From Microbacterium tenebrionis (lineage in GTDB: Bacteria; Actinomycetota; Actinomycetes; Actinomycetales; Microbacteriaceae), in contig NZ_CAHJXQ010000001.1 in NCBI RefSeq assembly GCF_903645325.1, positions 558,001-622,000 of the forward strand: DNA of 64,000 nucleotides. Reading direction: 5' to 3'. Position numbers and translations under genes: made by a program. The notes below the pieces were generated by a model. It saw nothing but the letters and a program-made list of their open reading frames with translations. It searched no databases and had not been told where the DNA came from. Positions 1 through 64,000 of the stretch are shown here, piece by piece. Within the stretch, counting starts at the first letter, position 1. Each line of letters opens with the position of its first letter.

Positions 1-174
1 AGCACGTGCGGGTCTGAACAGACCGCTGGACGTGCCCGGCCGTGCACCATCCTATTCCTGTCAGAACGCTGGGTGCGACGAAGGCGACCCTAAGGGGCGG
101 GGCGATCATGTTCGTTCTGCATCGTCACGATTCGGCTCGGCTATCGTGCCGAGGGGCTCCGGATCGGCGGCGGA
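1..174. other. Intergenic region upstream of manC
   Basis: I see no convincing gene here. A short forward frame from about position 32 is arginine/serine rich, has no ribosome-binding site and overlaps manC, so it is not called. The stretch probably carries regulatory DNA for manC and for a gene to the left of the window. Confidence 0.5.
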
Positions 175-180
175 TAGGCT
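175..180 (+). promoter_or_regulatory. -10 box of leaderless manC
   Basis: TAGGCT lies 6 nt before the ATG at 187 with no Shine-Dalgarno sequence. This spacing puts the transcription start at the start codon, the usual actinobacterial leaderless arrangement. Confidence 0.6.
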
Positions 181-186
181 GAGCGC

Positions 187-1299
187 ATGGCGCCGTTCGA
201 CGACTTCTACGCAGTGATCCCCGCCGGCGGAATCGGCAGCCGGCTCTGGCCGCTGTCCAGGGCGGACGCACCCAAGTTCCTGCATGATCTCACCGGCTCC
301 GGCAACTCCCTGCTGCGCGACACCTGGGATCGACTCGAGCCCATGACGGGCCCCGATCGGATCGCGGTCGTCACCGGGCGCGCGCACCGCGCCGCCGTCG
401 AGTCCGAATTGCCCGGCATCCCCGATAAGAACGTCTTCCTCGAGTCCGAGCCGCGGGAGTCGGCCGCAGCCATCGGACTCGCGGCGGCGATCCTGCACCG
501 TCGCGACCCGGACGTCATCATCGGCTCCTTCGCCGCAGACCACGTCATCCGCGGCACGCGCACGTTCGAGTTCGCCGTCCAGCAGGCCGTCGCCGTCGCT
601 CGTGCCGGCTACATCTGCACCATCGGCATCCAGCCGTCGGAGCCGTCTGTCGGCTTCGGATACATCCAGAAGGGCGACGAGCTGGTCGTCGACGACGCCC
701 CGGAGGCTGCGACCGTCGAGCGCTTCGTCGAGAAGCCCGATCTGGAGACGGCCAAGCAGTACTACGCCGACCGGTCGTTCCTGTGGAACGCCGGCATGTT
801 CATCTCGAAGGCGAGCGTGCTGCTCGACGAGCTCGCCGCGAACGAGCCCGAGCTGCACGCCGGTCTCCTCGAGCTCGCCGAGGCGTGGGACGACCGCGCC
901 CGCCGCGGTCCCGTCGTCGACCGGGTCTGGCCGCGGCTGAAGAAGATCGCCATCGACTACGCGGTCGCCGAACCCGCCGCCGACAAGGGGCGCCTCGCCG
1001 TGATCCCCGGACACTTCGACTGGGATGACGTGGGGGATTTCGCCTCGCTCACCAAGCTCATCTCGGGCGGACGCAAGAACGACCTCGCCGTCCTCGGCCC
1101 CAGGGCCCGCGTGCTGTCGGATGCCGCGACCGGGATCCTCGTCAGCCAGACCTCCCGCGTGATCAGCCTGGTGGGTGTGAAGGACATCGTCGTGGTCGAC
1201 ACCGAGGATGCTCTGCTGGTCACCACGGCGGAGCACGCGCAGCGCGTGAAGGGCGTCGTCGAATCGCTCAAGCTCACCGGTCGCGGCGACGTCCTCTGA
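187..1299 (+). CDS. manC: Mannose-1-phosphate guanylyltransferase
   Basis: Makes GDP-mannose from GTP and mannose-1-phosphate for glycan and lipoglycan synthesis in the cytoplasm. The 370-residue protein opens with the nucleotidyltransferase signature GGIGSRLWPLSRADAPK at residues 14-30, where the glycine-rich loop and the Arg and Lys bind the nucleotide. The second conserved motif FVEKP is at about 180-184. It is the short single-domain form, without the fused phosphomannose isomerase domain of the bifunctional enzymes. The ATG follows a TAGGCT box by 6 nt, so the mRNA is probably leaderless. It stands alone between the left edge and the nucleoside operon; the phosphomannomutase at 18.4-20.0 kb could supply its substrate. 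Assignment is firm; the symbol follows family usage. Confidence 0.93.
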   Translation: MAPFDDFYAVIPAGGIGSRLWPLSRADAPKFLHDLTGSGNSLLRDTWDRLEPMTGPDRIAVVTGRAHRAAVESELPGIPDKNVFLESEPRESAAAIGLAAAILHRRDPDVIIGSFAADHVIRGTRTFEFAVQQAVAVARAGYICTIGIQPSEPSVGFGYIQKGDELVVDDAPEAATVERFVEKPDLETAKQYYADRSFLWNAGMFISKASVLLDELAANEPELHAGLLELAEAWDDRARRGPVVDRVWPRLKKIAIDYAVAEPAADKGRLAVIPGHFDWDDVGDFASLTKLISGGRKNDLAVLGPRARVLSDAATGILVSQTSRVISLVGVKDIVVVDTEDALLVTTAEHAQRVKGVVESLKLTGRGDVL

Positions 1300-1428
1300 G
1301 CGCACGCCACGGGTCTGTTGCGAGTTTGTAACCATTAACCGTCTTGGGCGGTGCGGACGCCGTGACACTGGGTAACTTAGCCAGACGGACCCTGCGATCG
1401 GCGCAGGCCAGTAGTCGTGGAGGCTTAC
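1300..1428 (+). promoter_or_regulatory. Leader and promoter region of the nucleoside operon
   Basis: A 129-nt gap between manC and the BMP lipoprotein gene. It contains TAACTT at 1373-1378, a possible -10 box without a clear -35, and GGAGG at 1419-1423, five bases before GTG 1429. No purine riboswitch fold was recognised. Confidence 0.4.
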
Positions 1429-2523
1429 GTGACCATTTCCACCCGAAAGCGCGCTCTCGCCGCGATCGTGGCGACCGGCGTCGCCGTCGCACTCGCAGGC
1501 TGTGGAGCCGCTCCCGAGAGCAACGGCGGGAACGCCGGTGGCGAGGAGATCGACTTCCTGCCCTGCATCGTGTCCGACATGGGCGGATTCGACGACAAGT
1601 CGTTCAACCAGCTGTCGTTCGAGGGCTCGCAGAAGGCCGCGGACGAGCTCGGCGTCGACCTCAAGGACGTCCAGTCCAACGCCGAGACCGAGTACGGCCC
1701 CAACGTGACCAACCTCGTCGACGAGGGCTGCAACGCCATCGTCGCCGTCGGCTTCGCGCTCTCGGCCGCGACCGTCGAGGCGGCGAACGCCAACCCCGAC
1801 GTCGACTTCATCCTCGTCGACGACGCCGCCGACAACGACTTCGACGGCAAGAAGGACGCCGAGAACGTCAAGCCGCTCCTGTACGACACCGCTCAGGCGG
1901 CATTCCTCGCCGGCTACCTGTCGGCCGGCTACTCGAAAACCGGCAAGGTCGGAACCTTCGGCGGCATGGAGTTCCCGACCGTGACGATCTTCATGGACGG
2001 CTTCAAGCAGGGCGTCGACCACTACAACGAGGTCAAGGGCACCGACGTCCAGGTCGTCGGGTGGGACGGCAAGACCGGCTCGTTCACCGGTGGCTTCGAG
2101 GCCAACCAGGACGCCAAGCAGGTCGCCGTGAACATCCTCGACCAGGGTGTCGACGTCATCCTCCCCGTCGGCGGACCGATCTACCAGTCGGCTCAGCAGG
2201 CGATCAAGGAGTCCGGCAAGGACATCGCCCTCATCGGCGCCGACGCCGACCTGTTCGTGACCGACCCGAGCACGGCCGACGTCGTCCTCACCTCGGTCCT
2301 GAAGGCCATGGACCTGTCGACCTACCAGGCCGTCCTCGCCAGCGGCAAGGGCGAGTTCGACCCCGCGGCGTACATCGGAACGCTCGAGAACGAGGGCGTC
2401 GGCATCGCCGACCTGCACAACTTCGCCGACAAGGTCGACGCAGGTCTGCAGGACGAGGTCGCACAGCTGCAGCAGGACATCATCGACGGCACCGTGCCCG
2501 TCACGTCCTACCTCAGCGAGTGA
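1429..2523 (+). CDS. BMP-family nucleoside-binding lipoprotein
   Basis: Probable extracytoplasmic substrate-binding protein of the adjacent nucleoside ABC importer (BmpA/PnrA/NupN family). GTG 1429 is chosen because GGAGG sits five bases upstream; an in-frame GTG at 1417 would lie before that site. The N-terminus has Arg-Lys-Arg at 6-8, a hydrophobic stretch and lipobox LAGC with Cys25, so it should be a lipid-anchored protein. The mature part has the family features SDMGGFDDKSFNQ and EYGPN. The 364-residue length is typical. It is the first gene of an operon with an ATPase, two permeases and nucleoside catabolic enzymes, which supports a nucleoside ligand. A strong hairpin follows the stop codon, so it is probably made in excess over the ATPase. 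Confidence 0.92.
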   Translation: MTISTRKRALAAIVATGVAVALAGCGAAPESNGGNAGGEEIDFLPCIVSDMGGFDDKSFNQLSFEGSQKAADELGVDLKDVQSNAETEYGPNVTNLVDEGCNAIVAVGFALSAATVEAANANPDVDFILVDDAADNDFDGKKDAENVKPLLYDTAQAAFLAGYLSAGYSKTGKVGTFGGMEFPTVTIFMDGFKQGVDHYNEVKGTDVQVVGWDGKTGSFTGGFEANQDAKQVAVNILDQGVDVILPVGGPIYQSAQQAIKESGKDIALIGADADLFVTDPSTADVVLTSVLKAMDLSTYQAVLASGKGEFDPAAYIGTLENEGVGIADLHNFADKVDAGLQDEVAQLQQDIIDGTVPVTSYLSE

Positions 2524-2530
2524 CGCTCTG

Positions 2531-2566
2531 AGACGGGGAGGCCGGCGAGAGCCGGCCTCCTCGTCT
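2531..2566 (+). terminator. Intra-operon hairpin after the lipoprotein gene
   Basis: Arms 2531-2546 and 2551-2566 pair over 16 bp with one G-U wobble and a GAGA tetraloop. There is no real T-tract, so partial read-through is likely. It lies 8 nt after the stop codon, where ABC importer operons often carry an attenuator or mRNA-stabilising hairpin. Confidence 0.75.
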
Positions 2567-2606
2567 CGTTCTGTCCGGCTACTCCCGCAGACCGAGGTCT
2601 GCTGAA

Positions 2607-2612
2607 TAGGAT
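2607..2612 (+). promoter_or_regulatory. Possible internal -10 box before the ATPase gene
   Basis: TAGGAT lies 7 nt before ATG 2620, downstream of the intra-operon hairpin. It could give a secondary leaderless transcript for the ATPase and permeases. Confidence 0.45.
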
Positions 2613-2619
2613 CGACCAC

Positions 2620-4146
2620 ATGAAGCTTGAACTGCGCGGCATCACGAAGAGATTCGGCGCGCTGACGGCGAACGACCACATCGATCTCGCCGTCGAACCC
2701 GGCGAGATCCACTGCCTCCTCGGCGAGAACGGCGCCGGCAAGTCGACGCTCATGAACGTGCTGTACGGCCTGTACCAGGCCGACGAAGGCGACATCCTCC
2801 TCGACGACGAGGTGCAGCACTTCTCCGGCCCCGGCGATGCGATGGCCGCCGGTATCGGCATGGTGCACCAGCACTTCATGCTCATCCCCGTCTTCACCGT
2901 CGCCGAGAACGTCATGCTCGGCAACGAGCAGACGAAGTTCGGCGGACGGCTCGACCTCGCCGCCGCCCGCAAGCGTGTGCGCGAGATCTCCGATCGCTTC
3001 GGGTTCGACGTCGACCCGGACGCGATCGTCGAGGAGCTCCCTGTCGGCGTGCAGCAGCGCGTCGAGATCATCAAGGCGCTCTCCCGCGACGCCCGCGTGC
3101 TCGTGTTCGACGAGCCGACTGCGGTGCTCACCCCGCAGGAGACCGACGAGCTGATGAACACCATGCGGCAGTTGAAGTCGCAGGGCACCTCGATCGTGTT
3201 CATCACCCACAAGCTGCGCGAGGTCCGCGAGGTCGCGGACCGCATCACCGTCATCCGCCTGGGCAAGGTCGTCGGCGAGGCCTCGCCGACCGCGACCAAC
3301 GAGGAGCTCGCCTCCCTCATGGTCGGGCGCGCCGTCGAGCTGACGGTGCAGAAGGACGCGCCGAACGTCCGGACCAACTCGCTCGTCGTCGAGGGACTCA
3401 CGGTCACCGATCGGGTAGGCACCGTGCTCGTCGACGAGGCCTCCTTCGAGGTCCGCGGCGGTGAGATCCTCGCGATCGCCGGTGTGCAGGGCAACGGCCA
3501 GACCGAGCTCACCGAGGCGATCATCGGTCTGCAGGACCACGTCCGCGGCAGCATCCGCCTCGACGGGCAGGAACTGATCGGCCGGTCGGTCCGCGACATC
3601 CTCGACGCCGGTGTCGGGTTCGTCCCCGAGGACCGCAGCGTCGACGGCCTGGTGAAGGAGTTCACCATCGCCGAGAACCTCATGCTCGACCGCTCGCACG
3701 GCGCACCCTTCGTCAGCGCGGGTACGGTCAGGCGCGGCGCCCTCGACGCGTTCGCGCGCGAGAAGATCACCGAGTTCGACATCCGCACGCAGGGCCCGTC
3801 GCAGGCCGCGGGGCGTCTCTCCGGCGGAAACCAGCAGAAGGTCGTCCTCGCCCGCGAGCTGAGCCGCGACCTGTCGCTGTTCGTCGCAGCCCAGCCCACC
3901 CGCGGCGTCGACGTCGGTTCCATCGAGTTCATCCACAAGCGCCTGATCGACACCCGCGACGCCGGAGTGCCCGTGATCGTGATCTCTACCGAGCTCGACG
4001 AGGTGGCCGCCCTTGCCGACAGGATCCTCGTGATGTACCGGGGCCAGGTCGTCGGCATCGTGCCGGGGAACACCTCCCGTGAACGCCTCGGCCTGATGAT
4101 GGCCGGCATGTCCGAGACCGCCGCGACCGAGGAGGCCAGCGCATGA
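2620..4146 (+). CDS. Nucleoside ABC importer, tandem ATPase subunit
   Basis: Powers nucleoside uptake. The 508-residue protein has two ABC domains of the sugar/nucleoside class (RbsA, YufO/NupO). The N-terminal domain has Walker A GENGAGKST at 35-43, a divergent signature LPVGVQQR and Walker B with Asp164-Glu165. The C-terminal domain has the degenerate Walker A GVQGNGQTE at about 288-296, signature LSGGNQQK at 400-407 and a weak Walker B (AAQPTRGVD). Such asymmetry is normal for this class, where one ATP site is catalytically poor. The stop overlaps the next start (ATGA at 4143), which indicates translational coupling with the permeases. Confidence 0.93.
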   Translation: MKLELRGITKRFGALTANDHIDLAVEPGEIHCLLGENGAGKSTLMNVLYGLYQADEGDILLDDEVQHFSGPGDAMAAGIGMVHQHFMLIPVFTVAENVMLGNEQTKFGGRLDLAAARKRVREISDRFGFDVDPDAIVEELPVGVQQRVEIIKALSRDARVLVFDEPTAVLTPQETDELMNTMRQLKSQGTSIVFITHKLREVREVADRITVIRLGKVVGEASPTATNEELASLMVGRAVELTVQKDAPNVRTNSLVVEGLTVTDRVGTVLVDEASFEVRGGEILAIAGVQGNGQTELTEAIIGLQDHVRGSIRLDGQELIGRSVRDILDAGVGFVPEDRSVDGLVKEFTIAENLMLDRSHGAPFVSAGTVRRGALDAFAREKITEFDIRTQGPSQAAGRLSGGNQQKVVLARELSRDLSLFVAAQPTRGVDVGSIEFIHKRLIDTRDAGVPVIVISTELDEVAALADRILVMYRGQVVGIVPGNTSRERLGLMMAGMSETAATEEASA

Positions 4147-5417
4147 GCGCCACCCAGCCGCAGAGCCCGCTCGCCGCACCCGAAACGAAGGTCGCTCCGT
4201 CCCGCTGGCGGCTTGCCATGCAGGCGATCGTGCAGGGCAACGGGATCATCTCGGTTCTCGCCGTTCTGATCGCGGTCGTGGTCGGCTCGATCATGATCGC
4301 CGCGACCAATGAAGAGGTCCAGACGACTGCCGGGTACTTCTTCGCCCGCCCGATGGACATGATCGGTGCCGTCTGGGATGCCGTCGCCGGTGCCTACGCC
4401 GCTCTGTTCCGCGGAGCGATCTACAACTTCAACGCCGACAGCTTCGCTATCGGCATCCGCCCGCTCACGGAGACGCTGAAGTTCGCCACGCCCCTGATCG
4501 CGGCCGGCCTCGGCGTCGGTCTGGCCTTCCGCGCCGGCTTGTTCAACATCGGTGGTCAGGGGCAGATGCTCATGGCCGCCGCGGCCGGCGGCTACGTCGC
4601 CACCCAGTGGGACCTGCCCATGGGGCTGCACCTGATCGCCGCGATCGTCGCCGGTATGATCGCCGGTGCGATCTGGGCCGGCATCGCCGGTCTCCTCAAG
4701 GCGCGCACCGGAGCCCACGAGGTGATCACGACGATCATGCTCAATCACATCGCGTTCTACCTCCTGGCGTGGATGCTGGCGACGCAGGGCATCCTGCAGG
4801 CGCCGGGCTCCAGCAACCCGAAGACAGCCCCGATGCCCGACACCGCGGTGCTGCCGCAGCTGCTCGGGCCGCAGTACAAGCTGCACGCCGGCTTCCTGCT
4901 CGCCCTCGTCGCTGTCGCGTTCACGTGGTGGCTGCTGGAGCGCTCGTCGCTCGGCTTCCGGTTCCGCGCCGTCGGTGAGAACCCGGCCGCGGCGCGCGTC
5001 GCCGGCATCGACGTCGGACGCATGTACCTGGTGGTCATGCTCATCGCCGGCGCCCTGGTCGGCATCGCCGGCATCAGCCAGATCCTCGGCACCGAGACGA
5101 GCGGCTTCGGCGGCGCGATCGACGCCGGCATCGGCTTCGACGCGATCACCGTGGCACTGCTCGGCCGTTCCTCTCCGCTGGGCATCCTCGCCGCCGGCCT
5201 CCTGTTCGGTGCGTTCAAGACCGGCGGGTTCACGATGCAGTCGTCGCAGGGCATCCCGATCGAGATCGTGCTGGTCGTCCAGTCGCTCATCGTGCTGTTC
5301 ATCGCCGCCCCGCCGCTGGTGCGGGCGATGTTCGGCCTGCCGCAGCCCGGAGCCCGCAAGAAGCCCAAGAAGCCGAAGAAGAATGCGGCGCAGATCGCCG
5401 AGGAGGTGTCCGCATGA
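4143..5417 (+). CDS. Nucleoside ABC importer permease 1
   Basis: Integral membrane subunit of the BMP-type nucleoside importer (BPD_transp_2 family, NupP/YufP-like). The 424-residue chain starts with a hydrophilic N-terminus of about 30 residues, then roughly ten hydrophobic segments. The family region around GLAFRAGLFNIGGQGQ and the EVITTIMLNHIAFY segment are both present. The C-terminal 20 residues are lysine rich (KKPKKPKKN), a likely cytoplasmic tail. The ATG overlaps the ATPase stop by 4 nt and its own stop overlaps permease 2 by 4 nt, as expected for subunits made in equal amounts. Confidence 0.92.
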   Translation: MSATQPQSPLAAPETKVAPSRWRLAMQAIVQGNGIISVLAVLIAVVVGSIMIAATNEEVQTTAGYFFARPMDMIGAVWDAVAGAYAALFRGAIYNFNADSFAIGIRPLTETLKFATPLIAAGLGVGLAFRAGLFNIGGQGQMLMAAAAGGYVATQWDLPMGLHLIAAIVAGMIAGAIWAGIAGLLKARTGAHEVITTIMLNHIAFYLLAWMLATQGILQAPGSSNPKTAPMPDTAVLPQLLGPQYKLHAGFLLALVAVAFTWWLLERSSLGFRFRAVGENPAAARVAGIDVGRMYLVVMLIAGALVGIAGISQILGTETSGFGGAIDAGIGFDAITVALLGRSSPLGILAAGLLFGAFKTGGFTMQSSQGIPIEIVLVVQSLIVLFIAAPPLVRAMFGLPQPGARKKPKKPKKNAAQIAEEVSA

Positions 5418-6691
5418 CCGTCACGGCCGAACCCGTCGTCAGCGACGAGCAGCGTCGAGTGACCGTCGTCTCCTGGAAGGCACCGGTGATCTTCGCGATC
5501 TTCACCGTGCTGTTCGCCCTGCTGCCGCTGCTGGCCCCGCGCGAAGGCGCGACGACCTTCCGACTGTCCGCAGGTGAGGCGTTCTTCACCGTCCCCGACG
5601 TCGTGCTGCCGGCCACGGCGACCGCCTGGATCGCCGTGGTCCTGCTCGCCGCAGCCACGGTGTTCGCGTTCCTCCTCGTATCCGGGAGGCGCAAGATCCC
5701 GCTGTGGCTGGTCATCGTCTACGTCGCGGTGCTCATGATCGGGTTCCTCGCGTGGGCTGCCGCCGGCAGCACGTTGCCGATGATCGGACTGCTCGGTGGC
5801 GCTCTGGCGCTTGCGACACCGCTCATCTTCGGCGCGCTCGGCGGCGTGATCGGCGAGCGCGCCGGTGTTGTGAACATCGCCATCGAGGCGCAGCTGCTCG
5901 CCGGCGCCTTCTCGGCCGCCGTCGCGGCCTCGCTCGCGGGTTCGCCGTGGGCGGGCCTGGTGGCCGCCATGGTCGCCGGCATGCTCGTGGCCCTCGTGCT
6001 CGGTGTGTTCACGATCACGTACTTCGTCGACCAGGTCATCGTCGGCGTCGTCCTGAACGTGCTCGTCATCGGCCTCACGACGTTCCTGTTCCGGCAGGTG
6101 CTGGCGCCGAACACCGAGACGCTGAACAGCCCCGAGACGTTCAACGCGGTCGCGATCCCCGTCCTCAGCGAGATCCCGGTGATCGGGCCGATCCTGTTCC
6201 GCCAGTCGTTCATCGTCTACCTGATGTACGTGGTGGTCGCCCTCGTGTGGTTCGGCCTGTACCGCACCCGCTGGGGACTGCGGCTGCGCTCGGTCGGCGA
6301 GCACCCGCAGGCGGCCGACACCGTGGGCATCAAGGTGCTCGCGACCCGCTACCGAGCCGTGCTGCTCGCCGGTGCTGTGGCCGGTCTCGGCGGGGCGTTC
6401 TACACGCTCGTGTCGGTTCCGCGCTTCAACCAGGAGATGACCGCCGGTGCCGGCTTCATCGCCCTGGCCGCGGTGATCTTCGGAAAGTGGGACCCGATCC
6501 GGGCGACGTTCGCGGCGCTGCTGTTCGGGTTCGCGACGAACCTGCAGGGCGTTCTGTCGGTGATCGGATCGCCCGTGCCGAGCCAGTTCATGCTCATGCT
6601 GCCGTACATCGTCACGATCTTCGCGGTCGCCGGACTCGTCGGCCGCTCCCGGGCACCCGCCGCAGACGGCGAACCGTACATCAAGAGCTGA
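5414..6691 (+). CDS. Nucleoside ABC importer permease 2
   Basis: Second BPD_transp_2 permease (NupQ/YufQ-like), 425 residues. It has an extra N-terminal part of about 110 residues with three hydrophobic segments before the conserved core (GERAGVVNIAIEAQ, then QVIVGVVLNVLVIG). The conserved cytoplasmic loop RSVGEHPQAADTVGIKV lies near residues 295-311. It follows permease 1 with a 4-nt overlap and is followed 14 nt later by cdd, so the importer and the first catabolic enzyme are likely on one mRNA. Confidence 0.92.
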   Translation: MTVTAEPVVSDEQRRVTVVSWKAPVIFAIFTVLFALLPLLAPREGATTFRLSAGEAFFTVPDVVLPATATAWIAVVLLAAATVFAFLLVSGRRKIPLWLVIVYVAVLMIGFLAWAAAGSTLPMIGLLGGALALATPLIFGALGGVIGERAGVVNIAIEAQLLAGAFSAAVAASLAGSPWAGLVAAMVAGMLVALVLGVFTITYFVDQVIVGVVLNVLVIGLTTFLFRQVLAPNTETLNSPETFNAVAIPVLSEIPVIGPILFRQSFIVYLMYVVVALVWFGLYRTRWGLRLRSVGEHPQAADTVGIKVLATRYRAVLLAGAVAGLGGAFYTLVSVPRFNQEMTAGAGFIALAAVIFGKWDPIRATFAALLFGFATNLQGVLSVIGSPVPSQFMLMLPYIVTIFAVAGLVGRSRAPAADGEPYIKS

Positions 6692-6705
6692 GTCGAGAAG
6701 GAGCC

Positions 6706-7104
6706 ATGACAGACATCGATTGGGACGAGCTTCGTCACGTCGCCACCGAGGCCATGCAGAAGGCGTACGCCCCGTATTCGCGGTACAAGGTGGGTGCGGC
6801 GGCTCTCGTCTCCGACGGCCGCATCGTCGCCGGATGCAACGTCGAGAACGCGTCGTACGGCGTCGGACTGTGCGCGGAGTGCGCCCTGGTCGGCGATCTG
6901 CACATGTCCGGCGGCGGTCAGCTCGTCGCGTTCGTGTGCGTGAACGGCGAGGGACAGACCATCATGCCGTGCGGGCGCTGCCGCCAGCTGCTGTTCGAGC
7001 ACGCCATGCCCGAGATGCTGCTGGAGACCGTGTCCGGCATCCGGACGATCGATGAAGTCCTGCCCGACGCGTTCGGGCCGCGCGACCTGGAGGACGTGCG
7101 ATGA
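6706..7104 (+). CDS. cdd: Cytidine deaminase
   Basis: Converts cytidine and deoxycytidine to uridine and deoxyuridine. The 132-residue length fits the small homotetrameric class. The zinc site is visible: Cys56-Ala-Glu58, where Glu58 is the proton shuttle, and PCGRCRQ with Cys89 and Cys92. The start is ATG 6706 with AAGGAG six bases upstream. The reading frame is open far upstream, but that extension is antisense-like arginine-rich sequence and is not used. It overlaps deoA by 4 nt, coupling deamination to phosphorolysis. Confidence 0.96.
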   Translation: MTDIDWDELRHVATEAMQKAYAPYSRYKVGAAALVSDGRIVAGCNVENASYGVGLCAECALVGDLHMSGGGQLVAFVCVNGEGQTIMPCGRCRQLLFEHAMPEMLLETVSGIRTIDEVLPDAFGPRDLEDVR

Positions 7105-8396
7105 CGACTCCGGAGCCGTTCGACGCGATCGATGTCATCAGGGCCAAGCGCGACGGCGGCGCCGTCCCCGAGCCGGCCCTGCGCTGGATGGTTGACGCCT
7201 ATACCCGCGGCTACGTCTCGGACGCGCAGATGGCGTCGTTCGCGATGGCGGTCTTCCAGCGGGGGATGGAGCGCGACGAGATCCGCGTGCTCACCGACGC
7301 GATGATCGCGTCGGGGGAGCGGATGAGCTTCGGCGAGCTCGGCAAGCGCACCGTCGACAAGCACTCCACGGGCGGTGTCGGAGACAAGATCACGCTTCCA
7401 CTGGCTCCGCTGGTGGCATCCTTCGGCGTCGCCGTCCCGCAGCTGAGCGGTCGGGGTCTCGGCCACACCGGCGGGACGCTCGACAAGCTCGAGTCCATCC
7501 CCGGGTGGCGCGCGGCGCTGTCGAACGAGGAGATGTTCGCGCAGATGCAGGGCGACGTCGGCGCGGTGATCTGCGCTGCGGGTTCCGGTCTCGCCCCCGC
7601 AGACAAGAAGCTGTACGCGCTGCGCGACGTGACAGGAACGGTCGAGGCCATCCCGCTCATCGCATCGAGCATCATGTCGAAGAAGATCGCCGAGGGCACC
7701 GACGCGCTCGTGCTCGACGTGAAGTTCGGCTCCGGGGCGTTCATGCAGGACATCGACCGTGCCCGCGAGCTCGCACAGACCATGGTGGCACTCGGAACCG
7801 ATTCCGGTGTGGCCACGACGGCGCTTCTGACCGACATGAACGTGCCGCTCGGCCTCGCGATCGGTAACGCCAACGAGGTCCGCGAGTCCGTCGAGATCCT
7901 CGCCGGCGGTGGGCCCGCAGACGTTCGCGAGCTGACGATCGCCCTGGCTCGCGAGATGCTCGCTCTCGCGGGTCTCCCGGATGCCGACGTCGAGCGCGCG
8001 CTGGACGGCGGAGCCGCGATGGACGTATGGAAGGCCATGATCCGGGCGCAGGACGGCGACCCGGATGCCGCGTTGCCGACGGCTCGCGAGACGCACGTCG
8101 TCACGGCAGAAGCCGACGGTGTCGTCGCCCGCATGGATGCCCTGCCGTTCGGCATCGCGGCCTGGCGCCTGGGAGCGGGTCGCGCTCGTGCCGAGGATCA
8201 GGTCGTCCACGCCGCCGGCATCGACCTGCACGCCAAGCCCGGAGACCGGGTGAGCGCAGGGCAGCCCCTGTTCACGCTGTCCGCCGAGGACGAGGCGCGA
8301 TTCGCCAGGGCGCTGGAGGCCGTCGAGGGAGCCTGGGAGATCGGCGACGCCGCACCCGAGATCGGCCCCCTCGTCCGCGAGCGCATCACCGCGTAG
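7101..8396 (+). CDS. deoA: Thymidine phosphorylase
   Basis: Phosphorolyses thymidine or deoxyuridine to base plus deoxyribose-1-phosphate; family-II pyrimidine phosphorylases may also use uridine. The 431-residue protein has the family-II signature around KHSTGGVGDK (87-96), followed by SGRGLGHTGGTLDKLES. The C-terminal PYNP domain (about 340-420) includes the GDRVSAGQPLFTL strand. Coupled to cdd by a 4-nt overlap. It provides the pyrimidine branch of the salvage operon. Confidence 0.95.
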   Translation: MTTPEPFDAIDVIRAKRDGGAVPEPALRWMVDAYTRGYVSDAQMASFAMAVFQRGMERDEIRVLTDAMIASGERMSFGELGKRTVDKHSTGGVGDKITLPLAPLVASFGVAVPQLSGRGLGHTGGTLDKLESIPGWRAALSNEEMFAQMQGDVGAVICAAGSGLAPADKKLYALRDVTGTVEAIPLIASSIMSKKIAEGTDALVLDVKFGSGAFMQDIDRARELAQTMVALGTDSGVATTALLTDMNVPLGLAIGNANEVRESVEILAGGGPADVRELTIALAREMLALAGLPDADVERALDGGAAMDVWKAMIRAQDGDPDAALPTARETHVVTAEADGVVARMDALPFGIAAWRLGAGRARAEDQVVHAAGIDLHAKPGDRVSAGQPLFTLSAEDEARFARALEAVEGAWEIGDAAPEIGPLVRERITA

Positions 8397-8513
8397 GCTG
8401 GGGCGGCTGGCGGTCGGGGCGCACGTTTCGACTCCCTCGCTCAGCACACCGCTGTCTTCGCTCGCTCAACGACCCGCTCGCTCAACGACCCGCAATCGGG
8501 AGGACACCCCATC
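8397..8513 (+). repeat. Dispersed and tandem repeat between deoA and add
   Basis: The 117-nt gap contains a GTTTCGACTCCCTCGCTCAG block at about 8425-8444 and two tandem copies of CTCGCTCAACGACC at 8461-8474 and 8477-8490 (16-nt period). These match a repeat family seen in fragments elsewhere in the window. GGGAGG at 8498-8503 is the add ribosome-binding site, spaced somewhat far (10 nt) from the ATG. Confidence 0.6.
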
Positions 8514-9650
8514 ATGTCGATCGCATCCGACGGTGACGTCAAGGTCCAGGGCGCGTCGCTGCGCTCCCTGCCGAAGATCTCGCTGCACGACCACCTCGAC
8601 GGCGCCGTACGCCCGGCGACCGTCGTCGAGCTCGCACAGGAGATCGGGCTCGAGCTGCCGCACACTTCGACGGGCTCAGTGAGCGACGGGCGCGCGCTCG
8701 GCGACTGGTTCGGTTCTCAGGCCGACTCCGGGTCGCTGGTGAACTACCTCAAGACGTTCGACCTGACCGTGGGCGTCATGCAGTCGGCCGAGGCGCTCAC
8801 GCGCGTCGCGCGTGAGTTCGTCGAAGACCTCGCCGAGGACGGCGTCATCTACGGCGAGGTGCGCTGGGCGCCCGAACAGCACTTGTCGGGCGGACTCTCG
8901 CTGGATGACGCCGTCGACGCCGTGCAGCAGGGGATCGAAGAGGGGGAGGATGCGGCGGACCGCGATGGTCGGAGCATCCGCGTCGGCCAGATCCTCAGCG
9001 CGATGCGTCAGAACGACCGGGCTCTCGAGATCGCCGAGCTCGCCCTCGACCACCGCGAGGACGGCGTGGTCGGCTTCGACATCGCGGGCCCCGAGGACGG
9101 GTTCCCGGCATCCGATCATCGCGAGGCGTTCGACCTGCTCGCGGCGAACTTCATGCCCGTGACCGTGCACGCCGGAGAGGCGGCGGGTCTCGCGTCGATC
9201 CGCAGCGCGCTGCTCGACGGCCGGGCACTGCGTCTGGGGCACGGTGTGCGCATCGTGTCGGATCTCGAGGTCATGGGCCGCGACGGAGAAGAGGTGCAGG
9301 TCCGCTTCGGCGACCTCGCCCGCTGGGTACGCGACCGCGAGATCCCGCTCGAGCTCTCGCCGTCCTCGAACGTGCACACAGGCGCGATCGAGGCGTGGGG
9401 CGCCGAACTCGCCGACCACCCGTTCGACCTGCTCTACCAGCTCGGGTTCGCCGTCACGGTGAACGTCGACAACCGCACGATGAGCCGCACCTCGCTCACG
9501 CGCGAGCTCGCCCTGCTCGTCGACGCGTTCGGGTACGACCTCGACGACCTGGAGACCTTCCAGTTCAACGCCGCGGCGGCGACGTTCCTGCCCGTCGAGG
9601 AGCGCGAGGAGCTCGTCGAGATGATCGCCGAGGGTTTCCGGCGGGCGTGA
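8514..9650 (+). CDS. add: Adenosine deaminase
   Basis: Deaminates adenosine and deoxyadenosine to inosine and deoxyinosine. The 378-residue protein shows the zinc ligands HDH at 25-27, HAGE with His219 and catalytic Glu222, the GHGVRI motif, and SSNVHTGA near the C-terminal metal site. A short insertion after the conserved ELP (about residue 50) is encoded by a copy of the genome's TTCGACGGGCTCAG repeat at 8664-8690. It reads in frame and adds several residues on a surface loop. The gene follows deoA after a repeat-containing gap and precedes a PfkB kinase by 10 nt. Confidence 0.95.
   Translation: MSIASDGDVKVQGASLRSLPKISLHDHLDGAVRPATVVELAQEIGLELPHTSTGSVSDGRALGDWFGSQADSGSLVNYLKTFDLTVGVMQSAEALTRVAREFVEDLAEDGVIYGEVRWAPEQHLSGGLSLDDAVDAVQQGIEEGEDAADRDGRSIRVGQILSAMRQNDRALEIAELALDHREDGVVGFDIAGPEDGFPASDHREAFDLLAANFMPVTVHAGEAAGLASIRSALLDGRALRLGHGVRIVSDLEVMGRDGEEVQVRFGDLARWVRDREIPLELSPSSNVHTGAIEAWGAELADHPFDLLYQLGFAVTVNVDNRTMSRTSLTRELALLVDAFGYDLDDLETFQFNAAAATFLPVEEREELVEMIAEGFRRA
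8664..8690 (+). repeat. Dispersed TTCGACGGGCTCAG-type repeat inside add
   Basis: This segment matches the repeat family also visible at 39212-39235 and 44902-44946. Here it is fully within coding sequence and in frame. Confidence 0.55.
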
Positions 9651-9660
9651 GGCGTCTGTC

Positions 9661-10515
9661 ATGAGTTCGGCCGTCTTCATCGCGGGCCCCGCGTCGTGGA
9701 ACTCGATCATCGTGCTGGATCGGCTGCCGGAGCCCGAGCCGCACATGCAGTTCGCCCAGGCGAGCTGGGACACGCTCGGGGGAACCAGCGCCGGGAAGGC
9801 CCTGAGCCTCACCGCTCTCGGCGTGCCCGCGACGCTGTACGCCCTCGCGGCCGACGATGACCACGGTTCGCGGGTGCGCTCGGCGCTCGCTTCTGCGGGT
9901 GTCGAGACGGTCTGGGGGCAGACCGAGGCGACCGAGCGCCACGTGAACCTCATGACGGCGGCCGGTGGCCGGGTGTCGCTGTACCTCTCGGCGCCGTCGG
10001 CATCGGCCCTTCCGCCTCCGCGCGAGGTGCGCTCCGCCATGGCGCAAGCCGAGATCGTGGTGCTCGACCTGGCGGAGGAGCCCCGCCGCCTCCTGCCGCT
10101 CGCGGAGGCGGCCGGCCGGCCGGTCTGGGTGGACGTGCACGACTACGACGGCGCCGCCGCGTACCACCGACCGTTCCTCGCCGCCGCGGACGCGGTGTTC
10201 TGCAACGCCGACCGCCTCGCCGACCCCGTGGAGTTCCTGCGCTCGCGCGTCGCCGCCGGCGCATCGCTGGCCGTGTGCACGCTGGGCGCAGAGGGAGCCG
10301 TGGCCGTCGACGAGGCAGAGGAGGTGCACCGCGTGGATGCCGTCCCCGCCGATGTCGTCGACACGAACGGCGCCGGAGACGGGTTCTTCGCCGGCGTGCT
10401 CGCCGCCCGGCTCGCGGGTGCGCCACTCGATCGCGCGCTGCGGGCCGGTGCCGAAGCCGCAGCGGTCGTGCTCGGCAGCAGGCACCTGCATCCGCTGCTC
10501 GACGCCGTCCTCTGA
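9661..10515 (+). CDS. PfkB-family sugar or nucleoside kinase
   Basis: ATP-dependent kinase of the ribokinase/PfkB superfamily, 284 residues. The hallmark C-terminal motif NGAGDG is at 236-241, where Asp240 is the catalytic base; the N-terminal glycine-rich GGTSAGKA motif is near 41-48. It lies 10 nt after add at the end of the nucleoside operon. A substrate such as ribose, deoxyribose or a nucleoside is therefore plausible, but the sequence does not decide between them. It is shorter than most ribokinases. Confidence 0.8.
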   Translation: MSSAVFIAGPASWNSIIVLDRLPEPEPHMQFAQASWDTLGGTSAGKALSLTALGVPATLYALAADDDHGSRVRSALASAGVETVWGQTEATERHVNLMTAAGGRVSLYLSAPSASALPPPREVRSAMAQAEIVVLDLAEEPRRLLPLAEAAGRPVWVDVHDYDGAAAYHRPFLAAADAVFCNADRLADPVEFLRSRVAAGASLAVCTLGAEGAVAVDEAEEVHRVDAVPADVVDTNGAGDGFFAGVLAARLAGAPLDRALRAGAEAAAVVLGSRHLHPLLDAVL

Positions 10516-10520
10516 GCGGC

Positions 10521-10534
10521 GGGCCGGCCGGCCC
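10521..10534. repeat. 14-bp GC palindrome between convergent genes
   Basis: A perfect GGGCCGGCCGGCCC palindrome in the 40-nt gap between the kinase and mtlD stop codons. With no loop it is a poor terminator hairpin; its role is unclear. Confidence 0.35.
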
Positions 10535-10555
10535 ACCCCCTCCGCACGGGGCGGA

Positions 10556-11701
10556 TCAGAGCGCGCGCAACTCCCGCTGACGTGCGGCGAACACCGCGTG
10601 CACGGCGGAGAAGAGCGGATGCCCCGGCTCGAGGCCGGTCACGTCCGCGGTGAGCGCGACGGGGTCGTCCGCACCCAGCCTCCGCTGCAGCTCGACGGAC
10701 TGCTCGTCGGCGGGGTCGTCGAAGGCCGTCGTCGCCGCGATCGCGGCGACGACGGCCGATGTCGGCAGGCCGCGCTCCGCCGCCTGCGCCGCCGGCCCGA
10801 TGAAGCGCTCGTGCCGCGACAGCTTGCGCAGCGGCTGGCGGCCGACGCGCTGCACGGTGTCGACGAGCTCGGGATTGCGGAACCGGTCGAGGATCTTCGC
10901 CCGATAGGCGGCGAGCTCCTCGGGATCAAGCCCGTGGACGGCCGAGAGCATCGCGCTGGTCTCTTCGAGGGCGGCGCTGACACGCGCGGCGATCGACGGG
11001 TCGGCGAGAGCGTCGGAGATCCGCTCGATGCCCGCCTGCGCGCCGAAGTACGCCGTCGCGGCGTGACCGGTGTTGACCGTGAACAGCTTGCGCTCGATGT
11101 ACGGGCCGAGGTCGTCGACGAAGTGCGCGCCGGGGATGCTCGGCAGGTCGCCCTCGAACGGCCCGGACTCGATCGCCCACTCGTAGTACGGCTCGACGGT
11201 GACGTCGATGCCGGCCCCCGCCGGCTGCGCGGGCACGATCCGGTCGACGGCCGTGTTGGCGTAGACGGCGCGTCCCGCCGCCGCGGGGTCGATCTTCTCG
11301 ATCTCGGCGCGCAGCTGATCGGTGGCCCCGATCGCGTTCTCGCACGCCATGACCTTCAGAGGCGGCAGATCGGGGGAGCGGCGGGCGAGGCCCGCTACGA
11401 TCGCCGGGGCGATGAAGCGCAGGACCGTCGGCCCCACGGCGCACGTGACGACATCGGCTGTCGCGACCTCGTCGGCCACGGCATCCGGGTTCTCGGCGCT
11501 GTTGACGGCACGGTACCCGGTGACCACGCGGTCGACCCCGCCGGGCCCCGCCTCGTGGACCGTATACGAGTCCGTGGCGTTGATGGCGTCCACCAGCGGG
11601 CCGGCGACGTCGGAGAAGACGAGCTCGTACCCGCCCTCGTGGAGCAGGAGCCCCACGAAGCCGCGCCCGATGTTGCCGGCGCCGAAGTGGACGGCCTTCA
11701 T
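10556..11701 (-). CDS. mtlD: Mannitol-1-phosphate 5-dehydrogenase
   Basis: Oxidises mannitol-1-phosphate to fructose-6-phosphate with NAD. The 381-residue protein starts with the Rossmann motif FGAGNIGRG (6-14) and carries the long-chain mannitol dehydrogenase features NTAVDRIVP and [15 protein letters not shown]. It is the last gene of the mtl operon. Its ATG overlaps the mtlF stop by 4 nt, so the enzyme is translated with the EIIA that helps produce its substrate. Confidence 0.95.
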
Positions 11702-12132
11702 GCCTCGTTCACCGCCGACAGGAGGGCGAACAGTTCGTCCGGCGTCTGCGCGGCGTTGAGCTTCGCGACGTCGTCCTCGTCCGAGAACAGGATCGCGATC
11801 TGCGAGAGGATCTCGAGATGCTCGTCTCCGCGACCGGCGATGCCGATCACGAACGTGGCCTGCTCACCCGCCCAGTCCACGCCGCCGTCGTAGCGGACGA
11901 CCGAGAGCCCGGAGGCGAGGATCGCCTCCTTCGTCTCGTTCGTGCCGTGCGGGATGGCGAGGCCGTTGCCCATGAACGTCGACACGGTCTCCTCGCGCTG
12001 ACGCATGGCGTCGACGTACGCGGGGGTCACGGCGCCGGCGGCGACGAGGATGTCGGTCGCCTCCTGCAGCGCTTCCTCCTGCGTCGCAGACCCTGAGTGG
12101 ATGCGGACCTGTCCGATCTCGAGAACGCTCAT
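11698..12132 (-). CDS. mtlF: PTS mannitol-specific EIIA component
   Basis: Phosphotransfer protein that takes phosphate from HPr and gives it to the EIIB domain of MtlA. The 144-residue length is typical of a free EIIA(Mtl). The active histidine is His62 in [10 protein letters not shown]. Starts and stops overlap both neighbours by 4 nt (mtlA upstream, mtlD downstream). In E. coli this domain is fused to MtlA; the split form is usual in Gram-positives. Confidence 0.95.
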
Positions 12133-13706
12133 TCCGTCTGCTCCTTCTGGGACTTGACCATTTCGACGACCTCTTCATACTGCGGTGCATTCATGAAGTT
12201 GTCGACCGAGACATGGATCGAGTTCGGGGACTTGCCCTTCGCCCGGTCGGTGAGCTGCTGCTGCGTGATCACCAGGTCGGCCGCGCCGTCGAGGTTCGCG
12301 ATGGCGGCATTGGTGACCGTGACGTCCTCGATGCCGGCCTTCTTGAGCTTGTTGCGCAGCACGCTCGCGCCCATCGCGGACGACCCCATGCCGGCATCGC
12401 AGGCGAACACGATGTTCTGGATCGGTGTGGTGGCGACAGCCGTCGCGGCCGGCGCCGACGCACCCGCAGTGGAGCCCGTGCGTGCGGCGAGGTTCGACAG
12501 GTGCTCGGACTTCTTGCCCTTGTTCGCCTCGGTCTGCGCGATCGCGGCAGCGAGCTTGTCGCCGCCGGCTGCCTCGGCCTCGAGGTCGCGTCGACGCGTG
12601 GCGAGCAGGAACGGCATGCAGACCACGAACGTGACGGCAGCGGCCAGGATGACCGACAGGATGACGCCCAGGTGGCTTCCCGGTGCGGTCTGGAACAGCA
12701 CGGCGAAGATCGACCCCGGAGCCGCAGGAGCGACGAGACCGGACTGGAAGATCACGTTGGTGAGCACTCCGGTGGCACCGCCGGCGATGAGGCCGAGGAT
12801 CAGTACGGGCTTGGCGAGGACGTACGGGAAGTACACCTCGTGGATGCCGCCGAGGAACTGGATGACCGCAGCGCCGGGAGCCGTGGCGCGCGCCGCGCCG
12901 ACACCGAACACGGTGATCGCCATGAGCAGGCCCAGGCCCGGGCCGGGGTTGGCCTCGATGAGGAACAGCAGGCTCTTGCCCGTCTGTGCCGACTGATCCG
13001 TTCCGAGCGGAGTGAACACACCGTGGTTGATGGCGTTGTTCAGGAACAGCACCTTCGCCGGCTCGACGATGATGCTCGCCAGGGGGATGAGTCCGGTCTC
13101 GACCAGCCATCCCACGGCGCCGCCGAGGATGTCGGTGAGCCACTTCATCACAGGAGCGAGCCAGAAGAACGCGGCCAGCGATGCGAAGAACGCCACGAAG
13201 CCGGCCGAGAAGTTGTCGACGAGCATCTCGAAGCCGGGCTTGATCTTGCCCTGCCAAGGCTTTTCGACGTACTTCAGGATGAGTGCGGTGAGCGGACCGG
13301 CGATCATCGCGCCGAGGAACATGACCGTGCCCTCCGCGCCGATGATGACGCCGAACGCGGCGACGGCGCCGACCACGCCGCCGCGGTGACCGTGCACCAT
13401 CCGGCCGCCGGTGAAGGCGATCAGAAGCGGGAGCAGGTAGTTGATGATCGGGCCGACCAGACCCGTGTACTGCGTGTCGCCGATCACGCCGCCGCCGAGG
13501 ATCGCGGAGTCGGCCCACCGCCATGCCTCGATCGGGCCGTCGTTGCCGACCCAGCCTTTGTCGATGAACAGGGCGGTGATGATGCCCCAGGCGATGAACG
13601 CTGCGATGTTCGGCATGATCATGCCGGACAGGAACGTGCCGAATCTCTGCACGCGAACGCGGATACCGCCACCGCTGGCGGGGGCGGTCGTTGACGTCGT
13701 CGTCAT
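12129..13706 (-). CDS. mtlA: PTS mannitol transporter EIICB
   Basis: Transports and phosphorylates mannitol. The 525-residue chain has a hydrophobic EIIC domain in its first 350 or so residues, with the segments FLSGMIMPNIAAFIAWGIIT and GGIHEVYFPYVL. A charged linker follows, then a C-terminal EIIB domain with phosphocysteine Cys436 in ACDAGMGSSAMG. No EIIA domain is fused; mtlF next door supplies it. The start ATG overlaps the ptsI stop by 4 nt. Confidence 0.95.
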   Translation of the reverse strand: MTTTSTTAPASGGGIRVRVQRFGTFLSGMIMPNIAAFIAWGIITALFIDKGWVGNDGPIEAWRWADSAILGGGVIGDTQYTGLVGPIINYLLPLLIAFTGGRMVHGHRGGVVGAVAAFGVIIGAEGTVMFLGAMIAGPLTALILKYVEKPWQGKIKPGFEMLVDNFSAGFVAFFASLAAFFWLAPVMKWLTDILGGAVGWLVETGLIPLASIIVEPAKVLFLNNAINHGVFTPLGTDQSAQTGKSLLFLIEANPGPGLGLLMAITVFGVGAARATAPGAAVIQFLGGIHEVYFPYVLAKPVLILGLIAGGATGVLTNVIFQSGLVAPAAPGSIFAVLFQTAPGSHLGVILSVILAAAVTFVVCMPFLLATRRRDLEAEAAGGDKLAAAIAQTEANKGKKSEHLSNLAARTGSTAGASAPAATAVATTPIQNIVFACDAGMGSSAMGASVLRNKLKKAGIEDVTVTNAAIANLDGAADLVITQQQLTDRAKGKSPNSIHVSVDNFMNAPQYEEVVEMVKSQKEQTE

Positions 13707-15386
13707 GATGTCGTCTCTTTCTGGTGTGAGGGTAGGTCCGTGACGGCTTCTGCCACGGCATTGCGTGCACCGGCTGCATCATCTGCACCCAGGGCGATCT
13801 CGGCGAGGCGACGCGCCTCGTCGAGCGTGCGCTCGGAGAGCGCGAGTCTGACGTCCGCCAGGGCGGCGGGGGCCATCGAGAGGCTCGTGACGCCGAGCCC
13901 CACGAGCACCAGCGCGAGCAGCGGGTCGGCAGCGGCCTCGCCGCAGACGCCGACCGGTTTGCTCGTGCGTGCACCGGCTGCACCCACCTCGCCGACCAGC
14001 CGCAGCACCGCAGGGTGCCACGGGTTCTGGAACGAGGCGACGGAGCCGAGCATGCGGTCGGCGGCCATCGTGTACTGGGTGAGGTCGTTCGTGCCGATCG
14101 ACGCGAAGTCCGCGTGGGCGAGGACGCGGTCGGCCAGCAGGGCGCTCGCCGGAACCTCGACCATGACACCGGCGGTCTTCAGGCCGTACTCGCGGGCGAG
14201 GCCGGTGAAGTACTTCGTCTCCTCGACCGTCGTCACCATCGGAGCCATGACCCACAGGTCCGCCTCGGTCTCGGCATCCGCCTCGGCGAGCGCGGTGAGC
14301 TGCTCGCGGAGGATGTCCTCGCTGGCGCGCAGGGATCGGAGCCCCCGAAGGCCGAGCGCGGGGTTCTCCTCGTGCGCGTCGTTGAGGAACGCCAGGGGCT
14401 TGTCGGCGCCGGCGTCCAGCATCCGGACGACCACCTTCTTGCCGGGGAACGCGCTGAGCAGGTCGCGGTAGGACGTACGCTGCTCGGCGACGGTCGGGGC
14501 CTGCGATGCGGAGAGGAACAGGAACTCCGTGCGGAACAGGCCGACGCCCTCCGCGCCGCGCGCGACAGCCTCCGCGGCATCCGCGGGCTTGCCGAGGTTC
14601 GCCAGCAGCGCGATCTTTGTGCCGTCCGCGAGCGCGCCGGGGGAAGGCGGAGCGTCGACGGCCGCGGCTCTGGCGTCGGCACGCGCCTGCGCGCGCTCGA
14701 GCTCCTCGGCCGAGGGATCGGTCGTGACGGTGCCGGCGGCGGCATCGACGATGACCTGCTGTCCGTTCTCCAGCGAGGCCGCGTCCGCAGCGCCGACGAC
14801 CGCGACGATGCCCTTCTCGCGGGCGAGGATCGCCGTGTGCGAGGTGGGGCCGCCGTCGGTCGTGATGAGCGCGAGGACCTGGTCGAGCTTCAGCAGGGCC
14901 GTGTCGGCCGGCGCGAGGTCGCGGGCGACGAGGACGAACGGATGCCCGGGATCGGGGACGCCCGGTGCGTCGACGCCGCGCAGGTGGGCGAGCACGCGCT
15001 GGGCGATGTCATCGAGGTCGGCCGCGCGCTCGCCGAGGTAGCCCCCGACCGCCTCGAGGGTCGCCTTGAACCCGGCGAAGGCGTCGTGCACGGCCCATTC
15101 GGCGGTGCCGCCGTCGTTGATGCGCGCGTCGACCTCGTCCTGCAGGGTCGGGTCCTCGGCGATCATCGCCTGCGCCTCGAGGACCTCCTGCGCCGCGCCG
15201 CCGGCGGTCTCGGCGCGGCTGCAGTTCGGCGGCGACCGCCGCGACGGCCTCGCGTGCCCTGGTGCGCTCGGCGTCGGCGCCCGCCGTACTCGCGGTATTC
15301 TCCGGCGCTGGCAGCGCCTCGGCCATGCGGACCACCGGGCCCTGGGCGACGCCCTGGCCGATGCCGACGCCGCGGATCTCGGTCAT
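13703..15386 (-). CDS. ptsI: PTS Enzyme I, frameshifted
   Basis: Enzyme I transfers phosphate from PEP to HPr. The frame from 15386 encodes the start (MTEIRGVGIGQGVAQGPV) and is lost at about 15215-15226. The other frame carries the rest: the phosphohistidine region GGPTSHTAILAR, the PEP-binding domain with GVGLFRTEFLF, and VCGEAAADP near the end. The offset equals one extra base (or two missing); removing one gives 560 residues, a normal EI length. If real, the frameshift would disable this EI; sequencing error is equally possible. The start shares one base with the ptsH stop, and the stop overlaps mtlA. Confidence 0.85.
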
Positions 15387-15667
15387 CAGGCGGGCTCCTG
15401 GTCGTGGTCGGTCGTCAGGAGCTCCGTCAGCGTGTCGATGACGCCCTCGGCGCCGTCGCCGTCAGCCGTGAGCGTGACGTAGTCGCCGTGCTCGACGGCC
15501 AGCGCGATCACGCCGAGGATGCTGGCGGCATTGACCGGCTTGCCGTCGCCCTTGGCGATCGTGACGGGGATGCCGGAATCCTTCGCAGCCTGCGCGAACA
15601 GCTTCGCGGGGCGGGCGTGCAGCCCGTGGGAGGAGCCGATGCGAACGGTGCGGGAGATCTCGGTCAT
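15386..15667 (-). CDS. ptsH: HPr phosphocarrier protein
   Basis: Carries phosphate from Enzyme I to EIIA proteins. The 93-residue protein has His17 in SSHGLHARPA as the phospho-acceptor. The conserved Ser of NAASILGVIAL, equivalent to Ser46, is present. It lies between the EIIB-like gene and ptsI with overlapping start and stop codons, making the locus a complete mannitol PTS. A second HPr paralogue is encoded at 18076-18339. Confidence 0.94.
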   Translation of the reverse strand: MTEISRTVRIGSSHGLHARPAKLFAQAAKDSGIPVTIAKGDGKPVNAASILGVIALAVEHGDYVTLTADGDGAEGVIDTLTELLTTDHDQEPA

Positions 15668-15984
15668 GATTTTCCTTTCGCGGTGGACGGTGGGGAATCA
15701 GCGAGTGCGGCTTCGACGATCGCGAGCGTTCGGGTGCCGTCGCGGTCGGCGAAGACGTCGTCGGGGAGCACGATCACGGGGCCACGGGTCGCGGCGCGGA
15801 TGCGGTCGACGCGGTCGGCGAGGTGGGGGCCGATGAGCACGAGATCGGCGAATGCCGTGGCGATCGTGCTCTCTGTTCCGGCGGCGGTGTCCCAGTCGCG
15901 ACCGGCCGCGGAGGCGGCCTGCCGCAGCCGCTGGGCGACGAAGGTGCTCGACGCGCCCGCGCCGCACACCACCAGGATCCTCAT
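15664..15984 (-). CDS. Small PTS EIIB-like protein
   Basis: A 106-residue protein of the lactose/cellobiose EIIB fold. It opens with MRILVVCGAGASSTF, where Cys7 after the first strand is the expected phospho-cysteine and GAGASST forms the P-loop-like turn. MtlA already has its own EIIB domain and no matching EIIC is nearby, so this copy may be regulatory, for example a phosphate donor or acceptor for MtlR. The ATG at 15984 is preferred because family members start here; an in-frame GTG at 15993 is an alternative with GAAGGG upstream. It is the first gene of the mtl operon and divergent from mtlR. Confidence 0.8.
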   Translation of the reverse strand: MRILVVCGAGASSTFVAQRLRQAASAAGRDWDTAAGTESTIATAFADLVLIGPHLADRVDRIRAATRGPVIVLPDDVFADRDGTRTLAIVEAALADSPPSTAKGKS

Positions 15985-16128
15985 CGATGCCACCTCACCC
16001 TTCGCACTTCACCGAGGCTTCTCCCATTCTGGGAACGCGCTGAGAGCGCCGCCACCACGTTCCTTTCCGCCCCTGCGGAACGATCGCTTCCGCCCGGAGC
16101 CCGGCGCGGTGCTGGCATCATGGGAGGC
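15985..16128. promoter_or_regulatory. Divergent mtl operon / mtlR promoter region
   Basis: A 144-nt spacer between divergent starts. It holds small inverted repeats GCGC-5-GCGC (16037-16049) and TTCCGC-4-GCGGAA (16065-16080), which are candidate MtlR sites. No clear -35/-10 pair was assigned. Confidence 0.4.
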
Positions 16129-18051
16129 ATGTCGCGACAGCGCCAGGACCGGCTCCTGCAGACCCTGCTCCGGCAGGACCAATGGGCGACCGCCGCGAGC
16201 CTGGCCGACCTGCTCGGGGTGACTCCGCGCAGCGTCCGCTCCTACGTGTCGGCGCTGAACGCCCGGACTCCGCAGGGCGACGCCGTCGAGTCCGGACCGG
16301 CGGGATACCGCGCCGGCCAGGGCGCGCACGAGGCGCTGCGGGTGCGTGGGGACGGCGAGACGGCACCGCGCGATCGCCTGCACGCCCTGGTGCGGCTTCT
16401 GCTGGATGCCTCGGACGGCATCGACGTCTACGAGACGGCCGAGCGCGTGCACGTGAGCGAGGCGACCCTCGAGTCCGACCTCAGCCGCGTCCGCGGGCTG
16501 CTGGACGGCATGGACCTGCGCCTCGAGCGCGACCGAGAGATCGTGCGCCTGCGCGGCGCCGAGGTCGCGCAGCGCCGGCTGCTGAGCCGGCTCGCGCACG
16601 ACGAGATGGATGCCGGATCGTTCCACCCCGAGAGCATCAGGCGCGCTCTGACCGGCACGGCCGTCGCGGCGCATGGAGCCCGGCCGTTCAAAACCGCGCT
16701 GGTGCGCGAGCTGGGGGCGCTCGGCTACTACGTGAACGAACTGGCGATCTCGGACGTCCTGCTGCACATCGCGATCGCAGCCGACCGGGTGGCCGCAGGC
16801 CGCGCGCTGGAGACGCCGGCCAGCGGAGCATGGCAGGAGATCCCGAAGCTGGGTGCCGTCATCCGCGATCTCGCAGCAGAGCACTTCGACGTCGCCCTGG
16901 GCGACGGCGACAGCGCGCACCTGGCGACGCTCGTGCTCACACGGGCGATCGCGCCGGGTCAGGACGCCGCGTCGGATGCCGTGCGCAGCGGCGTGGACCC
17001 CACGATCGAGGCGGCGGTGCGCGCCGAGATCGTCCAGGCCGCCGCGGACTACCAGGTCGACCTCGTCGATGAGAAGTTCATCCTGCGGCTCGCGCTGCAC
17101 GTGCAGAACCTGCTGCGCAGAGCGCAGGAGCAGGCATGGACGCGCAACCCGCTCACCCGTTCGCTGAAGTCGTCGTACCCGATGATCTTCGAGGTCGCCG
17201 TCTCGATCGCGAGCGGCCTGCACGACCGGCTGGGCGCCCCGATCCACGACGACGAGATCGCGTACATCGCCATGCACATCGGCGGTCGCCTCGAGCGCAG
17301 CCGCAAGGCCGAGTCGATCCTCACCGCCACGATCGTCTGCCCCGGCTACTACGAGCTGCACGAGCTGCTGCGCTCGAGCGTCGACCGGTCGCTGGGGACA
17401 TCCGTCGAGGTCACCGGCGTCGTCACGACGGTCGACCCGGACTGGGCGAGCATCGACACCGACCTCGTGCTCACGACGATCGACCCGGGGGAGAGCGGAG
17501 ACCGCTACGTTCGGATCCAGCCGTTCCTCACCGATGCCGACGTGGACCGCGTGACGCAGACCGCCGCCCGCATCCGCCGTGGGCGCCGGCTGAACCGGCT
17601 GCGCGAAGAGCTGTCGCGGTACTTCTCGCCCGAGGCGTATCTGCATCCGCTCCCCGATGAGGGCGAGGAAGCGGTGATCCGGCACCTCGGCGGGATGCTC
17701 GTGGCATCCGGCCTCATCGGCGACGACTACGTCGAGAACACGATCCTCCGGGAGCGCATGTCGTCGACGGCCTTCACCGACGCGCTCGCCGTGCCCCATG
17801 CGCTGCAGATGACCGCCGAGCGCACCGCGATCGCCATCGGCGTCGCCGACGGCTCCGTGGCCTGGGGCGACGGCCGTGTGCAGGTGGTGGCGCTCGCCGC
17901 GTTCAGCGAGACAGATCGCGCGGCGTTCCAGACCGTGTTCGAGCAGCTGGTCGAGGTGTTCAGCGAGCGCGACAGCGTGCAGCGGATCGTCCGCCGGGGC
18001 ACGACGTTCGAGGCGTTCCTCGACGAGCTCGTCGCCGTCATCGACGGCTGA
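16129..18051 (+). CDS. mtlR: MtlR-type PRD-domain transcriptional regulator
   Basis: Activator of mannitol operons controlled by PTS phosphorylation. The 640-residue protein has an N-terminal helix-turn-helix (1-60, with SLADLLGVTPRSVRSYVSAL), a second winged-helix region (about 80-140), two PRDs (about 180-400), an EIIB(Gat)-like domain with ATIVCPGYYE near 402, and a C-terminal EIIA(Mtl/Fru)-like domain with His557 in AVPHAL. The start is uncertain: ATG 16129 has GGGAGG only one base upstream and ATG 16120 is also in frame. Divergent position next to the mtl operon makes it the likely local regulator. Confidence 0.9.
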   Translation: MSRQRQDRLLQTLLRQDQWATAASLADLLGVTPRSVRSYVSALNARTPQGDAVESGPAGYRAGQGAHEALRVRGDGETAPRDRLHALVRLLLDASDGIDVYETAERVHVSEATLESDLSRVRGLLDGMDLRLERDREIVRLRGAEVAQRRLLSRLAHDEMDAGSFHPESIRRALTGTAVAAHGARPFKTALVRELGALGYYVNELAISDVLLHIAIAADRVAAGRALETPASGAWQEIPKLGAVIRDLAAEHFDVALGDGDSAHLATLVLTRAIAPGQDAASDAVRSGVDPTIEAAVRAEIVQAAADYQVDLVDEKFILRLALHVQNLLRRAQEQAWTRNPLTRSLKSSYPMIFEVAVSIASGLHDRLGAPIHDDEIAYIAMHIGGRLERSRKAESILTATIVCPGYYELHELLRSSVDRSLGTSVEVTGVVTTVDPDWASIDTDLVLTTIDPGESGDRYVRIQPFLTDADVDRVTQTAARIRRGRRLNRLREELSRYFSPEAYLHPLPDEGEEAVIRHLGGMLVASGLIGDDYVENTILRERMSSTAFTDALAVPHALQMTAERTAIAIGVADGSVAWGDGRVQVVALAAFSETDRAAFQTVFEQLVEVFSERDSVQRIVRRGTTFEAFLDELVAVIDG

Positions 18052-18075
18052 GGCCGTCGTTTTCCCCGCGACGGC

Positions 18076-18339
18076 TCAACCGCGCGGGGCGAGCACGCCC
18101 GCCATGGCATCGAGGACGCTTTCGGCATCGGGCGAGGAGGCCGTGCCGAGGACGACCTCGTCGCCCTCGGCGAGCCCGAGCTCCATCACGGACAGGACGC
18201 TGGACAGATCGACGACCGATCCATCCGGCGTGGTCAGGTACACAGGAGCCGGATGCTCCAGCGCGAGCCGCACGAGCTCAGCGACGGGCCGCGCGTGCGC
18301 CCCGTGCGCGGCGGTGATCGTCACGCGTCTGGTGGGCAT
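18076..18339 (-). CDS. Second HPr-family phosphocarrier
   Basis: An 87-residue HPr paralogue. It keeps His15 in AHGAHARPVAEL and a Ser46-equivalent in DLSSVLSVMEL, so both phosphorylation sites are conserved. It differs much from the ptsH at 15.4 kb. It ends convergently with mtlR, 24 nt apart. It may serve another PTS or act as a regulatory HPr like Crh, although Crh lacks the histidine. Function beyond HPr fold is inference. Confidence 0.82.
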   Translation of the reverse strand: MPTRRVTITAAHGAHARPVAELVRLALEHPAPVYLTTPDGSVVDLSSVLSVMELGLAEGDEVVLGTASSPDAESVLDAMAGVLAPRG

Positions 18340-18351
18340 CCGGCACCAGCG

Positions 18352-20034
18352 CTAGGAGCGCTCCTCCAGCAGCGTCCGAACACCGGCCTCGAGTGCGCTG
18401 ACGACATCCCGCGCCTCCGCGGCGGAGTCGGCCTGAGCGTCGAGGTAGACCTTGAGCTTGGGCTCGGTGCCGCTCGGGCGCACGATGACGCGCGAGCCGT
18501 CCGCGAGCCGGTAGCGGAGCACATCGCCGGAGGGCTGCCCCGGTGCGGCCTCGAGCAGGTCCTCCGTCGACGCGATCGCCGTGTCGCCGATCCTGGTCGG
18601 GGGGAGCGTGCGCAGCGCCAGCATGACCTTCCCGATGATCGACAGGTCGTCGACGCGGATCGAGACCTGACCGCTCGCGAAGTGCCCGTACGTCTCGCCG
18701 AGGTCGGCGAGGAGGTCCGCGATGGTCTTGCCGCGCTCGTTCGCCTCGGCGGCGAGGCCCAGCACGGCGACGGCCGCCGAGATGCCGTCCTTGTCGCGCA
18801 CGGTCTCGGGGTTGACGAGGTACCCCAGCGCCTCTTCGAACCCGAAGACGATGCCGGGTGCCCGCGAGATCCACTTGAAGCCGGTCAGCGTCTCGTGGAA
18901 GTCGAGGCCGTGGTGCGCGGCGATCGCCGCGAGACCGGGGGAGGACACGAGCGAGCAGGCCAGGGATGCTCCGGGCGTGCCCGCGTGGGCGCGCGCAGCG
19001 CGGGCGCCCAGCAGCAGTCCGATCTCGTTGCCGCTCAGCCGGCGCCAGCCGCCATCCGCGGACTCGTCGGGGATGGCGACCGCGAGGCGGTCGGCATCCG
19101 GGTCGTTGGCGAGGATGAAGTCCGCCCGCGTGCGGCGTGCGGCCGCGAACGCGAGATCCATGGCGCCGGGCTCCTCCGGATTGGGGAACGCGACGGTGCG
19201 GAACGTCGCATCCGGGCTCAGCTGCTCGCCGACCGTCTTCGGGCGGGGGTAGCCGGCGGCATCCAGGATGCGTGCGAATGTCTCCCATCCCACGCCGTGC
19301 ATGGCGGTGTAGACCCAGGTGAGGCCCTTCGCCGACGCGGGAGCCGGGGCGACCGCCGCGGTCGCGGCGATGTAGGCGTTCACGACGTCCTCGCCCGCGG
19401 TCTCGTACTCCGTCGAGCGGGGGAGCGCAGAGATGTCCCCGGCGTCGGCGACCTGCTGGATGTGCGCGGCGATCTCGGCATCCGCGGGGGAGACGATCTG
19501 CGATCCGGCATCCGCCCCGCCGAGGTACACCTTGTAGCCGTTGTCGTTCGGCGGGTTGTGGCTCGCCGTCACCATGACCCCGGCATCCGCGGCGAGGTGG
19601 CGCACGGCGAACGCCAGCACCGGCGTCGGAAGCAGACGGGGCAGCAGGATGGCATGGAGCCCTGCGCCGGCGAAGAGCTCGGCCGAGTCGAGCGCGAACC
19701 GGCGCGAGTTGCGCCGCCCGTCGTAGCCGACGACGACCGTGGGGGTCGCGCCGCCCGCGCGCTCGCGCAGGTACGCGGCGAAACCGGCGGCGGCCTGCGA
19801 CACGAGCACGCGGTTCATCCGGTTGCTGCCGGCGCCGAGCTCTCCGCGCAGTCCCGCGGTGCCGAACGCCAGGCGAGCGCCGAAGCGGTCGTCGAGGTCG
19901 GCTGCGGCCGCGGCGTCGCCTGCGGCCGCACGCGTGATGACGCCGGCGAGCTCGTCGCGGGTCTCGGCGTCCGGGTCCTGGCGCAACCAGGCGCGGGCCT
20001 GCGCGAGACGCGCCTCGAGCGCCTCGGCGTTCAC
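18352..20034 (-). CDS. pmmB: Phosphomannomutase / phosphoglucomutase
   Basis: Alpha-D-phosphohexomutase of the PmmB/phosphopentomutase-like branch, 560 residues. The catalytic phosphoserine loop GVMVTASHNPPNDNGYKVY is near residue 160, the metal loop DPDADRLAV follows at about 315, and the phosphate-binding RPSGTEPK is near the C-terminus. The start is GTG 20034 with GGAGG four bases upstream; GTGA overlaps the stop of the PNP gene. The pairing with PNP also occurs in mycobacteria, and suggests a role in pentose- or hexose-phosphate conversion during nucleoside salvage. Confidence 0.9.
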   Translation of the reverse strand: MNAEALEARLAQARAWLRQDPDAETRDELAGVITRAAAGDAAAAADLDDRFGARLAFGTAGLRGELGAGSNRMNRVLVSQAAAGFAAYLRERAGGATPTVVVGYDGRRNSRRFALDSAELFAGAGLHAILLPRLLPTPVLAFAVRHLAADAGVMVTASHNPPNDNGYKVYLGGADAGSQIVSPADAEIAAHIQQVADAGDISALPRSTEYETAGEDVVNAYIAATAAVAPAPASAKGLTWVYTAMHGVGWETFARILDAAGYPRPKTVGEQLSPDATFRTVAFPNPEEPGAMDLAFAAARRTRADFILANDPDADRLAVAIPDESADGGWRRLSGNEIGLLLGARAARAHAGTPGASLACSLVSSPGLAAIAAHHGLDFHETLTGFKWISRAPGIVFGFEEALGYLVNPETVRDKDGISAAVAVLGLAAEANERGKTIADLLADLGETYGHFASGQVSIRVDDLSIIGKVMLALRTLPPTRIGDTAIASTEDLLEAAPGQPSGDVLRYRLADGSRVIVRPSGTEPKLKVYLDAQADSAAEARDVVSALEAGVRTLLEERS

Positions 20035-20864
20035 AGCGCCTCCACGACGCGGGCCAGCAGCGCCGAGATCACCGGTTCGGCGGCCTTGCCCGCCTCGATG
20101 ACTTCGCCGTGGCTGAGGGGGGTCTGCTGGATGCCGGCGGCGAGGTTCGTGATGAGCGAGAAGCCCAGGATCTCCATGCCGGCCTCGCGCGCGGCGATCG
20201 CCTCGAGCGCGGTGGACATGCCGACGATGTGTCCGCCGATGGCCTTCGCCATCTGTACCTCGGCGGGCGTCTCGTAATGCGGACCGCGGAACTGCGTGTA
20301 CACGCCTTCGTCGAGCGACGGGTCGATGCTCCGGGCGATCTCGCGCAGGCGCTTCGAGTACAGGTCGGTGAGGTCGACGAACGTCGCGCCCTCGAGCGGG
20401 GAGTCGGCGGTGAGGTTGAGGTGATCGCTGATGAGCACGGGCTGACCGGGCTTCCACGTCTCGCGGATGCCGCCGGCGCCGTTGGTCAGGACCATGACCT
20501 TCGCGCCGGTCGCTGCGGCGGTGCGCACGCTGTGCACGACGCGGCGGACCCCATGGCCCTCGTAGTAGTGGGTGCGGGCGCCGATGACGAGAACGTTCTT
20601 CCCGCCGGGGGTGCGGATGCTGCGGAGAGTCCCGACGTGGCCCTCGAGAGCGGGCTTGGAGAATCCGGTGACCTCGGTGGCCGGGATCGTGGCTACGGTC
20701 TCGCCGATGAGTTCGGCAGCCTTCCCCCATCCGCTGCCGAGCGTGAGAGCGATGTCGTGCTTCTCGACGCCGGTGAGCCGGGCGATGTCCGCGGCGGCCT
20801 CGGCTGCGATCGCGGACGGGTCTGCGTCCGGAGCGTCGAGCGGGTTGTCGTGAATGTCGGTCAT
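20031..20864 (-). CDS. punA: Purine-nucleoside phosphorylase
   Basis: Phosphorolyses inosine and guanosine to base plus ribose-1-phosphate. The 277-residue protein belongs to the trimeric PNP class: GSGWGKAAELIG in the phosphate loop, THYYEGHG, NGAGGI and MSTALEAIAARE are visible. It would act on the inosine made by the adenosine deaminase at 8.5 kb. TAGAGT is 6 nt before the ATG, so the mRNA is likely leaderless. It is followed by the overlapping phosphomutase gene and is divergent from lpdA. Confidence 0.95.
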   Translation of the reverse strand: MTDIHDNPLDAPDADPSAIAAEAAADIARLTGVEKHDIALTLGSGWGKAAELIGETVATIPATEVTGFSKPALEGHVGTLRSIRTPGGKNVLVIGARTHYYEGHGVRRVVHSVRTAAATGAKVMVLTNGAGGIRETWKPGQPVLISDHLNLTADSPLEGATFVDLTDLYSKRLREIARSIDPSLDEGVYTQFRGPHYETPAEVQMAKAIGGHIVGMSTALEAIAAREAGMEILGFSLITNLAAGIQQTPLSHGEVIEAGKAAEPVISALLARVVEAL

Positions 20865-20870
20865 GGATCC

Positions 20871-20876
20871 ACTCTA
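20871..20876 (-). promoter_or_regulatory. -10 box of leaderless punA
   Basis: TAGAGT on the minus strand, 6 nt before the ATG at 20864. Confidence 0.55.
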
Positions 20877-20922
20877 AGGAAGGCGACGGCAAGTCGGTGA
20901 GGATTGCGGAAGAATGGAGGTC

Positions 20923-22362
20923 ATGTCTTCGACTCCTTTTGAGCGCACTCAGCGCGTCGCCGTACTCGGCGGCGGCCCCGGCGGATACGAGGCGGCGCTG
21001 GCCGCCGCCCAGCTCGGTGCCGAGGTGACGCTCGTCGAGAGGGTCGGTGTGGGCGGATCGGCGGTTCTCACGGATGTCGTGCCGTCCAAGAGCCTCATCG
21101 CGACGGCGGATGCCGCGGTCGCCATCTCGGAGGCCAGTGACCTGGGCGTGCAGTTCTTTGCCAAGGGTGCGCACGGAAAGCCGCTCAAGCCCGAGATCGC
21201 GATCAACCTCGCTGCGGTCAACAAGCGCCTGCTGGCGCTCGCGGGGCAGCAGTCCGAGGACATGCGCTCGACCCTGCTGGAGTCCGGCGTCCGCATCCTC
21301 TCAGGCCACGGCAGACTCGAGGGCCCGAACGCGATCATCGTCTCCACCGGTCCAGGCGGCACCGACTTCGACCGCGTCGAGGCCGACACCATCGTCGTCT
21401 CGGTCGGCGCCTCGCCGCGCGAGCTCGACTCCGCCAAGCCCGACGGGGAGCGCATCCTCACCTGGACCCAGCTGTACGACATGAAGGCGCTGCCCGAGCA
21501 CCTCATCGTGGTCGGCTCCGGTGTCACCGGCGCGGAGTTCGCCTCGGCGTACATGAACCTCGGCGCGAAGGTGACGCTCGTCTCCAGTCGCGACCAGGTG
21601 CTCCCGGGGGAGGACCCGGATGCCGCGCACGTGCTCGAGAAGGTCTTCAAGCGCGGGGGCATGACCGTGCTCTCGAAGGCCCGTGCCGACAGTGTGGTGC
21701 GCACCGAGAACGGCGTGCTGGTCACGCTCGCCGACGGACGCACGGTCGAGGGCAGTCACTGCCTGATGGCGGTCGGCTCGATCCCGAACACCGCAGGCAT
21801 CGGCCTCGAGGACGCCGGCGTCGAGCTCACCGAGTCCGGCCACGTCCGGGTCAACAAGGTCGCTCGCGCCTCGGTGCCGAACATCTACGCGGTCGGCGAC
21901 TGCACGAACTTCTTCCCGCTGGCATCCGTCGCCTCCATGCAGGGGCGCACGGCCGTGTTCCACGCGCTCGGCGACATCGTCATCCCGCTGGAGAAGGTCA
22001 AGGTCACCTCGAACATCTTCACTGCGCCCGAGATCGCCACGGTGGGCCTGGGCGAGAAGGACATCGAGAACGGTGCGGCCGAGGGCCTCGTCTACAAGCT
22101 GCCGCTCGCCGCGAACCCCCGCGCGAAGATGATGGGCATCAAGGACGGCTTCGTGAAGATCATCGCGCGCAAGGGCTCGGGCACCGTCATCGGCGGCGTG
22201 ATCGTGGCTCCGAAGGCGTCCGAGCTCATCTATCCCATCGCGGTCGCGGTGGAGCGCCGGCTCACGGTCGACCAGGTCTCGCGCGTGTTCGCCGCGTACC
22301 CGTCGCTGTCATCGAGCATCACGGATGCCTCCCGCGCGATGCACCTCGTGAACATCTCGTAG
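20923..22362 (+). CDS. lpdA: NAD(P)H quinone reductase LpdA-like flavoprotein
   Basis: FAD-dependent pyridine-nucleotide oxidoreductase of the mycobacterial LpdA (Rv3303c) type. FAD motif GGGPGGYEA is at about 14-22, NAD motif [11 protein letters not shown] near 195 and the second FAD motif YAVGDC near 322. The disulfide CxxxxC of true lipoamide dehydrogenases is replaced by [13 protein letters not shown] with no cysteine, so it cannot act as a dihydrolipoamide dehydrogenase. Quinone reduction is the known activity of this family. ATG 20923 is chosen, with GGAGG 2 nt upstream; ATG 20914 is an alternative. Neighbours PNP and pmmB match mycobacterial gene order. 479 residues. Confidence 0.9.
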
Positions 22363-22383
22363 CGCCCCAGCGGCCTACAGAAC

Positions 22384-22450
22384 GGGGGCCGAAACGACAG
22401 ATGTCGGACCGAATCTGCAGAACGGTCCGACATCCGTCGTTTCGGCCCCC
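22384..22450. terminator. Long bidirectional hairpin between lpdA and accA3
   Basis: Arms 22384-22411 and 22423-22450 pair over 28 bp with one mismatch around an 11-nt loop. It lies between the convergent ends of lpdA and accA3 and can terminate both. The stem is much longer than a typical intrinsic terminator and has no T-tract. Confidence 0.75.
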
Positions 22451-22471
22451 GAGCCGTTACGACAGGTCTCG

Positions 22472-24233
22472 TCAGGAGATCGTGAGCAGCTGATGCCCGG
22501 CGGCCACCGTGGTGCCGGCATCCGCGTTGATGTTGCCGATCACGCCGTCTTTGTGCGCCTGCATGGGCTGTTCCATCTTCATCGCCTCGAGCACGACCAC
22601 GAGGTCGCCCTTGACGACCTGCTGGCCCTCTTCCACGGCGATCTTCACGACGGTCGCCTGCATGGGCGACTTCACGGCGTCGCCGGATGCGCCGGCGGAC
22701 GCGGTCTTGGCGTGGCGCGGCGGGACGGGGGACGGCGGCAGGGCGGCCGGCGGTACCTGCGGCGACCGTCACACGGTCGGGAAGGCTCACCTCGAGGCGC
22801 TTGCCGGCGACCTCGACGACGACGGTGTGACGGCTCTCGGCAGCGGCCGGCGATTCGAGCTCGCCGTCCCACGCCGGGATGTCGTTGTCGAACTCCGTCT
22901 CGATCCAGCGCGTGAAGACACCGAACTCGCCGTCCTCCGCCGTGAATGCGGGGTCGCGGACGACCTTGCGGTGGAAGGGCAGGACGGTGGGCAGGCCCGC
23001 GACCTCGAACTCGTCGAGCGCGCGGCGGGCGCGCTCGAGGGCCTCTGCGCGGTCGCGGCCGGTGACGATGATCTTCGCCAGCAGCGAGTCGAACGCGCCG
23101 GAGACCGAGTCGCCTGCGGTCACGCCCGAGTCGAGGCGGATGCCGGGGCCGCCGAACGTCTTGAAGACGTGGATCGGGCCGGGCTGCGGCAGGAAGCCGC
23201 GACCCGGGTCCTCGCCGTTGATCCGGAACTCGAACGAGTGGCCGGTCGGCGTCGGGTCGTCGTAGTCGATGGTGCCGCCGGCAGCGATGCGGAACTGCTC
23301 GCGCACGAGGTCGATGCCGGTGACCTCCTCGGAGACCGGATGCTCGACCTGCAGACGCGTGTTCACCTCGAGGAACGACACGGTGCCGTCCGCGCCGATG
23401 AGGAACTCGCAGGTGCCCGCACCGACGTAGCCGACCTCCTTGAGGATCGCTTTGGATGCGGCGTACAGCTGGCGGTTCTGCTCGTCCGTCAGGAACGGCG
23501 CGGGGGCCTCCTCGACGAGCTTCTGGTGACGGCGCTGCAGCGAGCAGTCGCGCGTGGAGATCACGACGACGTTGCCTGCGGCATCCGCCAGGCACTGGGT
23601 CTCGACGTGACGCGGCTTGTCCAGGTACTTCTCGACGAAGCACTCGCCGCGGCCGAACGCCGCGACTGCCTCGCGGGTGGCGGACTCGAACAGCTCGGCG
23701 ACCTCGTCGAGTTCGCGGGCGACCTTGAGACCGCGTCCGCCGCCGCCGTAGGCGGCCTTGATCGCGATCGGCAGGCCGTATTCCTTCGCGAATGCGACGA
23801 CCTCGTCGGCGGTCTCGACGGGGCCGGGGGTGCCGGGCGCGAGAGGCGCGCCCACCTTCTCGGCGACGTGACGCGCGGTGACCTTGTCGCCGAGCGATTC
23901 GATGGCTTCGGGGGAGGGGCCGATCCAGGTGAGGCCGGCGCCGATCACCGCGCGCGCGAAGTCGGCGTTCTCGGCGAGGAAGCCGTAGCCGGGGTGAACG
24001 GCGTCGGCGCCCGAGCGGCGGGCGATCGAGAGGAGCTTCTCGATCTGCAGATAGGTCGTGGCGCTCGTGTCGCCGTCGAGGGCGTAGGCCTCGTCGGCCA
24101 GGCGCGTGTGCAGTGCGTCCCTGTCCTGATCGGCATAGACGGCGACGGAGGAGATTCCCGAATCGCGAGCAGCGCGGATGATGCGTACGGCGATCTCACC
24201 GCGGTTGGCGATGAGCACCTTCTCGATTGGCAT
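22472..24233 (-). CDS. accA3: Acyl-CoA carboxylase biotin subunit, frameshifted
   Basis: Biotin carboxylase plus biotin carrier protein of an acetyl/propionyl-CoA carboxylase. The first 500 or so residues hold the carboxylase: [19 protein letters not shown], then [12 protein letters not shown] and [17 protein letters not shown]. The carrier part with biotin site EAMKMEQP is in another frame. The offset is one extra base; removing one G from the GGGGG run at 22727-22731 joins both through an Ala/Pro linker to give 586 residues, the normal length. This gene is normally essential, so a base-calling error in the run is the likeliest cause. TAGGCT is 7 nt before the ATG. Confidence 0.88.
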
Positions 24234-24240
24234 GAGTGCC

Positions 24241-24246
24241 AGCCTA
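24241..24246 (-). promoter_or_regulatory. -10 box of leaderless accA3
   Basis: TAGGCT on the minus strand, 7 nt before ATG 24233. Confidence 0.55.
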
Positions 24247-24311
24247 GCGAGGTCGAGGGCGATATTTTTGAGCACTCTCCACAAGAAACGCGGAAGAACG
24301 TGGCGGGATGT

Positions 24312-24953
24312 CTACGACCACAGCTCCGGCCACGAGACGTCGAGCTGGTTCACCAGGCGCCGGATCGTCGACAGCGACATGCCGACGACGGTCGACGGAT
24401 CCCCCTCGACGCGGGTGATGAACGCGCCGCCGAGGCTGTCGACCGTGAAGGCTCCGGCGACGTGCAGGGGCTCTCCGGATGCGACGTACGCGGCGATCTC
24501 GGCATCCGTGATGTCCGCGGCGAACGTCACGGACGCCTCGGCGACGGCGGTCGCCTCGCGCGGCTCCTGGCCGGGCCGGATGCGGAAGACCGAGTGCCCG
24601 GAGTGCAGGACACCGGTGGCACCGCGCATCTCCCGCCAGCGCCGGGTGGCCTCGTCCGGCGTGTACGGCTTGCCGTACACCCGGCCTCCGAGGGCGAACA
24701 TCGAGTCGCCGCCGATGACGATGCCGTCGAACTCCGGCGTCTCCGCCGCGAGCCGCCGTGCGACGTCTGCCGCCTTGGCGCGCGCGAGCAGCAGCACCAG
24801 TTCGTCGGGCGGCAGGTCGGCCCCGCGGTCGGCCGCGGCCTGCGCGGTCACGGCATCCTCATCGGTCTCGGGCGCTCGCGTGAGCGGCTCGATCCCGGCC
24901 TGCCGCAGCAGCATGAGGCGAGCGGGGGACGTGGACGCGAGGCAGACCTGCAT
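24312..24953 (-). CDS. maf: Maf-like nucleotide pyrophosphatase
   Basis: Hydrolyses non-canonical nucleoside triphosphates such as dTTP, UTP or modified forms. The 213-residue protein starts with VCLASTSPARLMLLRQAGI, the Maf signature, and has GGDSMFALGGRVYGKP with the conserved Asp. ATG 24953 is preferred over an in-frame ATG at 24992 because homologues begin with MxxxLASxSPAR and TACGGT lies 7 nt upstream. It sits 78 nt upstream of accA3 and may be co-transcribed. Linkage with acyl-CoA carboxylase genes is conserved in actinobacteria. Confidence 0.92.
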   Translation of the reverse strand: MQVCLASTSPARLMLLRQAGIEPLTRAPETDEDAVTAQAAADRGADLPPDELVLLLARAKAADVARRLAAETPEFDGIVIGGDSMFALGGRVYGKPYTPDEATRRWREMRGATGVLHSGHSVFRIRPGQEPREATAVAEASVTFAADITDAEIAAYVASGEPLHVAGAFTVDSLGGAFITRVEGDPSTVVGMSLSTIRRLVNQLDVSWPELWS

Positions 24954-24960
24954 GGACTCC

Positions 24961-24970
24961 ACCGTATCCT
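24961..24970. promoter_or_regulatory. Overlapping divergent -10 boxes of maf and the methyltransferase
   Basis: TACGGT (minus strand, 24961-24966) is 7 nt before maf ATG 24953, and TATCCT (plus strand, 24965-24970) is 6 nt before ATG 24977. The two boxes share two base pairs, and the coding regions are only 23 bp apart. Confidence 0.5.
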
Positions 24971-24976
24971 CGAAGG

Positions 24977-26176
24977 ATGGCCCCCTCAGCATCCGACCTG
25001 CTCGATCTGGACATCACCGGCATCGCCCACGGCGGCACCTTCATCGCCCGTCACGAGGGGCGTGTGGTGTTCGTCGCCGACGCGATCCCAGGGGAGCAGG
25101 TGCGCGCCCGGATCACGGACGCGTCGAAGCCGTCGTTCTGGCGGGCGGAAGCCGTGGAGGTTCTGGATGCCTCGCCACATCGCCGGGCGCACGTCTGGGC
25201 TGAGGCCGACATCTCCCGGGACCCGGACGACCGCGCCGGCGGTGCCGACCTCGGCCACATCGCGCTCGACCACCAGCGCGTCCTCAAGCGGCAGGTGCTC
25301 GCCGAGGCGCTGGACAAGTTCGCCGGCGGCGGTCTCGAGGCGCCCGAGGTCTCGGCCGTCGACGACGGTGACGGCACCCGCTGGCGCACGCGCGTCTCGC
25401 TCCACGTCGATGACGACGGCATCGTCGGGCCCTACGCGGCCCGCAGCCACCGGGTGATCCCGGTGACGTCGTTCCCGCTTGCGCGTGCCGGCGTCGAGGC
25501 CGAGGCGCTCGCTCTGAAGAACCTCAAGCCCGGACGCGTCGACCTCGTCGAATCGGCCGACGGCGCGGTCCACGTGCTGCGCAGACCCGAGCGGGGCAAG
25601 CGCCATGCTGCTCCGGCGATCATCGAGCGGGTCGGCGACCGCGCCTTCCGCCTGGATGCCGACGGCTTCTGGCAGGTGCATCCCGCCGCAGCGGCCACGC
25701 TCGATGCGGCCGTCCGCCGTGCGCTCGACGGGCGCGTCGATCCCTCGGCCACGCACCTCGACCTCTACGGCGGCGTCGGCCTGCTCGCCCCGTCGCTCGC
25801 CGCGGCCGGTGCGACCGACATCGTGACGGTCGAGTCGAGCAGGCAGGCGACCGGGCACGCCGCGGACAACCTCGCCGACCTCGGTGCGACGGCCGTCACC
25901 GCGCGGGTCGACCGGTATCTCGCATCCCTCCCCGAGGGATCCGCCGCCGGCGCCGTCGTGCTCGACCCGCCGCGCGCCGGAGCGGGCAAGACCGTCGTCG
26001 AGGGCGTTCACGCGCTGCGCCCGGACGCGATCGTCTACGTCGCCTGCGACCCCGTCGCGCTCGCGCGCGACCTCGGCACGTTCCGAGGGCTGGGGTGGGA
26101 GGTGCAGTCGCTGGACGCCTTCGACCTGTTCCCGCACTCGCACCACTTCGAGGCGATCGCCCTCATGACCCGCTGA
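24977..26176 (+). CDS. TrmA/RumA-type RNA m5U methyltransferase
   Basis: SAM-dependent uracil-C5 methyltransferase of rRNA or tRNA, 399 residues. An N-terminal TRAM domain (about 8-60, GIAHGGTFIARHEGRVVFV) is followed by the methyltransferase core: LDLYGGVGLLAPSLA binds SAM, LDPPRAGAGK is motif IV, and VYVACDPVALARDL holds the catalytic cysteine. No cysteine-rich iron-sulfur cluster motif was seen between them, unlike E. coli RlmD. The exact target base is not decided. Divergent from maf; likely leaderless. Confidence 0.88.
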   Translation: MAPSASDLLDLDITGIAHGGTFIARHEGRVVFVADAIPGEQVRARITDASKPSFWRAEAVEVLDASPHRRAHVWAEADISRDPDDRAGGADLGHIALDHQRVLKRQVLAEALDKFAGGGLEAPEVSAVDDGDGTRWRTRVSLHVDDDGIVGPYAARSHRVIPVTSFPLARAGVEAEALALKNLKPGRVDLVESADGAVHVLRRPERGKRHAAPAIIERVGDRAFRLDADGFWQVHPAAAATLDAAVRRALDGRVDPSATHLDLYGGVGLLAPSLAAAGATDIVTVESSRQATGHAADNLADLGATAVTARVDRYLASLPEGSAAGAVVLDPPRAGAGKTVVEGVHALRPDAIVYVACDPVALARDLGTFRGLGWEVQSLDAFDLFPHSHHFEAIALMTR

Positions 26177-26192
26177 CGCGCGGGGCGGTCGA

Positions 26193-26198
26193 TAGGCT
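26193..26198 (+). promoter_or_regulatory. -10 box of the signalling operon
   Basis: TAGGCT, 6 nt before ATG 26205; no Shine-Dalgarno sequence. Confidence 0.55.
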
Positions 26199-26204
26199 GA
26201 CTGC

Positions 26205-26867
26205 ATGAGCAGGGTCGCGCTGATCGACGATCACGAGTCCGTCCGTCTGGGACTGGAGCTCGCGTGCGAGCGCGCCGACGAGGGCACTGTGGTCTTCTCG
26301 GGCAGCACCGTCGGGTCGTATCTGGACTGGCGGACGGGGACCGGCGCGACGCCGGCGGACGTCGTCGTGCTCGACCTGACCCTCGGCGACGGCACGACGG
26401 TCACCGAGAACGTGACCGCGCTCGTCGCGGACGGTGCGAGCGTCGTCATCCACAGCGTCGCCGACCGGCCGGCAGCCGTGCGCGAGGCGCTCGCCGCCGG
26501 TGCGGCCGGTGTCGTGAGCAAGTCCTCGTCGCTCGACGACGTTCTCCACGCGATCCGCACGGTCGCGTCGGGCGAGGCGCTGAACAACGTCGAATGGGCC
26601 AGCGCCGTGGAGGGCGACCGGGAGTTCGCCGACGCGCAGCTCTCCGTGCGCGAGCGCGACGTGCTGCGCCTCTACGCGACGGGCCTGCCGCTCAAGGCCG
26701 TCGCCGAGCGCCTGGGTGTCGCCTATTCGACCGCCAAGGAGAACATCACCCGGGTGCGTGTGAAGTACGTCGAGGTCGGGCGCCCTGCGCCGACCAAGGT
26801 CGATCTGCTTCGACGCGCCATGGAAGACGGCATCGTCGCCTCCGACGGAGCCGTGAGTGCAGGCTGA
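26205..26867 (+). CDS. NarL/LuxR-family response regulator
   Basis: DNA-binding response regulator, 220 residues. The receiver domain (1-115) has the acidic pair Asp8-Asp9, phospho-acceptor Asp57 in VVVLDLTLGDG and Lys106. The C-terminal LuxR-type helix-turn-helix (about 145-205) contains LSVRERDVLRLYATGLPLKA. It overlaps the following histidine kinase gene by 11 nt, so the pair is a two-component system. The usual gene order is reversed here, with regulator first. The signal and targets are unknown. Confidence 0.9.
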   Translation: MSRVALIDDHESVRLGLELACERADEGTVVFSGSTVGSYLDWRTGTGATPADVVVLDLTLGDGTTVTENVTALVADGASVVIHSVADRPAAVREALAAGAAGVVSKSSSLDDVLHAIRTVASGEALNNVEWASAVEGDREFADAQLSVRERDVLRLYATGLPLKAVAERLGVAYSTAKENITRVRVKYVEVGRPAPTKVDLLRRAMEDGIVASDGAVSAG

Positions 26868-28089
26868 CGCCGCTCTGCGGGCGGCGTGGGGACAGATCCC
26901 GTCGCCGGGCACCGCGGGCACGGAGTTCGAACGCTTCACGGGCAAGCGCATGGAGCGCATCCTCGCGACCGTCGTCGCGATCGGCTCGGGGATCCTCGGC
27001 GTGCAGGCGCTGTTCGCGGCTTTCGCGGGGCAGGGCGAGAAGACCTCGTTCGTCCAGTACATGCTGCTGCTCATCGTCTACGTGCCGCTCGTCGCGATGC
27101 TCGTGGCCTGCGTTGTCGGTCGTGCCGTGCGCGTGGTCGCCGGATGCTTCGCGGTGATCTACGTCGCGGCGCTCGCCGCCTGGCCGTACGTCGTCGAGTC
27201 GCACGGCCTCAGGGCGGGCCAGCCGTGGATCTTCTTCCTCGTGAACGTCGGCGTCGTGGCCGCCATGCTCGCCTTCCCCATGTGGACGCAGGTGCTCTGG
27301 GCCTTCGGGGTGCCGCTCGTGTACGGGTACGTCCGGCTTGTGGAGGGGGAGTTCACCGGGGCGTACTGGACGCGCACGGCATTCGACGTGTCGTTCACGA
27401 TCATCCTCGGCGTCGTGATCGTGTCGCTGGGCTGGATGTTCCGCTCGGTCGCCGCGGGAGTCGACGAAGCCCGCAGCAAGGCGGTGGCCTCGTACGCTTC
27501 GGCGGCGGCGGGAGCGGCGGCCGAGGAGGAGCGCGTCGCGATGGCCGCACTCATGCACGACAGCGTTCTCGCGGCGCTGATCGCGGCCGAACGCGCCGAC
27601 TCGGACCGTGCGCGCGATCTCGCCGTCGCGATGGCGAGGGAGGCGCTCACCAGGCTCGCCAACACCGAGGCTGCGGTCGCGCAGGAGGGCAGCGACGATC
27701 CGGTCGGCGCCGCGCAGATCGTGGCGGAGTTGCGGCGCGCGCTGTCGGAGCTCGGTGCCGACGCGATCGTCGAGGAGCGCGGAACCGGCGGTCTGATCCC
27801 GGGGAGAGCCGCGCGAGCGCTCGTGCTCGCGGCACGGCAGGCGATCGGCAACGCCATCGCGCATGCAAACGGACGCGGCCTGCACGTGATCGCTGAAGGC
27901 CACGGCGACGACGGGCTGACGGTGACGGTCGTCGACACCGGTCCCGGATTCGATCTCGACGAGATCGGCGAGGATCGTCTGGGCATCCGCGCCTCGATCA
28001 TCGCGCGGATGGCCGGGGTCGCCGGATCGGCGAGCATCGATTCGGACGCTACGGGCACGCAGGTCACTCTCGGCTGGCGGCGATCGTGA
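26857..28089 (+). CDS. Membrane sensor histidine kinase
   Basis: Partner kinase of the preceding regulator, 410 residues. Five to six hydrophobic segments lie between residues 35 and 195. A helical region then leads to the H-box with His234 in ALMHDSVLAAL, and the ATPase domain has N-box residues around NAIAHANG (332-339), VDTGPGFD (359-366) and a LGIRASI segment. This matches the HisKA_3/HATPase class of NarX-like kinases. The start is GTG 26857, overlapping the regulator. Its stop overlaps the next start (GTGA). Confidence 0.85.
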   Translation: MQADAALRAAWGQIPSPGTAGTEFERFTGKRMERILATVVAIGSGILGVQALFAAFAGQGEKTSFVQYMLLLIVYVPLVAMLVACVVGRAVRVVAGCFAVIYVAALAAWPYVVESHGLRAGQPWIFFLVNVGVVAAMLAFPMWTQVLWAFGVPLVYGYVRLVEGEFTGAYWTRTAFDVSFTIILGVVIVSLGWMFRSVAAGVDEARSKAVASYASAAAGAAAEEERVAMAALMHDSVLAALIAAERADSDRARDLAVAMAREALTRLANTEAAVAQEGSDDPVGAAQIVAELRRALSELGADAIVEERGTGGLIPGRAARALVLAARQAIGNAIAHANGRGLHVIAEGHGDDGLTVTVVDTGPGFDLDEIGEDRLGIRASIIARMAGVAGSASIDSDATGTQVTLGWRRS

Positions 28090-29105
28090 ACCGGTCGGTG
28101 CGCAGCGTCGCCACGGCGATCGCCGTCGGCTTCGCGGTCTACTTCGCTGCTCGTGCGGTGTGGTGGACGGTTCAGCCGTCGGCGCCGTTGCTGATGGTCG
28201 CTGCGATCCTGCTCTACCTCATCGTGATCATCGCATCCGTGCTCGTCGACGGCCCGATCGGGGTCCGACTGCCGGCATGGTGGGGCGGGATCGCGATCGC
28301 AACCGGCATCGTCGTCCCCGTCCTCGTGAGCACCTCGCTCCTGCCCGCGCATCGCACCGAGCCGTTCGCCACCTGGTACATCGGGGGATTGGGCCTGTTG
28401 GCCGTCGTGTGCATCGTGCGGCGCCGGCCGGTGGTCGGCTGGCTCGTCATGGCCGTGCTGATCGTGACCTCGAGCATCTATCTCGGTCCGCTGATCGCGC
28501 TCGAGCTGGGCCTGGTCGGCTCGATCATGTGGGCGGTCGTGGCTCACCTGCTCGTGCTGTTCTGGGACCGGGCCGTGAAGGACACCGAGCATCTCGCCGA
28601 CATCCAGCGGGCCGTCTCGGCCTGGCACGCGACGCAGCTCGTGCGTCAACGGGAGCGCCGGGTCCGCGTCCAGTACGCGCTGGGCGCCGCAGGGCCCGTG
28701 CTCACCAAGACCATCGCGTCCAGGGGGCAGCTGACCGACGATGATCGTCTGCAGGCGCGGCTTGCCGAGGGGCGCCTGCGGGACGAGCTGCGCGGTGCGA
28801 GCCTGCTCAACGATGCGGTCCGCGGCGCCATCCATGACGTGCGCCTCCGCGGGACGGCCGTGACCGTCTTCGACGAGGGCGGGCTGGACGAGCTGGACGA
28901 GTCGCGTCGCGATGAGATCCGAAACGAGCTGGCCGATGTGATCTCCCGGGCGCAGGCGGAACGGGTCATCATCCGTGCGGCCCGTGACGCGCGAACGGCG
29001 GTCACGGTGGTCGGGCGCACGGGAGCGGGAGATTCGTCCGATGACGACGCCGTGGGGCTCTGGCACGAGATCCCGCGGGAGCGCCGGGCCGACGCCGCGA
29101 GCTGA
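28086..29105 (+). CDS. Membrane protein, third component of a signalling operon
   Basis: I do not recognise a named family. The 339-residue protein has about six hydrophobic segments in residues 8-165, laid out like the sensor kinase before it, and then a soluble, helix-rich C-terminal part of about 175 residues. That part has no H-box, N-box or G-box. GTG 28086 overlaps the kinase stop by 4 nt, so the three proteins are co-translated. It could sense the signal, modulate the kinase, or be a degenerate kinase copy. Two tandem hairpins follow the stop codon. Confidence 0.7.
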   Translation: MNRSVRSVATAIAVGFAVYFAARAVWWTVQPSAPLLMVAAILLYLIVIIASVLVDGPIGVRLPAWWGGIAIATGIVVPVLVSTSLLPAHRTEPFATWYIGGLGLLAVVCIVRRRPVVGWLVMAVLIVTSSIYLGPLIALELGLVGSIMWAVVAHLLVLFWDRAVKDTEHLADIQRAVSAWHATQLVRQRERRVRVQYALGAAGPVLTKTIASRGQLTDDDRLQARLAEGRLRDELRGASLLNDAVRGAIHDVRLRGTAVTVFDEGGLDELDESRRDEIRNELADVISRAQAERVIIRAARDARTAVTVVGRTGAGDSSDDDAVGLWHEIPRERRADAAS

Positions 29106-29106
29106 G

Positions 29107-29167
29107 CGGTGCGCTGGAGCGCACCGAAGAGAAGGGCGAGGGGCGGCGAAGCCGCCCGCCCCTCGCC
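29107..29167 (+). terminator. Tandem hairpins after the signalling operon
   Basis: First hairpin: arms 29107-29114 and 29119-29126, 8 bp, TGGA loop. Second hairpin: arms 29135-29146 and 29156-29167, 12 perfect base pairs. Both lie just after the stop at 29105 and before the convergent accE gene. Confidence 0.7.
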
Positions 29168-29331
29168 AGATGCGGTGTGGTTACCCGAAAACCCACCGCA
29201 GGAGATCGATCACCGTCTGCCTACCCTGGGGCAGAGAGACCGATCGAACGCGAAGCGTCGATATCAGTCTGACGACGCGCAAGAGGTTTGTCTGTAGGTA
29301 TTTCGGGGGACAACGATGCGACTGAATACGT
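29168..29331. other. Non-coding gap before accE
   Basis: About 160 nt with lower GC than the surroundings. A short forward frame from ATG 29317 runs antisense through accE and is rejected. A weak inverted repeat (TGCGGTG with CACCGCA, about 29169-29201) is visible. No gene is supported. Confidence 0.45.
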
Positions 29332-29550
29332 TCAGCCGGAGAAGCGTCCCCAAGGGATGTCACGGCGCAACGGCGCGCGCATCGGACGCTGCGTGCGCTG
29401 CCACGCCGAGATCCGCGGCGTCTCTGCGACGGCTGCGGCCGCTTCGCGCTCGTAGGTGTCGGAGACGACCGCGATGAGCGCGGCCAGTTCCTCCTCGTTC
29501 GCGCTGCCGCGGACGATGCGCAGGTCGGGGGATGCGTGCTCGCCGGTCAC
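29332..29550 (-). CDS. accE: Acyl-CoA carboxylase epsilon subunit
   Basis: Small accessory subunit that supports actinobacterial propionyl/acetyl-CoA carboxylase assembly. The 72-residue protein has the epsilon pattern: [20 protein letters not shown], then an Ala-rich stretch and W-rich C-terminus (SAWQ and IPWGRFSG). The start is GTG 29550, overlapping the accD5 stop by 4 nt. Position directly after the beta subunit is the standard arrangement. Confidence 0.88.
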
Positions 29551-31133
29551 AGCGGGATGTTCCCGTGCTTCTTCGGGGGGAGCTCCGCGCGCTTGCCGCG
29601 CAGGGCACGCAGCGCCTTGGCGATCGAGACGCGGGTGTTCGCCGGTTCGATGACGCCGTCGATCTCTCCGCGCTCGGCGGCGAGGAACGGGCTCGTCACG
29701 CTGTACGTGTACTCGTTGGCGAGCCGCGTGCGGACGGCGGCGACGTCCTCGCCCGCCTCTTCGGCGCGCTTGATCTCGTTGCGGTACAGGATGTTCACGG
29801 CGCCCTGCCCGCCCATGACGGCGATCTCGGCGGTCGGCCAGGCGAGGTTGACGTCCGCCCCGAGCTGCTTGGAGCCCATGACGATGTACGCGCCGCCGTA
29901 CGCCTTGCGGAGGATCACGGTGACCAGCGGGACGGTGGCCTCGGCGTAGGCGTAGATGAGCTTGGCGCCGCGGCGGATGACGCCCGTCCACTCCTGGTCG
30001 GTGCCGGGCAGGTAGCCGGGGACGTCGACGAGGGTGACGATCGGGATCGAGAACGCGTCGCAGAAGCGCACGAAGCGGCTGGCCTTCTCGCCGGCCTCGA
30101 TGTTCAAGGTCCCGGCCATCTGCGAGGGCTGATTGGCGATGATGCCGACCGAGCGCCCCTCCACGCGTCCGAAGCCGATGACGATGTTCGGGGCGAACAG
30201 CGGCTGCACCTCGAGGAAGTCGTCGTCGATCACGTGGTCGATGACGGTGTGGATGTCGTAGGGCTGGTTCGCGGAGTCGGGGATGAGGGCGTTGAGGGTG
30301 CGGTCGGCATCCGTCGTCTCCCACTCGAAGCCGGACTCGTAGCCGGGGATCTCGGCCATGTTGTTGTCGGGCAGGAACCCGAGGAGCGTGCGCGCGTAGT
30401 CGATCGCGTCGTCCTCGTCCTCTGCGAGGTAGTGCGCGACACCCGAGCGGGTGTTGTGCGTCAGCGCGCCGCCGAGCTCCTCCATGCCGACGTCCTCGCC
30501 GGTCACGGTCTTGATGACATCCGGTCCGGTGACGAACATCTGGCTGGTCTTGTCGACCATGATGACGAAGTCGGTGAGGGCGGGGCCGTAGACCGCACCG
30601 CCGGCAGCCGGGCCCATGATGATCGAGATCTGCGGGATGACGCCCGAGGAGCGGGTGTTCAGGCGGAAGATCTCGCCGTACTTGCTGAGCGCCAGTACGC
30701 CCTCTTGGATGCGGGCTCCGCCGGAGTCGAGGATGCCGATGATCGGCATGCCGCTGGTGAGGGCGAACTCCATGATCTTGATGATCTTGTCACCGGCCAC
30801 CTCGCCGAGCGAACCGCCGAAGGTGGTGAAGTCCTGCGAGTAGACGGCGACGGTGCGGCCGTGGATGGTGCCGATGCCGGTGACGACCGAGTCGCCATAC
30901 GGGCGGTTGCGGTCCATGCCGAACGCGGTCGTGCGATGACGGACGTACTCGTCGAACTCGACGAAGCTGCCGGGGTCCACGAGCAGCTCGATGCGCTCGC
31001 GGGCGGTCATCTTGCCCTTGGCGTGCTGCTTCTCCTGCGCGATCTTCTCGGGCTCGGTGACCGCCTCGTTCAGGCGGGAGCGGAGGTCGGCGATCTTGCC
31101 GGCGGTCGTGGAGAGGTCAGGGGTGTCCGTCAC
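29547..31133 (-). CDS. accD5: Acyl-CoA carboxylase beta subunit
   Basis: Carboxyltransferase that moves carboxyl from biotin on AccA3 to acetyl- or propionyl-CoA. 528 residues with N- and C-terminal crotonase-fold domains; [37 protein letters not shown] and [17 protein letters not shown] are family landmarks. The start is GTG 31133, with TAGGGT 7 nt upstream and no ribosome-binding site. Alternative upstream starts add unrelated sequence. Its substrate preference is not readable with certainty; AccD5-type enzymes favour propionyl-CoA. Confidence 0.94.
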
Positions 31134-31140
31134 GGATTCC

Positions 31141-31146
31141 ACCCTA
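31141..31146 (-). promoter_or_regulatory. -10 box of leaderless accD5-accE
   Basis: TAGGGT on the minus strand, 7 nt before GTG 31133. Confidence 0.5.
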
Positions 31147-31236
31147 GCGCCGGGATGCCGCGCCACGTTGGATGCCTCGCACAACGGGGCGCCCGTTCCT
31201 TTGGCGGGTCGAGCAAAGCCCCGGCGCAGGTGAGAA

Positions 31237-34200
31237 TCAGACGGTGCCCGACGACAGCTCCTCGTAGGCCAGTCTGCCGAGCAGTCGGATGAACTCCGCG
31301 CGCCGGTCCTCGCGCGCGAAGAGGTGATCGACGAGCCTGTTGTTGGTGTCCTGATTGCTGAGCACGGCGCCAGTGACGGCATCCGAGAGGTCGGGCGACT
31401 CGAGGAACTGCGTCTGCGAGTTCGCCGCTGCCTGCGCGCGGATGCGGTCGTCGTCGACGAGGACGGTCACGACGCCCTGCGCCCATGACTCGACGCCCGA
31501 GGACGTGAAGTCCTCATCGGCGAACAGCTCGTTGATGCGACCGAGGATCTCGGCGAGCCGCGCGAGCTTCGGATCGCGCGCCTGACCCGTTCCGCCGGAA
31601 CCGGGAGGGTCCATGGGCGATGCCGTGCCGGCATCCAGGTCGAGGGTGTGGTCCCCGCTGCGCGTCTGCTTGATGTGCGTGAGCTCGACGGTCGAGAAGT
31701 CGATGGGGTCCTTGGTGACCCGCCCGGTGAGGCGGGGGAGCAGCAGGCGCAGGTACAGCGACCGCTTCTCGAGCCCGGTGTCGCCGTAGTCGAAGATCTG
31801 CGACAGGAAGTCGTACATGCGCACGAACGTGCCGACATCCTTGCGGAACAGATCCAGAGCATCCTGCTCGATCTTGTCCTCTGCGGCCACCGCGGCCGCA
31901 TAGCGCTGATTGAAGCGGTCGGATGCCGCCTTCAGGGGCGCCGTGTGCGGACCGTGTTTGGGCAGCGTCGCGGCTGCGAGGAACGCCTCGGTGAACGCGT
32001 CGATCTCGGCTTCGGTGTAGACGCCCGCACTATCCAGTTTGACCTGCAGGTCATGGATCTGGTCGGGGTCGCTGGTCTCGCTGAGTTCGGCCGTGCGGTG
32101 ATACTGCCGGAACGTCTCGAGGATCTTCTCAGGGTCGTTGACGAAGTCGAGGATGAAGGTGGTGTCTTTGCCTCGCGCAGGGTAGGTGCGATTGAGGCGC
32201 GACAGCGTCTGCACGGCCGTGACGCCGTCGAGGCGCTTGTCGACGTACATCGCGCACAGCAGCGGCTGATCGAAACCGGTCTGATACTTGTTCGCGACGA
32301 TGAGGATCTGGAAGTCGTTCGAGGCGAACGCGGCCGGGAGAGTTCGCCCCCGCAGACCTGTGTTGAGGTTCGCCTCGGAATACGGCGGCTCGACCCCGGC
32401 GAACGCGACACCGGGAACCTGTGCGGCGGTCATCGTGCCCGAGAACGCCACGAGTGTGGCGAGCCGGTACTTCTTCGAGGCGATATAGGCATCGATCGCC
32501 TCCTTGTAACGGATGGCATGCTCGCGGGACGACGTCACGACCATCGCCTTGGCGTGGCCGTCGAGCAGGTGCCGCACGTTCGCGCGGTAGTGCTCGACGA
32601 TGATCTGCACCTTCTGGGCGATGTTCGTCGGGTGAAGTGAGACCCAGCGCATCAGGCCCTTCGTGGCCTCGGCCTCGTCGACCTCGTCCACGAGCTGCAG
32701 GTGACGCTTGGTGCGCTCTGCGAGTCGGAAGGCTGTGTCGTAGGTGGTGTAGTTGCGCAGCACGTCGAGGATGTAGTCCTCTTCGATCGCCTGGCGCATC
32801 GAGTAGACGTGGAACGCCTGCGGGATGCCGTCGGCATCGGGCCGTCCGAACAGCTCGAGGGTCTTCGGCTTGGGAGTGGCGGTGAACGCGAAGAACGAGA
32901 GGTTGGGGGATGCCGCGCGGGCGGTCATCTGCGCGGCGAGAACGGCTTCGGCATCCAGCTCTCCGCCGTCGTCGAGCGCCTCCTGCTCGCCGGTGGTGAG
33001 CACTTCCCGGAGCTTCTGCGATGCGCTGCCCGTCTGGGAGGAGTGCGCCTCGTCGGCGATGATCGCGAACCGGCGGTCGGCGAGCCCCTTGTTTTCCTGG
33101 ATCGCGGTGAGCGCGAACGGGAACGTCTGCAGCGTGACGATGATGATGAGCTTGCCCGACAGCAGCGTCTGGGCGAGCAGGCCCGACTTCGAACCCTCGC
33201 CGGCCTTGCGCACCTCGTCGGCGTTGATCGTCGCGACCGTGCCGTCGACGCCTTCGATCTGCTTGATCGCCTTCTGCAGCTGGTCGTCGAGCACCGTGCG
33301 ATCGGTGATGACGATGACGGAGTCGAACACCTTGCGATCGTCATCGTCGTGCAGATTCGCCAGGCCGTGGGCGAGCCACGCGATCGAGTTCGTCTTGCCG
33401 GATCCCGCGGAGTGCTGCACGAGGTAGCGCTGGCCAGGGCCCTCGTCGCGGGCCGCCTGGACGAGCGAGGTCACGAGCTCCCACTGGTGGAAGCGCGGGA
33501 ACAGGAGCGTCGTGCTCTTGGTGACCTCGCCGGTGATCGGGTCGGTGGACGTGGACTTCTCGATATGCAGCAGGCGACCGATGATGTGCAGCCATGCGTC
33601 GCGCTGCAGAACCCGTTCCCACAGGTAGCTCGTGGCGGCGGCGCCCGGGTTTACCGGGTTGCCGGCGCCCTGATCTCGCCCGAGGTTGAACGGCAGGAAG
33701 CGCGTGCCGGGGCCCGCAAGGCGAGTGGTCATGGCGACTTCGTCGGTGGAAACGGCGAAGTGGACGAGGGCACGGTTGGCGAAGCCCAGGAGAGGCTCGC
33801 CCTTGGGATCGCGGGCGCCGCGGTACTGTGCGATCGCGTCGTCGACGGACTGCGTGTTGTCGGTCTTGAGCTCGAGGGTGGCCACCGGGATGCCGTTGAC
33901 GAACAGCACCAGGTCGATCGACGCGTTGCGCTTCGTGGAGTAGAAGACCTGGCGAACGACGCGCAGGCGCACCGCCTCGTAGTCTCTGATCGACTGGGCG
34001 TTGCGGGTCGTCGCAGGCTTGAACGCGCACATGCGGAACGATGCCGGGGTCTTCTTGAATCCGCGCCGGAGGACGTTGAGCGTGCCACCACCGGCATCCA
34101 GCGGGACATCGAGCGACTTCACCAGTCGGTCGAGGAGCTGTTCCTTCGCTTTGGCCTGCTCGGCCTCGGATGCCTCAGGCTTCACGATCTTGGCCCACTC

Positions 34201-34371
34201 ATCGGGCTGCGTCTGCTGCAGCCAGGCGAAGACGTCTTCGGGGAAGAGAGCGCGGACCTTGTCGTAGCCGTGGGTGTTCTCGGGCTCGTAGATCCAGCCG
34301 TTCGCGGCCAGGTGATGGCAGATCTCGTCTTCGAACGCCTTCTCGTGTTCAATCCCCATGCATGTAAGCAT
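31237..34371 (-). CDS. hsdR: Type I restriction enzyme, HsdR subunit
   Basis: Translocase and nuclease subunit of a type I restriction system, about 1044 residues. The nuclease site is Asp153 with ELK at 167-169 in VATLELKT. The SF2 motor has Walker A SAGSGKT (321-327) and DEAH box at 440-443, and a C-terminal helical part that docks on the methylase. The start is either ATG 34371 or the in-frame ATG 34359; neither has a ribosome-binding site. An inverted repeat at 34374-34385 covers the region just upstream. It is separated from hsdM-hsdS by two toxin-antitoxin pairs, so it needs its own promoter. Confidence 0.94.
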
Positions 34372-34373
34372 GT

Positions 34374-34385
34374 CGCATTTATGCG
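34374..34385. promoter_or_regulatory. Inverted repeat upstream of hsdR, shared with hsdM
   Basis: CGCAT-TT-ATGCG, a perfect 12-bp interrupted palindrome immediately upstream of the hsdR start. Its core GCATTTATGC recurs in reverse orientation at 38843-38854 upstream of hsdM. It is a candidate operator. Confidence 0.55.
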
Positions 34386-34413
34386 TGCGGCGTCGGCAGT
34401 GTGCACGGGGAGT

Positions 34414-34439
34414 GCGGCGCCTCGTGATCGAGGCGCCGC
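34414..34439 (-). terminator. Hairpin terminator of higBA
   Basis: Arms 34414-34424 and 34429-34439 form 11 perfect base pairs with a 4-nt loop, starting five bases after the higA stop. It should insulate hsdR from higBA transcription. Confidence 0.8.
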
Positions 34440-34443
34440 GTGG

Positions 34444-34752
34444 TCAGGCTGCCGGGCGTTCGATGCGTCGCACGCCTGCGAGGTCGACAGTCTGACGTGC
34501 GTGCCACAGGTCGTATGCCTGCTGCATCGTGAGCCAGCTCTCGGCGGAAGCGCCGAGAGCCTTCGACAGTCGGAGAGCCATCTCCGGTGTGACCCGCGCG
34601 GTGCGATTCAGGATGCGGTTCAGCGTAGACGGCGCCACGCCGAGTTCGATGGCCAGCTCCCGCGCGCTCATCTCCCATTCCGCGAGGTACACGTCAGCGA
34701 TGATTTCGCCGGGATGCGGCGGATCGTACATGGGGCCGATGTCGTCGTTCAT
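34444..34752 (-). CDS. higA: HigA-type antitoxin
   Basis: XRE-family antitoxin that neutralises the upstream-encoded HigB and represses its own operon. The 102-residue protein has the HigA/VapI pattern: PPHPGEIIADVYL near the start, then the helix-turn-helix MSARELAIELGVAPSTLNRIL and the conserved ESWLTMQQAYDLW. The order toxin-then-antitoxin is typical of hig loci. The ATG overlaps the toxin stop by one base. A strong hairpin follows. It lies between hsdR and hsdS. Confidence 0.93.
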   Translation of the reverse strand: MNDDIGPMYDPPHPGEIIADVYLAEWEMSARELAIELGVAPSTLNRILNRTARVTPEMALRLSKALGASAESWLTMQQAYDLWHARQTVDLAGVRRIERPAA

Positions 34753-35030
34753 CAGTGATAGTCCTCGTAATCCAGAATGTAGGCGTCGCCGCCATCGAAT
34801 TCGAAGGTGACTCTCCAGTTTCCGTTGACCCAGATCGCCCAACGGCCTGCGCTCTGCCCCTTCAGTGGATGGAGCCGGAACCCGGGCCGGTCGACATCGT
34901 CGATGGAAGCCGCAGAGTCGATCACGGCCAGTTGCAGTTTCAGCCTCCGTGCATGCTGGGGTTGCACGCCGGTGGCCTTGCCGGATTCGAACAGTACTCT
35001 CAAGCCCTTGTGTCGGAAGGACTTGATCAT
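34752..35030 (-). CDS. higB: HigB/RelE-family toxin
   Basis: Probable ribosome-dependent mRNA interferase, 92 residues. It has the RelE/HigB fold pattern: IKSFRHKGLRVLFESG at the start, a middle helix LKLQLAVIDSAASIDD, and the C-terminal strand region GRWAIWVNGNWRVTFEF followed by DYEDYH. Conserved Arg and His residues at the end are compatible with activity. ATG 35030 has TATGCT 6 nt upstream. It is divergent from the Phd/PIN module. Confidence 0.92.
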   Translation of the reverse strand: MIKSFRHKGLRVLFESGKATGVQPQHARRLKLQLAVIDSAASIDDVDRPGFRLHPLKGQSAGRWAIWVNGNWRVTFEFDGGDAYILDYEDYH

Positions 35031-35036
35031 CGCTCA

Positions 35037-35056
35037 AGCATAGCGTGTTGCGCAAC
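35037..35056 (-). promoter_or_regulatory. higBA promoter with palindromic operator
   Basis: TATGCT (minus strand, 35037-35042) is 6 nt before ATG 35030. A perfect GTTGCGCAAC palindrome at 35047-35056 lies just upstream and is a good candidate for HigA autoregulation. Confidence 0.6.
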
Positions 35057-35129
35057 GCGAATCAATGGAAGGGGCGCAATCAGTGCCCCGTGCCGTTCGT
35101 CAGACAGTTCGATGAATCATTCAGCGTGC

Positions 35130-35135
35130 TACGGT
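35130..35135 (+). promoter_or_regulatory. -10 box of the Phd/PIN operon
   Basis: TACGGT lies 7 nt before ATG 35143, within a direct repeat (TGCTAC at 35127-35132 and 35137-35142). Confidence 0.5.
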
Positions 35136-35142
35136 GTGCTAC

Positions 35143-35433
35143 ATGTCGACCGCGAGCACGATCAGTCACCGAGAGATGCGTAACAACAGCGCCGAGGTGC
35201 TGCGACGTGTCGAGGCCGGCGAGACGATCATCGTCACGAATCACGGGCGCCCGGTCGCGCAGCTCGGTCCCGTCGAGCGCTCGGCGATCGACGACCTGAT
35301 TGCACGGGGAGACGTGCGACCTGCACTCCACGGGCCGGAGGTGCTGCGCGGACTCCGACGAGCGAAGCTCGCCGACGGCGTGACGAGCGCGGATGTCATC
35401 GCCGACATCCGCGGATACGACCGCGGATACTGA
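35143..35433 (+). CDS. Phd/YefM-type antitoxin
   Basis: Antitoxin of the adjacent PIN toxin, 96 residues. The N-terminal Phd domain is clear: STISHREMRNNSAEVLRRVE, then GETIIVTNHGRPVAQLGPV. The C-terminal part should wrap the toxin. ATG 35143 is chosen over an in-frame GTG at 35134 because of the -10 spacing. Two bases separate its stop from the toxin start. Confidence 0.92.
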   Translation: MSTASTISHREMRNNSAEVLRRVEAGETIIVTNHGRPVAQLGPVERSAIDDLIARGDVRPALHGPEVLRGLRRAKLADGVTSADVIADIRGYDRGY

Positions 35434-35435
35434 CC

Positions 35436-35867
35436 GTGCTCGCGTATCTGGATACCTCGGCGGCGCTGAAGCTCGTCATCGACGAGCCCGAGTCCGACGC
35501 GATGGAGGAGCTCATCTGGGATGAAGAACGGGTTGTCGTCTCTTCGTGGCTTCTGCACACCGAGCTCCACTGCGCGCATGCACGGCGAGAGGGAGTCGGA
35601 TCGGCGCTCATCGACGCGGTGCTGGGAATGACCCGACTGGCCGAGGTGCACAGGGCCGACCTGATCGCGGCTGCGGGTCTCGAGCGGTTGCGCACGAACG
35701 ACGCGATCCACCTCGCGACCGCAGTACGGCTCGAAGCGCAGGAGATGATCACCTACGACGCCGAGCTCGCCGCGGCCGCGTCGCGCCTCGGGATGCGTGT
35801 GCTCTCACCGGGCCTCGCCCGCCGAACCCCGGACTCTAGCCTGCAGGAACCTCGATCTGCCCGGTGA
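35436..35867 (+). CDS. vapC: PIN-domain toxin (VapC-like)
   Basis: Probable Mg-dependent ribonuclease, 143 residues. The acidic residues of the PIN active site are all visible: Asp6 in AYLDTSAALK, Glu43 in LLHTEL, Asp89 in TNDAIHLATA and Asp108 in TYDAEL. The start is GTG 35436. The last 32 nt overlap convergently with the end of hsdS (stop at 35836), an unusual physical link between a toxin gene and an R-M specificity gene. Confidence 0.92.
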   Translation: MLAYLDTSAALKLVIDEPESDAMEELIWDEERVVVSSWLLHTELHCAHARREGVGSALIDAVLGMTRLAEVHRADLIAAAGLERLRTNDAIHLATAVRLEAQEMITYDAELAAAASRLGMRVLSPGLARRTPDSSLQEPRSAR

Positions 35868-37095
35868 CCGCCGCCGTGATCAGCGCAGCGCGCCGCTCCT
35901 TCGAGAGCTCAATGAACCGCTCGGCCTTCGCGATGAGGGTGTCGATCTGGTCGAGCTCAGATCGAAGAGCCGCCACAATCGTGTGTTGCTCATCGATCGG
36001 AGGAAGTGGGATGCGGAGCGCTGCAGCGATTGGTTGATAGATCGTCTTGTGCGTCGAACCGATCATGAGAGACAGCAGGTGGTCGCGCATCGCTCGGAAC
36101 GTGTACATGAGGTACTCGGGAATGATCCGCGGTCCGCACACCCAATTCCAGAAGTCCTGACTAGTTGCCATCGGCACGGGCATGATCCCGGAGAATCCGA
36201 CTGAGGCGGTGCGTGACAGGATCACCGTCCCTGCCGGCAACAGATCGGCCGCCGAATTTGCCAGGCCGAGTTCACTGATATTGCTCGCAGTCTCGCCGAG
36301 GAACGTCCGCCGAGCGTCGCGCAGTTGCCACACATCGGCCAGGGTGAACCACGGAATCGTCGTGTTCTCCCAGAACTCGGGATTGCTCTTGCTTGGGGTG
36401 TGTCCTGTCCGCATGTCAGCAACCCGACGGATGTTCAGCTCCGTCCAGTGCGAAGGAGTCCGACGTGCCCAATCCAGTGAGCTCTCGGTGAGAACCACGC
36501 CACTTTCGACCCCTTGCGTCACTGCCTCGAGAATCCGGGCAGCCCGCCGCTCCCGGAGGCCGGCAATGAGCTGCTCCTGCTTCGCGATGAGCGTGTCGAT
36601 CTGGGCGGTCTCGCGGTCGAGGTAGTCGGCGATCGCTGTCTGCTGACGTCTCTCGAAAGCAGTCACGGGAAAACTCTGGACGAAGTTGGTCGTTACGCGT
36701 CGGAGGTTTCCCACACCTTGCAATGAGGCTGCACCGAGCTGAAGGAAGGGAAGAGAGCGTGCGATGTACGCGAGGAATCGCGGGTCAGAGTGGCTCTTCG
36801 CGCGCAGCACGTGGACTTCCGTGGTCGCGGCGCCAAAGCCTGTTTGGATGTTCGCCGGGAAAACTCTCCCCGCTTCGAACGTCGGCGTGATCTTGGGTAA
36901 CAGCACATCTCCGGATCGGAAACGGGTGTACCCGCTCGCGACTGTGGACTTCGTTGCGCGCCGTGAGAGGTCGGCTCGACCGTCAGCCCAGCAAGCTTCC
37001 AGCGGCATGAACGTAATCGACGCGTCGGAGGGAGCCTCGTCGAACTCCGGCACGGGCGGATTGACCTCCGCGAGGCGTCGAAGCGCGACGCTCAC
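35836..37095 (-). CDS. hsdS: Type I restriction-modification specificity subunit HsdS
   Basis: Recognises the bipartite DNA target for methylation and cleavage, 419 residues. It has two target-recognition domains (about 1-150 and 205-365), each followed by a conserved helical spacer: QIDTLIAKQEQLIAGLRERRAA and QIDTLIAKAERFIELSKERRAA. The spacers are encoded by a near-identical 25-nt direct repeat, in frame. Base composition of the recognition domains is more AT-rich than the flanking hsd genes, as is usual for exchanged specificity domains. The start overlaps the hsdM stop by 4 nt; the end overlaps the PIN toxin gene. Confidence 0.94.
   Translation of the reverse strand: MSVALRRLAEVNPPVPEFDEAPSDASITFMPLEACWADGRADLSRRATKSTVASGYTRFRSGDVLLPKITPTFEAGRVFPANIQTGFGAATTEVHVLRAKSHSDPRFLAYIARSLPFLQLGAASLQGVGNLRRVTTNFVQSFPVTAFERRQQTAIADYLDRETAQIDTLIAKQEQLIAGLRERRAARILEAVTQGVESGVVLTESSLDWARRTPSHWTELNIRRVADMRTGHTPSKSNPEFWENTTIPWFTLADVWQLRDARRTFLGETASNISELGLANSAADLLPAGTVILSRTASVGFSGIMPVPMATSQDFWNWVCGPRIIPEYLMYTFRAMRDHLLSLMIGSTHKTIYQPIAAALRIPLPPIDEQHTIVAALRSELDQIDTLIAKAERFIELSKERRAALITAAVTGQIEVPAG
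35926..35950. repeat. 25-nt direct repeat in hsdS, copy 1
   Basis: Encodes the QIDTLIAK segment of the C-terminal conserved region. It matches 36580-36604 with one mismatch; the distance, 654 bp, is a multiple of three. Confidence 0.8.
36580..36604. repeat. 25-nt direct repeat in hsdS, copy 2
   Basis: Encodes the same segment in the central conserved region. Recombination between the copies would delete one recognition domain in frame. Confidence 0.8.
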
Positions 37096-38831
37096 CGCTC
37101 CACTTCCCGAAGCAACTCCATGATCTCGCCGACGAGCTGGTTGAGTTCGGCGTCGATCTCTTCGAGGGGTCTCGGCGGCACGTACTCGTAGAAGTGCCGT
37201 GTGAAGGGGATCTCGTAGCCGATCTTGGTCTTCGCGGCATCCACCCAGGCATCCTCGACGTGGGGGAGGACCTCTGCTTCGAAGTACGCCTGGATCACAG
37301 CATCCCGGGCGGATTCGCCCTGCTCGTTGCCACCCCAGGTGAACGGCACGTTCTCGGTGTCGCGCAGCTTCGGATCGGGCTTTGCATTGCCCTTGCGATC
37401 GCGGACGATCTCGTCATCTTCATTGCGGAGCGGACGCTCGACAGTGATCGTCCAGTATCCGAACTCGTCGTTGCGGAAGATCTTCGAGTGCTTCTGCTCG
37501 ACGTGCTCGTCGTACAGCCGCACGATCTCGGCTCTGTTCGCGGCAGAGACCTCGCGGTTCTTCTGCCCGAGGTTCTTGCGCAGCTTCGACCAGAATCCGG
37601 TGCCGTCGATCAGCTGCACGGTTCCGATGCGCTCCGCCGGCTTGGCGTTGTCGAGCAGCCACACATACGTGGCAATGCCGGTGTTGTAGAACATGTTCGT
37701 CGGCAGCGCGACGATGGCATCCACCAGATCATTCTCGAGCAGCCACCGACGGATCTGGCTCGGACCCGACTCGGCCGCACCTGTGAACAGCGGTGAGCCG
37801 TTCAGGACGATCCCCGCGCGCCCGCCACCCTCGTGCACAGGCCGCATCTTCGTCGCCAGGTGCTGCAGGAACAGCATCTGCCCGTCGCTGATCGGCGGCA
37901 GTCCACCGGGAAAGCGACTGAGCTCGCCGGCATCCTGAATGTGGGCCTTCACCGCTGCCTGCGACGCCTTCCAGTCCACCCCGTACGGCGGATTCGAGAG
38001 CGCGTAGTCGAAGTGCTGCCCGGCGAACAGGTCGTCCGACAGGGTGTTCCCGAGCCGGATGTTCGTGGCATCCTGCCCCTTCGCGATCATGTCGCTCTTG
38101 CAGATGGCGTACGACTGCGGGTTGATCTCCTGGCCGTACAGACGCAGCCTCGCGTCGGGGTTCATCTCGAGCAGATGCTCTTCGGCGACCGACAGCATCC
38201 CACCCGTCCCTGCGGTCGGATCGTAGATCGACCGCACGACGCCTTCGTTCGCGAGCGCCTTGTCGTCGCCGGCGAACAGCAGATCCACGATCAGCCGGAT
38301 CGCGTCGCGCGGAGTGAAGTGCTCTCCGGCGGTCTCGTTCGACGCCTCGGCGAACTTGCGGATCAGTTCTTCGAACAGGTCGCCCATCGCGGCGTTCGGC
38401 AGCGCATCGGGGCTGAGGTCGACGTCGGCGAAGCGCTGGACGACGAGCAGCAGCCGGTTGCTCTCGGCCATCGCCTCGATCTGGTCCTCGAACTTGAACC
38501 GGTCGAACACATCGATGCTCTTCGAGAAGCCCGAGATGTAGTCGACGAGATTCGCCTGGAGCCCCTCCGGGTCGCCGAGCAGGCGCGGGAATGTCCACGA
38601 GGTCGTGTTGTAGAAGCCGAGTCCAGTCTGCTGACGGATGCGCACCTCGCGCAGATCATCGTTGTCGGTGCCGGCGAGCACCTCGGCGATCGCCTCGCGA
38701 TGGGCGGTCATGATGCCGTCGAGCCGGCGCAGGATCGTCATCGGCAGGATGACGTCGCCGTACTGATGCGGTTTGAACGGGCCTCGGAGCTGATCCGCAA
38801 TCTGCCACACGAAAGTTCCAAGGCTGCTCAC
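37092..38831 (-). CDS. hsdM: Type I DNA methyltransferase HsdM
   Basis: N6-adenine methyltransferase subunit, 579 residues. An N-terminal HsdM_N domain (1-130) precedes the catalytic domain with SAM motif DPTAGTGG (204-211) and NPPY (280-283). The start is GTG 38831, without a strong ribosome-binding site. An inverted repeat shared with hsdR lies 12-23 nt upstream. The stop overlaps hsdS by 4 nt. The divergent neighbour is an XRE regulator. Confidence 0.95.
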   Translation of the reverse strand: MSSLGTFVWQIADQLRGPFKPHQYGDVILPMTILRRLDGIMTAHREAIAEVLAGTDNDDLREVRIRQQTGLGFYNTTSWTFPRLLGDPEGLQANLVDYISGFSKSIDVFDRFKFEDQIEAMAESNRLLLVVQRFADVDLSPDALPNAAMGDLFEELIRKFAEASNETAGEHFTPRDAIRLIVDLLFAGDDKALANEGVVRSIYDPTAGTGGMLSVAEEHLLEMNPDARLRLYGQEINPQSYAICKSDMIAKGQDATNIRLGNTLSDDLFAGQHFDYALSNPPYGVDWKASQAAVKAHIQDAGELSRFPGGLPPISDGQMLFLQHLATKMRPVHEGGGRAGIVLNGSPLFTGAAESGPSQIRRWLLENDLVDAIVALPTNMFYNTGIATYVWLLDNAKPAERIGTVQLIDGTGFWSKLRKNLGQKNREVSAANRAEIVRLYDEHVEQKHSKIFRNDEFGYWTITVERPLRNEDDEIVRDRKGNAKPDPKLRDTENVPFTWGGNEQGESARDAVIQAYFEAEVLPHVEDAWVDAAKTKIGYEIPFTRHFYEYVPPRPLEEIDAELNQLVGEIMELLREVER

Positions 38832-38842
38832 CGCTTAACCAT

Positions 38843-38854
38843 GGCATAAATGCC
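38843..38854. promoter_or_regulatory. Inverted repeat upstream of hsdM, shared with hsdR
   Basis: GGCAT-AA-ATGCC, a perfect 12-bp interrupted palindrome between hsdM and the divergent XRE gene. The central 10 bases GCATAAATGC are the reverse complement of the core at 34375-34384. It is a candidate binding site for the XRE protein. Confidence 0.55.
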
Positions 38855-38904
38855 CACTCCTGAATGCGCGTGGCTGGACTGGGTGGCGCTTGGATGCTGG
38901 AGGG

Positions 38905-39210
38905 ATGAAAGCGCCCCGGTCTCGAGCCTCCGAGCATGTCGGAATGCTCATCCGAGACCTCCGCGCCAAAGCCGGCATCCCGCGCGCCCGGCTGGCCGAC
39001 CGCGCCGACATGGACGTCTCGCACCTCGCCCGGATCGAATCCGGCGACGGCAACCCGACGCTGTTCGTGCTGATCCAGCTCGCCACCGCACTCGACGTCA
39101 AGCCCGAGGTCTTCATCACAGGCCTCACGGCCGCAGACCTGCCCGAAAATCTCAAGCCCTACTCCGAAGCCGACTTCCGCCGCGAGCTGCGCCGCCGCGA
39201 GGGCGCCTGA
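38905..39210 (+). CDS. XRE-family regulator next to hsdM
   Basis: A 101-residue DNA-binding protein with a helix-turn-helix at about 12-70: HVGMLIRDLRAKAG, ADRADMDVSHLARIESGDGNP, then LIQLATALDVKP. The C-terminal 30 residues are charged. ATG 38905 is preceded directly by GGAGGG, and an in-frame TTG lies at 38890. It diverges from hsdM, 73 bp apart, with the inverted repeat between them. By analogy with controller proteins of type II R-M systems it could time hsd expression; that is inference. Confidence 0.88.
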   Translation: MKAPRSRASEHVGMLIRDLRAKAGIPRARLADRADMDVSHLARIESGDGNPTLFVLIQLATALDVKPEVFITGLTAADLPENLKPYSEADFRRELRRREGA

Positions 39211-39211
39211 C

Positions 39212-39235
39212 GCTTCGACGGGCTGAGCGGCCGGG
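39212..39235 (+). repeat. Dispersed TTCGACGGGCTGAG-type repeat
   Basis: A copy of the repeat family seen in and before add, directly after the XRE stop codon. Confidence 0.5.
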
Positions 39236-39242
39236 TGCAGCG

Positions 39243-39266
39243 GCCGCCGGCTCAGTGGCCGGCGGC
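39243..39266. terminator. Bidirectional hairpin between XRE gene and hypothetical gene
   Basis: Arms 39243-39251 and 39258-39266, nine perfect base pairs with a 6-nt loop, between convergent stops at 39210 and 39277. Confidence 0.65.
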
Positions 39267-39276
39267 GGGCGGCGCA

Positions 39277-39579
39277 TCACACAACGAACCGCCACACGTA
39301 CTCCAGACCGTCGGCCGGCCGGAACCAGGCGAGCGTGACGACCACCTCGTCGGGGTCTGCTGCGCACAGGCACAGTTCGATGTCCTCCGACGGCAGCACC
39401 TGGCCCCACAGTTGCGTGCCGTCGGCGCGCTGGTCGTCGCGGAAAACCCGGACGAAGTCCGCGCTCTCAGCGCTGCCGTTCGTGACGACGGGATGCTGGG
39501 GGTCGGCGCGATCGATCAGCCACGGAACGCGATAGGCGGGCGGAGGAGGGGCATCAGACGGATGGATGGCTCGCAACAT
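39277..39579 (-). CDS. Hypothetical protein
   Basis: I do not recognise this 100-residue protein. It has a proline-rich N-terminus and a C-terminal beta-rich pattern ending VTLAWFRPADGLEYVWRFVV. It contains no signal peptide or membrane segment. TAGCGT is 6 nt before ATG 39579, and codon use matches the core, which supports a real gene. Confidence 0.65.
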   Translation of the reverse strand: MLRAIHPSDAPPPPAYRVPWLIDRADPQHPVVTNGSAESADFVRVFRDDQRADGTQLWGQVLPSEDIELCLCAADPDEVVVTLAWFRPADGLEYVWRFVV

Positions 39580-39585
39580 GCCGCC

Positions 39586-39591
39586 ACGCTA
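39586..39591 (-). promoter_or_regulatory. -10 box of the hypothetical gene
   Basis: TAGCGT on the minus strand, 6 nt before ATG 39579. Confidence 0.5.
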
Positions 39592-39653
39592 GGAACGACC
39601 GCCGACGCCGAGTGCGGCATCGGAGTGCCCAGGCAACGACCGGGGGAGAAGCC

Positions 39654-40637
39654 CTATGAAGCCGAGTCTGTGGAGAGCGAGTCGATCTCGTGTCCGCCGA
39701 GGGCGTCCTGCGATGCGATCGCATCCGTCGAGCCGGCGCCGTTCTTCCTGCCCGCACGGCCCACGGTCCGCGCGACCGTGCCTGCACCGCGCGAGACCAC
39801 GCCGGCGACGCCGGTGATGGCCGAGCCGGCGTAGCGGACTCCGCGCAGCATCCGCCGTTCCAGCTTCTCGGCGCCGGCATCGGGCTCGAGCTCCGCAGGG
39901 AGCACGGCGGGTGCGAGGCCGAACGCCTTCCGCGACGTGGTCAGCACGCGTCGGCCGAGCAGATGGTTGCCCGCGCCGCCGACGGCGGCGCCGATCCCGA
40001 ACGGCATCGCCTTGCCGACCAAGGATGCTCCGCCTGCGGCGGCGAAGTGCTTCACGAACCGGGTCTTGAGCTGGTCGACGACGGGACCGATCGCAGCCCG
40101 GGGCAGCGACTTCGTCACGAGCTCGCCCCAGTAGGACGACCGGTTCGCGCCCTTCCCCGTGGCCTGCCGGGCCAACTGGCCGACGAGATCCACGCCCTCC
40201 TTGCCCAGCATCAACGTCATCACCAGGGCGCGAGCCCGGTCGGGATTCTCGATCGCGATGCCGTGCACTTCGGCGAGGGACTGGGCGAACAAGGCCGTCG
40301 ACTCCAGGAACCCGAGCGTCTCCACTCCGGACAGCGCCAGCGTCACACCGGTGCCGATCCCCGGCACGACCGCGGTCGCACCCACCGCTGCGCCACCCGT
40401 CGTGACAGCAGCGAGGTAGCGGCGCTCGAGGATGCGGACGATGCGGTCCGGCGTGGCAGTCGGATTGCGCAGACGGATGCTGCGGATGTGCGCCAGCACG
40501 AGCGGCCGCTGAATCGAGAGCACCTTGTCGAGCCCCCGCACGGTCAGCGGATGCTCGTCGGATCCCACTGGCGGCACGCCCTTGTCCCAGGCGGAATCAT
40601 CCGGCAGCGAGTGGATCTTGTGCACCTTCTTGGCCAT
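39654..40637 (-). CDS. Conserved protein, possibly EcsC-like
   Basis: A 327-residue protein with a hydrophilic N-terminus, a Gly/Ala-rich region TTGGAAVGATAVVPGIGTG around residue 80-98, and further Gly/Ala-rich amphipathic segments. The layout resembles EcsC-type proteins of unknown role, but I cannot confirm the family. The C-terminal 60 residues are low complexity and probably disordered. TAGGAT lies 6 nt before ATG 40637, so it is probably leaderless. Confidence 0.65.
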   Translation of the reverse strand: MAKKVHKIHSLPDDSAWDKGVPPVGSDEHPLTVRGLDKVLSIQRPLVLAHIRSIRLRNPTATPDRIVRILERRYLAAVTTGGAAVGATAVVPGIGTGVTLALSGVETLGFLESTALFAQSLAEVHGIAIENPDRARALVMTLMLGKEGVDLVGQLARQATGKGANRSSYWGELVTKSLPRAAIGPVVDQLKTRFVKHFAAAGGASLVGKAMPFGIGAAVGGAGNHLLGRRVLTTSRKAFGLAPAVLPAELEPDAGAEKLERRMLRGVRYAGSAITGVAGVVSRGAGTVARTVGRAGRKNGAGSTDAIASQDALGGHEIDSLSTDSAS

Positions 40638-40643
40638 GGGCAG

Positions 40644-40649
40644 ATCCTA
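40644..40649 (-). promoter_or_regulatory. -10 box of the EcsC-like gene
   Basis: TAGGAT on the minus strand, 6 nt before ATG 40637. Confidence 0.5.
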
Positions 40650-40670
40650 TGCACGTCGTCCGCGAGAATG

Positions 40671-40706
40671 CCGAAAGCCCGGCCCCACGCGGGACCGGGC
40701 TTTCGG
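40671..40706 (-). terminator. Terminator of the nucleotidyltransferase gene
   Basis: Arms 40671-40686 and 40691-40706 form a 16-bp stem with one imperfect pair and a 4-nt loop, eight bases after the stop codon at 40715. Confidence 0.85.
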
Positions 40707-40714
40707 AACGAGGC

Positions 40715-41407
40715 TCAGACGAAGAGGTTCGCGCGCTCGAGGTCTTCGGCGAAGTCGACCTCGACGGCGTAGAAGTCCGAGACGTCCATCGGCTCGAGCA
40801 GCAGGCCGTCCTCGGCGATGGCCAGCTCCAGGCCGCCCTCGAAGTACTCCTGGTCGTCGACGCGCGCGAGCTGGCGCATGAAGGCCTTCTTGTACGTCGA
40901 CGAGATGTAGTTGATGCCGATGGCCTCGCCCAGGCCGCCCTTGACCGACTTGGAGAGCTCCTTGATGAACCCCTCGGCGGTGACGGTGTACTTGACCTCT
41001 TCGTCGCTCACCTTGGAGGTGTTCACGGAGACGAATGACTGGTCGCGCTCGATGTACTCGATCGCGCGTCCGAGGATGCGGGGGTCGAAGACGACGTCGC
41101 CGTTCATCCACAGCACGCCCGCCTTGCCCGTCGCGCCCAGTGCGCGCAGCAGGCTCTTGGAGGTGTTCGTCTGGTCGTAGCGCTCGTTGTGCATGTAGTT
41201 GGCGTTCGGGAACGCCTCGATGACGGTCTCGGCGCGGTATCCGACGACGGTGGTGATGCGAGCCTCGCCGCCGAAGACGGCGCGGATGTTCTCGTGCTGC
41301 TGCTGCATGATGGTTCGGCCGTCGCTGAGCTGGGTCAGCGGCTTCGGCAGTGCGCGCCCGAGGCGCGATCCCATGCCTGCGGCAAGAATGACGGTCTGAA
41401 GAGTCAC
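40715..41407 (-). CDS. Nucleotidyltransferase (LicC-like)
   Basis: Single-domain NTP transferase, 230 residues. It has AAGMGSRLGRALPKPLTQL at the start, with the glycine loop and conserved Lys, NGDVVFDPRI as the metal-binding Asp region, and EVDFAEDLERA near the end. It resembles CTP:phosphocholine or sugar-phosphate nucleotidyltransferases of the LicC group. The acceptor substrate is unknown. The start is GTG 41407, with AGGAG five bases upstream, one of the few genes here with a canonical site. No glycan or lipid genes are adjacent. Confidence 0.85.
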   Translation of the reverse strand: MTLQTVILAAGMGSRLGRALPKPLTQLSDGRTIMQQQHENIRAVFGGEARITTVVGYRAETVIEAFPNANYMHNERYDQTNTSKSLLRALGATGKAGVLWMNGDVVFDPRILGRAIEYIERDQSFVSVNTSKVSDEEVKYTVTAEGFIKELSKSVKGGLGEAIGINYISSTYKKAFMRQLARVDDQEYFEGGLELAIAEDGLLLEPMDVSDFYAVEVDFAEDLERANLFV

Positions 41408-41638
41408 GAATACTCCTAAAAAGAATCTGTGTTCACGGCCGGTTCACCGGCCAGACACTTCTTCGTGCCGTGGATCATGCTAGCGATGCCCGCTGGGAAG
41501 CCCCGGGGTGAGGCCTGCCCGTTGCCGTTTCGTGATCAGGTACACACCGAATCCACAGGTGCGCGATCCGGAACATCTCCTGTGCCGATTGTTTCGTCGG
41601 ACCCCGAGAAAGTCCAGGGCCGTTGATACGTTAGGACG
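41408..41638. other. Divergent promoter region
   Basis: A 231-nt gap between the nucleotidyltransferase and ABC ATPase genes. It contains a GGCCGG-TTCA-CCGGCC hairpin at 41437-41452 in the leader of the former. TACGTT at 41627-41632 is 6 nt before the GTG of the latter and is a possible -10 box. Confidence 0.5.
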
Positions 41639-43051
41639 GTGACTGCTCCAGTGGATGACCACGACGAACAGCCGGATGTCGCCTCCGCCGCACCGGCCGA
41701 GGAGAAGGCGGCCACCACGCGGACCTCGGCGGTCAGGATCGTCGCCGCGCGCCCGACCAAGAAGCCCGCAGGACGCGCGTCCGCACCGCGCACGACCGCG
41801 GCCAAGGCTGCAGCCGTGAAGTCCGCCTCGGCGCGCAACGCCGCGGCGAAGGCCGATTCCGCGGATGCTGAGAACAAGGTCAAGGAAGCCAAGTCCGCCG
41901 CCGCGAAGCGAGCCGCAGCCAAGGCTGCCGCCACGCGGGCCGCGAAGGCCGCCGCGGCGCGGGAGGCGAAGGAGAAGGCGCAGGCCGAGCGCGAGAAGCA
42001 GGAAGCGCAGGCCGAACGCGAGAGGCACGAAGCGCAGGCCCTCGCCGAGGCAGAGGCGGCGGCGCTCGTCGCGCAGGAACCCGACGAGGCGACGGAGGAG
42101 CCGATCCTGCGACCTTCCGCTCCGGCCGCTTCTCCGGAACCTGAACTCGAGCCGGCACCCGCTTCGGGCTCGGAGTCCGAGTCCGAGCCCGAACCGGTGC
42201 CCGAACCGGAACCGGTGCCCGAACCGGAGCCCGAGCCCGATGCGGCGGCCGCCGCCGAGGCGGTGGTCGTCGACGTGCATGCGCCGGTGGCATCCGACGC
42301 GATCGTCGTCCGTGGCCTGGTCAAGGACTTCGGCGATCAGCGCGCCGTCAACGCGATCGACCTCACCGTGCCCGCCGGGACGTTCTACGGAATCGTCGGA
42401 CCCAACGGCGCGGGCAAGACCACGACCCTGTCGATCCTCGCAGGCCTCCTGCGCGCTGATGCGGGCGAGATCGAGATCTGCGGCATCGACCAGGCGAAGA
42501 ATCCGCTCGACGCGAAGCGCGTGATGGGCGTGCTGCCCGACCGGCTGCGCACGTTCGACCGCCTCACCGGCCGCCAGCTGCTGCACTACTACGGGCTGCT
42601 GCGAGGGCTCTCCGCCGACGTCATCGAGAAGCGCTCCGCCGATCTGGTGCGCGCCTTCGACCTCGCAGGTTCCGTCGGACGCGTCGTCTCGGACTACTCG
42701 GCCGGCATGACGAAGAAGATCATGCTCGCGGGAGCCATGATCCACTCGCCGCGCGTGCTCGTTCTCGACGAGCCGTTCGAGTCCGTCGATCCGGTCTCAT
42801 CCGCCGTGATCCTCGACATCCTCCGCGCCTACGTCGATCATGGCGGCACGGTCATCCTCTCCAGCCACGGCATGGACCTCGTCGAACGGGTGTGCTCCCG
42901 CGTCGCGATCATCGTCGGCGGTGAGGTCCTCGCCGAGGGCACGGTGGACGAGGTGCGGGCGGGGCAGACGCTCGAGTCCCGCTTCGTCGAGCTCTCAGGA
43001 GGCGCGAGCGAGGTGGAGGGGCTCGAGTGGCTGCACACGTTCTCCGACTGA
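41639..43051 (+). CDS. ABC transporter ATPase with long charged N-terminal extension
   Basis: ATP-binding subunit of an ABC-2-type transporter, 470 residues. The ABC domain (about 222-470) has Walker A GPNGAGKTT (254-262), signature YSAGMTKK and Walker B VLVLDEPFESVDP. The first 220 residues are atypical: an Ala/Lys/Arg-rich part, a probable coiled coil of Ala/Glu/Lys/Gln repeats (about 75-145), and a Pro-Glu repeat region (about 165-200). Such a tail is not needed for ATPase function and could tether the pump or bind partners. The start is GTG 41639. The next gene, a permease, overlaps by 25 nt. Confidence 0.88.
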   Translation: MTAPVDDHDEQPDVASAAPAEEKAATTRTSAVRIVAARPTKKPAGRASAPRTTAAKAAAVKSASARNAAAKADSADAENKVKEAKSAAAKRAAAKAAATRAAKAAAAREAKEKAQAEREKQEAQAERERHEAQALAEAEAAALVAQEPDEATEEPILRPSAPAASPEPELEPAPASGSESESEPEPVPEPEPVPEPEPEPDAAAAAEAVVVDVHAPVASDAIVVRGLVKDFGDQRAVNAIDLTVPAGTFYGIVGPNGAGKTTTLSILAGLLRADAGEIEICGIDQAKNPLDAKRVMGVLPDRLRTFDRLTGRQLLHYYGLLRGLSADVIEKRSADLVRAFDLAGSVGRVVSDYSAGMTKKIMLAGAMIHSPRVLVLDEPFESVDPVSSAVILDILRAYVDHGGTVILSSHGMDLVERVCSRVAIIVGGEVLAEGTVDEVRAGQTLESRFVELSGGASEVEGLEWLHTFSD

Positions 43052-44592
43052 GGCTCGCCCTCATGTTCGGCGCCCTCCGGGGCGACCGGGTCGTGCGCAC
43101 CATCGCCGGGGTTGTCGTCCTGGCCGCGGTCACTGTCGCCGTCTGCGTCGCGCTGCTGAGCCTCGCCGATGCGCCGCTGCCGGTGGCGAGGACTGTGATC
43201 GTCCTCGGCGGGGCAGCCGCGGTCCTGGGCTTCCTCGTCGGGCCGATCCTCACCGGCACCGCGGATCAGCTCGATCCGCGACGCTTCCGCGTCTTCGGCG
43301 TCGATGTGCGCGCGATGCCGTGGATCCTCGCGCTCGGCGCCCTCGTCAGCGTGCCGTCGATCGCCCTTGCGGCCGTGGCCGTGTGCTTCGTCATCACCCT
43401 CATCGCGCTGGGAACTCCGCCGGTCTTCGCGATCCTCGCCGCGGTGTTCGGAGTGCTGTCCCTCGCGATCGCCGCGCGCATCGGCATGGCCGTCAGCGCG
43501 CTGCTGCTCCCCGAGCGGCGCTCGCGCGAGCTCACGGCACTGTTCGTGCTCGCCGTGATCGTCGTCGCGTTCCCCGCGGCCGTCTTCTTCGCCTCGCTGG
43601 AATGGGACGGTCTCGTGCCGGATGCCGTGGCATCCCTCGCCTCCGTGATCGCCTCGACCCCGTTCGGGGCGGTGCCGGGCTTCGCCCTCGCGGTCGCCGC
43701 CGGCGACGTGCCCGGAGCGTGGCTCAGCGGACTCGTCGCCCTCGTCACCGTGATCGCATTGGGCGCGTTCTGGGCATGGCTCGTCGCACGCCTGCTCACG
43801 CACACCGATCGGCCGGCGACGGCGCGCGAGCGGTCGGGTCTCGGATGGTTCGGGCTGCTGCCGTCGAACGCCTTCGGCGCGATCGCGGCCCGCAGCCTCG
43901 TCTACTGGTCGCGCGACCGCCGGTACATCGTCAACGTCGTGATCGTGCCGATCGCCGGGGTGCTGACCGTGTTCCCGCTGCTGGTCGCGGGCGTTCCGCT
44001 GTACATCGCCGCCCTCGTGCCGGTGCCGGTGATGGCTCTGTTCTTCGGCTGGCTCCCGCACAACGACGCCGCGTACGACTCCACGGCCCTGTGGATCCAC
44101 GTCGCCAGCGGCGTCCGCGGCGCGGCAGACCGCTTCGGGCGTCTGGTGCCGATCGCACTCGTCGCGCTCCCCGTGCTCGCCATCGCGATCCCCGTCAGCC
44201 TCGCCCTCGTGGAGAGCTGGTACCTGCTCATGCCGATGATCGGCCTTGCGGCCAGCCTGTTCCTCGGCGGACTCGGCGTCTCGAGCATCCTGTCGGTCAC
44301 CTCGCCGTACGCCGTCTCGAGGCCGGGCGACAGCCCGTTCCAGCAGCCTCAGCGTTCGGCATCCCGTGCCGGATACGCCCCCGCGATCGGCTTCATCGCG
44401 ACCCTCGTGCTCAGCGCACCGACGATCTGGCTGTTCGTCATGACCATCCTCGAGAACGACGCCTACAACCCGGCGACGTTCTGGGTCGGACTCGCCACCG
44501 GCGTCGTCGTGCTCGCCGCCGGTGCGATGATCGGCGGGCGCGTGTGGGATCGCGGCGGTGAGCGCCTCATGGAGTTCGTCGAGACCGCGTGA
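43027..44592 (+). CDS. ABC-2-type transporter permease
   Basis: Membrane partner of the preceding ATPase, 521 residues with about 10-12 hydrophobic segments. The segments VVVLAAVTVAVCVALLSLA and AVLGFLVGPILTGTAD are examples near the start. The GTG 43027 start overlaps the ATPase gene by 25 nt and has GGAGGGG five bases upstream. The substrate is unknown; the pair is probably an exporter. Confidence 0.85.
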   Translation: MAAHVLRLRLALMFGALRGDRVVRTIAGVVVLAAVTVAVCVALLSLADAPLPVARTVIVLGGAAAVLGFLVGPILTGTADQLDPRRFRVFGVDVRAMPWILALGALVSVPSIALAAVAVCFVITLIALGTPPVFAILAAVFGVLSLAIAARIGMAVSALLLPERRSRELTALFVLAVIVVAFPAAVFFASLEWDGLVPDAVASLASVIASTPFGAVPGFALAVAAGDVPGAWLSGLVALVTVIALGAFWAWLVARLLTHTDRPATARERSGLGWFGLLPSNAFGAIAARSLVYWSRDRRYIVNVVIVPIAGVLTVFPLLVAGVPLYIAALVPVPVMALFFGWLPHNDAAYDSTALWIHVASGVRGAADRFGRLVPIALVALPVLAIAIPVSLALVESWYLLMPMIGLAASLFLGGLGVSSILSVTSPYAVSRPGDSPFQQPQRSASRAGYAPAIGFIATLVLSAPTIWLFVMTILENDAYNPATFWVGLATGVVVLAAGAMIGGRVWDRGGERLMEFVETA

Positions 44593-44619
44593 GACCGCCC
44601 GCGCGGGGCTTCCGACGAT

Positions 44620-44625
44620 TAGACT
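44620..44625 (+). promoter_or_regulatory. -10 box of the DUF3039 gene
   Basis: TAGACT, 6 nt before ATG 44632. Confidence 0.55.
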
Positions 44626-44631
44626 CAGCGC

Positions 44632-44898
44632 ATGAGTACTCCGCTGGACAGCCCCGATCAGGGCGGCGTGGCAACGCTTGATCGCGAACTGGAAGAACTT
44701 CTCAAAGAAGAGAATCTCGAGCCCGGCGACCACGAGCGCTTCTCGCACTACGTGAAGAAGGACAAGATCCTCGAGTCCGCCATCACCGGCAAGCCCGTAC
44801 GCGCGCTGTGCGGCAAGAAGTGGACGCCAGGGCGTGACCCGGAGAAGTTCCCGATCTGCCCGACCTGCAAGGAGATCTACGAGTCGATGGTCGGCTGA
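44632..44898 (+). CDS. DUF3039 family protein
   Basis: A small actinobacterial protein of unknown function, 88 residues. The C-terminal half has the family pattern HYVKKDKILESAITGKPVRA followed by a CGKKW...CPTC arrangement of three cysteines, which could bind zinc. The N-terminal half is acidic. The gene is probably leaderless. It ends convergently with pncB, with a dispersed repeat between them. Confidence 0.85.
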   Translation: MSTPLDSPDQGGVATLDRELEELLKEENLEPGDHERFSHYVKKDKILESAITGKPVRALCGKKWTPGRDPEKFPICPTCKEIYESMVG

Positions 44899-44901
44899 GA
44901 C

Positions 44902-44946
44902 CGTTCGACAGGCGCACGGGTCGGCTCGACGGGCTCAGGGCTCGGC
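44902..44946 (+). repeat. Dispersed repeat between DUF3039 gene and pncB
   Basis: Contains TTCGACAGGC and CTCGACGGGCTCAG, both variants of the repeat seen inside add and after the XRE gene. Confidence 0.5.
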
Positions 44947-44948
44947 GA

Positions 44949-46274
44949 TTACTCCTGATCGACGAAGACCGTCGGGATGGCCGGGTCGGACTTGCTGAGC
45001 GCGAGCGCGCGCACCGGCAGCTCCTCCCGCACGCGCAGGTGGTGCTCCCGCGCGGATGCCGTACCCGCCGTGCCCTCGTACGACTCATCGATCTCGCCGG
45101 CGTCGACGAGCACGACCTGGAGCGGGCGCGAATCGGGGTGCTCCGCCGCCGTGCCGAGCGCCTCGAAGCCGTCGGAGACGACGATCGTCTCGGATGTCGC
45201 GACGCCGCTTGAGAGCGTGCGGAACGCCGCCTTGCGGCCGCCCTTGGAGCCCTTGTCCGCCGAGGCCTTCGCCACCGGAACCCAGGAGCCGGTCGCATCC
45301 TGCCTGGCGACGAGCTTGTAGACCATGCCGGCCGTCGGGTAGCCCGAGCCGGTGACCACCGACGTGCCCACGCCGTAGAAGTCGACGGGGGATGCCGCGA
45401 GGGCCGCGATCGCGTACTCGTCGAGATCGCTCGTGACGGTGATCTTCGTGCCCGTCGCGCCGAGCTCGTCGAGCTGGGTGCGCACGGCGGCGGCCACGGT
45501 CGGCAGGTCTCCGGAATCGAGTCGGACTCCGCCGAGGCCGGTTCCGGCGACGCGGATCGCGGTGTTCACACCCTCGCGGATGTCGTAGGTGTCCACGAGC
45601 AGCGTCGTCCCGGTGCCCAGGCTGTCGATCTGCGCGCGGAAGGCGTCCTCCTCGGTGTCGTGCAAGAGCGTCCACGAGTGCGCGGCGGTGCCCATGGTGG
45701 GGATGCCCCATCGGCGTCCCGCCTCGAGGTTGCTGGTCGCGCCGAACCCGGCGATGTACGCGGCGCGTGCGGCAGCGACCGCGGAGTGCTCTGCGGCGCG
45801 GCGCGAGCCCATTTCGGCCAGGGGGCGCTCGCCGGCGGCGATGCTCATCCGTGATGCGGCGGTGGCGACCGCGGAGTCGTGGTTGAGCACGCTCAGCGCC
45901 AGGGTCTCGAGCACGACGGCATCCGCGAACGATCCCTCGACGGTGAGGATGGGGGAGCCGGGGAAGTACAGCTCGCCCTCGCGGTAGCCGTGGATGGACC
46001 CTGCGAACCGGTAGTTCTCCAGGTACGTGAGCGTCTCGGCATCCACCACGTCGTTGTCGCGCAGGAACCGCAGCTCGTCGTCGCCGAAGCGGAAGTCGCG
46101 CAGCAGCGAGAGCAGTCGCCCCGTTCCCGCCACGACGCCGAAGCGCCGTCCGCCGGAGAGGCGCCGGGCGAAGAGCTCGAAGACGCTGGGTCGCGCGGCG
46201 GTTCCGTCGCGCAGGGCCGCGCCCAGCATGGTGAGTTCGTAGCGGTCGGTGAGCAGCGCCGTCGACGAGGTCAT
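44949..46274 (-). CDS. pncB: Nicotinate phosphoribosyltransferase
   Basis: Makes nicotinate mononucleotide from nicotinate and PRPP in the NAD salvage pathway. The 441-residue protein starts with STALLTDRYELTMLGAALRD, a NAPRTase hallmark, and has RAAYIAGFGATSNLEAGR, GTAAHSW and VRLDSGDLP, which form the PRPP and base-binding pocket. TAAGCT is 6 nt before ATG 46274. It is divergent from murI. Confidence 0.94.
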   Translation of the reverse strand: MTSSTALLTDRYELTMLGAALRDGTAARPSVFELFARRLSGGRRFGVVAGTGRLLSLLRDFRFGDDELRFLRDNDVVDAETLTYLENYRFAGSIHGYREGELYFPGSPILTVEGSFADAVVLETLALSVLNHDSAVATAASRMSIAAGERPLAEMGSRRAAEHSAVAAARAAYIAGFGATSNLEAGRRWGIPTMGTAAHSWTLLHDTEEDAFRAQIDSLGTGTTLLVDTYDIREGVNTAIRVAGTGLGGVRLDSGDLPTVAAAVRTQLDELGATGTKITVTSDLDEYAIAALAASPVDFYGVGTSVVTGSGYPTAGMVYKLVARQDATGSWVPVAKASADKGSKGGRKAAFRTLSSGVATSETIVVSDGFEALGTAAEHPDSRPLQVVLVDAGEIDESYEGTAGTASAREHHLRVREELPVRALALSKSDPAIPTVFVDQE

Positions 46275-46280
46275 CCGCTC

Positions 46281-46286
46281 AGCTTA
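46281..46286 (-). promoter_or_regulatory. -10 box of leaderless pncB
   Basis: TAAGCT on the minus strand, 6 nt before ATG 46274. Confidence 0.5.
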
Positions 46287-46347
46287 GTGTCGAGCGCCTC
46301 CGGCGTTTCGGCGGGCTCGATGACCGGGAAGGGTAGGCTGGGGACTC

Positions 46348-47217
46348 ATGAACGCGGCACCGATCGGCATCTTCGACTCCGGTGTCGGCGGACTGACCGT
46401 GGCCCGCGCGATCCGCGCCCAGCTGCCGCGCGAATCCTTCGTCTACATCGGCGACACGCTGCACTCGCCGTACGGTCCCAAGCCCATCGCCGACGTCCGC
46501 CGCTACTCGCTGGAGGTGCTCGACACGCTCGTCGACCAGGGCGTGAAGATGCTCGTGATCGCCTGCAACACGGCATCCGCCGCGATGCTGCGCGACGCCC
46601 GCGAGCGCTACGACGTGCCCGTCATCGAGGTGATCGGCCCCGCCGTGCGCCGGGCCATCTCGACGACGCGCAACGGGCGCATCGGCGTCATCGGCACGGT
46701 CGGAACGATCGGATCGCGCGCGTACCAGGACATGCTCGAGGTCAACGAGCAGCTCGAGGTGTTCACCGCTGCCTGCCCACGGTTCGTCGAGTTCGTCGAG
46801 GCGGGCGTGACCGGTACGCCAGAGGTGATCGCGACGGCCGAGCAGTACCTCGCGCCCCTGCGGGATGCCGGCGTCGACACGCTCGTGCTCGGATGCACGC
46901 ACTACCCGTTCCTGCGCGGCGCGATCAGCTACGTCATGGGCGAGGGCGTCTCCCTCGTCTCCAGCGACGACGAGACGGCCGGCGACGTGTACCGGCAGCT
47001 CATGCGGAGCGATCTGCTGGCCCCGCCGGATGCGCGGGCGACCTACGTGTACGAGGCCACCGGGGAGTCCACCGAGGAGTTCACCGCCCTCGCGAACCGC
47101 CTGATGGGCACCGAGGTCCGCGATGTGCAGCACGTGCAGACCGGTGTCATCACGCTTCCCGACCTCTCAGAACTCGCCGACGATTCGGCATCCGACCCGA
47201 AGGAGACCCATGTCTGA
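46348..47217 (+). CDS. murI: Glutamate racemase
   Basis: Makes D-glutamate for peptidoglycan. The 289-residue protein has [15 protein letters not shown] at the start and the two catalytic cysteines Cys73 in IACNTASAA and Cys183 in [14 protein letters not shown] is 8 nt before ATG 46348. It overlaps rph by 8 nt; the murI-rph-rdgB order is common in actinobacteria. Confidence 0.95.
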
Positions 47218-47947
47218 CATCGTCCGCGCGGACGGCCGCGCCACCGACGAGCTCCGCGAGATCACGATCGAACGCGGCTGGAGCGCGAACGCCGAGGGCT
47301 CGGCCCTCATCAGCTTCGGCGGCACGAAGGTGCTGTGCACGGCATCCTTCACGAACGGCGTCCCGCGCTGGCTGACCGGCAAGGGCAAGGGCTGGGTCAC
47401 GGCCGAGTACGCGATGCTGCCGCGCGCCACGAACAGCCGGAACGATCGTGAGAGCGTCAAGGGCCGCATCGGCGGACGCACGCACGAGATCTCGCGTCTG
47501 ATCGGCCGTGCGCTGCGCGCCGTCGTCGACACCAAGGCGCTGGGCGAGAACACCATCGTCATCGACTGCGACGTGCTGCAGGCCGACGGCGGCACCCGCA
47601 CCGCCGCGATCACGGGCGCGTACGTCGCGCTCGCGGACGCGATCGAATGGGGTCGGGAGAAGAAGTTCATCGGCAAGAGCGCCACGCCGCTCATCGACTC
47701 GGTCGCCGCGGTGTCGGTCGGCATCATCGACGGCGAGCCGATGCTCGACCTGCCGTACGTCGAGGACGTCCGCGCCGAGACCGACATGAACATCGTCGTC
47801 ACCGGTCGCGGTCTGTTCGTCGAGGTGCAGGGCACCGCCGAGGGCGCCCCCTTCGACAAGCGGGAGCTCGACGCTCTGCTCGAGCTCGGCGTCGCCGGAT
47901 GCGCGACGCTCAAGGAACACCAGCTCGCAGCGCTCGCGGGCGAGTGA
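47210..47947 (+). CDS. rph: Ribonuclease PH
   Basis: Phosphorolytic 3'-5' exoribonuclease that trims tRNA 3' ends. The 245-residue protein has [37 protein letters not shown] and [19 protein letters not shown], all family motifs with phosphate-binding Arg residues. The start is ATG 47210 with AGGAG upstream. It overlaps the end of murI. Confidence 0.96.
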
Positions 47948-47949
47948 TC

Positions 47950-48543
47950 ATGCAGGTCGTCCTCGCCACTCACAATCCGCACAAGGTCGCGGAGTTCGGG
48001 CAGATCGTCGCGCTGACCCGCCCGGACCTCGAGGTGATCGGATACGACGGTCCTGAGCCGGTCGAGGACGGCGTGACCTTCGCCGAGAACGCGCTCATCA
48101 AAGCGCGCGCCGCGGCCGCGCACACGGGGCTTCCCGCCATGGCCGATGACTCCGGCATCTGCGTCGACGTGCTGGGCGGATCGCCCGGCGTCTTCTCGGC
48201 GTATTGGGCGGGGCAGAAGAAGGACGCCGCGGCCAACCTCGAGCTGCTGCTCGATCAGCTCCGCGACATCGCCGACCCGCACCGGTCGGCGCACTTCACC
48301 TCGACCATTGCGCTCGTCGCACCGGACGGCGTCGAGCACGTGGTCGAGGGGATCTGGCCCGGTCGCCTGGCGCATGCTCCGGCGGGGGAGAACGGCTTCG
48401 GCTACGACCCGATCTTCATCCCCGACGGCCAGCAGGCAGGCGCCGAGCGCACCGCGGCCGAGCTGAGCGGCGACGAGAAGCAGTCCCAGTCGCACCGGGC
48501 CCGGGCGTTCGAGGCGCTCGTGCCCCTGCTGAAGACGCTCTGA
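47950..48543 (+). CDS. rdgB: Non-canonical purine NTP pyrophosphatase
   Basis: Removes inosine and xanthosine triphosphates from the nucleotide pool (RdgB/HAM1). The 197-residue protein starts VVLATHNPHKVAEFG and has TFAENALIKARAAA, ADDSGICVDVLGG with catalytic Asp, and GFGYDPIFIPDG. ATG 47950 is chosen; an in-frame GTG lies at 47944. It follows rph after 2 nt. Confidence 0.95.
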   Translation: MQVVLATHNPHKVAEFGQIVALTRPDLEVIGYDGPEPVEDGVTFAENALIKARAAAAHTGLPAMADDSGICVDVLGGSPGVFSAYWAGQKKDAAANLELLLDQLRDIADPHRSAHFTSTIALVAPDGVEHVVEGIWPGRLAHAPAGENGFGYDPIFIPDGQQAGAERTAAELSGDEKQSQSHRARAFEALVPLLKTL

Positions 48544-48579
48544 CTCCGCGCCGCGCGGCGACGTCGAGCGCGGCGCTAC

Positions 48580-48593
48580 TGAGAATCGTTACC
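48580..48593. promoter_or_regulatory. Possible metal-regulator box upstream of CDF gene
   Basis: TGAGAATCGTTACC resembles part of an actinobacterial Zur site. It lies about 60 nt upstream of the CDF transporter start. The match is partial and the symmetry is imperfect. Confidence 0.3.
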
Positions 48594-48637
48594 CTTCCCG
48601 ACTAGCGGGAATGGCCTCTGACGGCCGATTCCGCTCG

Positions 48638-48643
48638 TAGCCT
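48638..48643 (+). promoter_or_regulatory. -10 box of the CDF transporter gene
   Basis: TAGCCT, 6 nt before ATG 48650. Confidence 0.55.
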
Positions 48644-48649
48644 GGATGC

Positions 48650-49561
48650 ATGCACGATCATGCGCACGGGATCCGAGGGGCCGGCAGTCGACGACTCCCG
48701 ACGATCCCGCTGTGCCTGACGGCGACGGTGATGGCGGTCCAGATCGTCGGCGCGCTGATGACCGGATCCCTCGCGCTGCTCGCCGACGCGGCGCACATGT
48801 TCACCGACGCCTCGGCCCTCGTCATCGCGCTCATCGCCAGCACGGTGGCCGCGCGCCCGGCAGACGATCGGCGCACGTTCGGTTACCAGCGCGCCGAGGT
48901 GCTGGGCGCGCTCATCAACGCCATCATCCTCATCGTCCTGGCCACGAGCGTCGGCATCGAGGGCGTTCGCCGGCTCGTCGAGCCCGCAGAGGCCGAGGTC
49001 GCCGGCCCTCTCATGCTCGCGGTCGCCGTGATCGGACTCGTCGCCAACGCGGTCGCGATGTGGCTGCTCAGCTCGGCGCAGAAGACGAACATCAATGTCC
49101 GAGGCGCATACCTGGAAGTCATGGGCGACCTGATCGGCTCGGCGGCGGTCATCGTCGCCGCCGTCATCATCGTCACGACCGGATGGATGCCGGCAGATGC
49201 CATCGCCTCGCTGTTCATCGCCGTCATGATCATCCCGCGGGCCATCACGCTGCTGCGCGAGGTGTTCTCGGTCCTCGCCGAATCCGCGCCGAAGGACACC
49301 CACGTCAGCGAGATCCGCGACCACGTGCTCGGCTTCGACGGAGTCACCAGCGTCCACGACGTCCACGTGTGGCAGCTCACCCGTGGCGCGCCCGTGTTCA
49401 CCGCGCACGTCGGCGTCGACCCCGCGGTGTTCGCACGGGGACAGGCAGGAGCACTGCTCGAGCAGCTCCAGGGATGCCTGGCCGAGCACTTCGACGTCGC
49501 GCACTCGACGTTCCAGCTCGAGCCGGACGGCCAGGCCGAGTGCACCGAAACGCACGCCTGA
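48650..49561 (+). CDS. Cation diffusion facilitator (zinc efflux)
   Basis: Proton-coupled exporter of Zn2+ and similar ions, 303 residues. The N-terminus is His-rich (H2, H4, H6). Six hydrophobic segments follow, with metal-site residues Asp46, His49 and Asp53 in LLADAAHMFTDASAL (TM2) and the matching VMGDLIGS region in TM5. The cytoplasmic C-terminal domain has VHDVHVWQLTRGAPVFTAHV, as in CzcD/ZitB. The gene is likely leaderless. A Zur-like half-site upstream could link it to zinc status. Confidence 0.92.
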   Translation: MHDHAHGIRGAGSRRLPTIPLCLTATVMAVQIVGALMTGSLALLADAAHMFTDASALVIALIASTVAARPADDRRTFGYQRAEVLGALINAIILIVLATSVGIEGVRRLVEPAEAEVAGPLMLAVAVIGLVANAVAMWLLSSAQKTNINVRGAYLEVMGDLIGSAAVIVAAVIIVTTGWMPADAIASLFIAVMIIPRAITLLREVFSVLAESAPKDTHVSEIRDHVLGFDGVTSVHDVHVWQLTRGAPVFTAHVGVDPAVFARGQAGALLEQLQGCLAEHFDVAHSTFQLEPDGQAECTETHA

Positions 49562-49574
49562 ACCCGCACGCGGG

Positions 49575-51920
49575 TCACTCCACGCGGATGTCGGCGACCT
49601 CCTTGTCGGGCCGCAGGCCGCGCCAGCGCGCGTGACGCAGCGAGCCGTCACCGGTCCACCCGGCGAACTCCACTTCGCCGACGAGTTCGGGCCGCACCCA
49701 CAGCGCGTCGCTCGCGTCGAGGTCGGGGACGCCCTCGAGATCGGTCTCCTCCGCGCGCAGCGGAGTGAGTCGCTCGAGCAGATCGCGCAGCATCCGATCG
49801 TCGAACCCGCTGCCGACGCGCCCGACGTAGCGCAGTGTTCCGTCGGCATCCGGAACGCCCAGCAGGAGTGACCCGAACGTCGCGGCGCGGTTGCCTTTTC
49901 CGGGGCGGATGCCGGCGATCACCACCTCCTGCGTTCTCGTGTGCTTGATCTTCAGCCAGTCGGCGGAACGGGTGCCCGGACGGTAGCGCGAGCCCGCGGC
50001 CTTCACCACGACCCCTTCCAGGTCGAGGTCCCGGCTGGTGCGCAGCGCGGCACCCAGATCGTCGAAGACCGGGGGCACGATGACAGGCCGGTCTGCGCTC
50101 TCGCCGAGCGTCTCCAGCAGGGCACGGCGGTCCCGCAGCGGGGTGCCGCTGAGATCGTGGCCGTCCAGTCGGACCAGGTCGAACAGGTGGTACGCGATCG
50201 GGGTGCGGACGACCTCGCGTTCGATCTCCCGCCCCTTCGTGAGGTGCATGCGGCGCTGCAGCAGCCCGAAGCTCGGTCGGCCGGACGCATCCAGCGCCAC
50301 GATCTCGCCGTCGACGACGGCATCCGCGCACGCGAAGTGCGGGGCACCATCGGCGGTGAGTTCGGGGTAGCGCTCGGTGATGTCGGTGCCGCTGCGCGCG
50401 TGCAGGCGGAACCTGCCGTCCTGCCAGGTGCCGATGGCGCGGATGCCGTCCCACTTGATCTCGCTCCACGTGTCCTTCAGTGCAGCTGCGAGACCGGGCG
50501 TGCCCGTCTCGGCGAGCATCGGGCGGACGACACCCGCCGGGGAAGCCGGTTTCTGGTCCCTCATGCGATGCAGCAGCCAGGAGGACTTCTCGCCGGACCC
50601 GTCCGTGCGGATGAGGGCGAGCCGGGCGCGGCCCAGGGGGCCTTCGCCGCTGAACGTTCCGATGACCTCGTCGTCGCGCCACTTCTCGAGCTCGACGGTG
50701 CCCGAGTCCCAGATCGTCATGGTGCCCGCCCCGTACTCGCCGCGGGGGATCTCGCCGTGGAAGGTCAGATATTCGAGCGGATGCGGCTCGGTCATCACGG
50801 CGAGGCGGTTGCGCGCAGGGGCCTCCGGGACCCCCTTGGGCACAGCCCAGCTCACGAGCACGCCGTCGTGCTCGATGCGCAGATCGAAGTGCTTCGCGCG
50901 CGCATGGTGCTCCTGGATCACGAACCGGGGGAGCGGCCCCGCCGCGGTGACCGCTGTCCGCTCGGGAACGGGCTCGGGCGTGCGCGCGGCATCGCGCTTG
51001 GCGCGGTACGGGGCGAGCGCGGCATCCGCAGACGACGGTCCGAAGCCGGCGAACGGGTCGATGCCCTCCTCGGCCCGCTCGGCGACCTCGTCGAGGTCGA
51101 GATGGCGCAGCCCCGGGTCGTCGAGCTCGGCCCATGTGCGCGGCGCGGCGACGGTCGGCCGCGCTCTGCCGCGCAGTGAGTACGGCGAGATGGTCGTCTT
51201 GGAGCCGTTGTTCTGACTCCAGTCGATGAACACCCTGCCACCGCGGACGGCCTTCGTCATCGTGCTCGTCGCGAGGTCGGGGTGATCCGCCTCGATCGAA
51301 CGGGCCAGCTCGTGCGCGATCGCTGACGCCTGGTCGCTCGTCTGACCACCATTCAGATGCGCGTACAGATGGATGCCCTTGCTGCCGCTCGTGACCGGCA
51401 CCGGGTCGAGGCCGATGTCGGCGAGGATCTCGCGCGCGAGCCGGGCGATGTGGGCGCACTGGGCGAGATCGGCCCCCGGCCCGGGGTCGAGATCGAGGAC
51501 CAGCCGGTCGGGGTTCCGGCGCTCGCCGCCTGACCCGAACCGCCATTGCGGAACGTGCAGCTCGACGCTGGCGATCTGCGCCATCCATACGAGGGTCGCC
51601 AGATCAGCGGCGATCGGGTACTCCTTCGCACCGCCGGAGTGCTCGATCGGCAGGCGCTGCACCCATTCGGGCGCCCCGCGCTCGATCTGCTTCGCGAAGA
51701 ACGCCTCGCCCGGAGCATCCGCCGTGCCCACGCCCTCGACCCAGCGCTTGCGCGTGACGGGCCGGCGGGCCAGCAGCGGCAGCATCCGCGGGGCGACGCG
51801 CGTGTAGTAGGCGATCATCTCGCCCTTGGTCGTTCCCGTCTCGGGGTAAAGCACCTTGTCGAGGTTCGTCAGGCGCAGACGCCTGCCGTCGACCTCGACG
51901 ACCTGCGCAGCGCTCGGCAT
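49575..51920 (-). CDS. ligD: DNA ligase D, polymerase-phosphoesterase-ligase
   Basis: Multifunctional end-joining enzyme, 781 residues. The polymerase/primase domain (about 10-290) carries LTNLDKVLYPETG and the metal-binding LVLDLDPGPG. A 3'-phosphoesterase domain (about 325-460) has FVIQEHHARAKHFDLRIEHD. The ligase domain has its adenylated lysine at about residue 488 in EIKWDGIRA, followed by DGEIVALD, EGVVVKA and SADWLKIKH. The POL-PE-LIG order is the mycobacterial form. ATG 51920 is chosen because TAGTCT lies 7 nt upstream and the polymerase domain begins right after; the frame is open further upstream but the sequence is not protein-like. Divergent from ku. Confidence 0.94.
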   Translation of the reverse strand: MPSAAQVVEVDGRRLRLTNLDKVLYPETGTTKGEMIAYYTRVAPRMLPLLARRPVTRKRWVEGVGTADAPGEAFFAKQIERGAPEWVQRLPIEHSGGAKEYPIAADLATLVWMAQIASVELHVPQWRFGSGGERRNPDRLVLDLDPGPGADLAQCAHIARLAREILADIGLDPVPVTSGSKGIHLYAHLNGGQTSDQASAIAHELARSIEADHPDLATSTMTKAVRGGRVFIDWSQNNGSKTTISPYSLRGRARPTVAAPRTWAELDDPGLRHLDLDEVAERAEEGIDPFAGFGPSSADAALAPYRAKRDAARTPEPVPERTAVTAAGPLPRFVIQEHHARAKHFDLRIEHDGVLVSWAVPKGVPEAPARNRLAVMTEPHPLEYLTFHGEIPRGEYGAGTMTIWDSGTVELEKWRDDEVIGTFSGEGPLGRARLALIRTDGSGEKSSWLLHRMRDQKPASPAGVVRPMLAETGTPGLAAALKDTWSEIKWDGIRAIGTWQDGRFRLHARSGTDITERYPELTADGAPHFACADAVVDGEIVALDASGRPSFGLLQRRMHLTKGREIEREVVRTPIAYHLFDLVRLDGHDLSGTPLRDRRALLETLGESADRPVIVPPVFDDLGAALRTSRDLDLEGVVVKAAGSRYRPGTRSADWLKIKHTRTQEVVIAGIRPGKGNRAATFGSLLLGVPDADGTLRYVGRVGSGFDDRMLRDLLERLTPLRAEETDLEGVPDLDASDALWVRPELVGEVEFAGWTGDGSLRHARWRGLRPDKEVADIRVE

Positions 51921-51927
51921 GTTCGAA

Positions 51928-51933
51928 AGACTA
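51928..51933 (-). promoter_or_regulatory. -10 box of leaderless ligD
   Basis: TAGTCT on the minus strand, 7 nt before ATG 51920, in the 54-bp ligD-ku spacer. Confidence 0.5.
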
Positions 51934-51974
51934 GCCTCTGGCACCCGGGGCCCTCGGCAGTGTCTACTGGTCTC

Positions 51975-52784
51975 ATGAGGTCGATCTGGAAGGGCGCCCT
52001 GACGTTCGGGCTGGTGAACGTGCCGGTGAAGGTGTACTCCGCCACCGAGGACCACGACGTCTCGCTGCACCAGGTGCATGACGAGGACGGCGGGCGGATC
52101 CGGTACAAGCGCACCTGCGAGGTGTGCGGCGAGGTCGTGCCGTACCAGAACATCGACCGCGCCTACGAGGACGACGGGCAGCTGGTCGTGCTCACCAAGG
52201 AGGATCTCGACGCGCTCCCCGCCGAGCGCAGCCGCGAGATCGACGTGGTCGAGTTCGTGCCGAGCGATCAGGTCGATCTGCTCACTCTCGACAAGGCCTA
52301 CTACCTCGAACCCGACTCGAAGTCGCCCAAGGCGTACGTGCTGCTGCGCAAGACGCTCGAGCAGACCGATCGTACGGCGATCGTGCGCTTCACGCTTCGG
52401 CAGAAGACGCGGCTCGCGGCCTTGCGCGTACGCGGGGACGTGCTCGTGCTGCAGACGCTGCTGTGGGCCGACGAGGTGCGCGAGGCGTCGTTCGAGTCGC
52501 TCGATGAGGACGTGAAGATCTCGAAGAAGGAGCTCGAGCTCTCGGCGAACCTCGTCGACAGCTACTCGGGCGACTTCGACCCGGAGGCCTTCGTAGACGA
52601 GTACCAGAAAGAGCTGCGCACCCTCATCGACGCCAAGATCGAGGCCGGAGACACGTTCGACGTCGCCGAGACGTTCGCGGGCGGCGAGGATGCCGCGGGA
52701 TCCGGCGGCGAGGTCATCGACCTCATGGAGGCTCTCAAGGCCAGCGTGGAGAAGTCGCGGGCCAAGAAGAAGGACGCGAGCTAG
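51975..52784 (+). CDS. ku: Ku DNA end-binding protein
   Basis: Homodimeric ring that binds double-strand ends and recruits LigD. The 269-residue protein has the bacterial Ku core: MRSIWKGALTFGLVNVPVKV, then RYKRTCEVCGEVVPYQNI with a CxxC, and DLLTLDKAYYLEPD. The C-terminus is a short Lys-rich tail (KKKD) that may bind DNA. It is divergent from ligD with 54 bp between, and its stop overlaps the convergent DedA gene stop by 4 nt. Confidence 0.95.
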   Translation: MRSIWKGALTFGLVNVPVKVYSATEDHDVSLHQVHDEDGGRIRYKRTCEVCGEVVPYQNIDRAYEDDGQLVVLTKEDLDALPAERSREIDVVEFVPSDQVDLLTLDKAYYLEPDSKSPKAYVLLRKTLEQTDRTAIVRFTLRQKTRLAALRVRGDVLVLQTLLWADEVREASFESLDEDVKISKKELELSANLVDSYSGDFDPEAFVDEYQKELRTLIDAKIEAGDTFDVAETFAGGEDAAGSGGEVIDLMEALKASVEKSRAKKKDAS

Positions 52785-53539
52785 TGCTTGCCGTCTCCGT
52801 CGAGATCGGGTGCGCGGTCGAACACCTCTGAGTCGAGCGTGAGCGCGCGGGCCTCCGCGGCATCCGTGTCGGGATCGCCGCCGGCGACGAGCTCCTTGCG
52901 CACCTTGCGGCGTTCCGAGAAGTAGTGCCACAGGGTGATGATCGCGGTGCCTCCGACGGCGGCGAGCAGGATGATGTCGATGTACTCGGTCACCAGGTGC
53001 GCCACGAAGGGGATGTACGCGATCAGGTAGCCGAGCATCGTCAGCCCGAATCCCCAGAGGATCGCCCCGATGAGGTTGTACAGGCTGTACTTCTTCCACG
53101 GCATGTGGCCGACGCCCGCGGCTACAGGCGCGAAGGTGCGCACGATCGGCACGAATCGGGCCAGGATCACGGTGAGCCCGCCGAAGCGCTCGAAGAACGC
53201 GTTCGTGCGCTCGACGTTCTTGCGGCTGAACAGGCCCGACTCCTTGCGCTCGAAGACCGCCGGTCCGCCCTTGTGGCCGATGAGATAGCCGACCTCGCCG
53301 CCGACGAAAGCGGCGAGGCCGATGAGCAGCGAGACGACCCAGATGTTCATGCCGAACACGTCGCTGGTGTGCGTCAGAAGGCCCGAGATCACCAGCAGCG
53401 TGTCGCCGGGCAGGAGGAAGCCGACCAGCAGCCCCGTCTCGGCGAACACGATGAAGCAGACCACGAGCAGCGCCCAGGGTCCGGCCGCTGCGATGATCAC
53501 CTCGGGGTCGAGCCAGGGGATGAGTGCGATCTGGTGCAT
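52781..53539 (-). CDS. DedA-family membrane protein
   Basis: SNARE-associated/DedA membrane protein, 252 residues; family members flip lipid carriers such as undecaprenyl phosphate. It has ETGLLVGFLLPGDTLL near residue 34, the conserved GEVGYLIGHKGG, and ARFVPIVRTFAPVAAGVGHM with the paired arginines. About five hydrophobic segments are present. ATG 53539 is preferred; the open frame upstream is not protein-like. It ends 4 nt inside ku on the opposite strand. Confidence 0.9.
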   Translation of the reverse strand: MHQIALIPWLDPEVIIAAAGPWALLVVCFIVFAETGLLVGFLLPGDTLLVISGLLTHTSDVFGMNIWVVSLLIGLAAFVGGEVGYLIGHKGGPAVFERKESGLFSRKNVERTNAFFERFGGLTVILARFVPIVRTFAPVAAGVGHMPWKKYSLYNLIGAILWGFGLTMLGYLIAYIPFVAHLVTEYIDIILLAAVGGTAIITLWHYFSERRKVRKELVAGGDPDTDAAEARALTLDSEVFDRAPDLDGDGKH

Positions 53540-53770
53540 GAGGTCCCGTCGTAGAAGAAGTCGTGCGGCGCTCAAGGGCTCTGGCCGAGCGGCCGAAGGC
53601 CGCTCCGCCCCCGGCCGAGGGGGTGCGGGGAGCATCATTCGTGATCCTGAGTTCGTCGTTTCGCGTGTGTTCGTCCGACGGTCAGAGCCTCGCTGGATCG
53701 AGTGTAGCGGCGACCTCCTGGGAAACCCGTAGGGAGGCTGGTCCCCGAGGATGGCGCGATCCCGGTCGCG

Positions 53771-53792
53771 TTCCATGTCCCGTTACACGGAA
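53771..53792. promoter_or_regulatory. Candidate IclR-family operator
   Basis: TTCCATGT and ACACGGAA form an inverted repeat (7 of 8 matches) with a 6-bp spacer, 53 bp upstream of the regulator start. The size and symmetry fit IclR-family sites. Confidence 0.45.
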
Positions 53793-53831
53793 TTTACTTG
53801 GGATGTGGTGGTGTAGTCGCGGGTTCTGTCC

Positions 53832-53837
53832 TATGGT
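53832..53837 (+). promoter_or_regulatory. -10 box of the IclR-led operon
   Basis: TATGGT, 7 nt before ATG 53845. Confidence 0.5.
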
Positions 53838-53844
53838 TGCCGAC

Positions 53845-54663
53845 ATGGAACAGCGTGCCACGTCGTATCACTCGCAGGGCCTCGTGCGTGCGATCCGCCT
53901 TCTCGGCGCCCTCGAAGAAGCCGATCGTCCCCTCAGCCTTGCGTCGCTGTCGACGAGCCTCGACCTGCCCAAGTCGACCTTGGTCCGCCTGCTCGCGATC
54001 CTGGAGGAGCACGACTACGTGTTCCGCGAGGGGACCCCGCCCACCTTCGGCATCGGCCACGCCGTCTTCGAGCTCTCCGAGTCCTATCGTCGTCAGGTCG
54101 ACGCCGACGCCCTCGCCTCGCCGTACCTGCGACGCGTCGCGGACGACACGGGCCTGACGGCCAACGTGGGGGTCCTTCAGGGCAGGTCCGTCCTCCACGT
54201 CTGCGTCGAGGAGCCCAGCCGCCCGCTGCGCTTCCGCTCCGCGAGCGGTTCGCTGGACCACGCATACTGCACGGGCCTCGGGAAGATGCTGCTCTCCGCC
54301 CTCGACCGCGACGCCGCGACCGCCCATCTGCCGGAGGAGCCGTTCACGGGGTACACGGACCACACGCTGACCAGCCGCGAGGCGCTCGATGCCGAGCTGG
54401 AGGCAGTGCGCGGGCGCGGCTTCAGCATCGATGACGAGGAACGAGATCCCGGTGTCACCTGCATCGCGGTGCCGATCGTCGCCGGATCGGTGAACGCGGC
54501 CGTCAGCGTTGCGGGCCCCTCGGCCGAGCTCGCCCCTGCCCGCCGCGCCGAACTGCTCGACGTCCTCCGGCGCAGCGCCGCCGAGCTCGCCGCGGACACA
54601 CGCTTCGTGTCCGCCCTGCGGCTGTCCCGTTCCGCGTCGACAAGAGAGGATGCGTCCCGATGA
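53845..54663 (+). CDS. IclR-family transcriptional regulator
   Basis: Local regulator of the following catabolic operon, 272 residues. The N-terminal winged helix-turn-helix (about 10-65) includes RAIRLLGALEE and LASLSTSLDLPKSTLVRLLAILEE. The C-terminal effector domain (about 80-255) has YCTGLGKMLLSAL and GVTCIAVPIV. ATG 53845 is preferred because of the -10 spacing; ATG 53833 is also in frame. It overlaps the first enzyme gene by 4 nt, so it is probably autoregulated with the operon. The effector should be a pathway intermediate. Confidence 0.9.
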   Translation: MEQRATSYHSQGLVRAIRLLGALEEADRPLSLASLSTSLDLPKSTLVRLLAILEEHDYVFREGTPPTFGIGHAVFELSESYRRQVDADALASPYLRRVADDTGLTANVGVLQGRSVLHVCVEEPSRPLRFRSASGSLDHAYCTGLGKMLLSALDRDAATAHLPEEPFTGYTDHTLTSREALDAELEAVRGRGFSIDDEERDPGVTCIAVPIVAGSVNAAVSVAGPSAELAPARRAELLDVLRRSAAELAADTRFVSALRLSRSASTREDASR

Positions 54664-55514
54664 TCGTCGATGTCCATACCCACAACCTGCAGCCCGAGCA
54701 CTGGGGCGAAGAGCATAAGAACAACTGGGAGCCGGCGTACGGTGAACCGTACCCTCGGATCTCGCCGCAGCAGTACGACGACGCCATGATCGAGGCTGGC
54801 GTCGACGTCGCCGTCGTGTTCGGGCTGGCGGCCAGCCGGGCCGGCGTGCACACCCCGAATGCGTTCGTGGCCGACTACTGCGCGCAGGTCACGACACCCA
54901 CGGTCGCCTTCACCGCGCTCGATCCGCTCGACGTCGACTGGCGCGACCAGGTCGAGGAGGCGGTGTCCCTCGGGTTCCGCGGCGTGAAGCTCTACCCGGT
55001 GCTGAGCCTCTTCGACCCGCTGTCGGAGGACTTCGACGACTTCTACCGGCTGTGCGTCTCCCACGGGCTCGTCGTGCTCTGGCACATGGGCGCCACACCG
55101 AGCCCTCAGGGCCGGCTGTCCGTGAGCCAGCCGCTCGTCGTTGAGGAGGTCGCGCGCCGGCATCCGGAGCTGACGCAGATCATGGCGCACATGGGCCATC
55201 CCTGGCAGCTCGAGACGATGGTCGTCCTGCGCAAGCACGCGCGGGTGTTCTCGGACGTCTCCGCATCGTGGACCCGTCCGATGGCGGGGTTCCAAGCCCT
55301 CGTCGCGGCGCAGGAGTGGTCGGTGGCCGGCAAGCTCCTCTTCGGCTCCGACTTCCCGCTCTGGCGCCCGAAGGACGCGATCGCCGGCCTGCGCAGGCTC
55401 GCGGAGCTCCGCGCCGGGAACCTCCCGTTCGTGCGGGAGGAGACGGTGGAGGGCATCATCAACCGCGACGCGCTGGAACTGCTCGGGATCCCGGACCCGC
55501 GCGGCCGCAGCTGA
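54660..55514 (+). CDS. Amidohydrolase (amidohydrolase-2 family)
   Basis: TIM-barrel metal hydrolase or decarboxylase, 284 residues. The metal site is visible: His6 and His8 in VDVHTHN, His in LWHMGATP, His in IMAHMGHPW and Asp in LFGSDFPLWRP. The GVKLYP strand is conserved. Members of this family hydrolyse lactones and amides or decarboxylate acids; the substrate here is unknown. Coupled to the IclR gene by an ATGA overlap. A 137-nt gap with two hairpins follows. Confidence 0.88.
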   Translation: MIVDVHTHNLQPEHWGEEHKNNWEPAYGEPYPRISPQQYDDAMIEAGVDVAVVFGLAASRAGVHTPNAFVADYCAQVTTPTVAFTALDPLDVDWRDQVEEAVSLGFRGVKLYPVLSLFDPLSEDFDDFYRLCVSHGLVVLWHMGATPSPQGRLSVSQPLVVEEVARRHPELTQIMAHMGHPWQLETMVVLRKHARVFSDVSASWTRPMAGFQALVAAQEWSVAGKLLFGSDFPLWRPKDAIAGLRRLAELRAGNLPFVREETVEGIINRDALELLGIPDPRGRS

Positions 55515-55560
55515 CGTCCGGCCGTCGACGCGGCTATTCGGAGGACGTCGTCGACACCGG

Positions 55561-55611
55561 CGGTCGGGGAGAGGACATCGACCCGACCGGTGCTCGGAGA
55601 CCCCGGGCACC
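55561..55611 (+). promoter_or_regulatory. Two adjacent hairpins upstream of the aminotransferase
   Basis: Hairpin 1: arms 55561-55568 and 55582-55589 (8 bp). Hairpin 2: arms 55589-55597 and 55603-55611 (9 bp with one G-U pair, 5-nt loop). Both lie between the amidohydrolase stop and the aminotransferase start; they could attenuate or stabilise the mRNA. Confidence 0.45.
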
Positions 55612-55651
55612 CCAACGATCTCGTATGCGCGAGAAGAAGGAGAGCAGGACA

Positions 55652-56959
55652 GTGGCACAGACAGCCTCGGAGATCACCGCCGAAGCGAGGGCCGTCATCC
55701 CCGGCGGCGTGAACTCCGCGACGCGCAACATCGGACAGCCGACGGGCTTCCGAACCGCATCGGGATCCCGCATCGTCGACTTCGACGGCAAGGAGTACAT
55801 CGACTATCACGCCGCATTCGGCGCCATCCTCCTCGGCCATCGGGACGAGCGTGTCTCTTCGGCGGTCGCGGCGGCGCTGGAGGACATCGACCTGGTCGGC
55901 CTCGGCGTCACCGAGCTGGAGCTCGAGGTGGCCCGGCTCACCGCGCGACTGATCCCGTCGGTGGAGATGTCGATCAGCACGATGAGCGGGACGGAGGCCA
56001 CGATGCAGGCCGTGCGCCTCGCCCGTGCGGTCACGGGGCGGAAGTTCCTCCTGAAGTTCCAGGGCTGCTTCCACGGATGGCACGACGCCGTCGCCCGCAA
56101 CGTCATCTCCAGCCCGGAGCGCGCCTACGCCGTCGACCCCCTCTCGTCCGGCATCCTCGACGACGCGCTCCAGTCGACGCTGGTGGCCGAGTTCAACGAT
56201 CTAGCCAGCGTCGAGGAGCTTTTCGCCGCCCACCCCGACCAGATCGCCGCCGTCATCCTCGAGCCGGTCCCGCATAACGTCGGAGCGCTGCTCCCCGACC
56301 AGGCGTTCCTGCAGGGACTGCGCGAGCTCACGCGCAAGGAGGGGAGCCTACTGATCTTCGACGAGGTCATCACCGGCTTCCGCCACGCCCCGGGCGGCTA
56401 CCAGGAGCTGTGCGGGATCACCCCCGATCTCACGAGCTACGGCAAGGCGATGGGCAACGGCCTAGCGGTCGCCGGCCTCGGCGGGAGCGCAGAGCTCATG
56501 TCCCGCTTCTCCTCCGCGGGGGGCGACGTGGTGCTCGCGGGGACGTTCAACGGGAACCCGGTTTCGATGGCAGCGGCGATCGCGACCATGACCGTGGCGA
56601 GCGACCCCGCGGTCGGACTGCACGCCCACACGTCCCGCCTGGGCGATCGGATGCGCGACGGCATGCGCGGGATCGTCAATCGACTCGGCATCCCGGCCGT
56701 GGTCACGGGCATCGGCTCCGTCTTCGTCACGTACTTCCTGGAGGGCGAGGTCAAGGGCTATCGCGACCTGCTACGCAACGACGACACCGCGTACGCGACG
56801 TTCCATCGGCGGATGACGGACGCGGGGCACATGATGTACCCGATGTCGCTGAAGCGGAACCACATCTCGCTAGCGCACACGGCCGAGGACATCGACAGCA
56901 CGCTGGAGGCGGCGGAGAGCGTGCTCGCGGGGATGCAGAAGGACGGTCTGCTCTCGTGA
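55652..56959 (+). CDS. Class III PLP aminotransferase (GSA-aminomutase-like)
   Basis: PLP enzyme of fold type I, 435 residues, close in pattern to glutamate-1-semialdehyde aminomutase. It has VIPGGVNSATRNIGQPTGF at the start, SGTEATMQAVRLAR, FDEVITGFRHAPGG and the PLP lysine Lys265 in SYGKAMGNG. The context argues against haem synthesis and for transamination or epimerisation of an amino compound. GTG 55652 is preferred, with GGAG about nine bases upstream; ATG 55625 is also in frame. It contains five CTA leucine codons, which I did not notice in the core operons. Confidence 0.88.
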   Translation: MAQTASEITAEARAVIPGGVNSATRNIGQPTGFRTASGSRIVDFDGKEYIDYHAAFGAILLGHRDERVSSAVAAALEDIDLVGLGVTELELEVARLTARLIPSVEMSISTMSGTEATMQAVRLARAVTGRKFLLKFQGCFHGWHDAVARNVISSPERAYAVDPLSSGILDDALQSTLVAEFNDLASVEELFAAHPDQIAAVILEPVPHNVGALLPDQAFLQGLRELTRKEGSLLIFDEVITGFRHAPGGYQELCGITPDLTSYGKAMGNGLAVAGLGGSAELMSRFSSAGGDVVLAGTFNGNPVSMAAAIATMTVASDPAVGLHAHTSRLGDRMRDGMRGIVNRLGIPAVVTGIGSVFVTYFLEGEVKGYRDLLRNDDTAYATFHRRMTDAGHMMYPMSLKRNHISLAHTAEDIDSTLEAAESVLAGMQKDGLLS

Positions 56960-57894
56960 CGGGGCGGCGGGTGCTCATCGTCGGCGCCGGTGCGATGGGA
57001 CGGATCCACGCCGCAGCCGTGCGCGCGGCGGGCGACGTCATCAACGCCGTCGTCGACGCCGACACCCGCCGCGCCCGGACGCTCGATCCCGGGGCGGAGC
57101 TCTTTCTCTCCGTGGCGGACGCCCTGTCCGCGGGGGGAGGGCTGGACGCCGCGGTGGTCGCGACCCCCTCCAGCGCCCATCTCGAGCAGGTGCGTGCGCT
57201 CGCGGAGGCGGGTGTGCCGGTGCTCGTCGAGAAGCCGCACCGCGTCCCCGGTGAGGACCCGTCGTCGCTCCTCGAGGCGGAGCGCAGGGGCGCACGCGTC
57301 TTCGTCGGCATGTCGACGCGGCACTGGCCTGGCATCGAGGCGGCTGCGGATGCCGTCCGGGCGGGAGAGCTCGGCGAGATCCTCGCCTACACCGACCGGA
57401 TGGCCTTCCGGCTGGCCGAGGAGAGTTTGCCGGCCTGGTACTTCGACGCGGCGGTCAGCGGCGGCGGCATCCTCGTGACGAACGGCGTGCATGCCCTGGA
57501 CCGCGTTCGCAGCATCCTGGGCGCTCCGACCATCGATGCGGCGGAGATGCGCCGCATCGTCGACAGGGGCGACGTCGAGGAGATGGCGGTCCTGCGCGGG
57601 ACGGTCGATCGGAGCGCCGTGCTGATCGAGTTGCTGTGGACCGGTTACCCGCCGCTGGGCGAGGGGCTCGTCATCAGCGGGACGAGGGGAGCGGCCTCGG
57701 TGCGGATGGACGGGAGCTGGTGCATCACGACCCAGGGGGGGGAGCGCAACGGACCGGCGATCGACCTGGACGTCACCCCGTTCCGGAGACAGTGGACGGC
57801 GTTCACGAACGCCGCCCCGGGCTTTTCGGTCCGCGACCTCGAGCCCACTCTCACCCTTATCGAGTCCATCTACAGGGAGCACAGCGATGACTGA
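56956..57894 (+). CDS. Gfo/Idh/MocA-family oxidoreductase
   Basis: NAD(P)-dependent dehydrogenase, 312 residues. The Rossmann motif VGAGAMGRIHAAAVR is at 9-23 and the EKP motif (VLVEKPHRVPGE) near 93. The C-terminal dimerisation and substrate domain includes GGGILVTNGVHALD, where the His is likely catalytic. The start is GTG 56956, overlapping the aminotransferase stop by 4 nt. Acting next to the aminotransferase, it could oxidise or reduce a hydroxy, keto or imino intermediate. Confidence 0.88.
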   Translation: MTGRRVLIVGAGAMGRIHAAAVRAAGDVINAVVDADTRRARTLDPGAELFLSVADALSAGGGLDAAVVATPSSAHLEQVRALAEAGVPVLVEKPHRVPGEDPSSLLEAERRGARVFVGMSTRHWPGIEAAADAVRAGELGEILAYTDRMAFRLAEESLPAWYFDAAVSGGGILVTNGVHALDRVRSILGAPTIDAAEMRRIVDRGDVEEMAVLRGTVDRSAVLIELLWTGYPPLGEGLVISGTRGAASVRMDGSWCITTQGGERNGPAIDLDVTPFRRQWTAFTNAAPGFSVRDLEPTLTLIESIYREHSDD

Positions 57895-59107
57895 CCTCAC
57901 CCTGCTTCTCTACCCGTGGGACGTGCAGGCCGCGGGGCCAGAGCGGATCGTCGCCGACGCCGCGGCGCTCGGTGTGACGCGCCTGCAGATCGCGACGGCG
58001 TATCACTCCGCAGAGATCATCGCTCCGCGCCGACGGACGGGTGTCTCGACGGTGGCTGAGGCGAACACCGTCCATCTCCCGTTGCCGCAGGGGACCTTCG
58101 GCGACCTCGCCATCCCCGCGTCACGAATCGCGACGACGGACCCCGACCTCTACCCGCGCCTGCGCACGTCCGCTGACGCCTCCGGCATCACGCTCGACGG
58201 CTGGACGGTCGCGCTCCACAACACCTCCCTCGCCACCGCGCGTCCCGATGCCGCCATCGAGAACTGCTTTGGCGACCGGTTCGTCCACGGCCTCTGCCCC
58301 GCCTCGCCCGCCGCGCGGCGTTACGCGGTTGAGCTCGTGGCAGGGGCCGCCGGCACGGGTCTCTTCGACCGGGTGATGGTGGAGAGCCTGTCCTACCTCC
58401 TGGTGGGACACGGACACCCCCACGAGCTGTGGGGCGCGAGGCTCGACGCCACGACGAGGTTTCTCCTCTCCCTCTGCTTCTGCGGGCACTGCCGGTCCGC
58501 CGCGGCGACGGCAGACATCGATGCCGACGAGGTGCGCGCCGCCGTCTGCGACCTGCTCGACCGGCTCTGGAACGCGGAGCACCCCCAGGGCCGTGACCCC
58601 GACACCGGCAACGAGATCACGTCGCTCCTTCTGGTGTGGCCGGACCTGGCGGCATACACGAGGATGCGAATGGACGTCGTGACGCGACTCGTCGTGGACG
58701 TCGCCGCCGCCGCCCGTGCGCGCGGGGCGAGGCTCGACCTCAGCGCTGCCGTCTGGGGCCGCCCCGCGCCGACCAACTGGACGGAGGGCGTCGACATCGC
58801 CCAGTCGCTGAGGACGGCCGACGGCTTCGTGCTGGAGAGTTACTTCCCCACGGCCGGGGAGGTGGCGGCGGAGATCGATCACGTCGACACGATCCGTCGG
58901 ATCACCCCCGGCGCGACGGCCGATCTCGCCGTGGCGATCACGCTGTGGCCGAGCCTCTCTCCCACACGCGACTCCTTCCGCGCGAAGGTCGATGCTGTCC
59001 GCGGTGCCGGCGTCGGGACGCTCACGCTCTACAACTACGGGACGGCTCCGGCTCCCAGCCTCGACTGGGTCAGGGACGCCGCCGAGATGATGGGAACGCT
59101 GCGATGA
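57887..59107 (+). CDS. Uncharacterised protein, possible TIM-barrel enzyme
   Basis: I do not recognise the family. The 406-residue protein has alternating strands and helices that suggest a TIM barrel: TLLLYPWDVQAAGPERI, LGVTRLQIATAYHS, then DGWTVALHNTS, and VGTLTLYNYGTAPA near the end. A CFCGHC motif near residue 196 and the His pairs HGHPHELW could bind metal. The start overlaps the dehydrogenase gene by 8 nt and the end overlaps the next gene by 4 nt, so it is an integral member of the pathway. It could act on a sugar- or amide-containing substrate; that is inference. Confidence 0.75.
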   Translation: MTDLTLLLYPWDVQAAGPERIVADAAALGVTRLQIATAYHSAEIIAPRRRTGVSTVAEANTVHLPLPQGTFGDLAIPASRIATTDPDLYPRLRTSADASGITLDGWTVALHNTSLATARPDAAIENCFGDRFVHGLCPASPAARRYAVELVAGAAGTGLFDRVMVESLSYLLVGHGHPHELWGARLDATTRFLLSLCFCGHCRSAAATADIDADEVRAAVCDLLDRLWNAEHPQGRDPDTGNEITSLLLVWPDLAAYTRMRMDVVTRLVVDVAAAARARGARLDLSAAVWGRPAPTNWTEGVDIAQSLRTADGFVLESYFPTAGEVAAEIDHVDTIRRITPGATADLAVAITLWPSLSPTRDSFRAKVDAVRGAGVGTLTLYNYGTAPAPSLDWVRDAAEMMGTLR

Positions 59108-60195
59108 CGACCCTCACCGACACGCCCGTGCTTGTCCTCGACGAACGGCGCATGCAGCGGAACATCGATGAGATGGCGGCGGCCGTCGCCGCCGCGGGCG
59201 TGAGCCTCCGTCCGCACTTCAAGACGTCCAAGATGATCGAGGTCGCCCGGCGGCAGCTCGCCGCCGGCGCGGTCGGGATGACCTGCGCGACCCTGGCCGA
59301 GGCGGGTGCGCTCCTCGACGCCGGCATCACCGACCTCTTCTGGGCGAATGCGCCGGCGACCGCGCACAAGGCGGCGGCTGTCGTCGCGGCGAACCGCCGT
59401 GGCCGCGTGATCGTCGGCGTCGATTCGCTGGCGCTCGGCGAGAACCTCAGCGCGGCGGCGCGCGCGGAAGGCGCGGTCGTCGAGGTCCGGCTCGAGGTCG
59501 ACACGGGTCTGCATCGCACCGGCGTCGCGCCCGAGGCCGCGGTCGAGCTCGCGCTGAGCCTCGCCGCGTTTCCCGGGATCGCCCTCGAAGGCGTCTACAT
59601 GCACGAGGGGCAACTCGCCTCGATCCGCGGAGACCGTGCCGAGGTCAAGGCGGCAGGACGATCCGCATCGCATATGCTCGTCGAGACCGCCGATGCGATC
59701 CGCGCCGCCGGTCTCCCCCTGTCGTCCGTGTCGGTCGGGTCGACGCCCGGGTGGGACTCCGCTCCATTCGTGCCGGGGGTGACGGAGGCCCGCGCCGGCA
59801 CCTACGTGTTCTTCGACGCGAACCAGTGGCGGCTGGGCTCTGCGCCGCTCGAGCGCACGGCGCTCCAACTGCACAGTACGGTTGTGAGCGGCCCCAGGGA
59901 CGGCGAGGTTGTGATCGACGCCGGCATCAAGGCACTGAGCTCCGATGGCTCGAACCGCGACGCCACGTTCGGCATCGTCGTCGACGAGTCGCGGACGCCG
60001 CAGCGGATCGTCTTCGACCGCGCCTACGAGGAGCACGGCATCCTGCGCGGACCCGACGCGACGACGCACGCGGTGGGGGACCGCGTGCGGATCGTCCCGA
60101 ACCATGCCTGCGGGATCGTCAACATGTGGAGCCGGGTCGTCGTCGTCGACGGGGACCGCGTCGTCGAAGAATGGCATCCCGTCGGCCGCTATTGA
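59104..60195 (+). CDS. D-threonine aldolase / D-serine dehydratase-like PLP enzyme
   Basis: Alanine-racemase-fold PLP protein with a C-terminal metal site, 363 residues. RPHFKTSKM at about 36-44 holds the PLP lysine (Lys40 by analogy). LEVDTGLHRTGV and SVGSTPGW are conserved, and PNHACG with His334 and Cys336 is the zinc/manganese site of D-threonine aldolases and D-serine dehydratases. Substrates are D-beta-hydroxy amino acids. This is the clearest hint that the cluster handles D-amino acids. Coupled to the previous gene by ATGA. Confidence 0.88.
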   Translation: MTTLTDTPVLVLDERRMQRNIDEMAAAVAAAGVSLRPHFKTSKMIEVARRQLAAGAVGMTCATLAEAGALLDAGITDLFWANAPATAHKAAAVVAANRRGRVIVGVDSLALGENLSAAARAEGAVVEVRLEVDTGLHRTGVAPEAAVELALSLAAFPGIALEGVYMHEGQLASIRGDRAEVKAAGRSASHMLVETADAIRAAGLPLSSVSVGSTPGWDSAPFVPGVTEARAGTYVFFDANQWRLGSAPLERTALQLHSTVVSGPRDGEVVIDAGIKALSSDGSNRDATFGIVVDESRTPQRIVFDRAYEEHGILRGPDATTHAVGDRVRIVPNHACGIVNMWSRVVVVDGDRVVEEWHPVGRY

Positions 60196-60248
60196 AACAG
60201 TGACGACGTCATACCCGATCGTCGTCAGCCACCAGAGAGGAAAGCCCG

Positions 60249-61757
60249 TTGAACACCAGGACCCCCTTCCGTGCATCGGCGGTGAGCGCCGTCGTGCTCA
60301 GCGCCGTCGTGCTCGCCGGATGCTCCGGAGCCAGCGATTCCGCCCCGTCCGACGCGGGCACAGCCCCGGAGACGGTCGTCGCGCTGGCCGGCGACATCGA
60401 CAACTTCGACCCGCACACGAATCAGCTCAACATCTACGAGTACGCGATCAGGGAGCTGGTCTTCAGTTCCCTCGTCGACTACGACGTAGATCTCAACCTG
60501 CAGCCCGACCTAGCCGAGTATGAGGTCAACGAGGACGCGACGCAGTTCACGTTCTCCCTCGACGCCGACGCCGTCTTCCAGGACGGCACCGACGTCGACG
60601 CCGCAGCGGTCGTCTCCTCACTGGAGCGGGCGGCCGACGCCTCGAACTCGATCTGGTCGGGCCGACTGGCCGACGTCAAGAGCTACGAGACTCCCGATGA
60701 CGACACCGTCGTGATCACACTGAACAGCCCGAATGCCGCGTTCCTGGCGGGCCTCGCCTCGATCGCGATCATCGCCCCGGACGCGACCGCCGACGTGGCC
60801 AAGAAGCCGGTCGGCTCCGGCCCGTACTCGTTCGTGAGCTGGACACCCAACAGCGAGATCGTGCTGGAGCGGTTCGACGACTACTTCGGCACCCAGGGTG
60901 CCAGTGAGAGGATCGTCTACAGGCCGGTCTCCGATCAGCAGGTCGCGCTGAACAACCTGTACAGCGGCGACATCGACATCATCAGCTCGATCACGTCGGC
61001 CACGAAGGGGCAGTTCGACGCCACCCGGGCTCAGCTCGTCGAGCCGAGCGCGAGCAACTCCATGTCGCTCATCGAGTTCAACTCGTCCGGTGCGCTGGCG
61101 GACGTGCGCGTGCGGCAGGCCCTCGCCTATGCGCTCGACAAGGACGCGATCCGCGAGATCGCGTACGGGGGTGCGGGCGCGAGCACGTGGAGCCCGCTGC
61201 CGGAGTCGAGCTGGGCGTACGCGGAGCAGACCGGTTATCCGTACGACCTCGACAAGGCCGAGGCGCTGCTCGTGGAGGCGGGGGCCGAGGGACTCAGTTT
61301 CACGTTGGAGATCCCGTCCGGGTTCCCCGACGCCGAGCAGATCGCACGCGTCTGGCAGTCGTCGTTGGCCGAGATCGGCGTCACACTGACGCCGAACGTG
61401 ACCGAGCTCTCCGTCTGGCTGGACGCATACGTGTCCCGGTCCTACGACGCGACCTGGAACACGTTCAATGTAGGCGCCGACCCGAACTCGTACTTCGACA
61501 TCATCATGCAGCCGCACCTCGCCGATGACTATCCGAACGCCCAGGTGCAGCAGCTCGTGTCCGACGCCGTCGCCGTCTCCGACGAGTCGGAGCGGGCGGA
61601 GATCTACGCGCAGCTGCAGAAGATCCTCGTCGACGAGCTGCCGGTCATGACCGTGCAGTCGACGCCGATCTACTCGGCGGCCGCGAACGGCGTGTCGGGA
61701 TATGCCGTGAACCCCCTCGGCTGGTCGCTGCTGGCCGGGGCGTCGGTCTCCGAGTGA
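60249..61757 (+). CDS. Dipeptide-type ABC substrate-binding lipoprotein
   Basis: SBP family 5 protein (DppA/OppA-like), 502 residues. The start is TTG 60249 with GAGAGGAA about seven bases upstream. The signal peptide ends in lipobox LAGC with Cys25. Family regions follow: IREITYG-like segment IREIAYGGAGASTWSPLP and the C-terminal EIYAQLQKILVDELPVM. It lies 53 nt after the PLP enzyme gene and is followed by two permease genes. No ATPase genes are visible before the window ends. It should bind a peptide-like or acyl-amino-acid ligand. Confidence 0.92.
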   Translation: MNTRTPFRASAVSAVVLSAVVLAGCSGASDSAPSDAGTAPETVVALAGDIDNFDPHTNQLNIYEYAIRELVFSSLVDYDVDLNLQPDLAEYEVNEDATQFTFSLDADAVFQDGTDVDAAAVVSSLERAADASNSIWSGRLADVKSYETPDDDTVVITLNSPNAAFLAGLASIAIIAPDATADVAKKPVGSGPYSFVSWTPNSEIVLERFDDYFGTQGASERIVYRPVSDQQVALNNLYSGDIDIISSITSATKGQFDATRAQLVEPSASNSMSLIEFNSSGALADVRVRQALAYALDKDAIREIAYGGAGASTWSPLPESSWAYAEQTGYPYDLDKAEALLVEAGAEGLSFTLEIPSGFPDAEQIARVWQSSLAEIGVTLTPNVTELSVWLDAYVSRSYDATWNTFNVGADPNSYFDIIMQPHLADDYPNAQVQQLVSDAVAVSDESERAEIYAQLQKILVDELPVMTVQSTPIYSAAANGVSGYAVNPLGWSLLAGASVSE

Positions 61758-61776
61758 TCCGGGGAGGGCGAGGAAT

Positions 61777-62736
61777 ATGAAACTGGCGAGACGCGCGGCG
61801 GTCGAGGCCGCCAAGCTCCTGGTCGTGCTCTGGCTCGTATCGGTGCTGGTGTTCCTCGCCCTCCGTCTCACACCCGGGGACCCCGCGGTCCTGCTGCTCG
61901 GCCCGCAGGCAGGGCGCCCGGACGCGGCGGCGACATTGGAGCGGCTTCGGCAGGAGATGGGGCTGGACCAGCCCTGGCCCGTGCAGTACGCCATCTGGCT
62001 TGGCAACATCCTGGGGGGAGACTTCGGGGAGTCGGCGCGTAGCGGCGAGCCAGTCGTCGCTCTCATCCTGCAGGCGTTGCCGTCGACGCTCTGGCTGATC
62101 GGGCTCACCGTCCTCGTGTCGGTCCCGATCGCGGTGCTCCTCGGGATGAGGGCCGCCTACCGGCCGACGGGGTGGCTCGCCCGGGTCGTCCGCGGCGGCA
62201 CGACGGTCGCGATCGCCGTGCCGGGTGTCTGGCTCGGCCTGCTCCTCATCATCCTGTTCTCCGTGACTCTCCGCGCGCTCCCCTCCGGCGGCTTCGTTGA
62301 TCCGTTCGACGACCTCGGCGGCTTCCTGTCGCATATGGTGCTGCCCGTGCTCACCCTCGCGGTCTTCCTCGCCGCCGTGCTCACGCGCTTCGTGTACGCG
62401 GAGGCCGTCGACGTGTTCCGCCAGGACTACATGCGCACGGCCCTGGCGATGGGGCTGTCCGAACGGAGACGCGTCTTCGTGTACGCGACGCGCAACGCCG
62501 TGCTTCCGATGATCACCATCGTCGGCGTGCAGATCGGTGCGCTGATCGGCGGGGGAGTCCTCGTCGAGGCGGTCTTCGGCCTCGGAGGACTCGGGCAGCT
62601 GCTGCTCAGCAGCGTCTTGAACAGGGACTATCTCGTCGTACAGGGCGCGGTGCTCCTGACGACGGTCTTCGTCCTACTGATCGGCTACCTCGCCGACATC
62701 GCGTACCGTCTCGTCGACCCGAGGATCAGCAAATGA
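61777..62736 (+). CDS. Dipeptide-type ABC permease 1
   Basis: DppB-like membrane subunit, 319 residues with six hydrophobic segments. The N-terminal SVLVFLALRLTPGDPAVLL segment and the coupling loop RTALAMGLSERRRVFVYATR, which contacts the ATPase, are present. The start has GGGAGGG upstream in the 19-nt gap after the lipoprotein gene. It overlaps permease 2 by 4 nt. Confidence 0.92.
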   Translation: MKLARRAAVEAAKLLVVLWLVSVLVFLALRLTPGDPAVLLLGPQAGRPDAAATLERLRQEMGLDQPWPVQYAIWLGNILGGDFGESARSGEPVVALILQALPSTLWLIGLTVLVSVPIAVLLGMRAAYRPTGWLARVVRGGTTVAIAVPGVWLGLLLIILFSVTLRALPSGGFVDPFDDLGGFLSHMVLPVLTLAVFLAAVLTRFVYAEAVDVFRQDYMRTALAMGLSERRRVFVYATRNAVLPMITIVGVQIGALIGGGVLVEAVFGLGGLGQLLLSSVLNRDYLVVQGAVLLTTVFVLLIGYLADIAYRLVDPRISK

Positions 62737-63611
62737 GCACATCGACCCTTCGCGTCCCCGTCCGCGAGCGCGGCGGCATCTGGGCGCCCGTGCGTCGTCT
62801 TGGCCCCGCCCGCCTCGTCATGATCGTCTTCGGGGTGGTCGTGCTCCTCATGGCGCTGTGGCCGGGCCTCTTCTCGCCGCACTCGCCGACGGCCATCGAT
62901 GCCACGGCGATCCTGCAGCCGCCGAGCCTGGCGCATCCGATGGGCACCGACGAGGCGGGTGCGGACATCTGGGCGCGGATCGTGCACGCCGTCCGGCTCG
63001 AGATCCTCATCGCGGCGGGCAGCGTGCTGATCGCCCTCCTCATCGGCGTGCCCACCGGTCTCATCGCCGGCAGCTCACGCCGCTGGCCGGACTGGGCCCT
63101 CTCCAGCACAGCCTCGGCGACGCTGGCCTTCCCCCTCATCCTCTTCGCCATCCTCATGGTCGCGAGCTTCGGGGCGAGCGGGACAAGCCTGACGGCGATC
63201 ATCGGCTTCCTGTTCTTCCCCCGTGTCTTCCTTCTCGTCCGGGCTCAGACCAGGTCGCTGCGGGAGCGCGATTTCATCACCGCCGTCCGCGTGGTGGGGG
63301 CGGGCCCCGTCCGCACGCTCGTGCGTCACATCCTGCCGAACGCCGCCGGCCCTCTCGCCACCCTCGTGCCGCAGCTCATGTCGGAGGCCATCCTCATCGA
63401 GGCCGGTCTCAGCTACCTCGGCCTGGGCGTACCGCTTCCTCAAGCGACCTGGGGGACGATCCTCGAGTCGTCGAAGGACTACTACATGACGGCGCCGTAC
63501 TATGCGGTCGCCGCCGGCGTCGCGATCACTCTCGTCGCCGCGGCGCTCATGTACGCGGGCGAGCTCATTGCGGAGTCCACCAATCCGCTGCGCCGGAGGA
63601 GGACCGCATGA
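62733..63611 (+). CDS. Dipeptide-type ABC permease 2
   Basis: DppC-like membrane subunit, 292 residues. It has the HPMGTDEAGADIWARIVHAV motif typical of this subunit, the coupling loop around ERDFITAVRVVGAGPVRTL, and the ILIEAGLSYLGLGVPLP segment. Five or six hydrophobic segments are present. ATGA overlaps link it to both neighbours. Confidence 0.92.
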   Translation: MSTSTLRVPVRERGGIWAPVRRLGPARLVMIVFGVVVLLMALWPGLFSPHSPTAIDATAILQPPSLAHPMGTDEAGADIWARIVHAVRLEILIAAGSVLIALLIGVPTGLIAGSSRRWPDWALSSTASATLAFPLILFAILMVASFGASGTSLTAIIGFLFFPRVFLLVRAQTRSLRERDFITAVRVVGAGPVRTLVRHILPNAAGPLATLVPQLMSEAILIEAGLSYLGLGVPLPQATWGTILESSKDYYMTAPYYAVAAGVAITLVAAALMYAGELIAESTNPLRRRRTA

Positions 63612-64000
63612 CCGGGTTCACGATCCGCGGAGCGCGTGTGGTCGACGGCACCGGTGCACCCGCCGTCACCGCCGACGTCGTCGTCCGTGACGGGCGCATC
63701 GCGACGATCGGCGAGGGTGAGTCCTCCGGCCGTCGCGTCGACGCCGACGGCCTCGTCCTGGCGCCGGGGTTCATCGACATGCACGCGCACTCCGACCTCT
63801 CCCGGTTCGCCTATCCCGGCGGGGAGACGAGGGCGCTCCAGGGGATCACCACGGAGGTGGTCGGCAACTGCGGCATGAGCCCGGCGCCGGCGTCCGACCC
63901 GGGCTTCCGCGACACGATCGGCACGATCGACGTCGCGCCCCTCGGGGACTTCGCCTGGAGCACCCCGGTCGAGTACCTCGACGCGGTGGCCGAGGTGGAG
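63608..64000 (+). CDS. N-acyl-D-amino-acid deacylase-like amidohydrolase, partial
   Basis: The first 131 residues of a D-aminoacylase-family protein; it runs off the window end. Visible features are the N-terminal beta strands FTIRGARVVDGTGAPAV, metal ligands His59 and His61 in FIDMHAHSD, and the GITTEVVGNCGMSP segment with Cys88 in the position of the metal-bridging cysteine of D-aminoacylases. The family hydrolyses N-acyl-D-amino acids or D-configured amide bonds. Coupled to permease 2 by ATGA, which supports import and deacylation of the same compound. Confidence 0.88.
   Translation, partial: MTGFTIRGARVVDGTGAPAVTADVVVRDGRIATIGEGESSGRRVDADGLVLAPGFIDMHAHSDLSRFAYPGGETRALQGITTEVVGNCGMSPAPASDPGFRDTIGTIDVAPLGDFAWSTPVEYLDAVAEVE

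Follow-up and report, generated by a model that had tools for sequence, protein, structure and literature searches.

Gene organization of the locus

The window, namely the whole stretch of 64,000 nucleotides of Microbacterium tenebrionis that was analysed, contains near its end an operon that encodes, in this order, an IclR regulator, an Amidohydro_2 protein, a class III aminotransferase, a Gfo/Idh oxidoreductase, the protein under study (hereafter P), a PLP enzyme, an SBP_bac_5 protein and two permeases.

53836..54663, + strand: IclR-family regulator (PF01614, PF09339); start uncertain, ORF listed from 53563
54660..55514, + strand: Amidohydro_2 protein (PF04909), possible lactonase
55604..56959, + strand: class III aminotransferase, glutamate-1-semialdehyde-aminomutase-like (PF00202); start uncertain
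56956..57894, + strand: Gfo/Idh/MocA oxidoreductase (PF01408), possible sugar dehydrogenase
57887..59107, + strand: P, glycoside-hydrolase-like protein of 406 residues, from ATG start to TGA stop (ORF, fold, homologues)
59104..60195, + strand: PLP enzyme related to D-threo-3-hydroxyaspartate dehydratase (PF01168 and PF14031)
60249..61757, + strand: SBP_bac_5 solute-binding protein (PF00496)
61777..62736, + strand: ABC permease (PF00528)
62733..63611, + strand: ABC permease (PF00528)
63608..64000, + strand: 5' portion of a D-aminoacylase-like gene (Amidohydro_3) that continues past the window end (tblastn with the homologue of locus L003)

The gene of P overlaps with both neighbors. The stop codon TGA of the upstream Gfo/Idh gene (57892-57894) lies inside P, forming an 8-base overlap, and the ATGA at 59104-59107 is shared with the start of the PLP-enzyme gene, forming a 4-base overlap. 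The preliminary description regarded P as translationally coupled on both sides; the overlaps are present, and the coupling itself is deduced from them. In an alignment of P with nine relatives (10 rows, termed A1), the third codon position is the most divergent between P and each relative. Synonymous codons account for 85-142 of the 252-351 differing codons between P and the eight full-length relatives, and for 67 of 149 in the partial relative L009. As the third codon positions are the most variable, the gene has been maintained as a protein, which confirms the ORF as a real gene. Since no signal peptide is visible by eye, P is probably cytosolic.

Among solved structures, the nearest relative of the PLP enzyme is D-threo-3-hydroxyaspartate dehydratase (3wqc; E 1.4e-54, 188.9 bits) and that of the aminotransferase is glutamate-1-semialdehyde aminomutase. 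The Gfo/Idh protein weakly matches inositol dehydrogenase and others, and the sole solved relative of the Amidohydro_2 protein is an uncharacterised protein. The Amidohydro_3 protein of L003 is nearest to N-acyl-D-glutamate deacylase (236 bits), followed by D-aminoacylase (207 bits) and PpOngB (173 bits). Beyond the window end, this genome and L001, L002, L003 and L007 carry genes of Amidohydro_3, two ABC ATPases, RidA and an FAA hydrolase; as seen by tblastn with the L003 homologue, the Amidohydro_3 reading frame is interrupted further downstream in this assembly. The operon of L003, from Salinibacterium amurskyense, is uninterrupted. We did not assign the operon to the β-hydroxyaspartate cycle, because the regulator scored 162.8 bits against the BhcR model (cut-off 350) and the PLP enzyme 147.3 bits against BhcC (cut-off 690), both far under the cut-offs. 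No tRNA was found in the whole window, and the last part of the window has no Rfam match, no terminator-like site and one promoter-like site (chance 0.7).

Distribution and conservation of the family

A pattern-based scan, which covers close relatives only, identified close relatives of P at 10 loci, from Microbacterium, Leucobacter, two Salinibacterium, Garicola, a Corynebacterium-like bacterium, two Acidimicrobiaceae, Paracoccaceae and Bauldia; nine aligned ones share 43-66% identity with P. The other eight operon genes of the window were searched at these loci, and all eight are present at L001-L004, L006 and L007, six at L005, five at L008, four at L009 (where the contig ends inside P) and one at L010. 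The operon recurs in Actinomycetota and Alphaproteobacteria. Wider relatives, mostly 22-35% identical to P, occur in 24 of 398 genomes of the same family and 17 of 396 of the same phylum, both counts including the genome of the window itself, and on 150 of 72,556 plasmid records (112 of Rhizobium, the named remainder being mostly haloarchaea).

The preliminary description found no nameable family for P, which holds for the curated libraries: single-sequence searches gave no match in NCBIfam or PADLOC, only chance-level matches in Pfam (E at least 0.1), and nothing or chance-level matches among PDB sequences. Literature searches retrieved no paper joining NamZ, haloarchaea and peptidoglycan, and no matching paper on the uronate, aminouronate and RidA topics in combination. 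Judged by these searches and the family libraries, the family looks undescribed.

For the wide family we built a 49-row alignment. Rows were excluded because they are the window gene itself (L011, L042 and L044), because their scores marked them as duplicates (L012, L013 and L062) or because they are partial, broken or weak (L009, L010, L031, L059 and L060); the weak matches L033 and L034 were not among the rows listed by the profile search. Alignment A2, used for profile searches, comprises 38 of 40 listed rows, with L028 and L047 excluded. Seven residues are invariant in all 49 rows (W106, C137, E166, C197, C199, C202 and Y382), and six are nearly so (H40 and Y39 in 48, D12 in 47, H111 and H179 in 46, and H175 in 44). 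C137 and E166 stand 27-29 residues apart; within CxCxxC the spacing is constant. The two motifs named in the preliminary description lie at residues 175-182 (HGHPHELW) and 197-202 (CFCGHC).

57920..57922, + strand: D12 codon, after strand β1, candidate general base (D in 47/49)
58004..58006, + strand: H40 codon, after strand β2 (H in 48/49, one gap)
58217..58219, + strand: H111 codon, after strand β3 (H in 46/49, F in 3)
58295..58297, + strand: C137 codon, the first of four Cys that may form a structural zinc site (49/49; aligned with a Cys of the GH42 protein L069)
58382..58384, + strand: E166 codon, at the end of strand β4 in the model, candidate general acid/base (49/49)
58409..58432, + strand: HGHPHELW, loop after β4 (invariant in A1; H175 in 44/49, H179 in 46/49, H177 in 19/49)
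58475..58492, + strand: CFCGHC, a CxCxxC motif with the other three Cys of the putative structural zinc site (Cys in 49/49; aligned with CYCDRC of L069)
59030..59032, + strand: Y382 codon, at the end of strand β8, possible sugar-binding aromatic residue (49/49)

The midpoint-rooted tree divides the wide family into two parts, one of 20 rows (clade I) and one of 29 rows that includes P, with an SH-aLRT support of 99.

Predicted fold

The AlphaFold model of P, computed from 10 rows, is a (β/α)8 barrel with a pLDDT of 78.9 and a pTM of 0.82, in which E166 is located at the end of β4. The L008 protein, modelled from 9 rows, gave a pLDDT of 80.5 and a pTM of 0.86; the two models draw on common alignment rows and are therefore not fully independent. 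In both, the pLDDT drops below 50 in the His loop (residues 171-183 in P and 170-182 in L008). The barrel-like pattern noted earlier is thus borne out by both models.

Structural similarity search of the P model using VIA-align gave Cwp19 with a Z score of 26.7 (299 residues, 3.3 Å), the C-terminal domain of PgaB with 25.4 (321 residues, 3.4 Å), GH42 with 24.2 (304 residues, 2.9 Å), GH35 with 22.1 (295 residues, 3.5 Å) and GH156 with 21.5 (284 residues, 3.1 Å), and Foldseek matched Cwp19 with an E-value of 1.1e-11. Glycosidase-type barrels make up 49 of the 50 matches listed for P (Z 20.4-26.7) and most of those listed for L008, the best of which are PgaB (Z 26.6) and Cwp19 (Z 26.5). Comparison with barrel enzymes, as proposed in the preliminary description, thus yields by prediction a barrel of glycoside-hydrolase type, with Cwp19, PgaB, GH42 and GH156 as the best PDB matches (Z 21-27). 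Engineered D-tagatose 3-epimerases appear low among the Foldseek matches of the P model.

Profile relationship to GH42 and the cysteine cluster

Using HHalign, the 49-row profile matched a profile of 17 actinobacterial GH42 proteins with a probability of 87.7 and an E-value of 3.5e-6 over 273 columns, compared to probabilities of at most 2.5 and E-values of at least 0.019 for 15 neighboring gene families taken as controls. The controls include Amidohydro_2, Amidohydro_3, DHDPS, MR/MLE and the PLP enzyme, which we take to be barrel folds. The alignment pairs C137 with the Cys of CPSN and CFCGHC with CYCDRC of the GH42 protein L069, whereas, around an insert that holds the His segment, E166 lies opposite a gap and R185 is paired with the acid/base Glu of GH42. 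The equivalence of E166 to the GH42 acid/base, as we propose it, is based on its strand position at the end of β4 in the model.

In the portion of one GH42 study used here, a zinc cluster is formed by Cys113, Cys153, Cys155 and Cys158, and the catalytic residues are Glu148 (of an NEY motif) and Glu305 (PMC8573354). The same portion attributes a stabilising role to the cluster and refers to previous work on a relative, according to which zinc does not participate in the catalytic cycle; its authors also observe that zinc raised the activity (PMC8573354). By analogy, C137, C197, C199 and C202 of P may hold a structural zinc, arranged as in the GH42 cluster, which is present in one of the 17 GH42 proteins examined.

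Against the PDB, the 38-row A2 profile gave weak matches, with Cwp19 (E 0.002) and GH156 (0.017) on top and an unrelated binding protein next (0.036). RecA fusion chains, found with the 10-row profile at an E-value of 0.002, were judged a chance match because no single stretch passed by itself.

Gene neighborhoods across the wide family

We compared 20 wide-family loci with 40 control stretches, chosen at round positions in 14 of the 20 genomes. The family loci are enriched in IclR (7 versus 0), RidA (6 versus 0) and D-aminoacylase (4 versus 0), and also in UDH-like SDR (9 versus 0), MR/MLE (5 versus 0), DHDPS-type (7 versus 1) and EDD (3 versus 0) genes; the DHDPS, MR/MLE, SDR, UDH-like and EDD seeds came from the test loci, so that each of their counts includes one self-match. 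At the survey cut-off there is no clear excess of Amidohydro_2 (0 versus 0), aminotransferase (1 versus 0), Gfo (1 versus 0), PLP enzyme (1 versus 0), FAA hydrolase (2 versus 1) or SDR (6 versus 5), and two of the 20 loci, L115 and L127, have none of the seeds. BLASTP on called genes (E at most 1e-5, with no control) placed the PLP enzyme also at L116, L118, L119 and L120, and Gfo at more loci.

The two clades differ in their neighbors. The UDH-like gene is found at 9 of 10 surveyed loci of clade I and at none of the 10 in the clade of P, compared to 0 of 10 and 6 of 10, respectively, for RidA. We read the clade-I SDR as uronate dehydrogenase-like; the clade-I dehydratase and dehydrogenase matches are under cut-off, the best model of the dehydrogenase being Azf. 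The DHDPS-type proteins of L117, a clade-I locus, and of L113 score 394 and 441 bits, above the cut-off of 278 of one 5-dehydro-4-deoxyglucarate dehydratase model and below that of the stricter KdgD model. Altogether, clade I adjoins uronate/aldarate-type enzymes, and the clade of P adjoins D-aminoacylase, D-amino-acid lyase and RidA.

Four haloarchaeal loci have MR/MLE, SDR and sugar ABC genes, with RidA in three and kdgK1 and eda (KDG kinase and aldolase) in one. Other haloarchaeal loci carry AnmK with DUF1343, plus nagZ in two of three; one has D-aminoacylase, FAA hydrolase and a PIG-L deacetylase, one has Gfo, aminotransferase, dipeptide epimerase and sugar ABC genes, and one has only RidA, creatininase, two Gfo and a sulfatase. 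The loci from Rhizobium and Aminobacter, four in all, encode an amidohydrolase, an "alanine racemase", an aspartoacylase-type protein and sugar ABC genes, with RidA in three.

A proposed function of P and its alternatives

The predicted structure suggests that P is an uncharacterised glycosidase-type protein that forms a novel branch within a known group. We propose, with a probability of about 0.5, that it is a cytosolic glycosidase-like enzyme of an undescribed family that frees an acidic or N-acylated amino sugar for oxidative catabolism. In the pathway that we infer, which extends to glycoside cleavage, the substrate class, the residue roles, the zinc and the order of steps, the ABC importer would bring in a glycoside and P would cleave it, releasing the acidic or N-acylated amino sugar. 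Gfo/Idh would oxidise C1 of the released sugar, Amidohydro_2 would open the resulting lactone, and D-aminoacylase would take off the N-acyl group; the PLP lyase and RidA might then eliminate ammonia to give a 2-keto-3-deoxy acid, and a keto acid formed later would be the substrate of the FAA hydrolase. Our preferred guess at the substrate is N-acetyl-hexosaminuronic acids, because the sister clade adjoins uronate-type enzymes. The proposed pathway leaves the aminotransferase unassigned.

Within the modelled barrel, E166 is the likely general acid/base. The P family has no conserved acid on β7; therefore, the retaining mechanism of GH42 is not kept, and an inverting mechanism, with D12 and/or H111 helping, is likelier than a retaining one. 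P would thus combine E166 as acid/base in an inverting mechanism with a structural zinc held by the four Cys.

It is unlikely, in our view, that P keeps the glycosidase fold and acts at a later step, for instance as a lactonase or other hydrolase on the oxidised sugar. This would agree with the missing β7 nucleophile and with the clade-I operons, where no lactonase was identified among the part of the genes scanned beside dehydrogenase, dehydratase and DHDPS-type genes. However, Amidohydro_2 of the window operon could already open lactones, the fold and the conserved β4 Glu suit glycosidases, and many members adjoin sugar-type ABC importers.

The preliminary description took the Cys and His motifs as signs of a metal-dependent enzyme. 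For the Cys motif this idea is weakened: it matches the structural zinc cluster of GH42, and as that cluster is described as stabilising and non-catalytic, CFCGHC is no sign of metal catalysis. For the histidines, we consider it improbable that H111, H175 and H179 together with E166 hold a catalytic metal. These residues are frequent (46, 44 and 46 of 49, respectively), β3 and β4 are adjacent strands, and the joint absence of all three in L015, L021 and L024 fits a single shared site. Yet this joint loss, in 3 of 49 rows, is a single event in one clade, and the loci of the members lacking them (L116, L118 and L120) all retain D-aminoacylase, and two of the three also RidA, so that the function seems kept. 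Moreover, H175 is replaced by W and F in the haloarchaeal rows L035 and L040, and with a pLDDT below 50 in the His loop, the geometry of such a site is beyond the reach of the model. Given the joint loss, a catalytic metal bound by His is possible but not general. Among the homologues, Cys is lost in 0 of 49 rows, and the His segment is kept in the 10 rows of A1 and partly lost in the wide family (3 of 49); none of the searches confidently placed P in a family whose reaction is established.

A role of P in sugar binding or assembly, with a glycosidase fold but no catalysis, seems very remote. It would agree with the lack of a retaining catalytic pair and with the non-catalytic barrels among the fold matches, one by its title (maize BZR1-type β-amylase, 7upv) and one, for the L008 model, that we take to be imaginal disc growth factor (1jnd). 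However, E166 is invariant in 49 of 49 rows across bacteria and archaea, and W106, Y382, H40 and Y39 are nearly so.

Returning to the glycosidase reading, we tentatively extend it, although with considerable doubt, to the whole family. It might be a new inverting glycosidase family, with E166, D12 and H111 and no β7 nucleophile, that stands at the gate of intracellular oxidative pathways in bacteria and haloarchaea. Uronic acids would be set free by one clade; the products of the other would be aminouronic acids or N-acylated amino sugars, from which enzymes of the D-amino-acid type would next remove the acyl and amino groups. The operon in the window would then represent a hitherto undescribed oxidative pathway that uses an acidic amino sugar. 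If so, a carbohydrate-active family would be added that no Pfam or NCBIfam model claims and that is found on 150 plasmid records (112 of Rhizobium), and it would hint at oxidative degradation of acidic or amino sugars inside the cell.

Comparison with known systems

The GHL10 domain of Cwp19 (PF02638; 5oq2, 5oq3) is the best or near-best fold match to P, with Z scores of 26.7 and 26.5. Excerpts of the Cwp19 report describe a β4 acid, Asp196, common to PgaB and GH42, a Gly in place of the β7 Glu, and an aromatic residue that ends β8 (PMC5765458). To the extent of these excerpts, P resembles Cwp19 in having a β4 acid (E166), no conserved β7 acid and an aromatic Y382 at the end of β8. They differ in that P shares only 12-14% identity with Cwp19 and has the Cys cluster and the His loop, and Cwp19 is a cell-surface peptidoglycan enzyme. 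Membership in GHL10 was rejected, as the Pfam PF02638 cut-off was not reached: the model has no match in P and matches 3 of 38 relatives weakly at E up to 0.01 (best 0.0015). Genome searches with GHL10 and GHL6 found 1 of 20 and 1 of 100 genomes, respectively, above cut-off. Similarly, the C-terminal domain of PgaB (4p7l, 4p7o) resembles P in fold (Z 25.4 and 26.6) at 11-12% identity but, in the part of the literature consulted, retains the β7 Glu607.

P resembles the GH42 β-galactosidases (PF02449) in the barrel (Z 22-24), in the profile match (E 3.5e-6) and in the Cys-zinc arrangement of L069 and Gal42. It differs from them in lacking the β7 Glu and further domains and in having V instead of Asn before the β4 Glu. 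GH42 membership was likewise rejected: there is no PF02449 match up to an E-value of 1, and the Asn-Glu/β7 Glu pair is absent, though the barrel is present.

GH156 (6s00, 6rzd) matches P in fold with Z scores of 21.5 and 21.2 and is the second-best PDB profile match (E 0.017). The GH156 inverting exosialidase, as characterised in the excerpt used, has Asp14 as base and His134 as acid (PMC6811678). D12 (47/49) and H111 (46/49) of P follow the same strands as these two residues, a likeness by strand position within what the excerpt gives. P has no extra C-terminal domain as in GH156, and sialic acid genes were not seen in its operon.

At the operon level, the closest parallel is the Ong pathway for the oxidative catabolism of N-acetylglucosaminate. 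In this pathway, according to the sections cited, OngB deacetylates N-acetylglucosaminate, OngB and OngC yield 2-keto-3-deoxygluconate, and growth depends on OngD, a RidA protein (PMC9537276). Neither a KDG kinase nor an RpiR-type regulator was seen in the P operon, and no sugar kinase is encoded by the genes assigned up to L003 20272. As far as those sections describe it, the Ong cluster resembles the P operon in combining a D-aminoacylase-type deacetylase, whose frame is interrupted in the P operon, with a PLP D-amino-acid lyase and RidA. By the same account, the P operon differs in having IclR rather than RpiR, an ABC importer rather than SSS and P in place of GH20, and it adds Gfo/Idh, Amidohydro_2, an aminotransferase and an FAA hydrolase to the Ong set.

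Loss of the histidines in one clade of the family

Three conserved histidines of the 406-residue glycoside-hydrolase-like protein, His111, His175 and His179, are jointly lost in one clade of its wider family (loci L015, L021 and L024), in which Glu166 and the four cysteines, Cys137, Cys197, Cys199 and Cys202, are retained. The D-aminoacylase and PLP-enzyme genes are still present at the loci of this clade, which constitutes a natural test of the role of the histidines.

Operon layout and flanking genes

Two genes of the operon deserve separate description:

55604-56959, glutamate-1-semialdehyde-aminomutase-like aminotransferase, scoring under the curated cut-offs
63608 onward, D-aminoacylase-like gene, its bulk past the window end (1608-3151 of L043, a stretch of the source genome reaching further), read in two frames

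Of the nine further close-family loci that were aligned and searched, seven retain the aminotransferase (L001-L004, L006, L007 and L009), and it is also kept in L008; it has no clear place in the proposed pathway. In Garicola koreensis (L004, 2395-14809), the operon is arranged as two divergent halves, with the PLP enzyme, aminotransferase, Amidohydro_2 and IclR genes on one strand, and the Gfo gene, the glycoside-hydrolase-like gene and the importer on the opposite strand.

The D-aminoacylase-like homologues in L001, L002, L003 and L007 are each read in a single frame. The gene in the source assembly is either broken or affected by a sequencing error; a genuine frame break might mean that the source strain cannot complete the pathway. 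Upstream of the operon (49575-52784) lie LigD-like and Ku-like genes, which we take, from their translations by eye, to be an end-joining pair.

Relatives on plasmids

Rhizobium accounts for 112 of the 150 plasmid records carrying a relative. Among the matches listed (H1-H80), most relatives are annotated as hypothetical, and two haloarchaeal ones carry the label “putative glycoside hydrolase” or “family 10 glycosylhydrolase”. The haloarchaeal hosts of the plasmids at L130 and L134 are without murein. The relatives on these plasmids are adjoined by genes for a DUF1343 protein, NagZ and anhydro-N-acetylmuramic acid kinase (L130, 8040-14367; L134, 4321-11966), presumably, judging from the annotated names, a murein-sugar recycling set.
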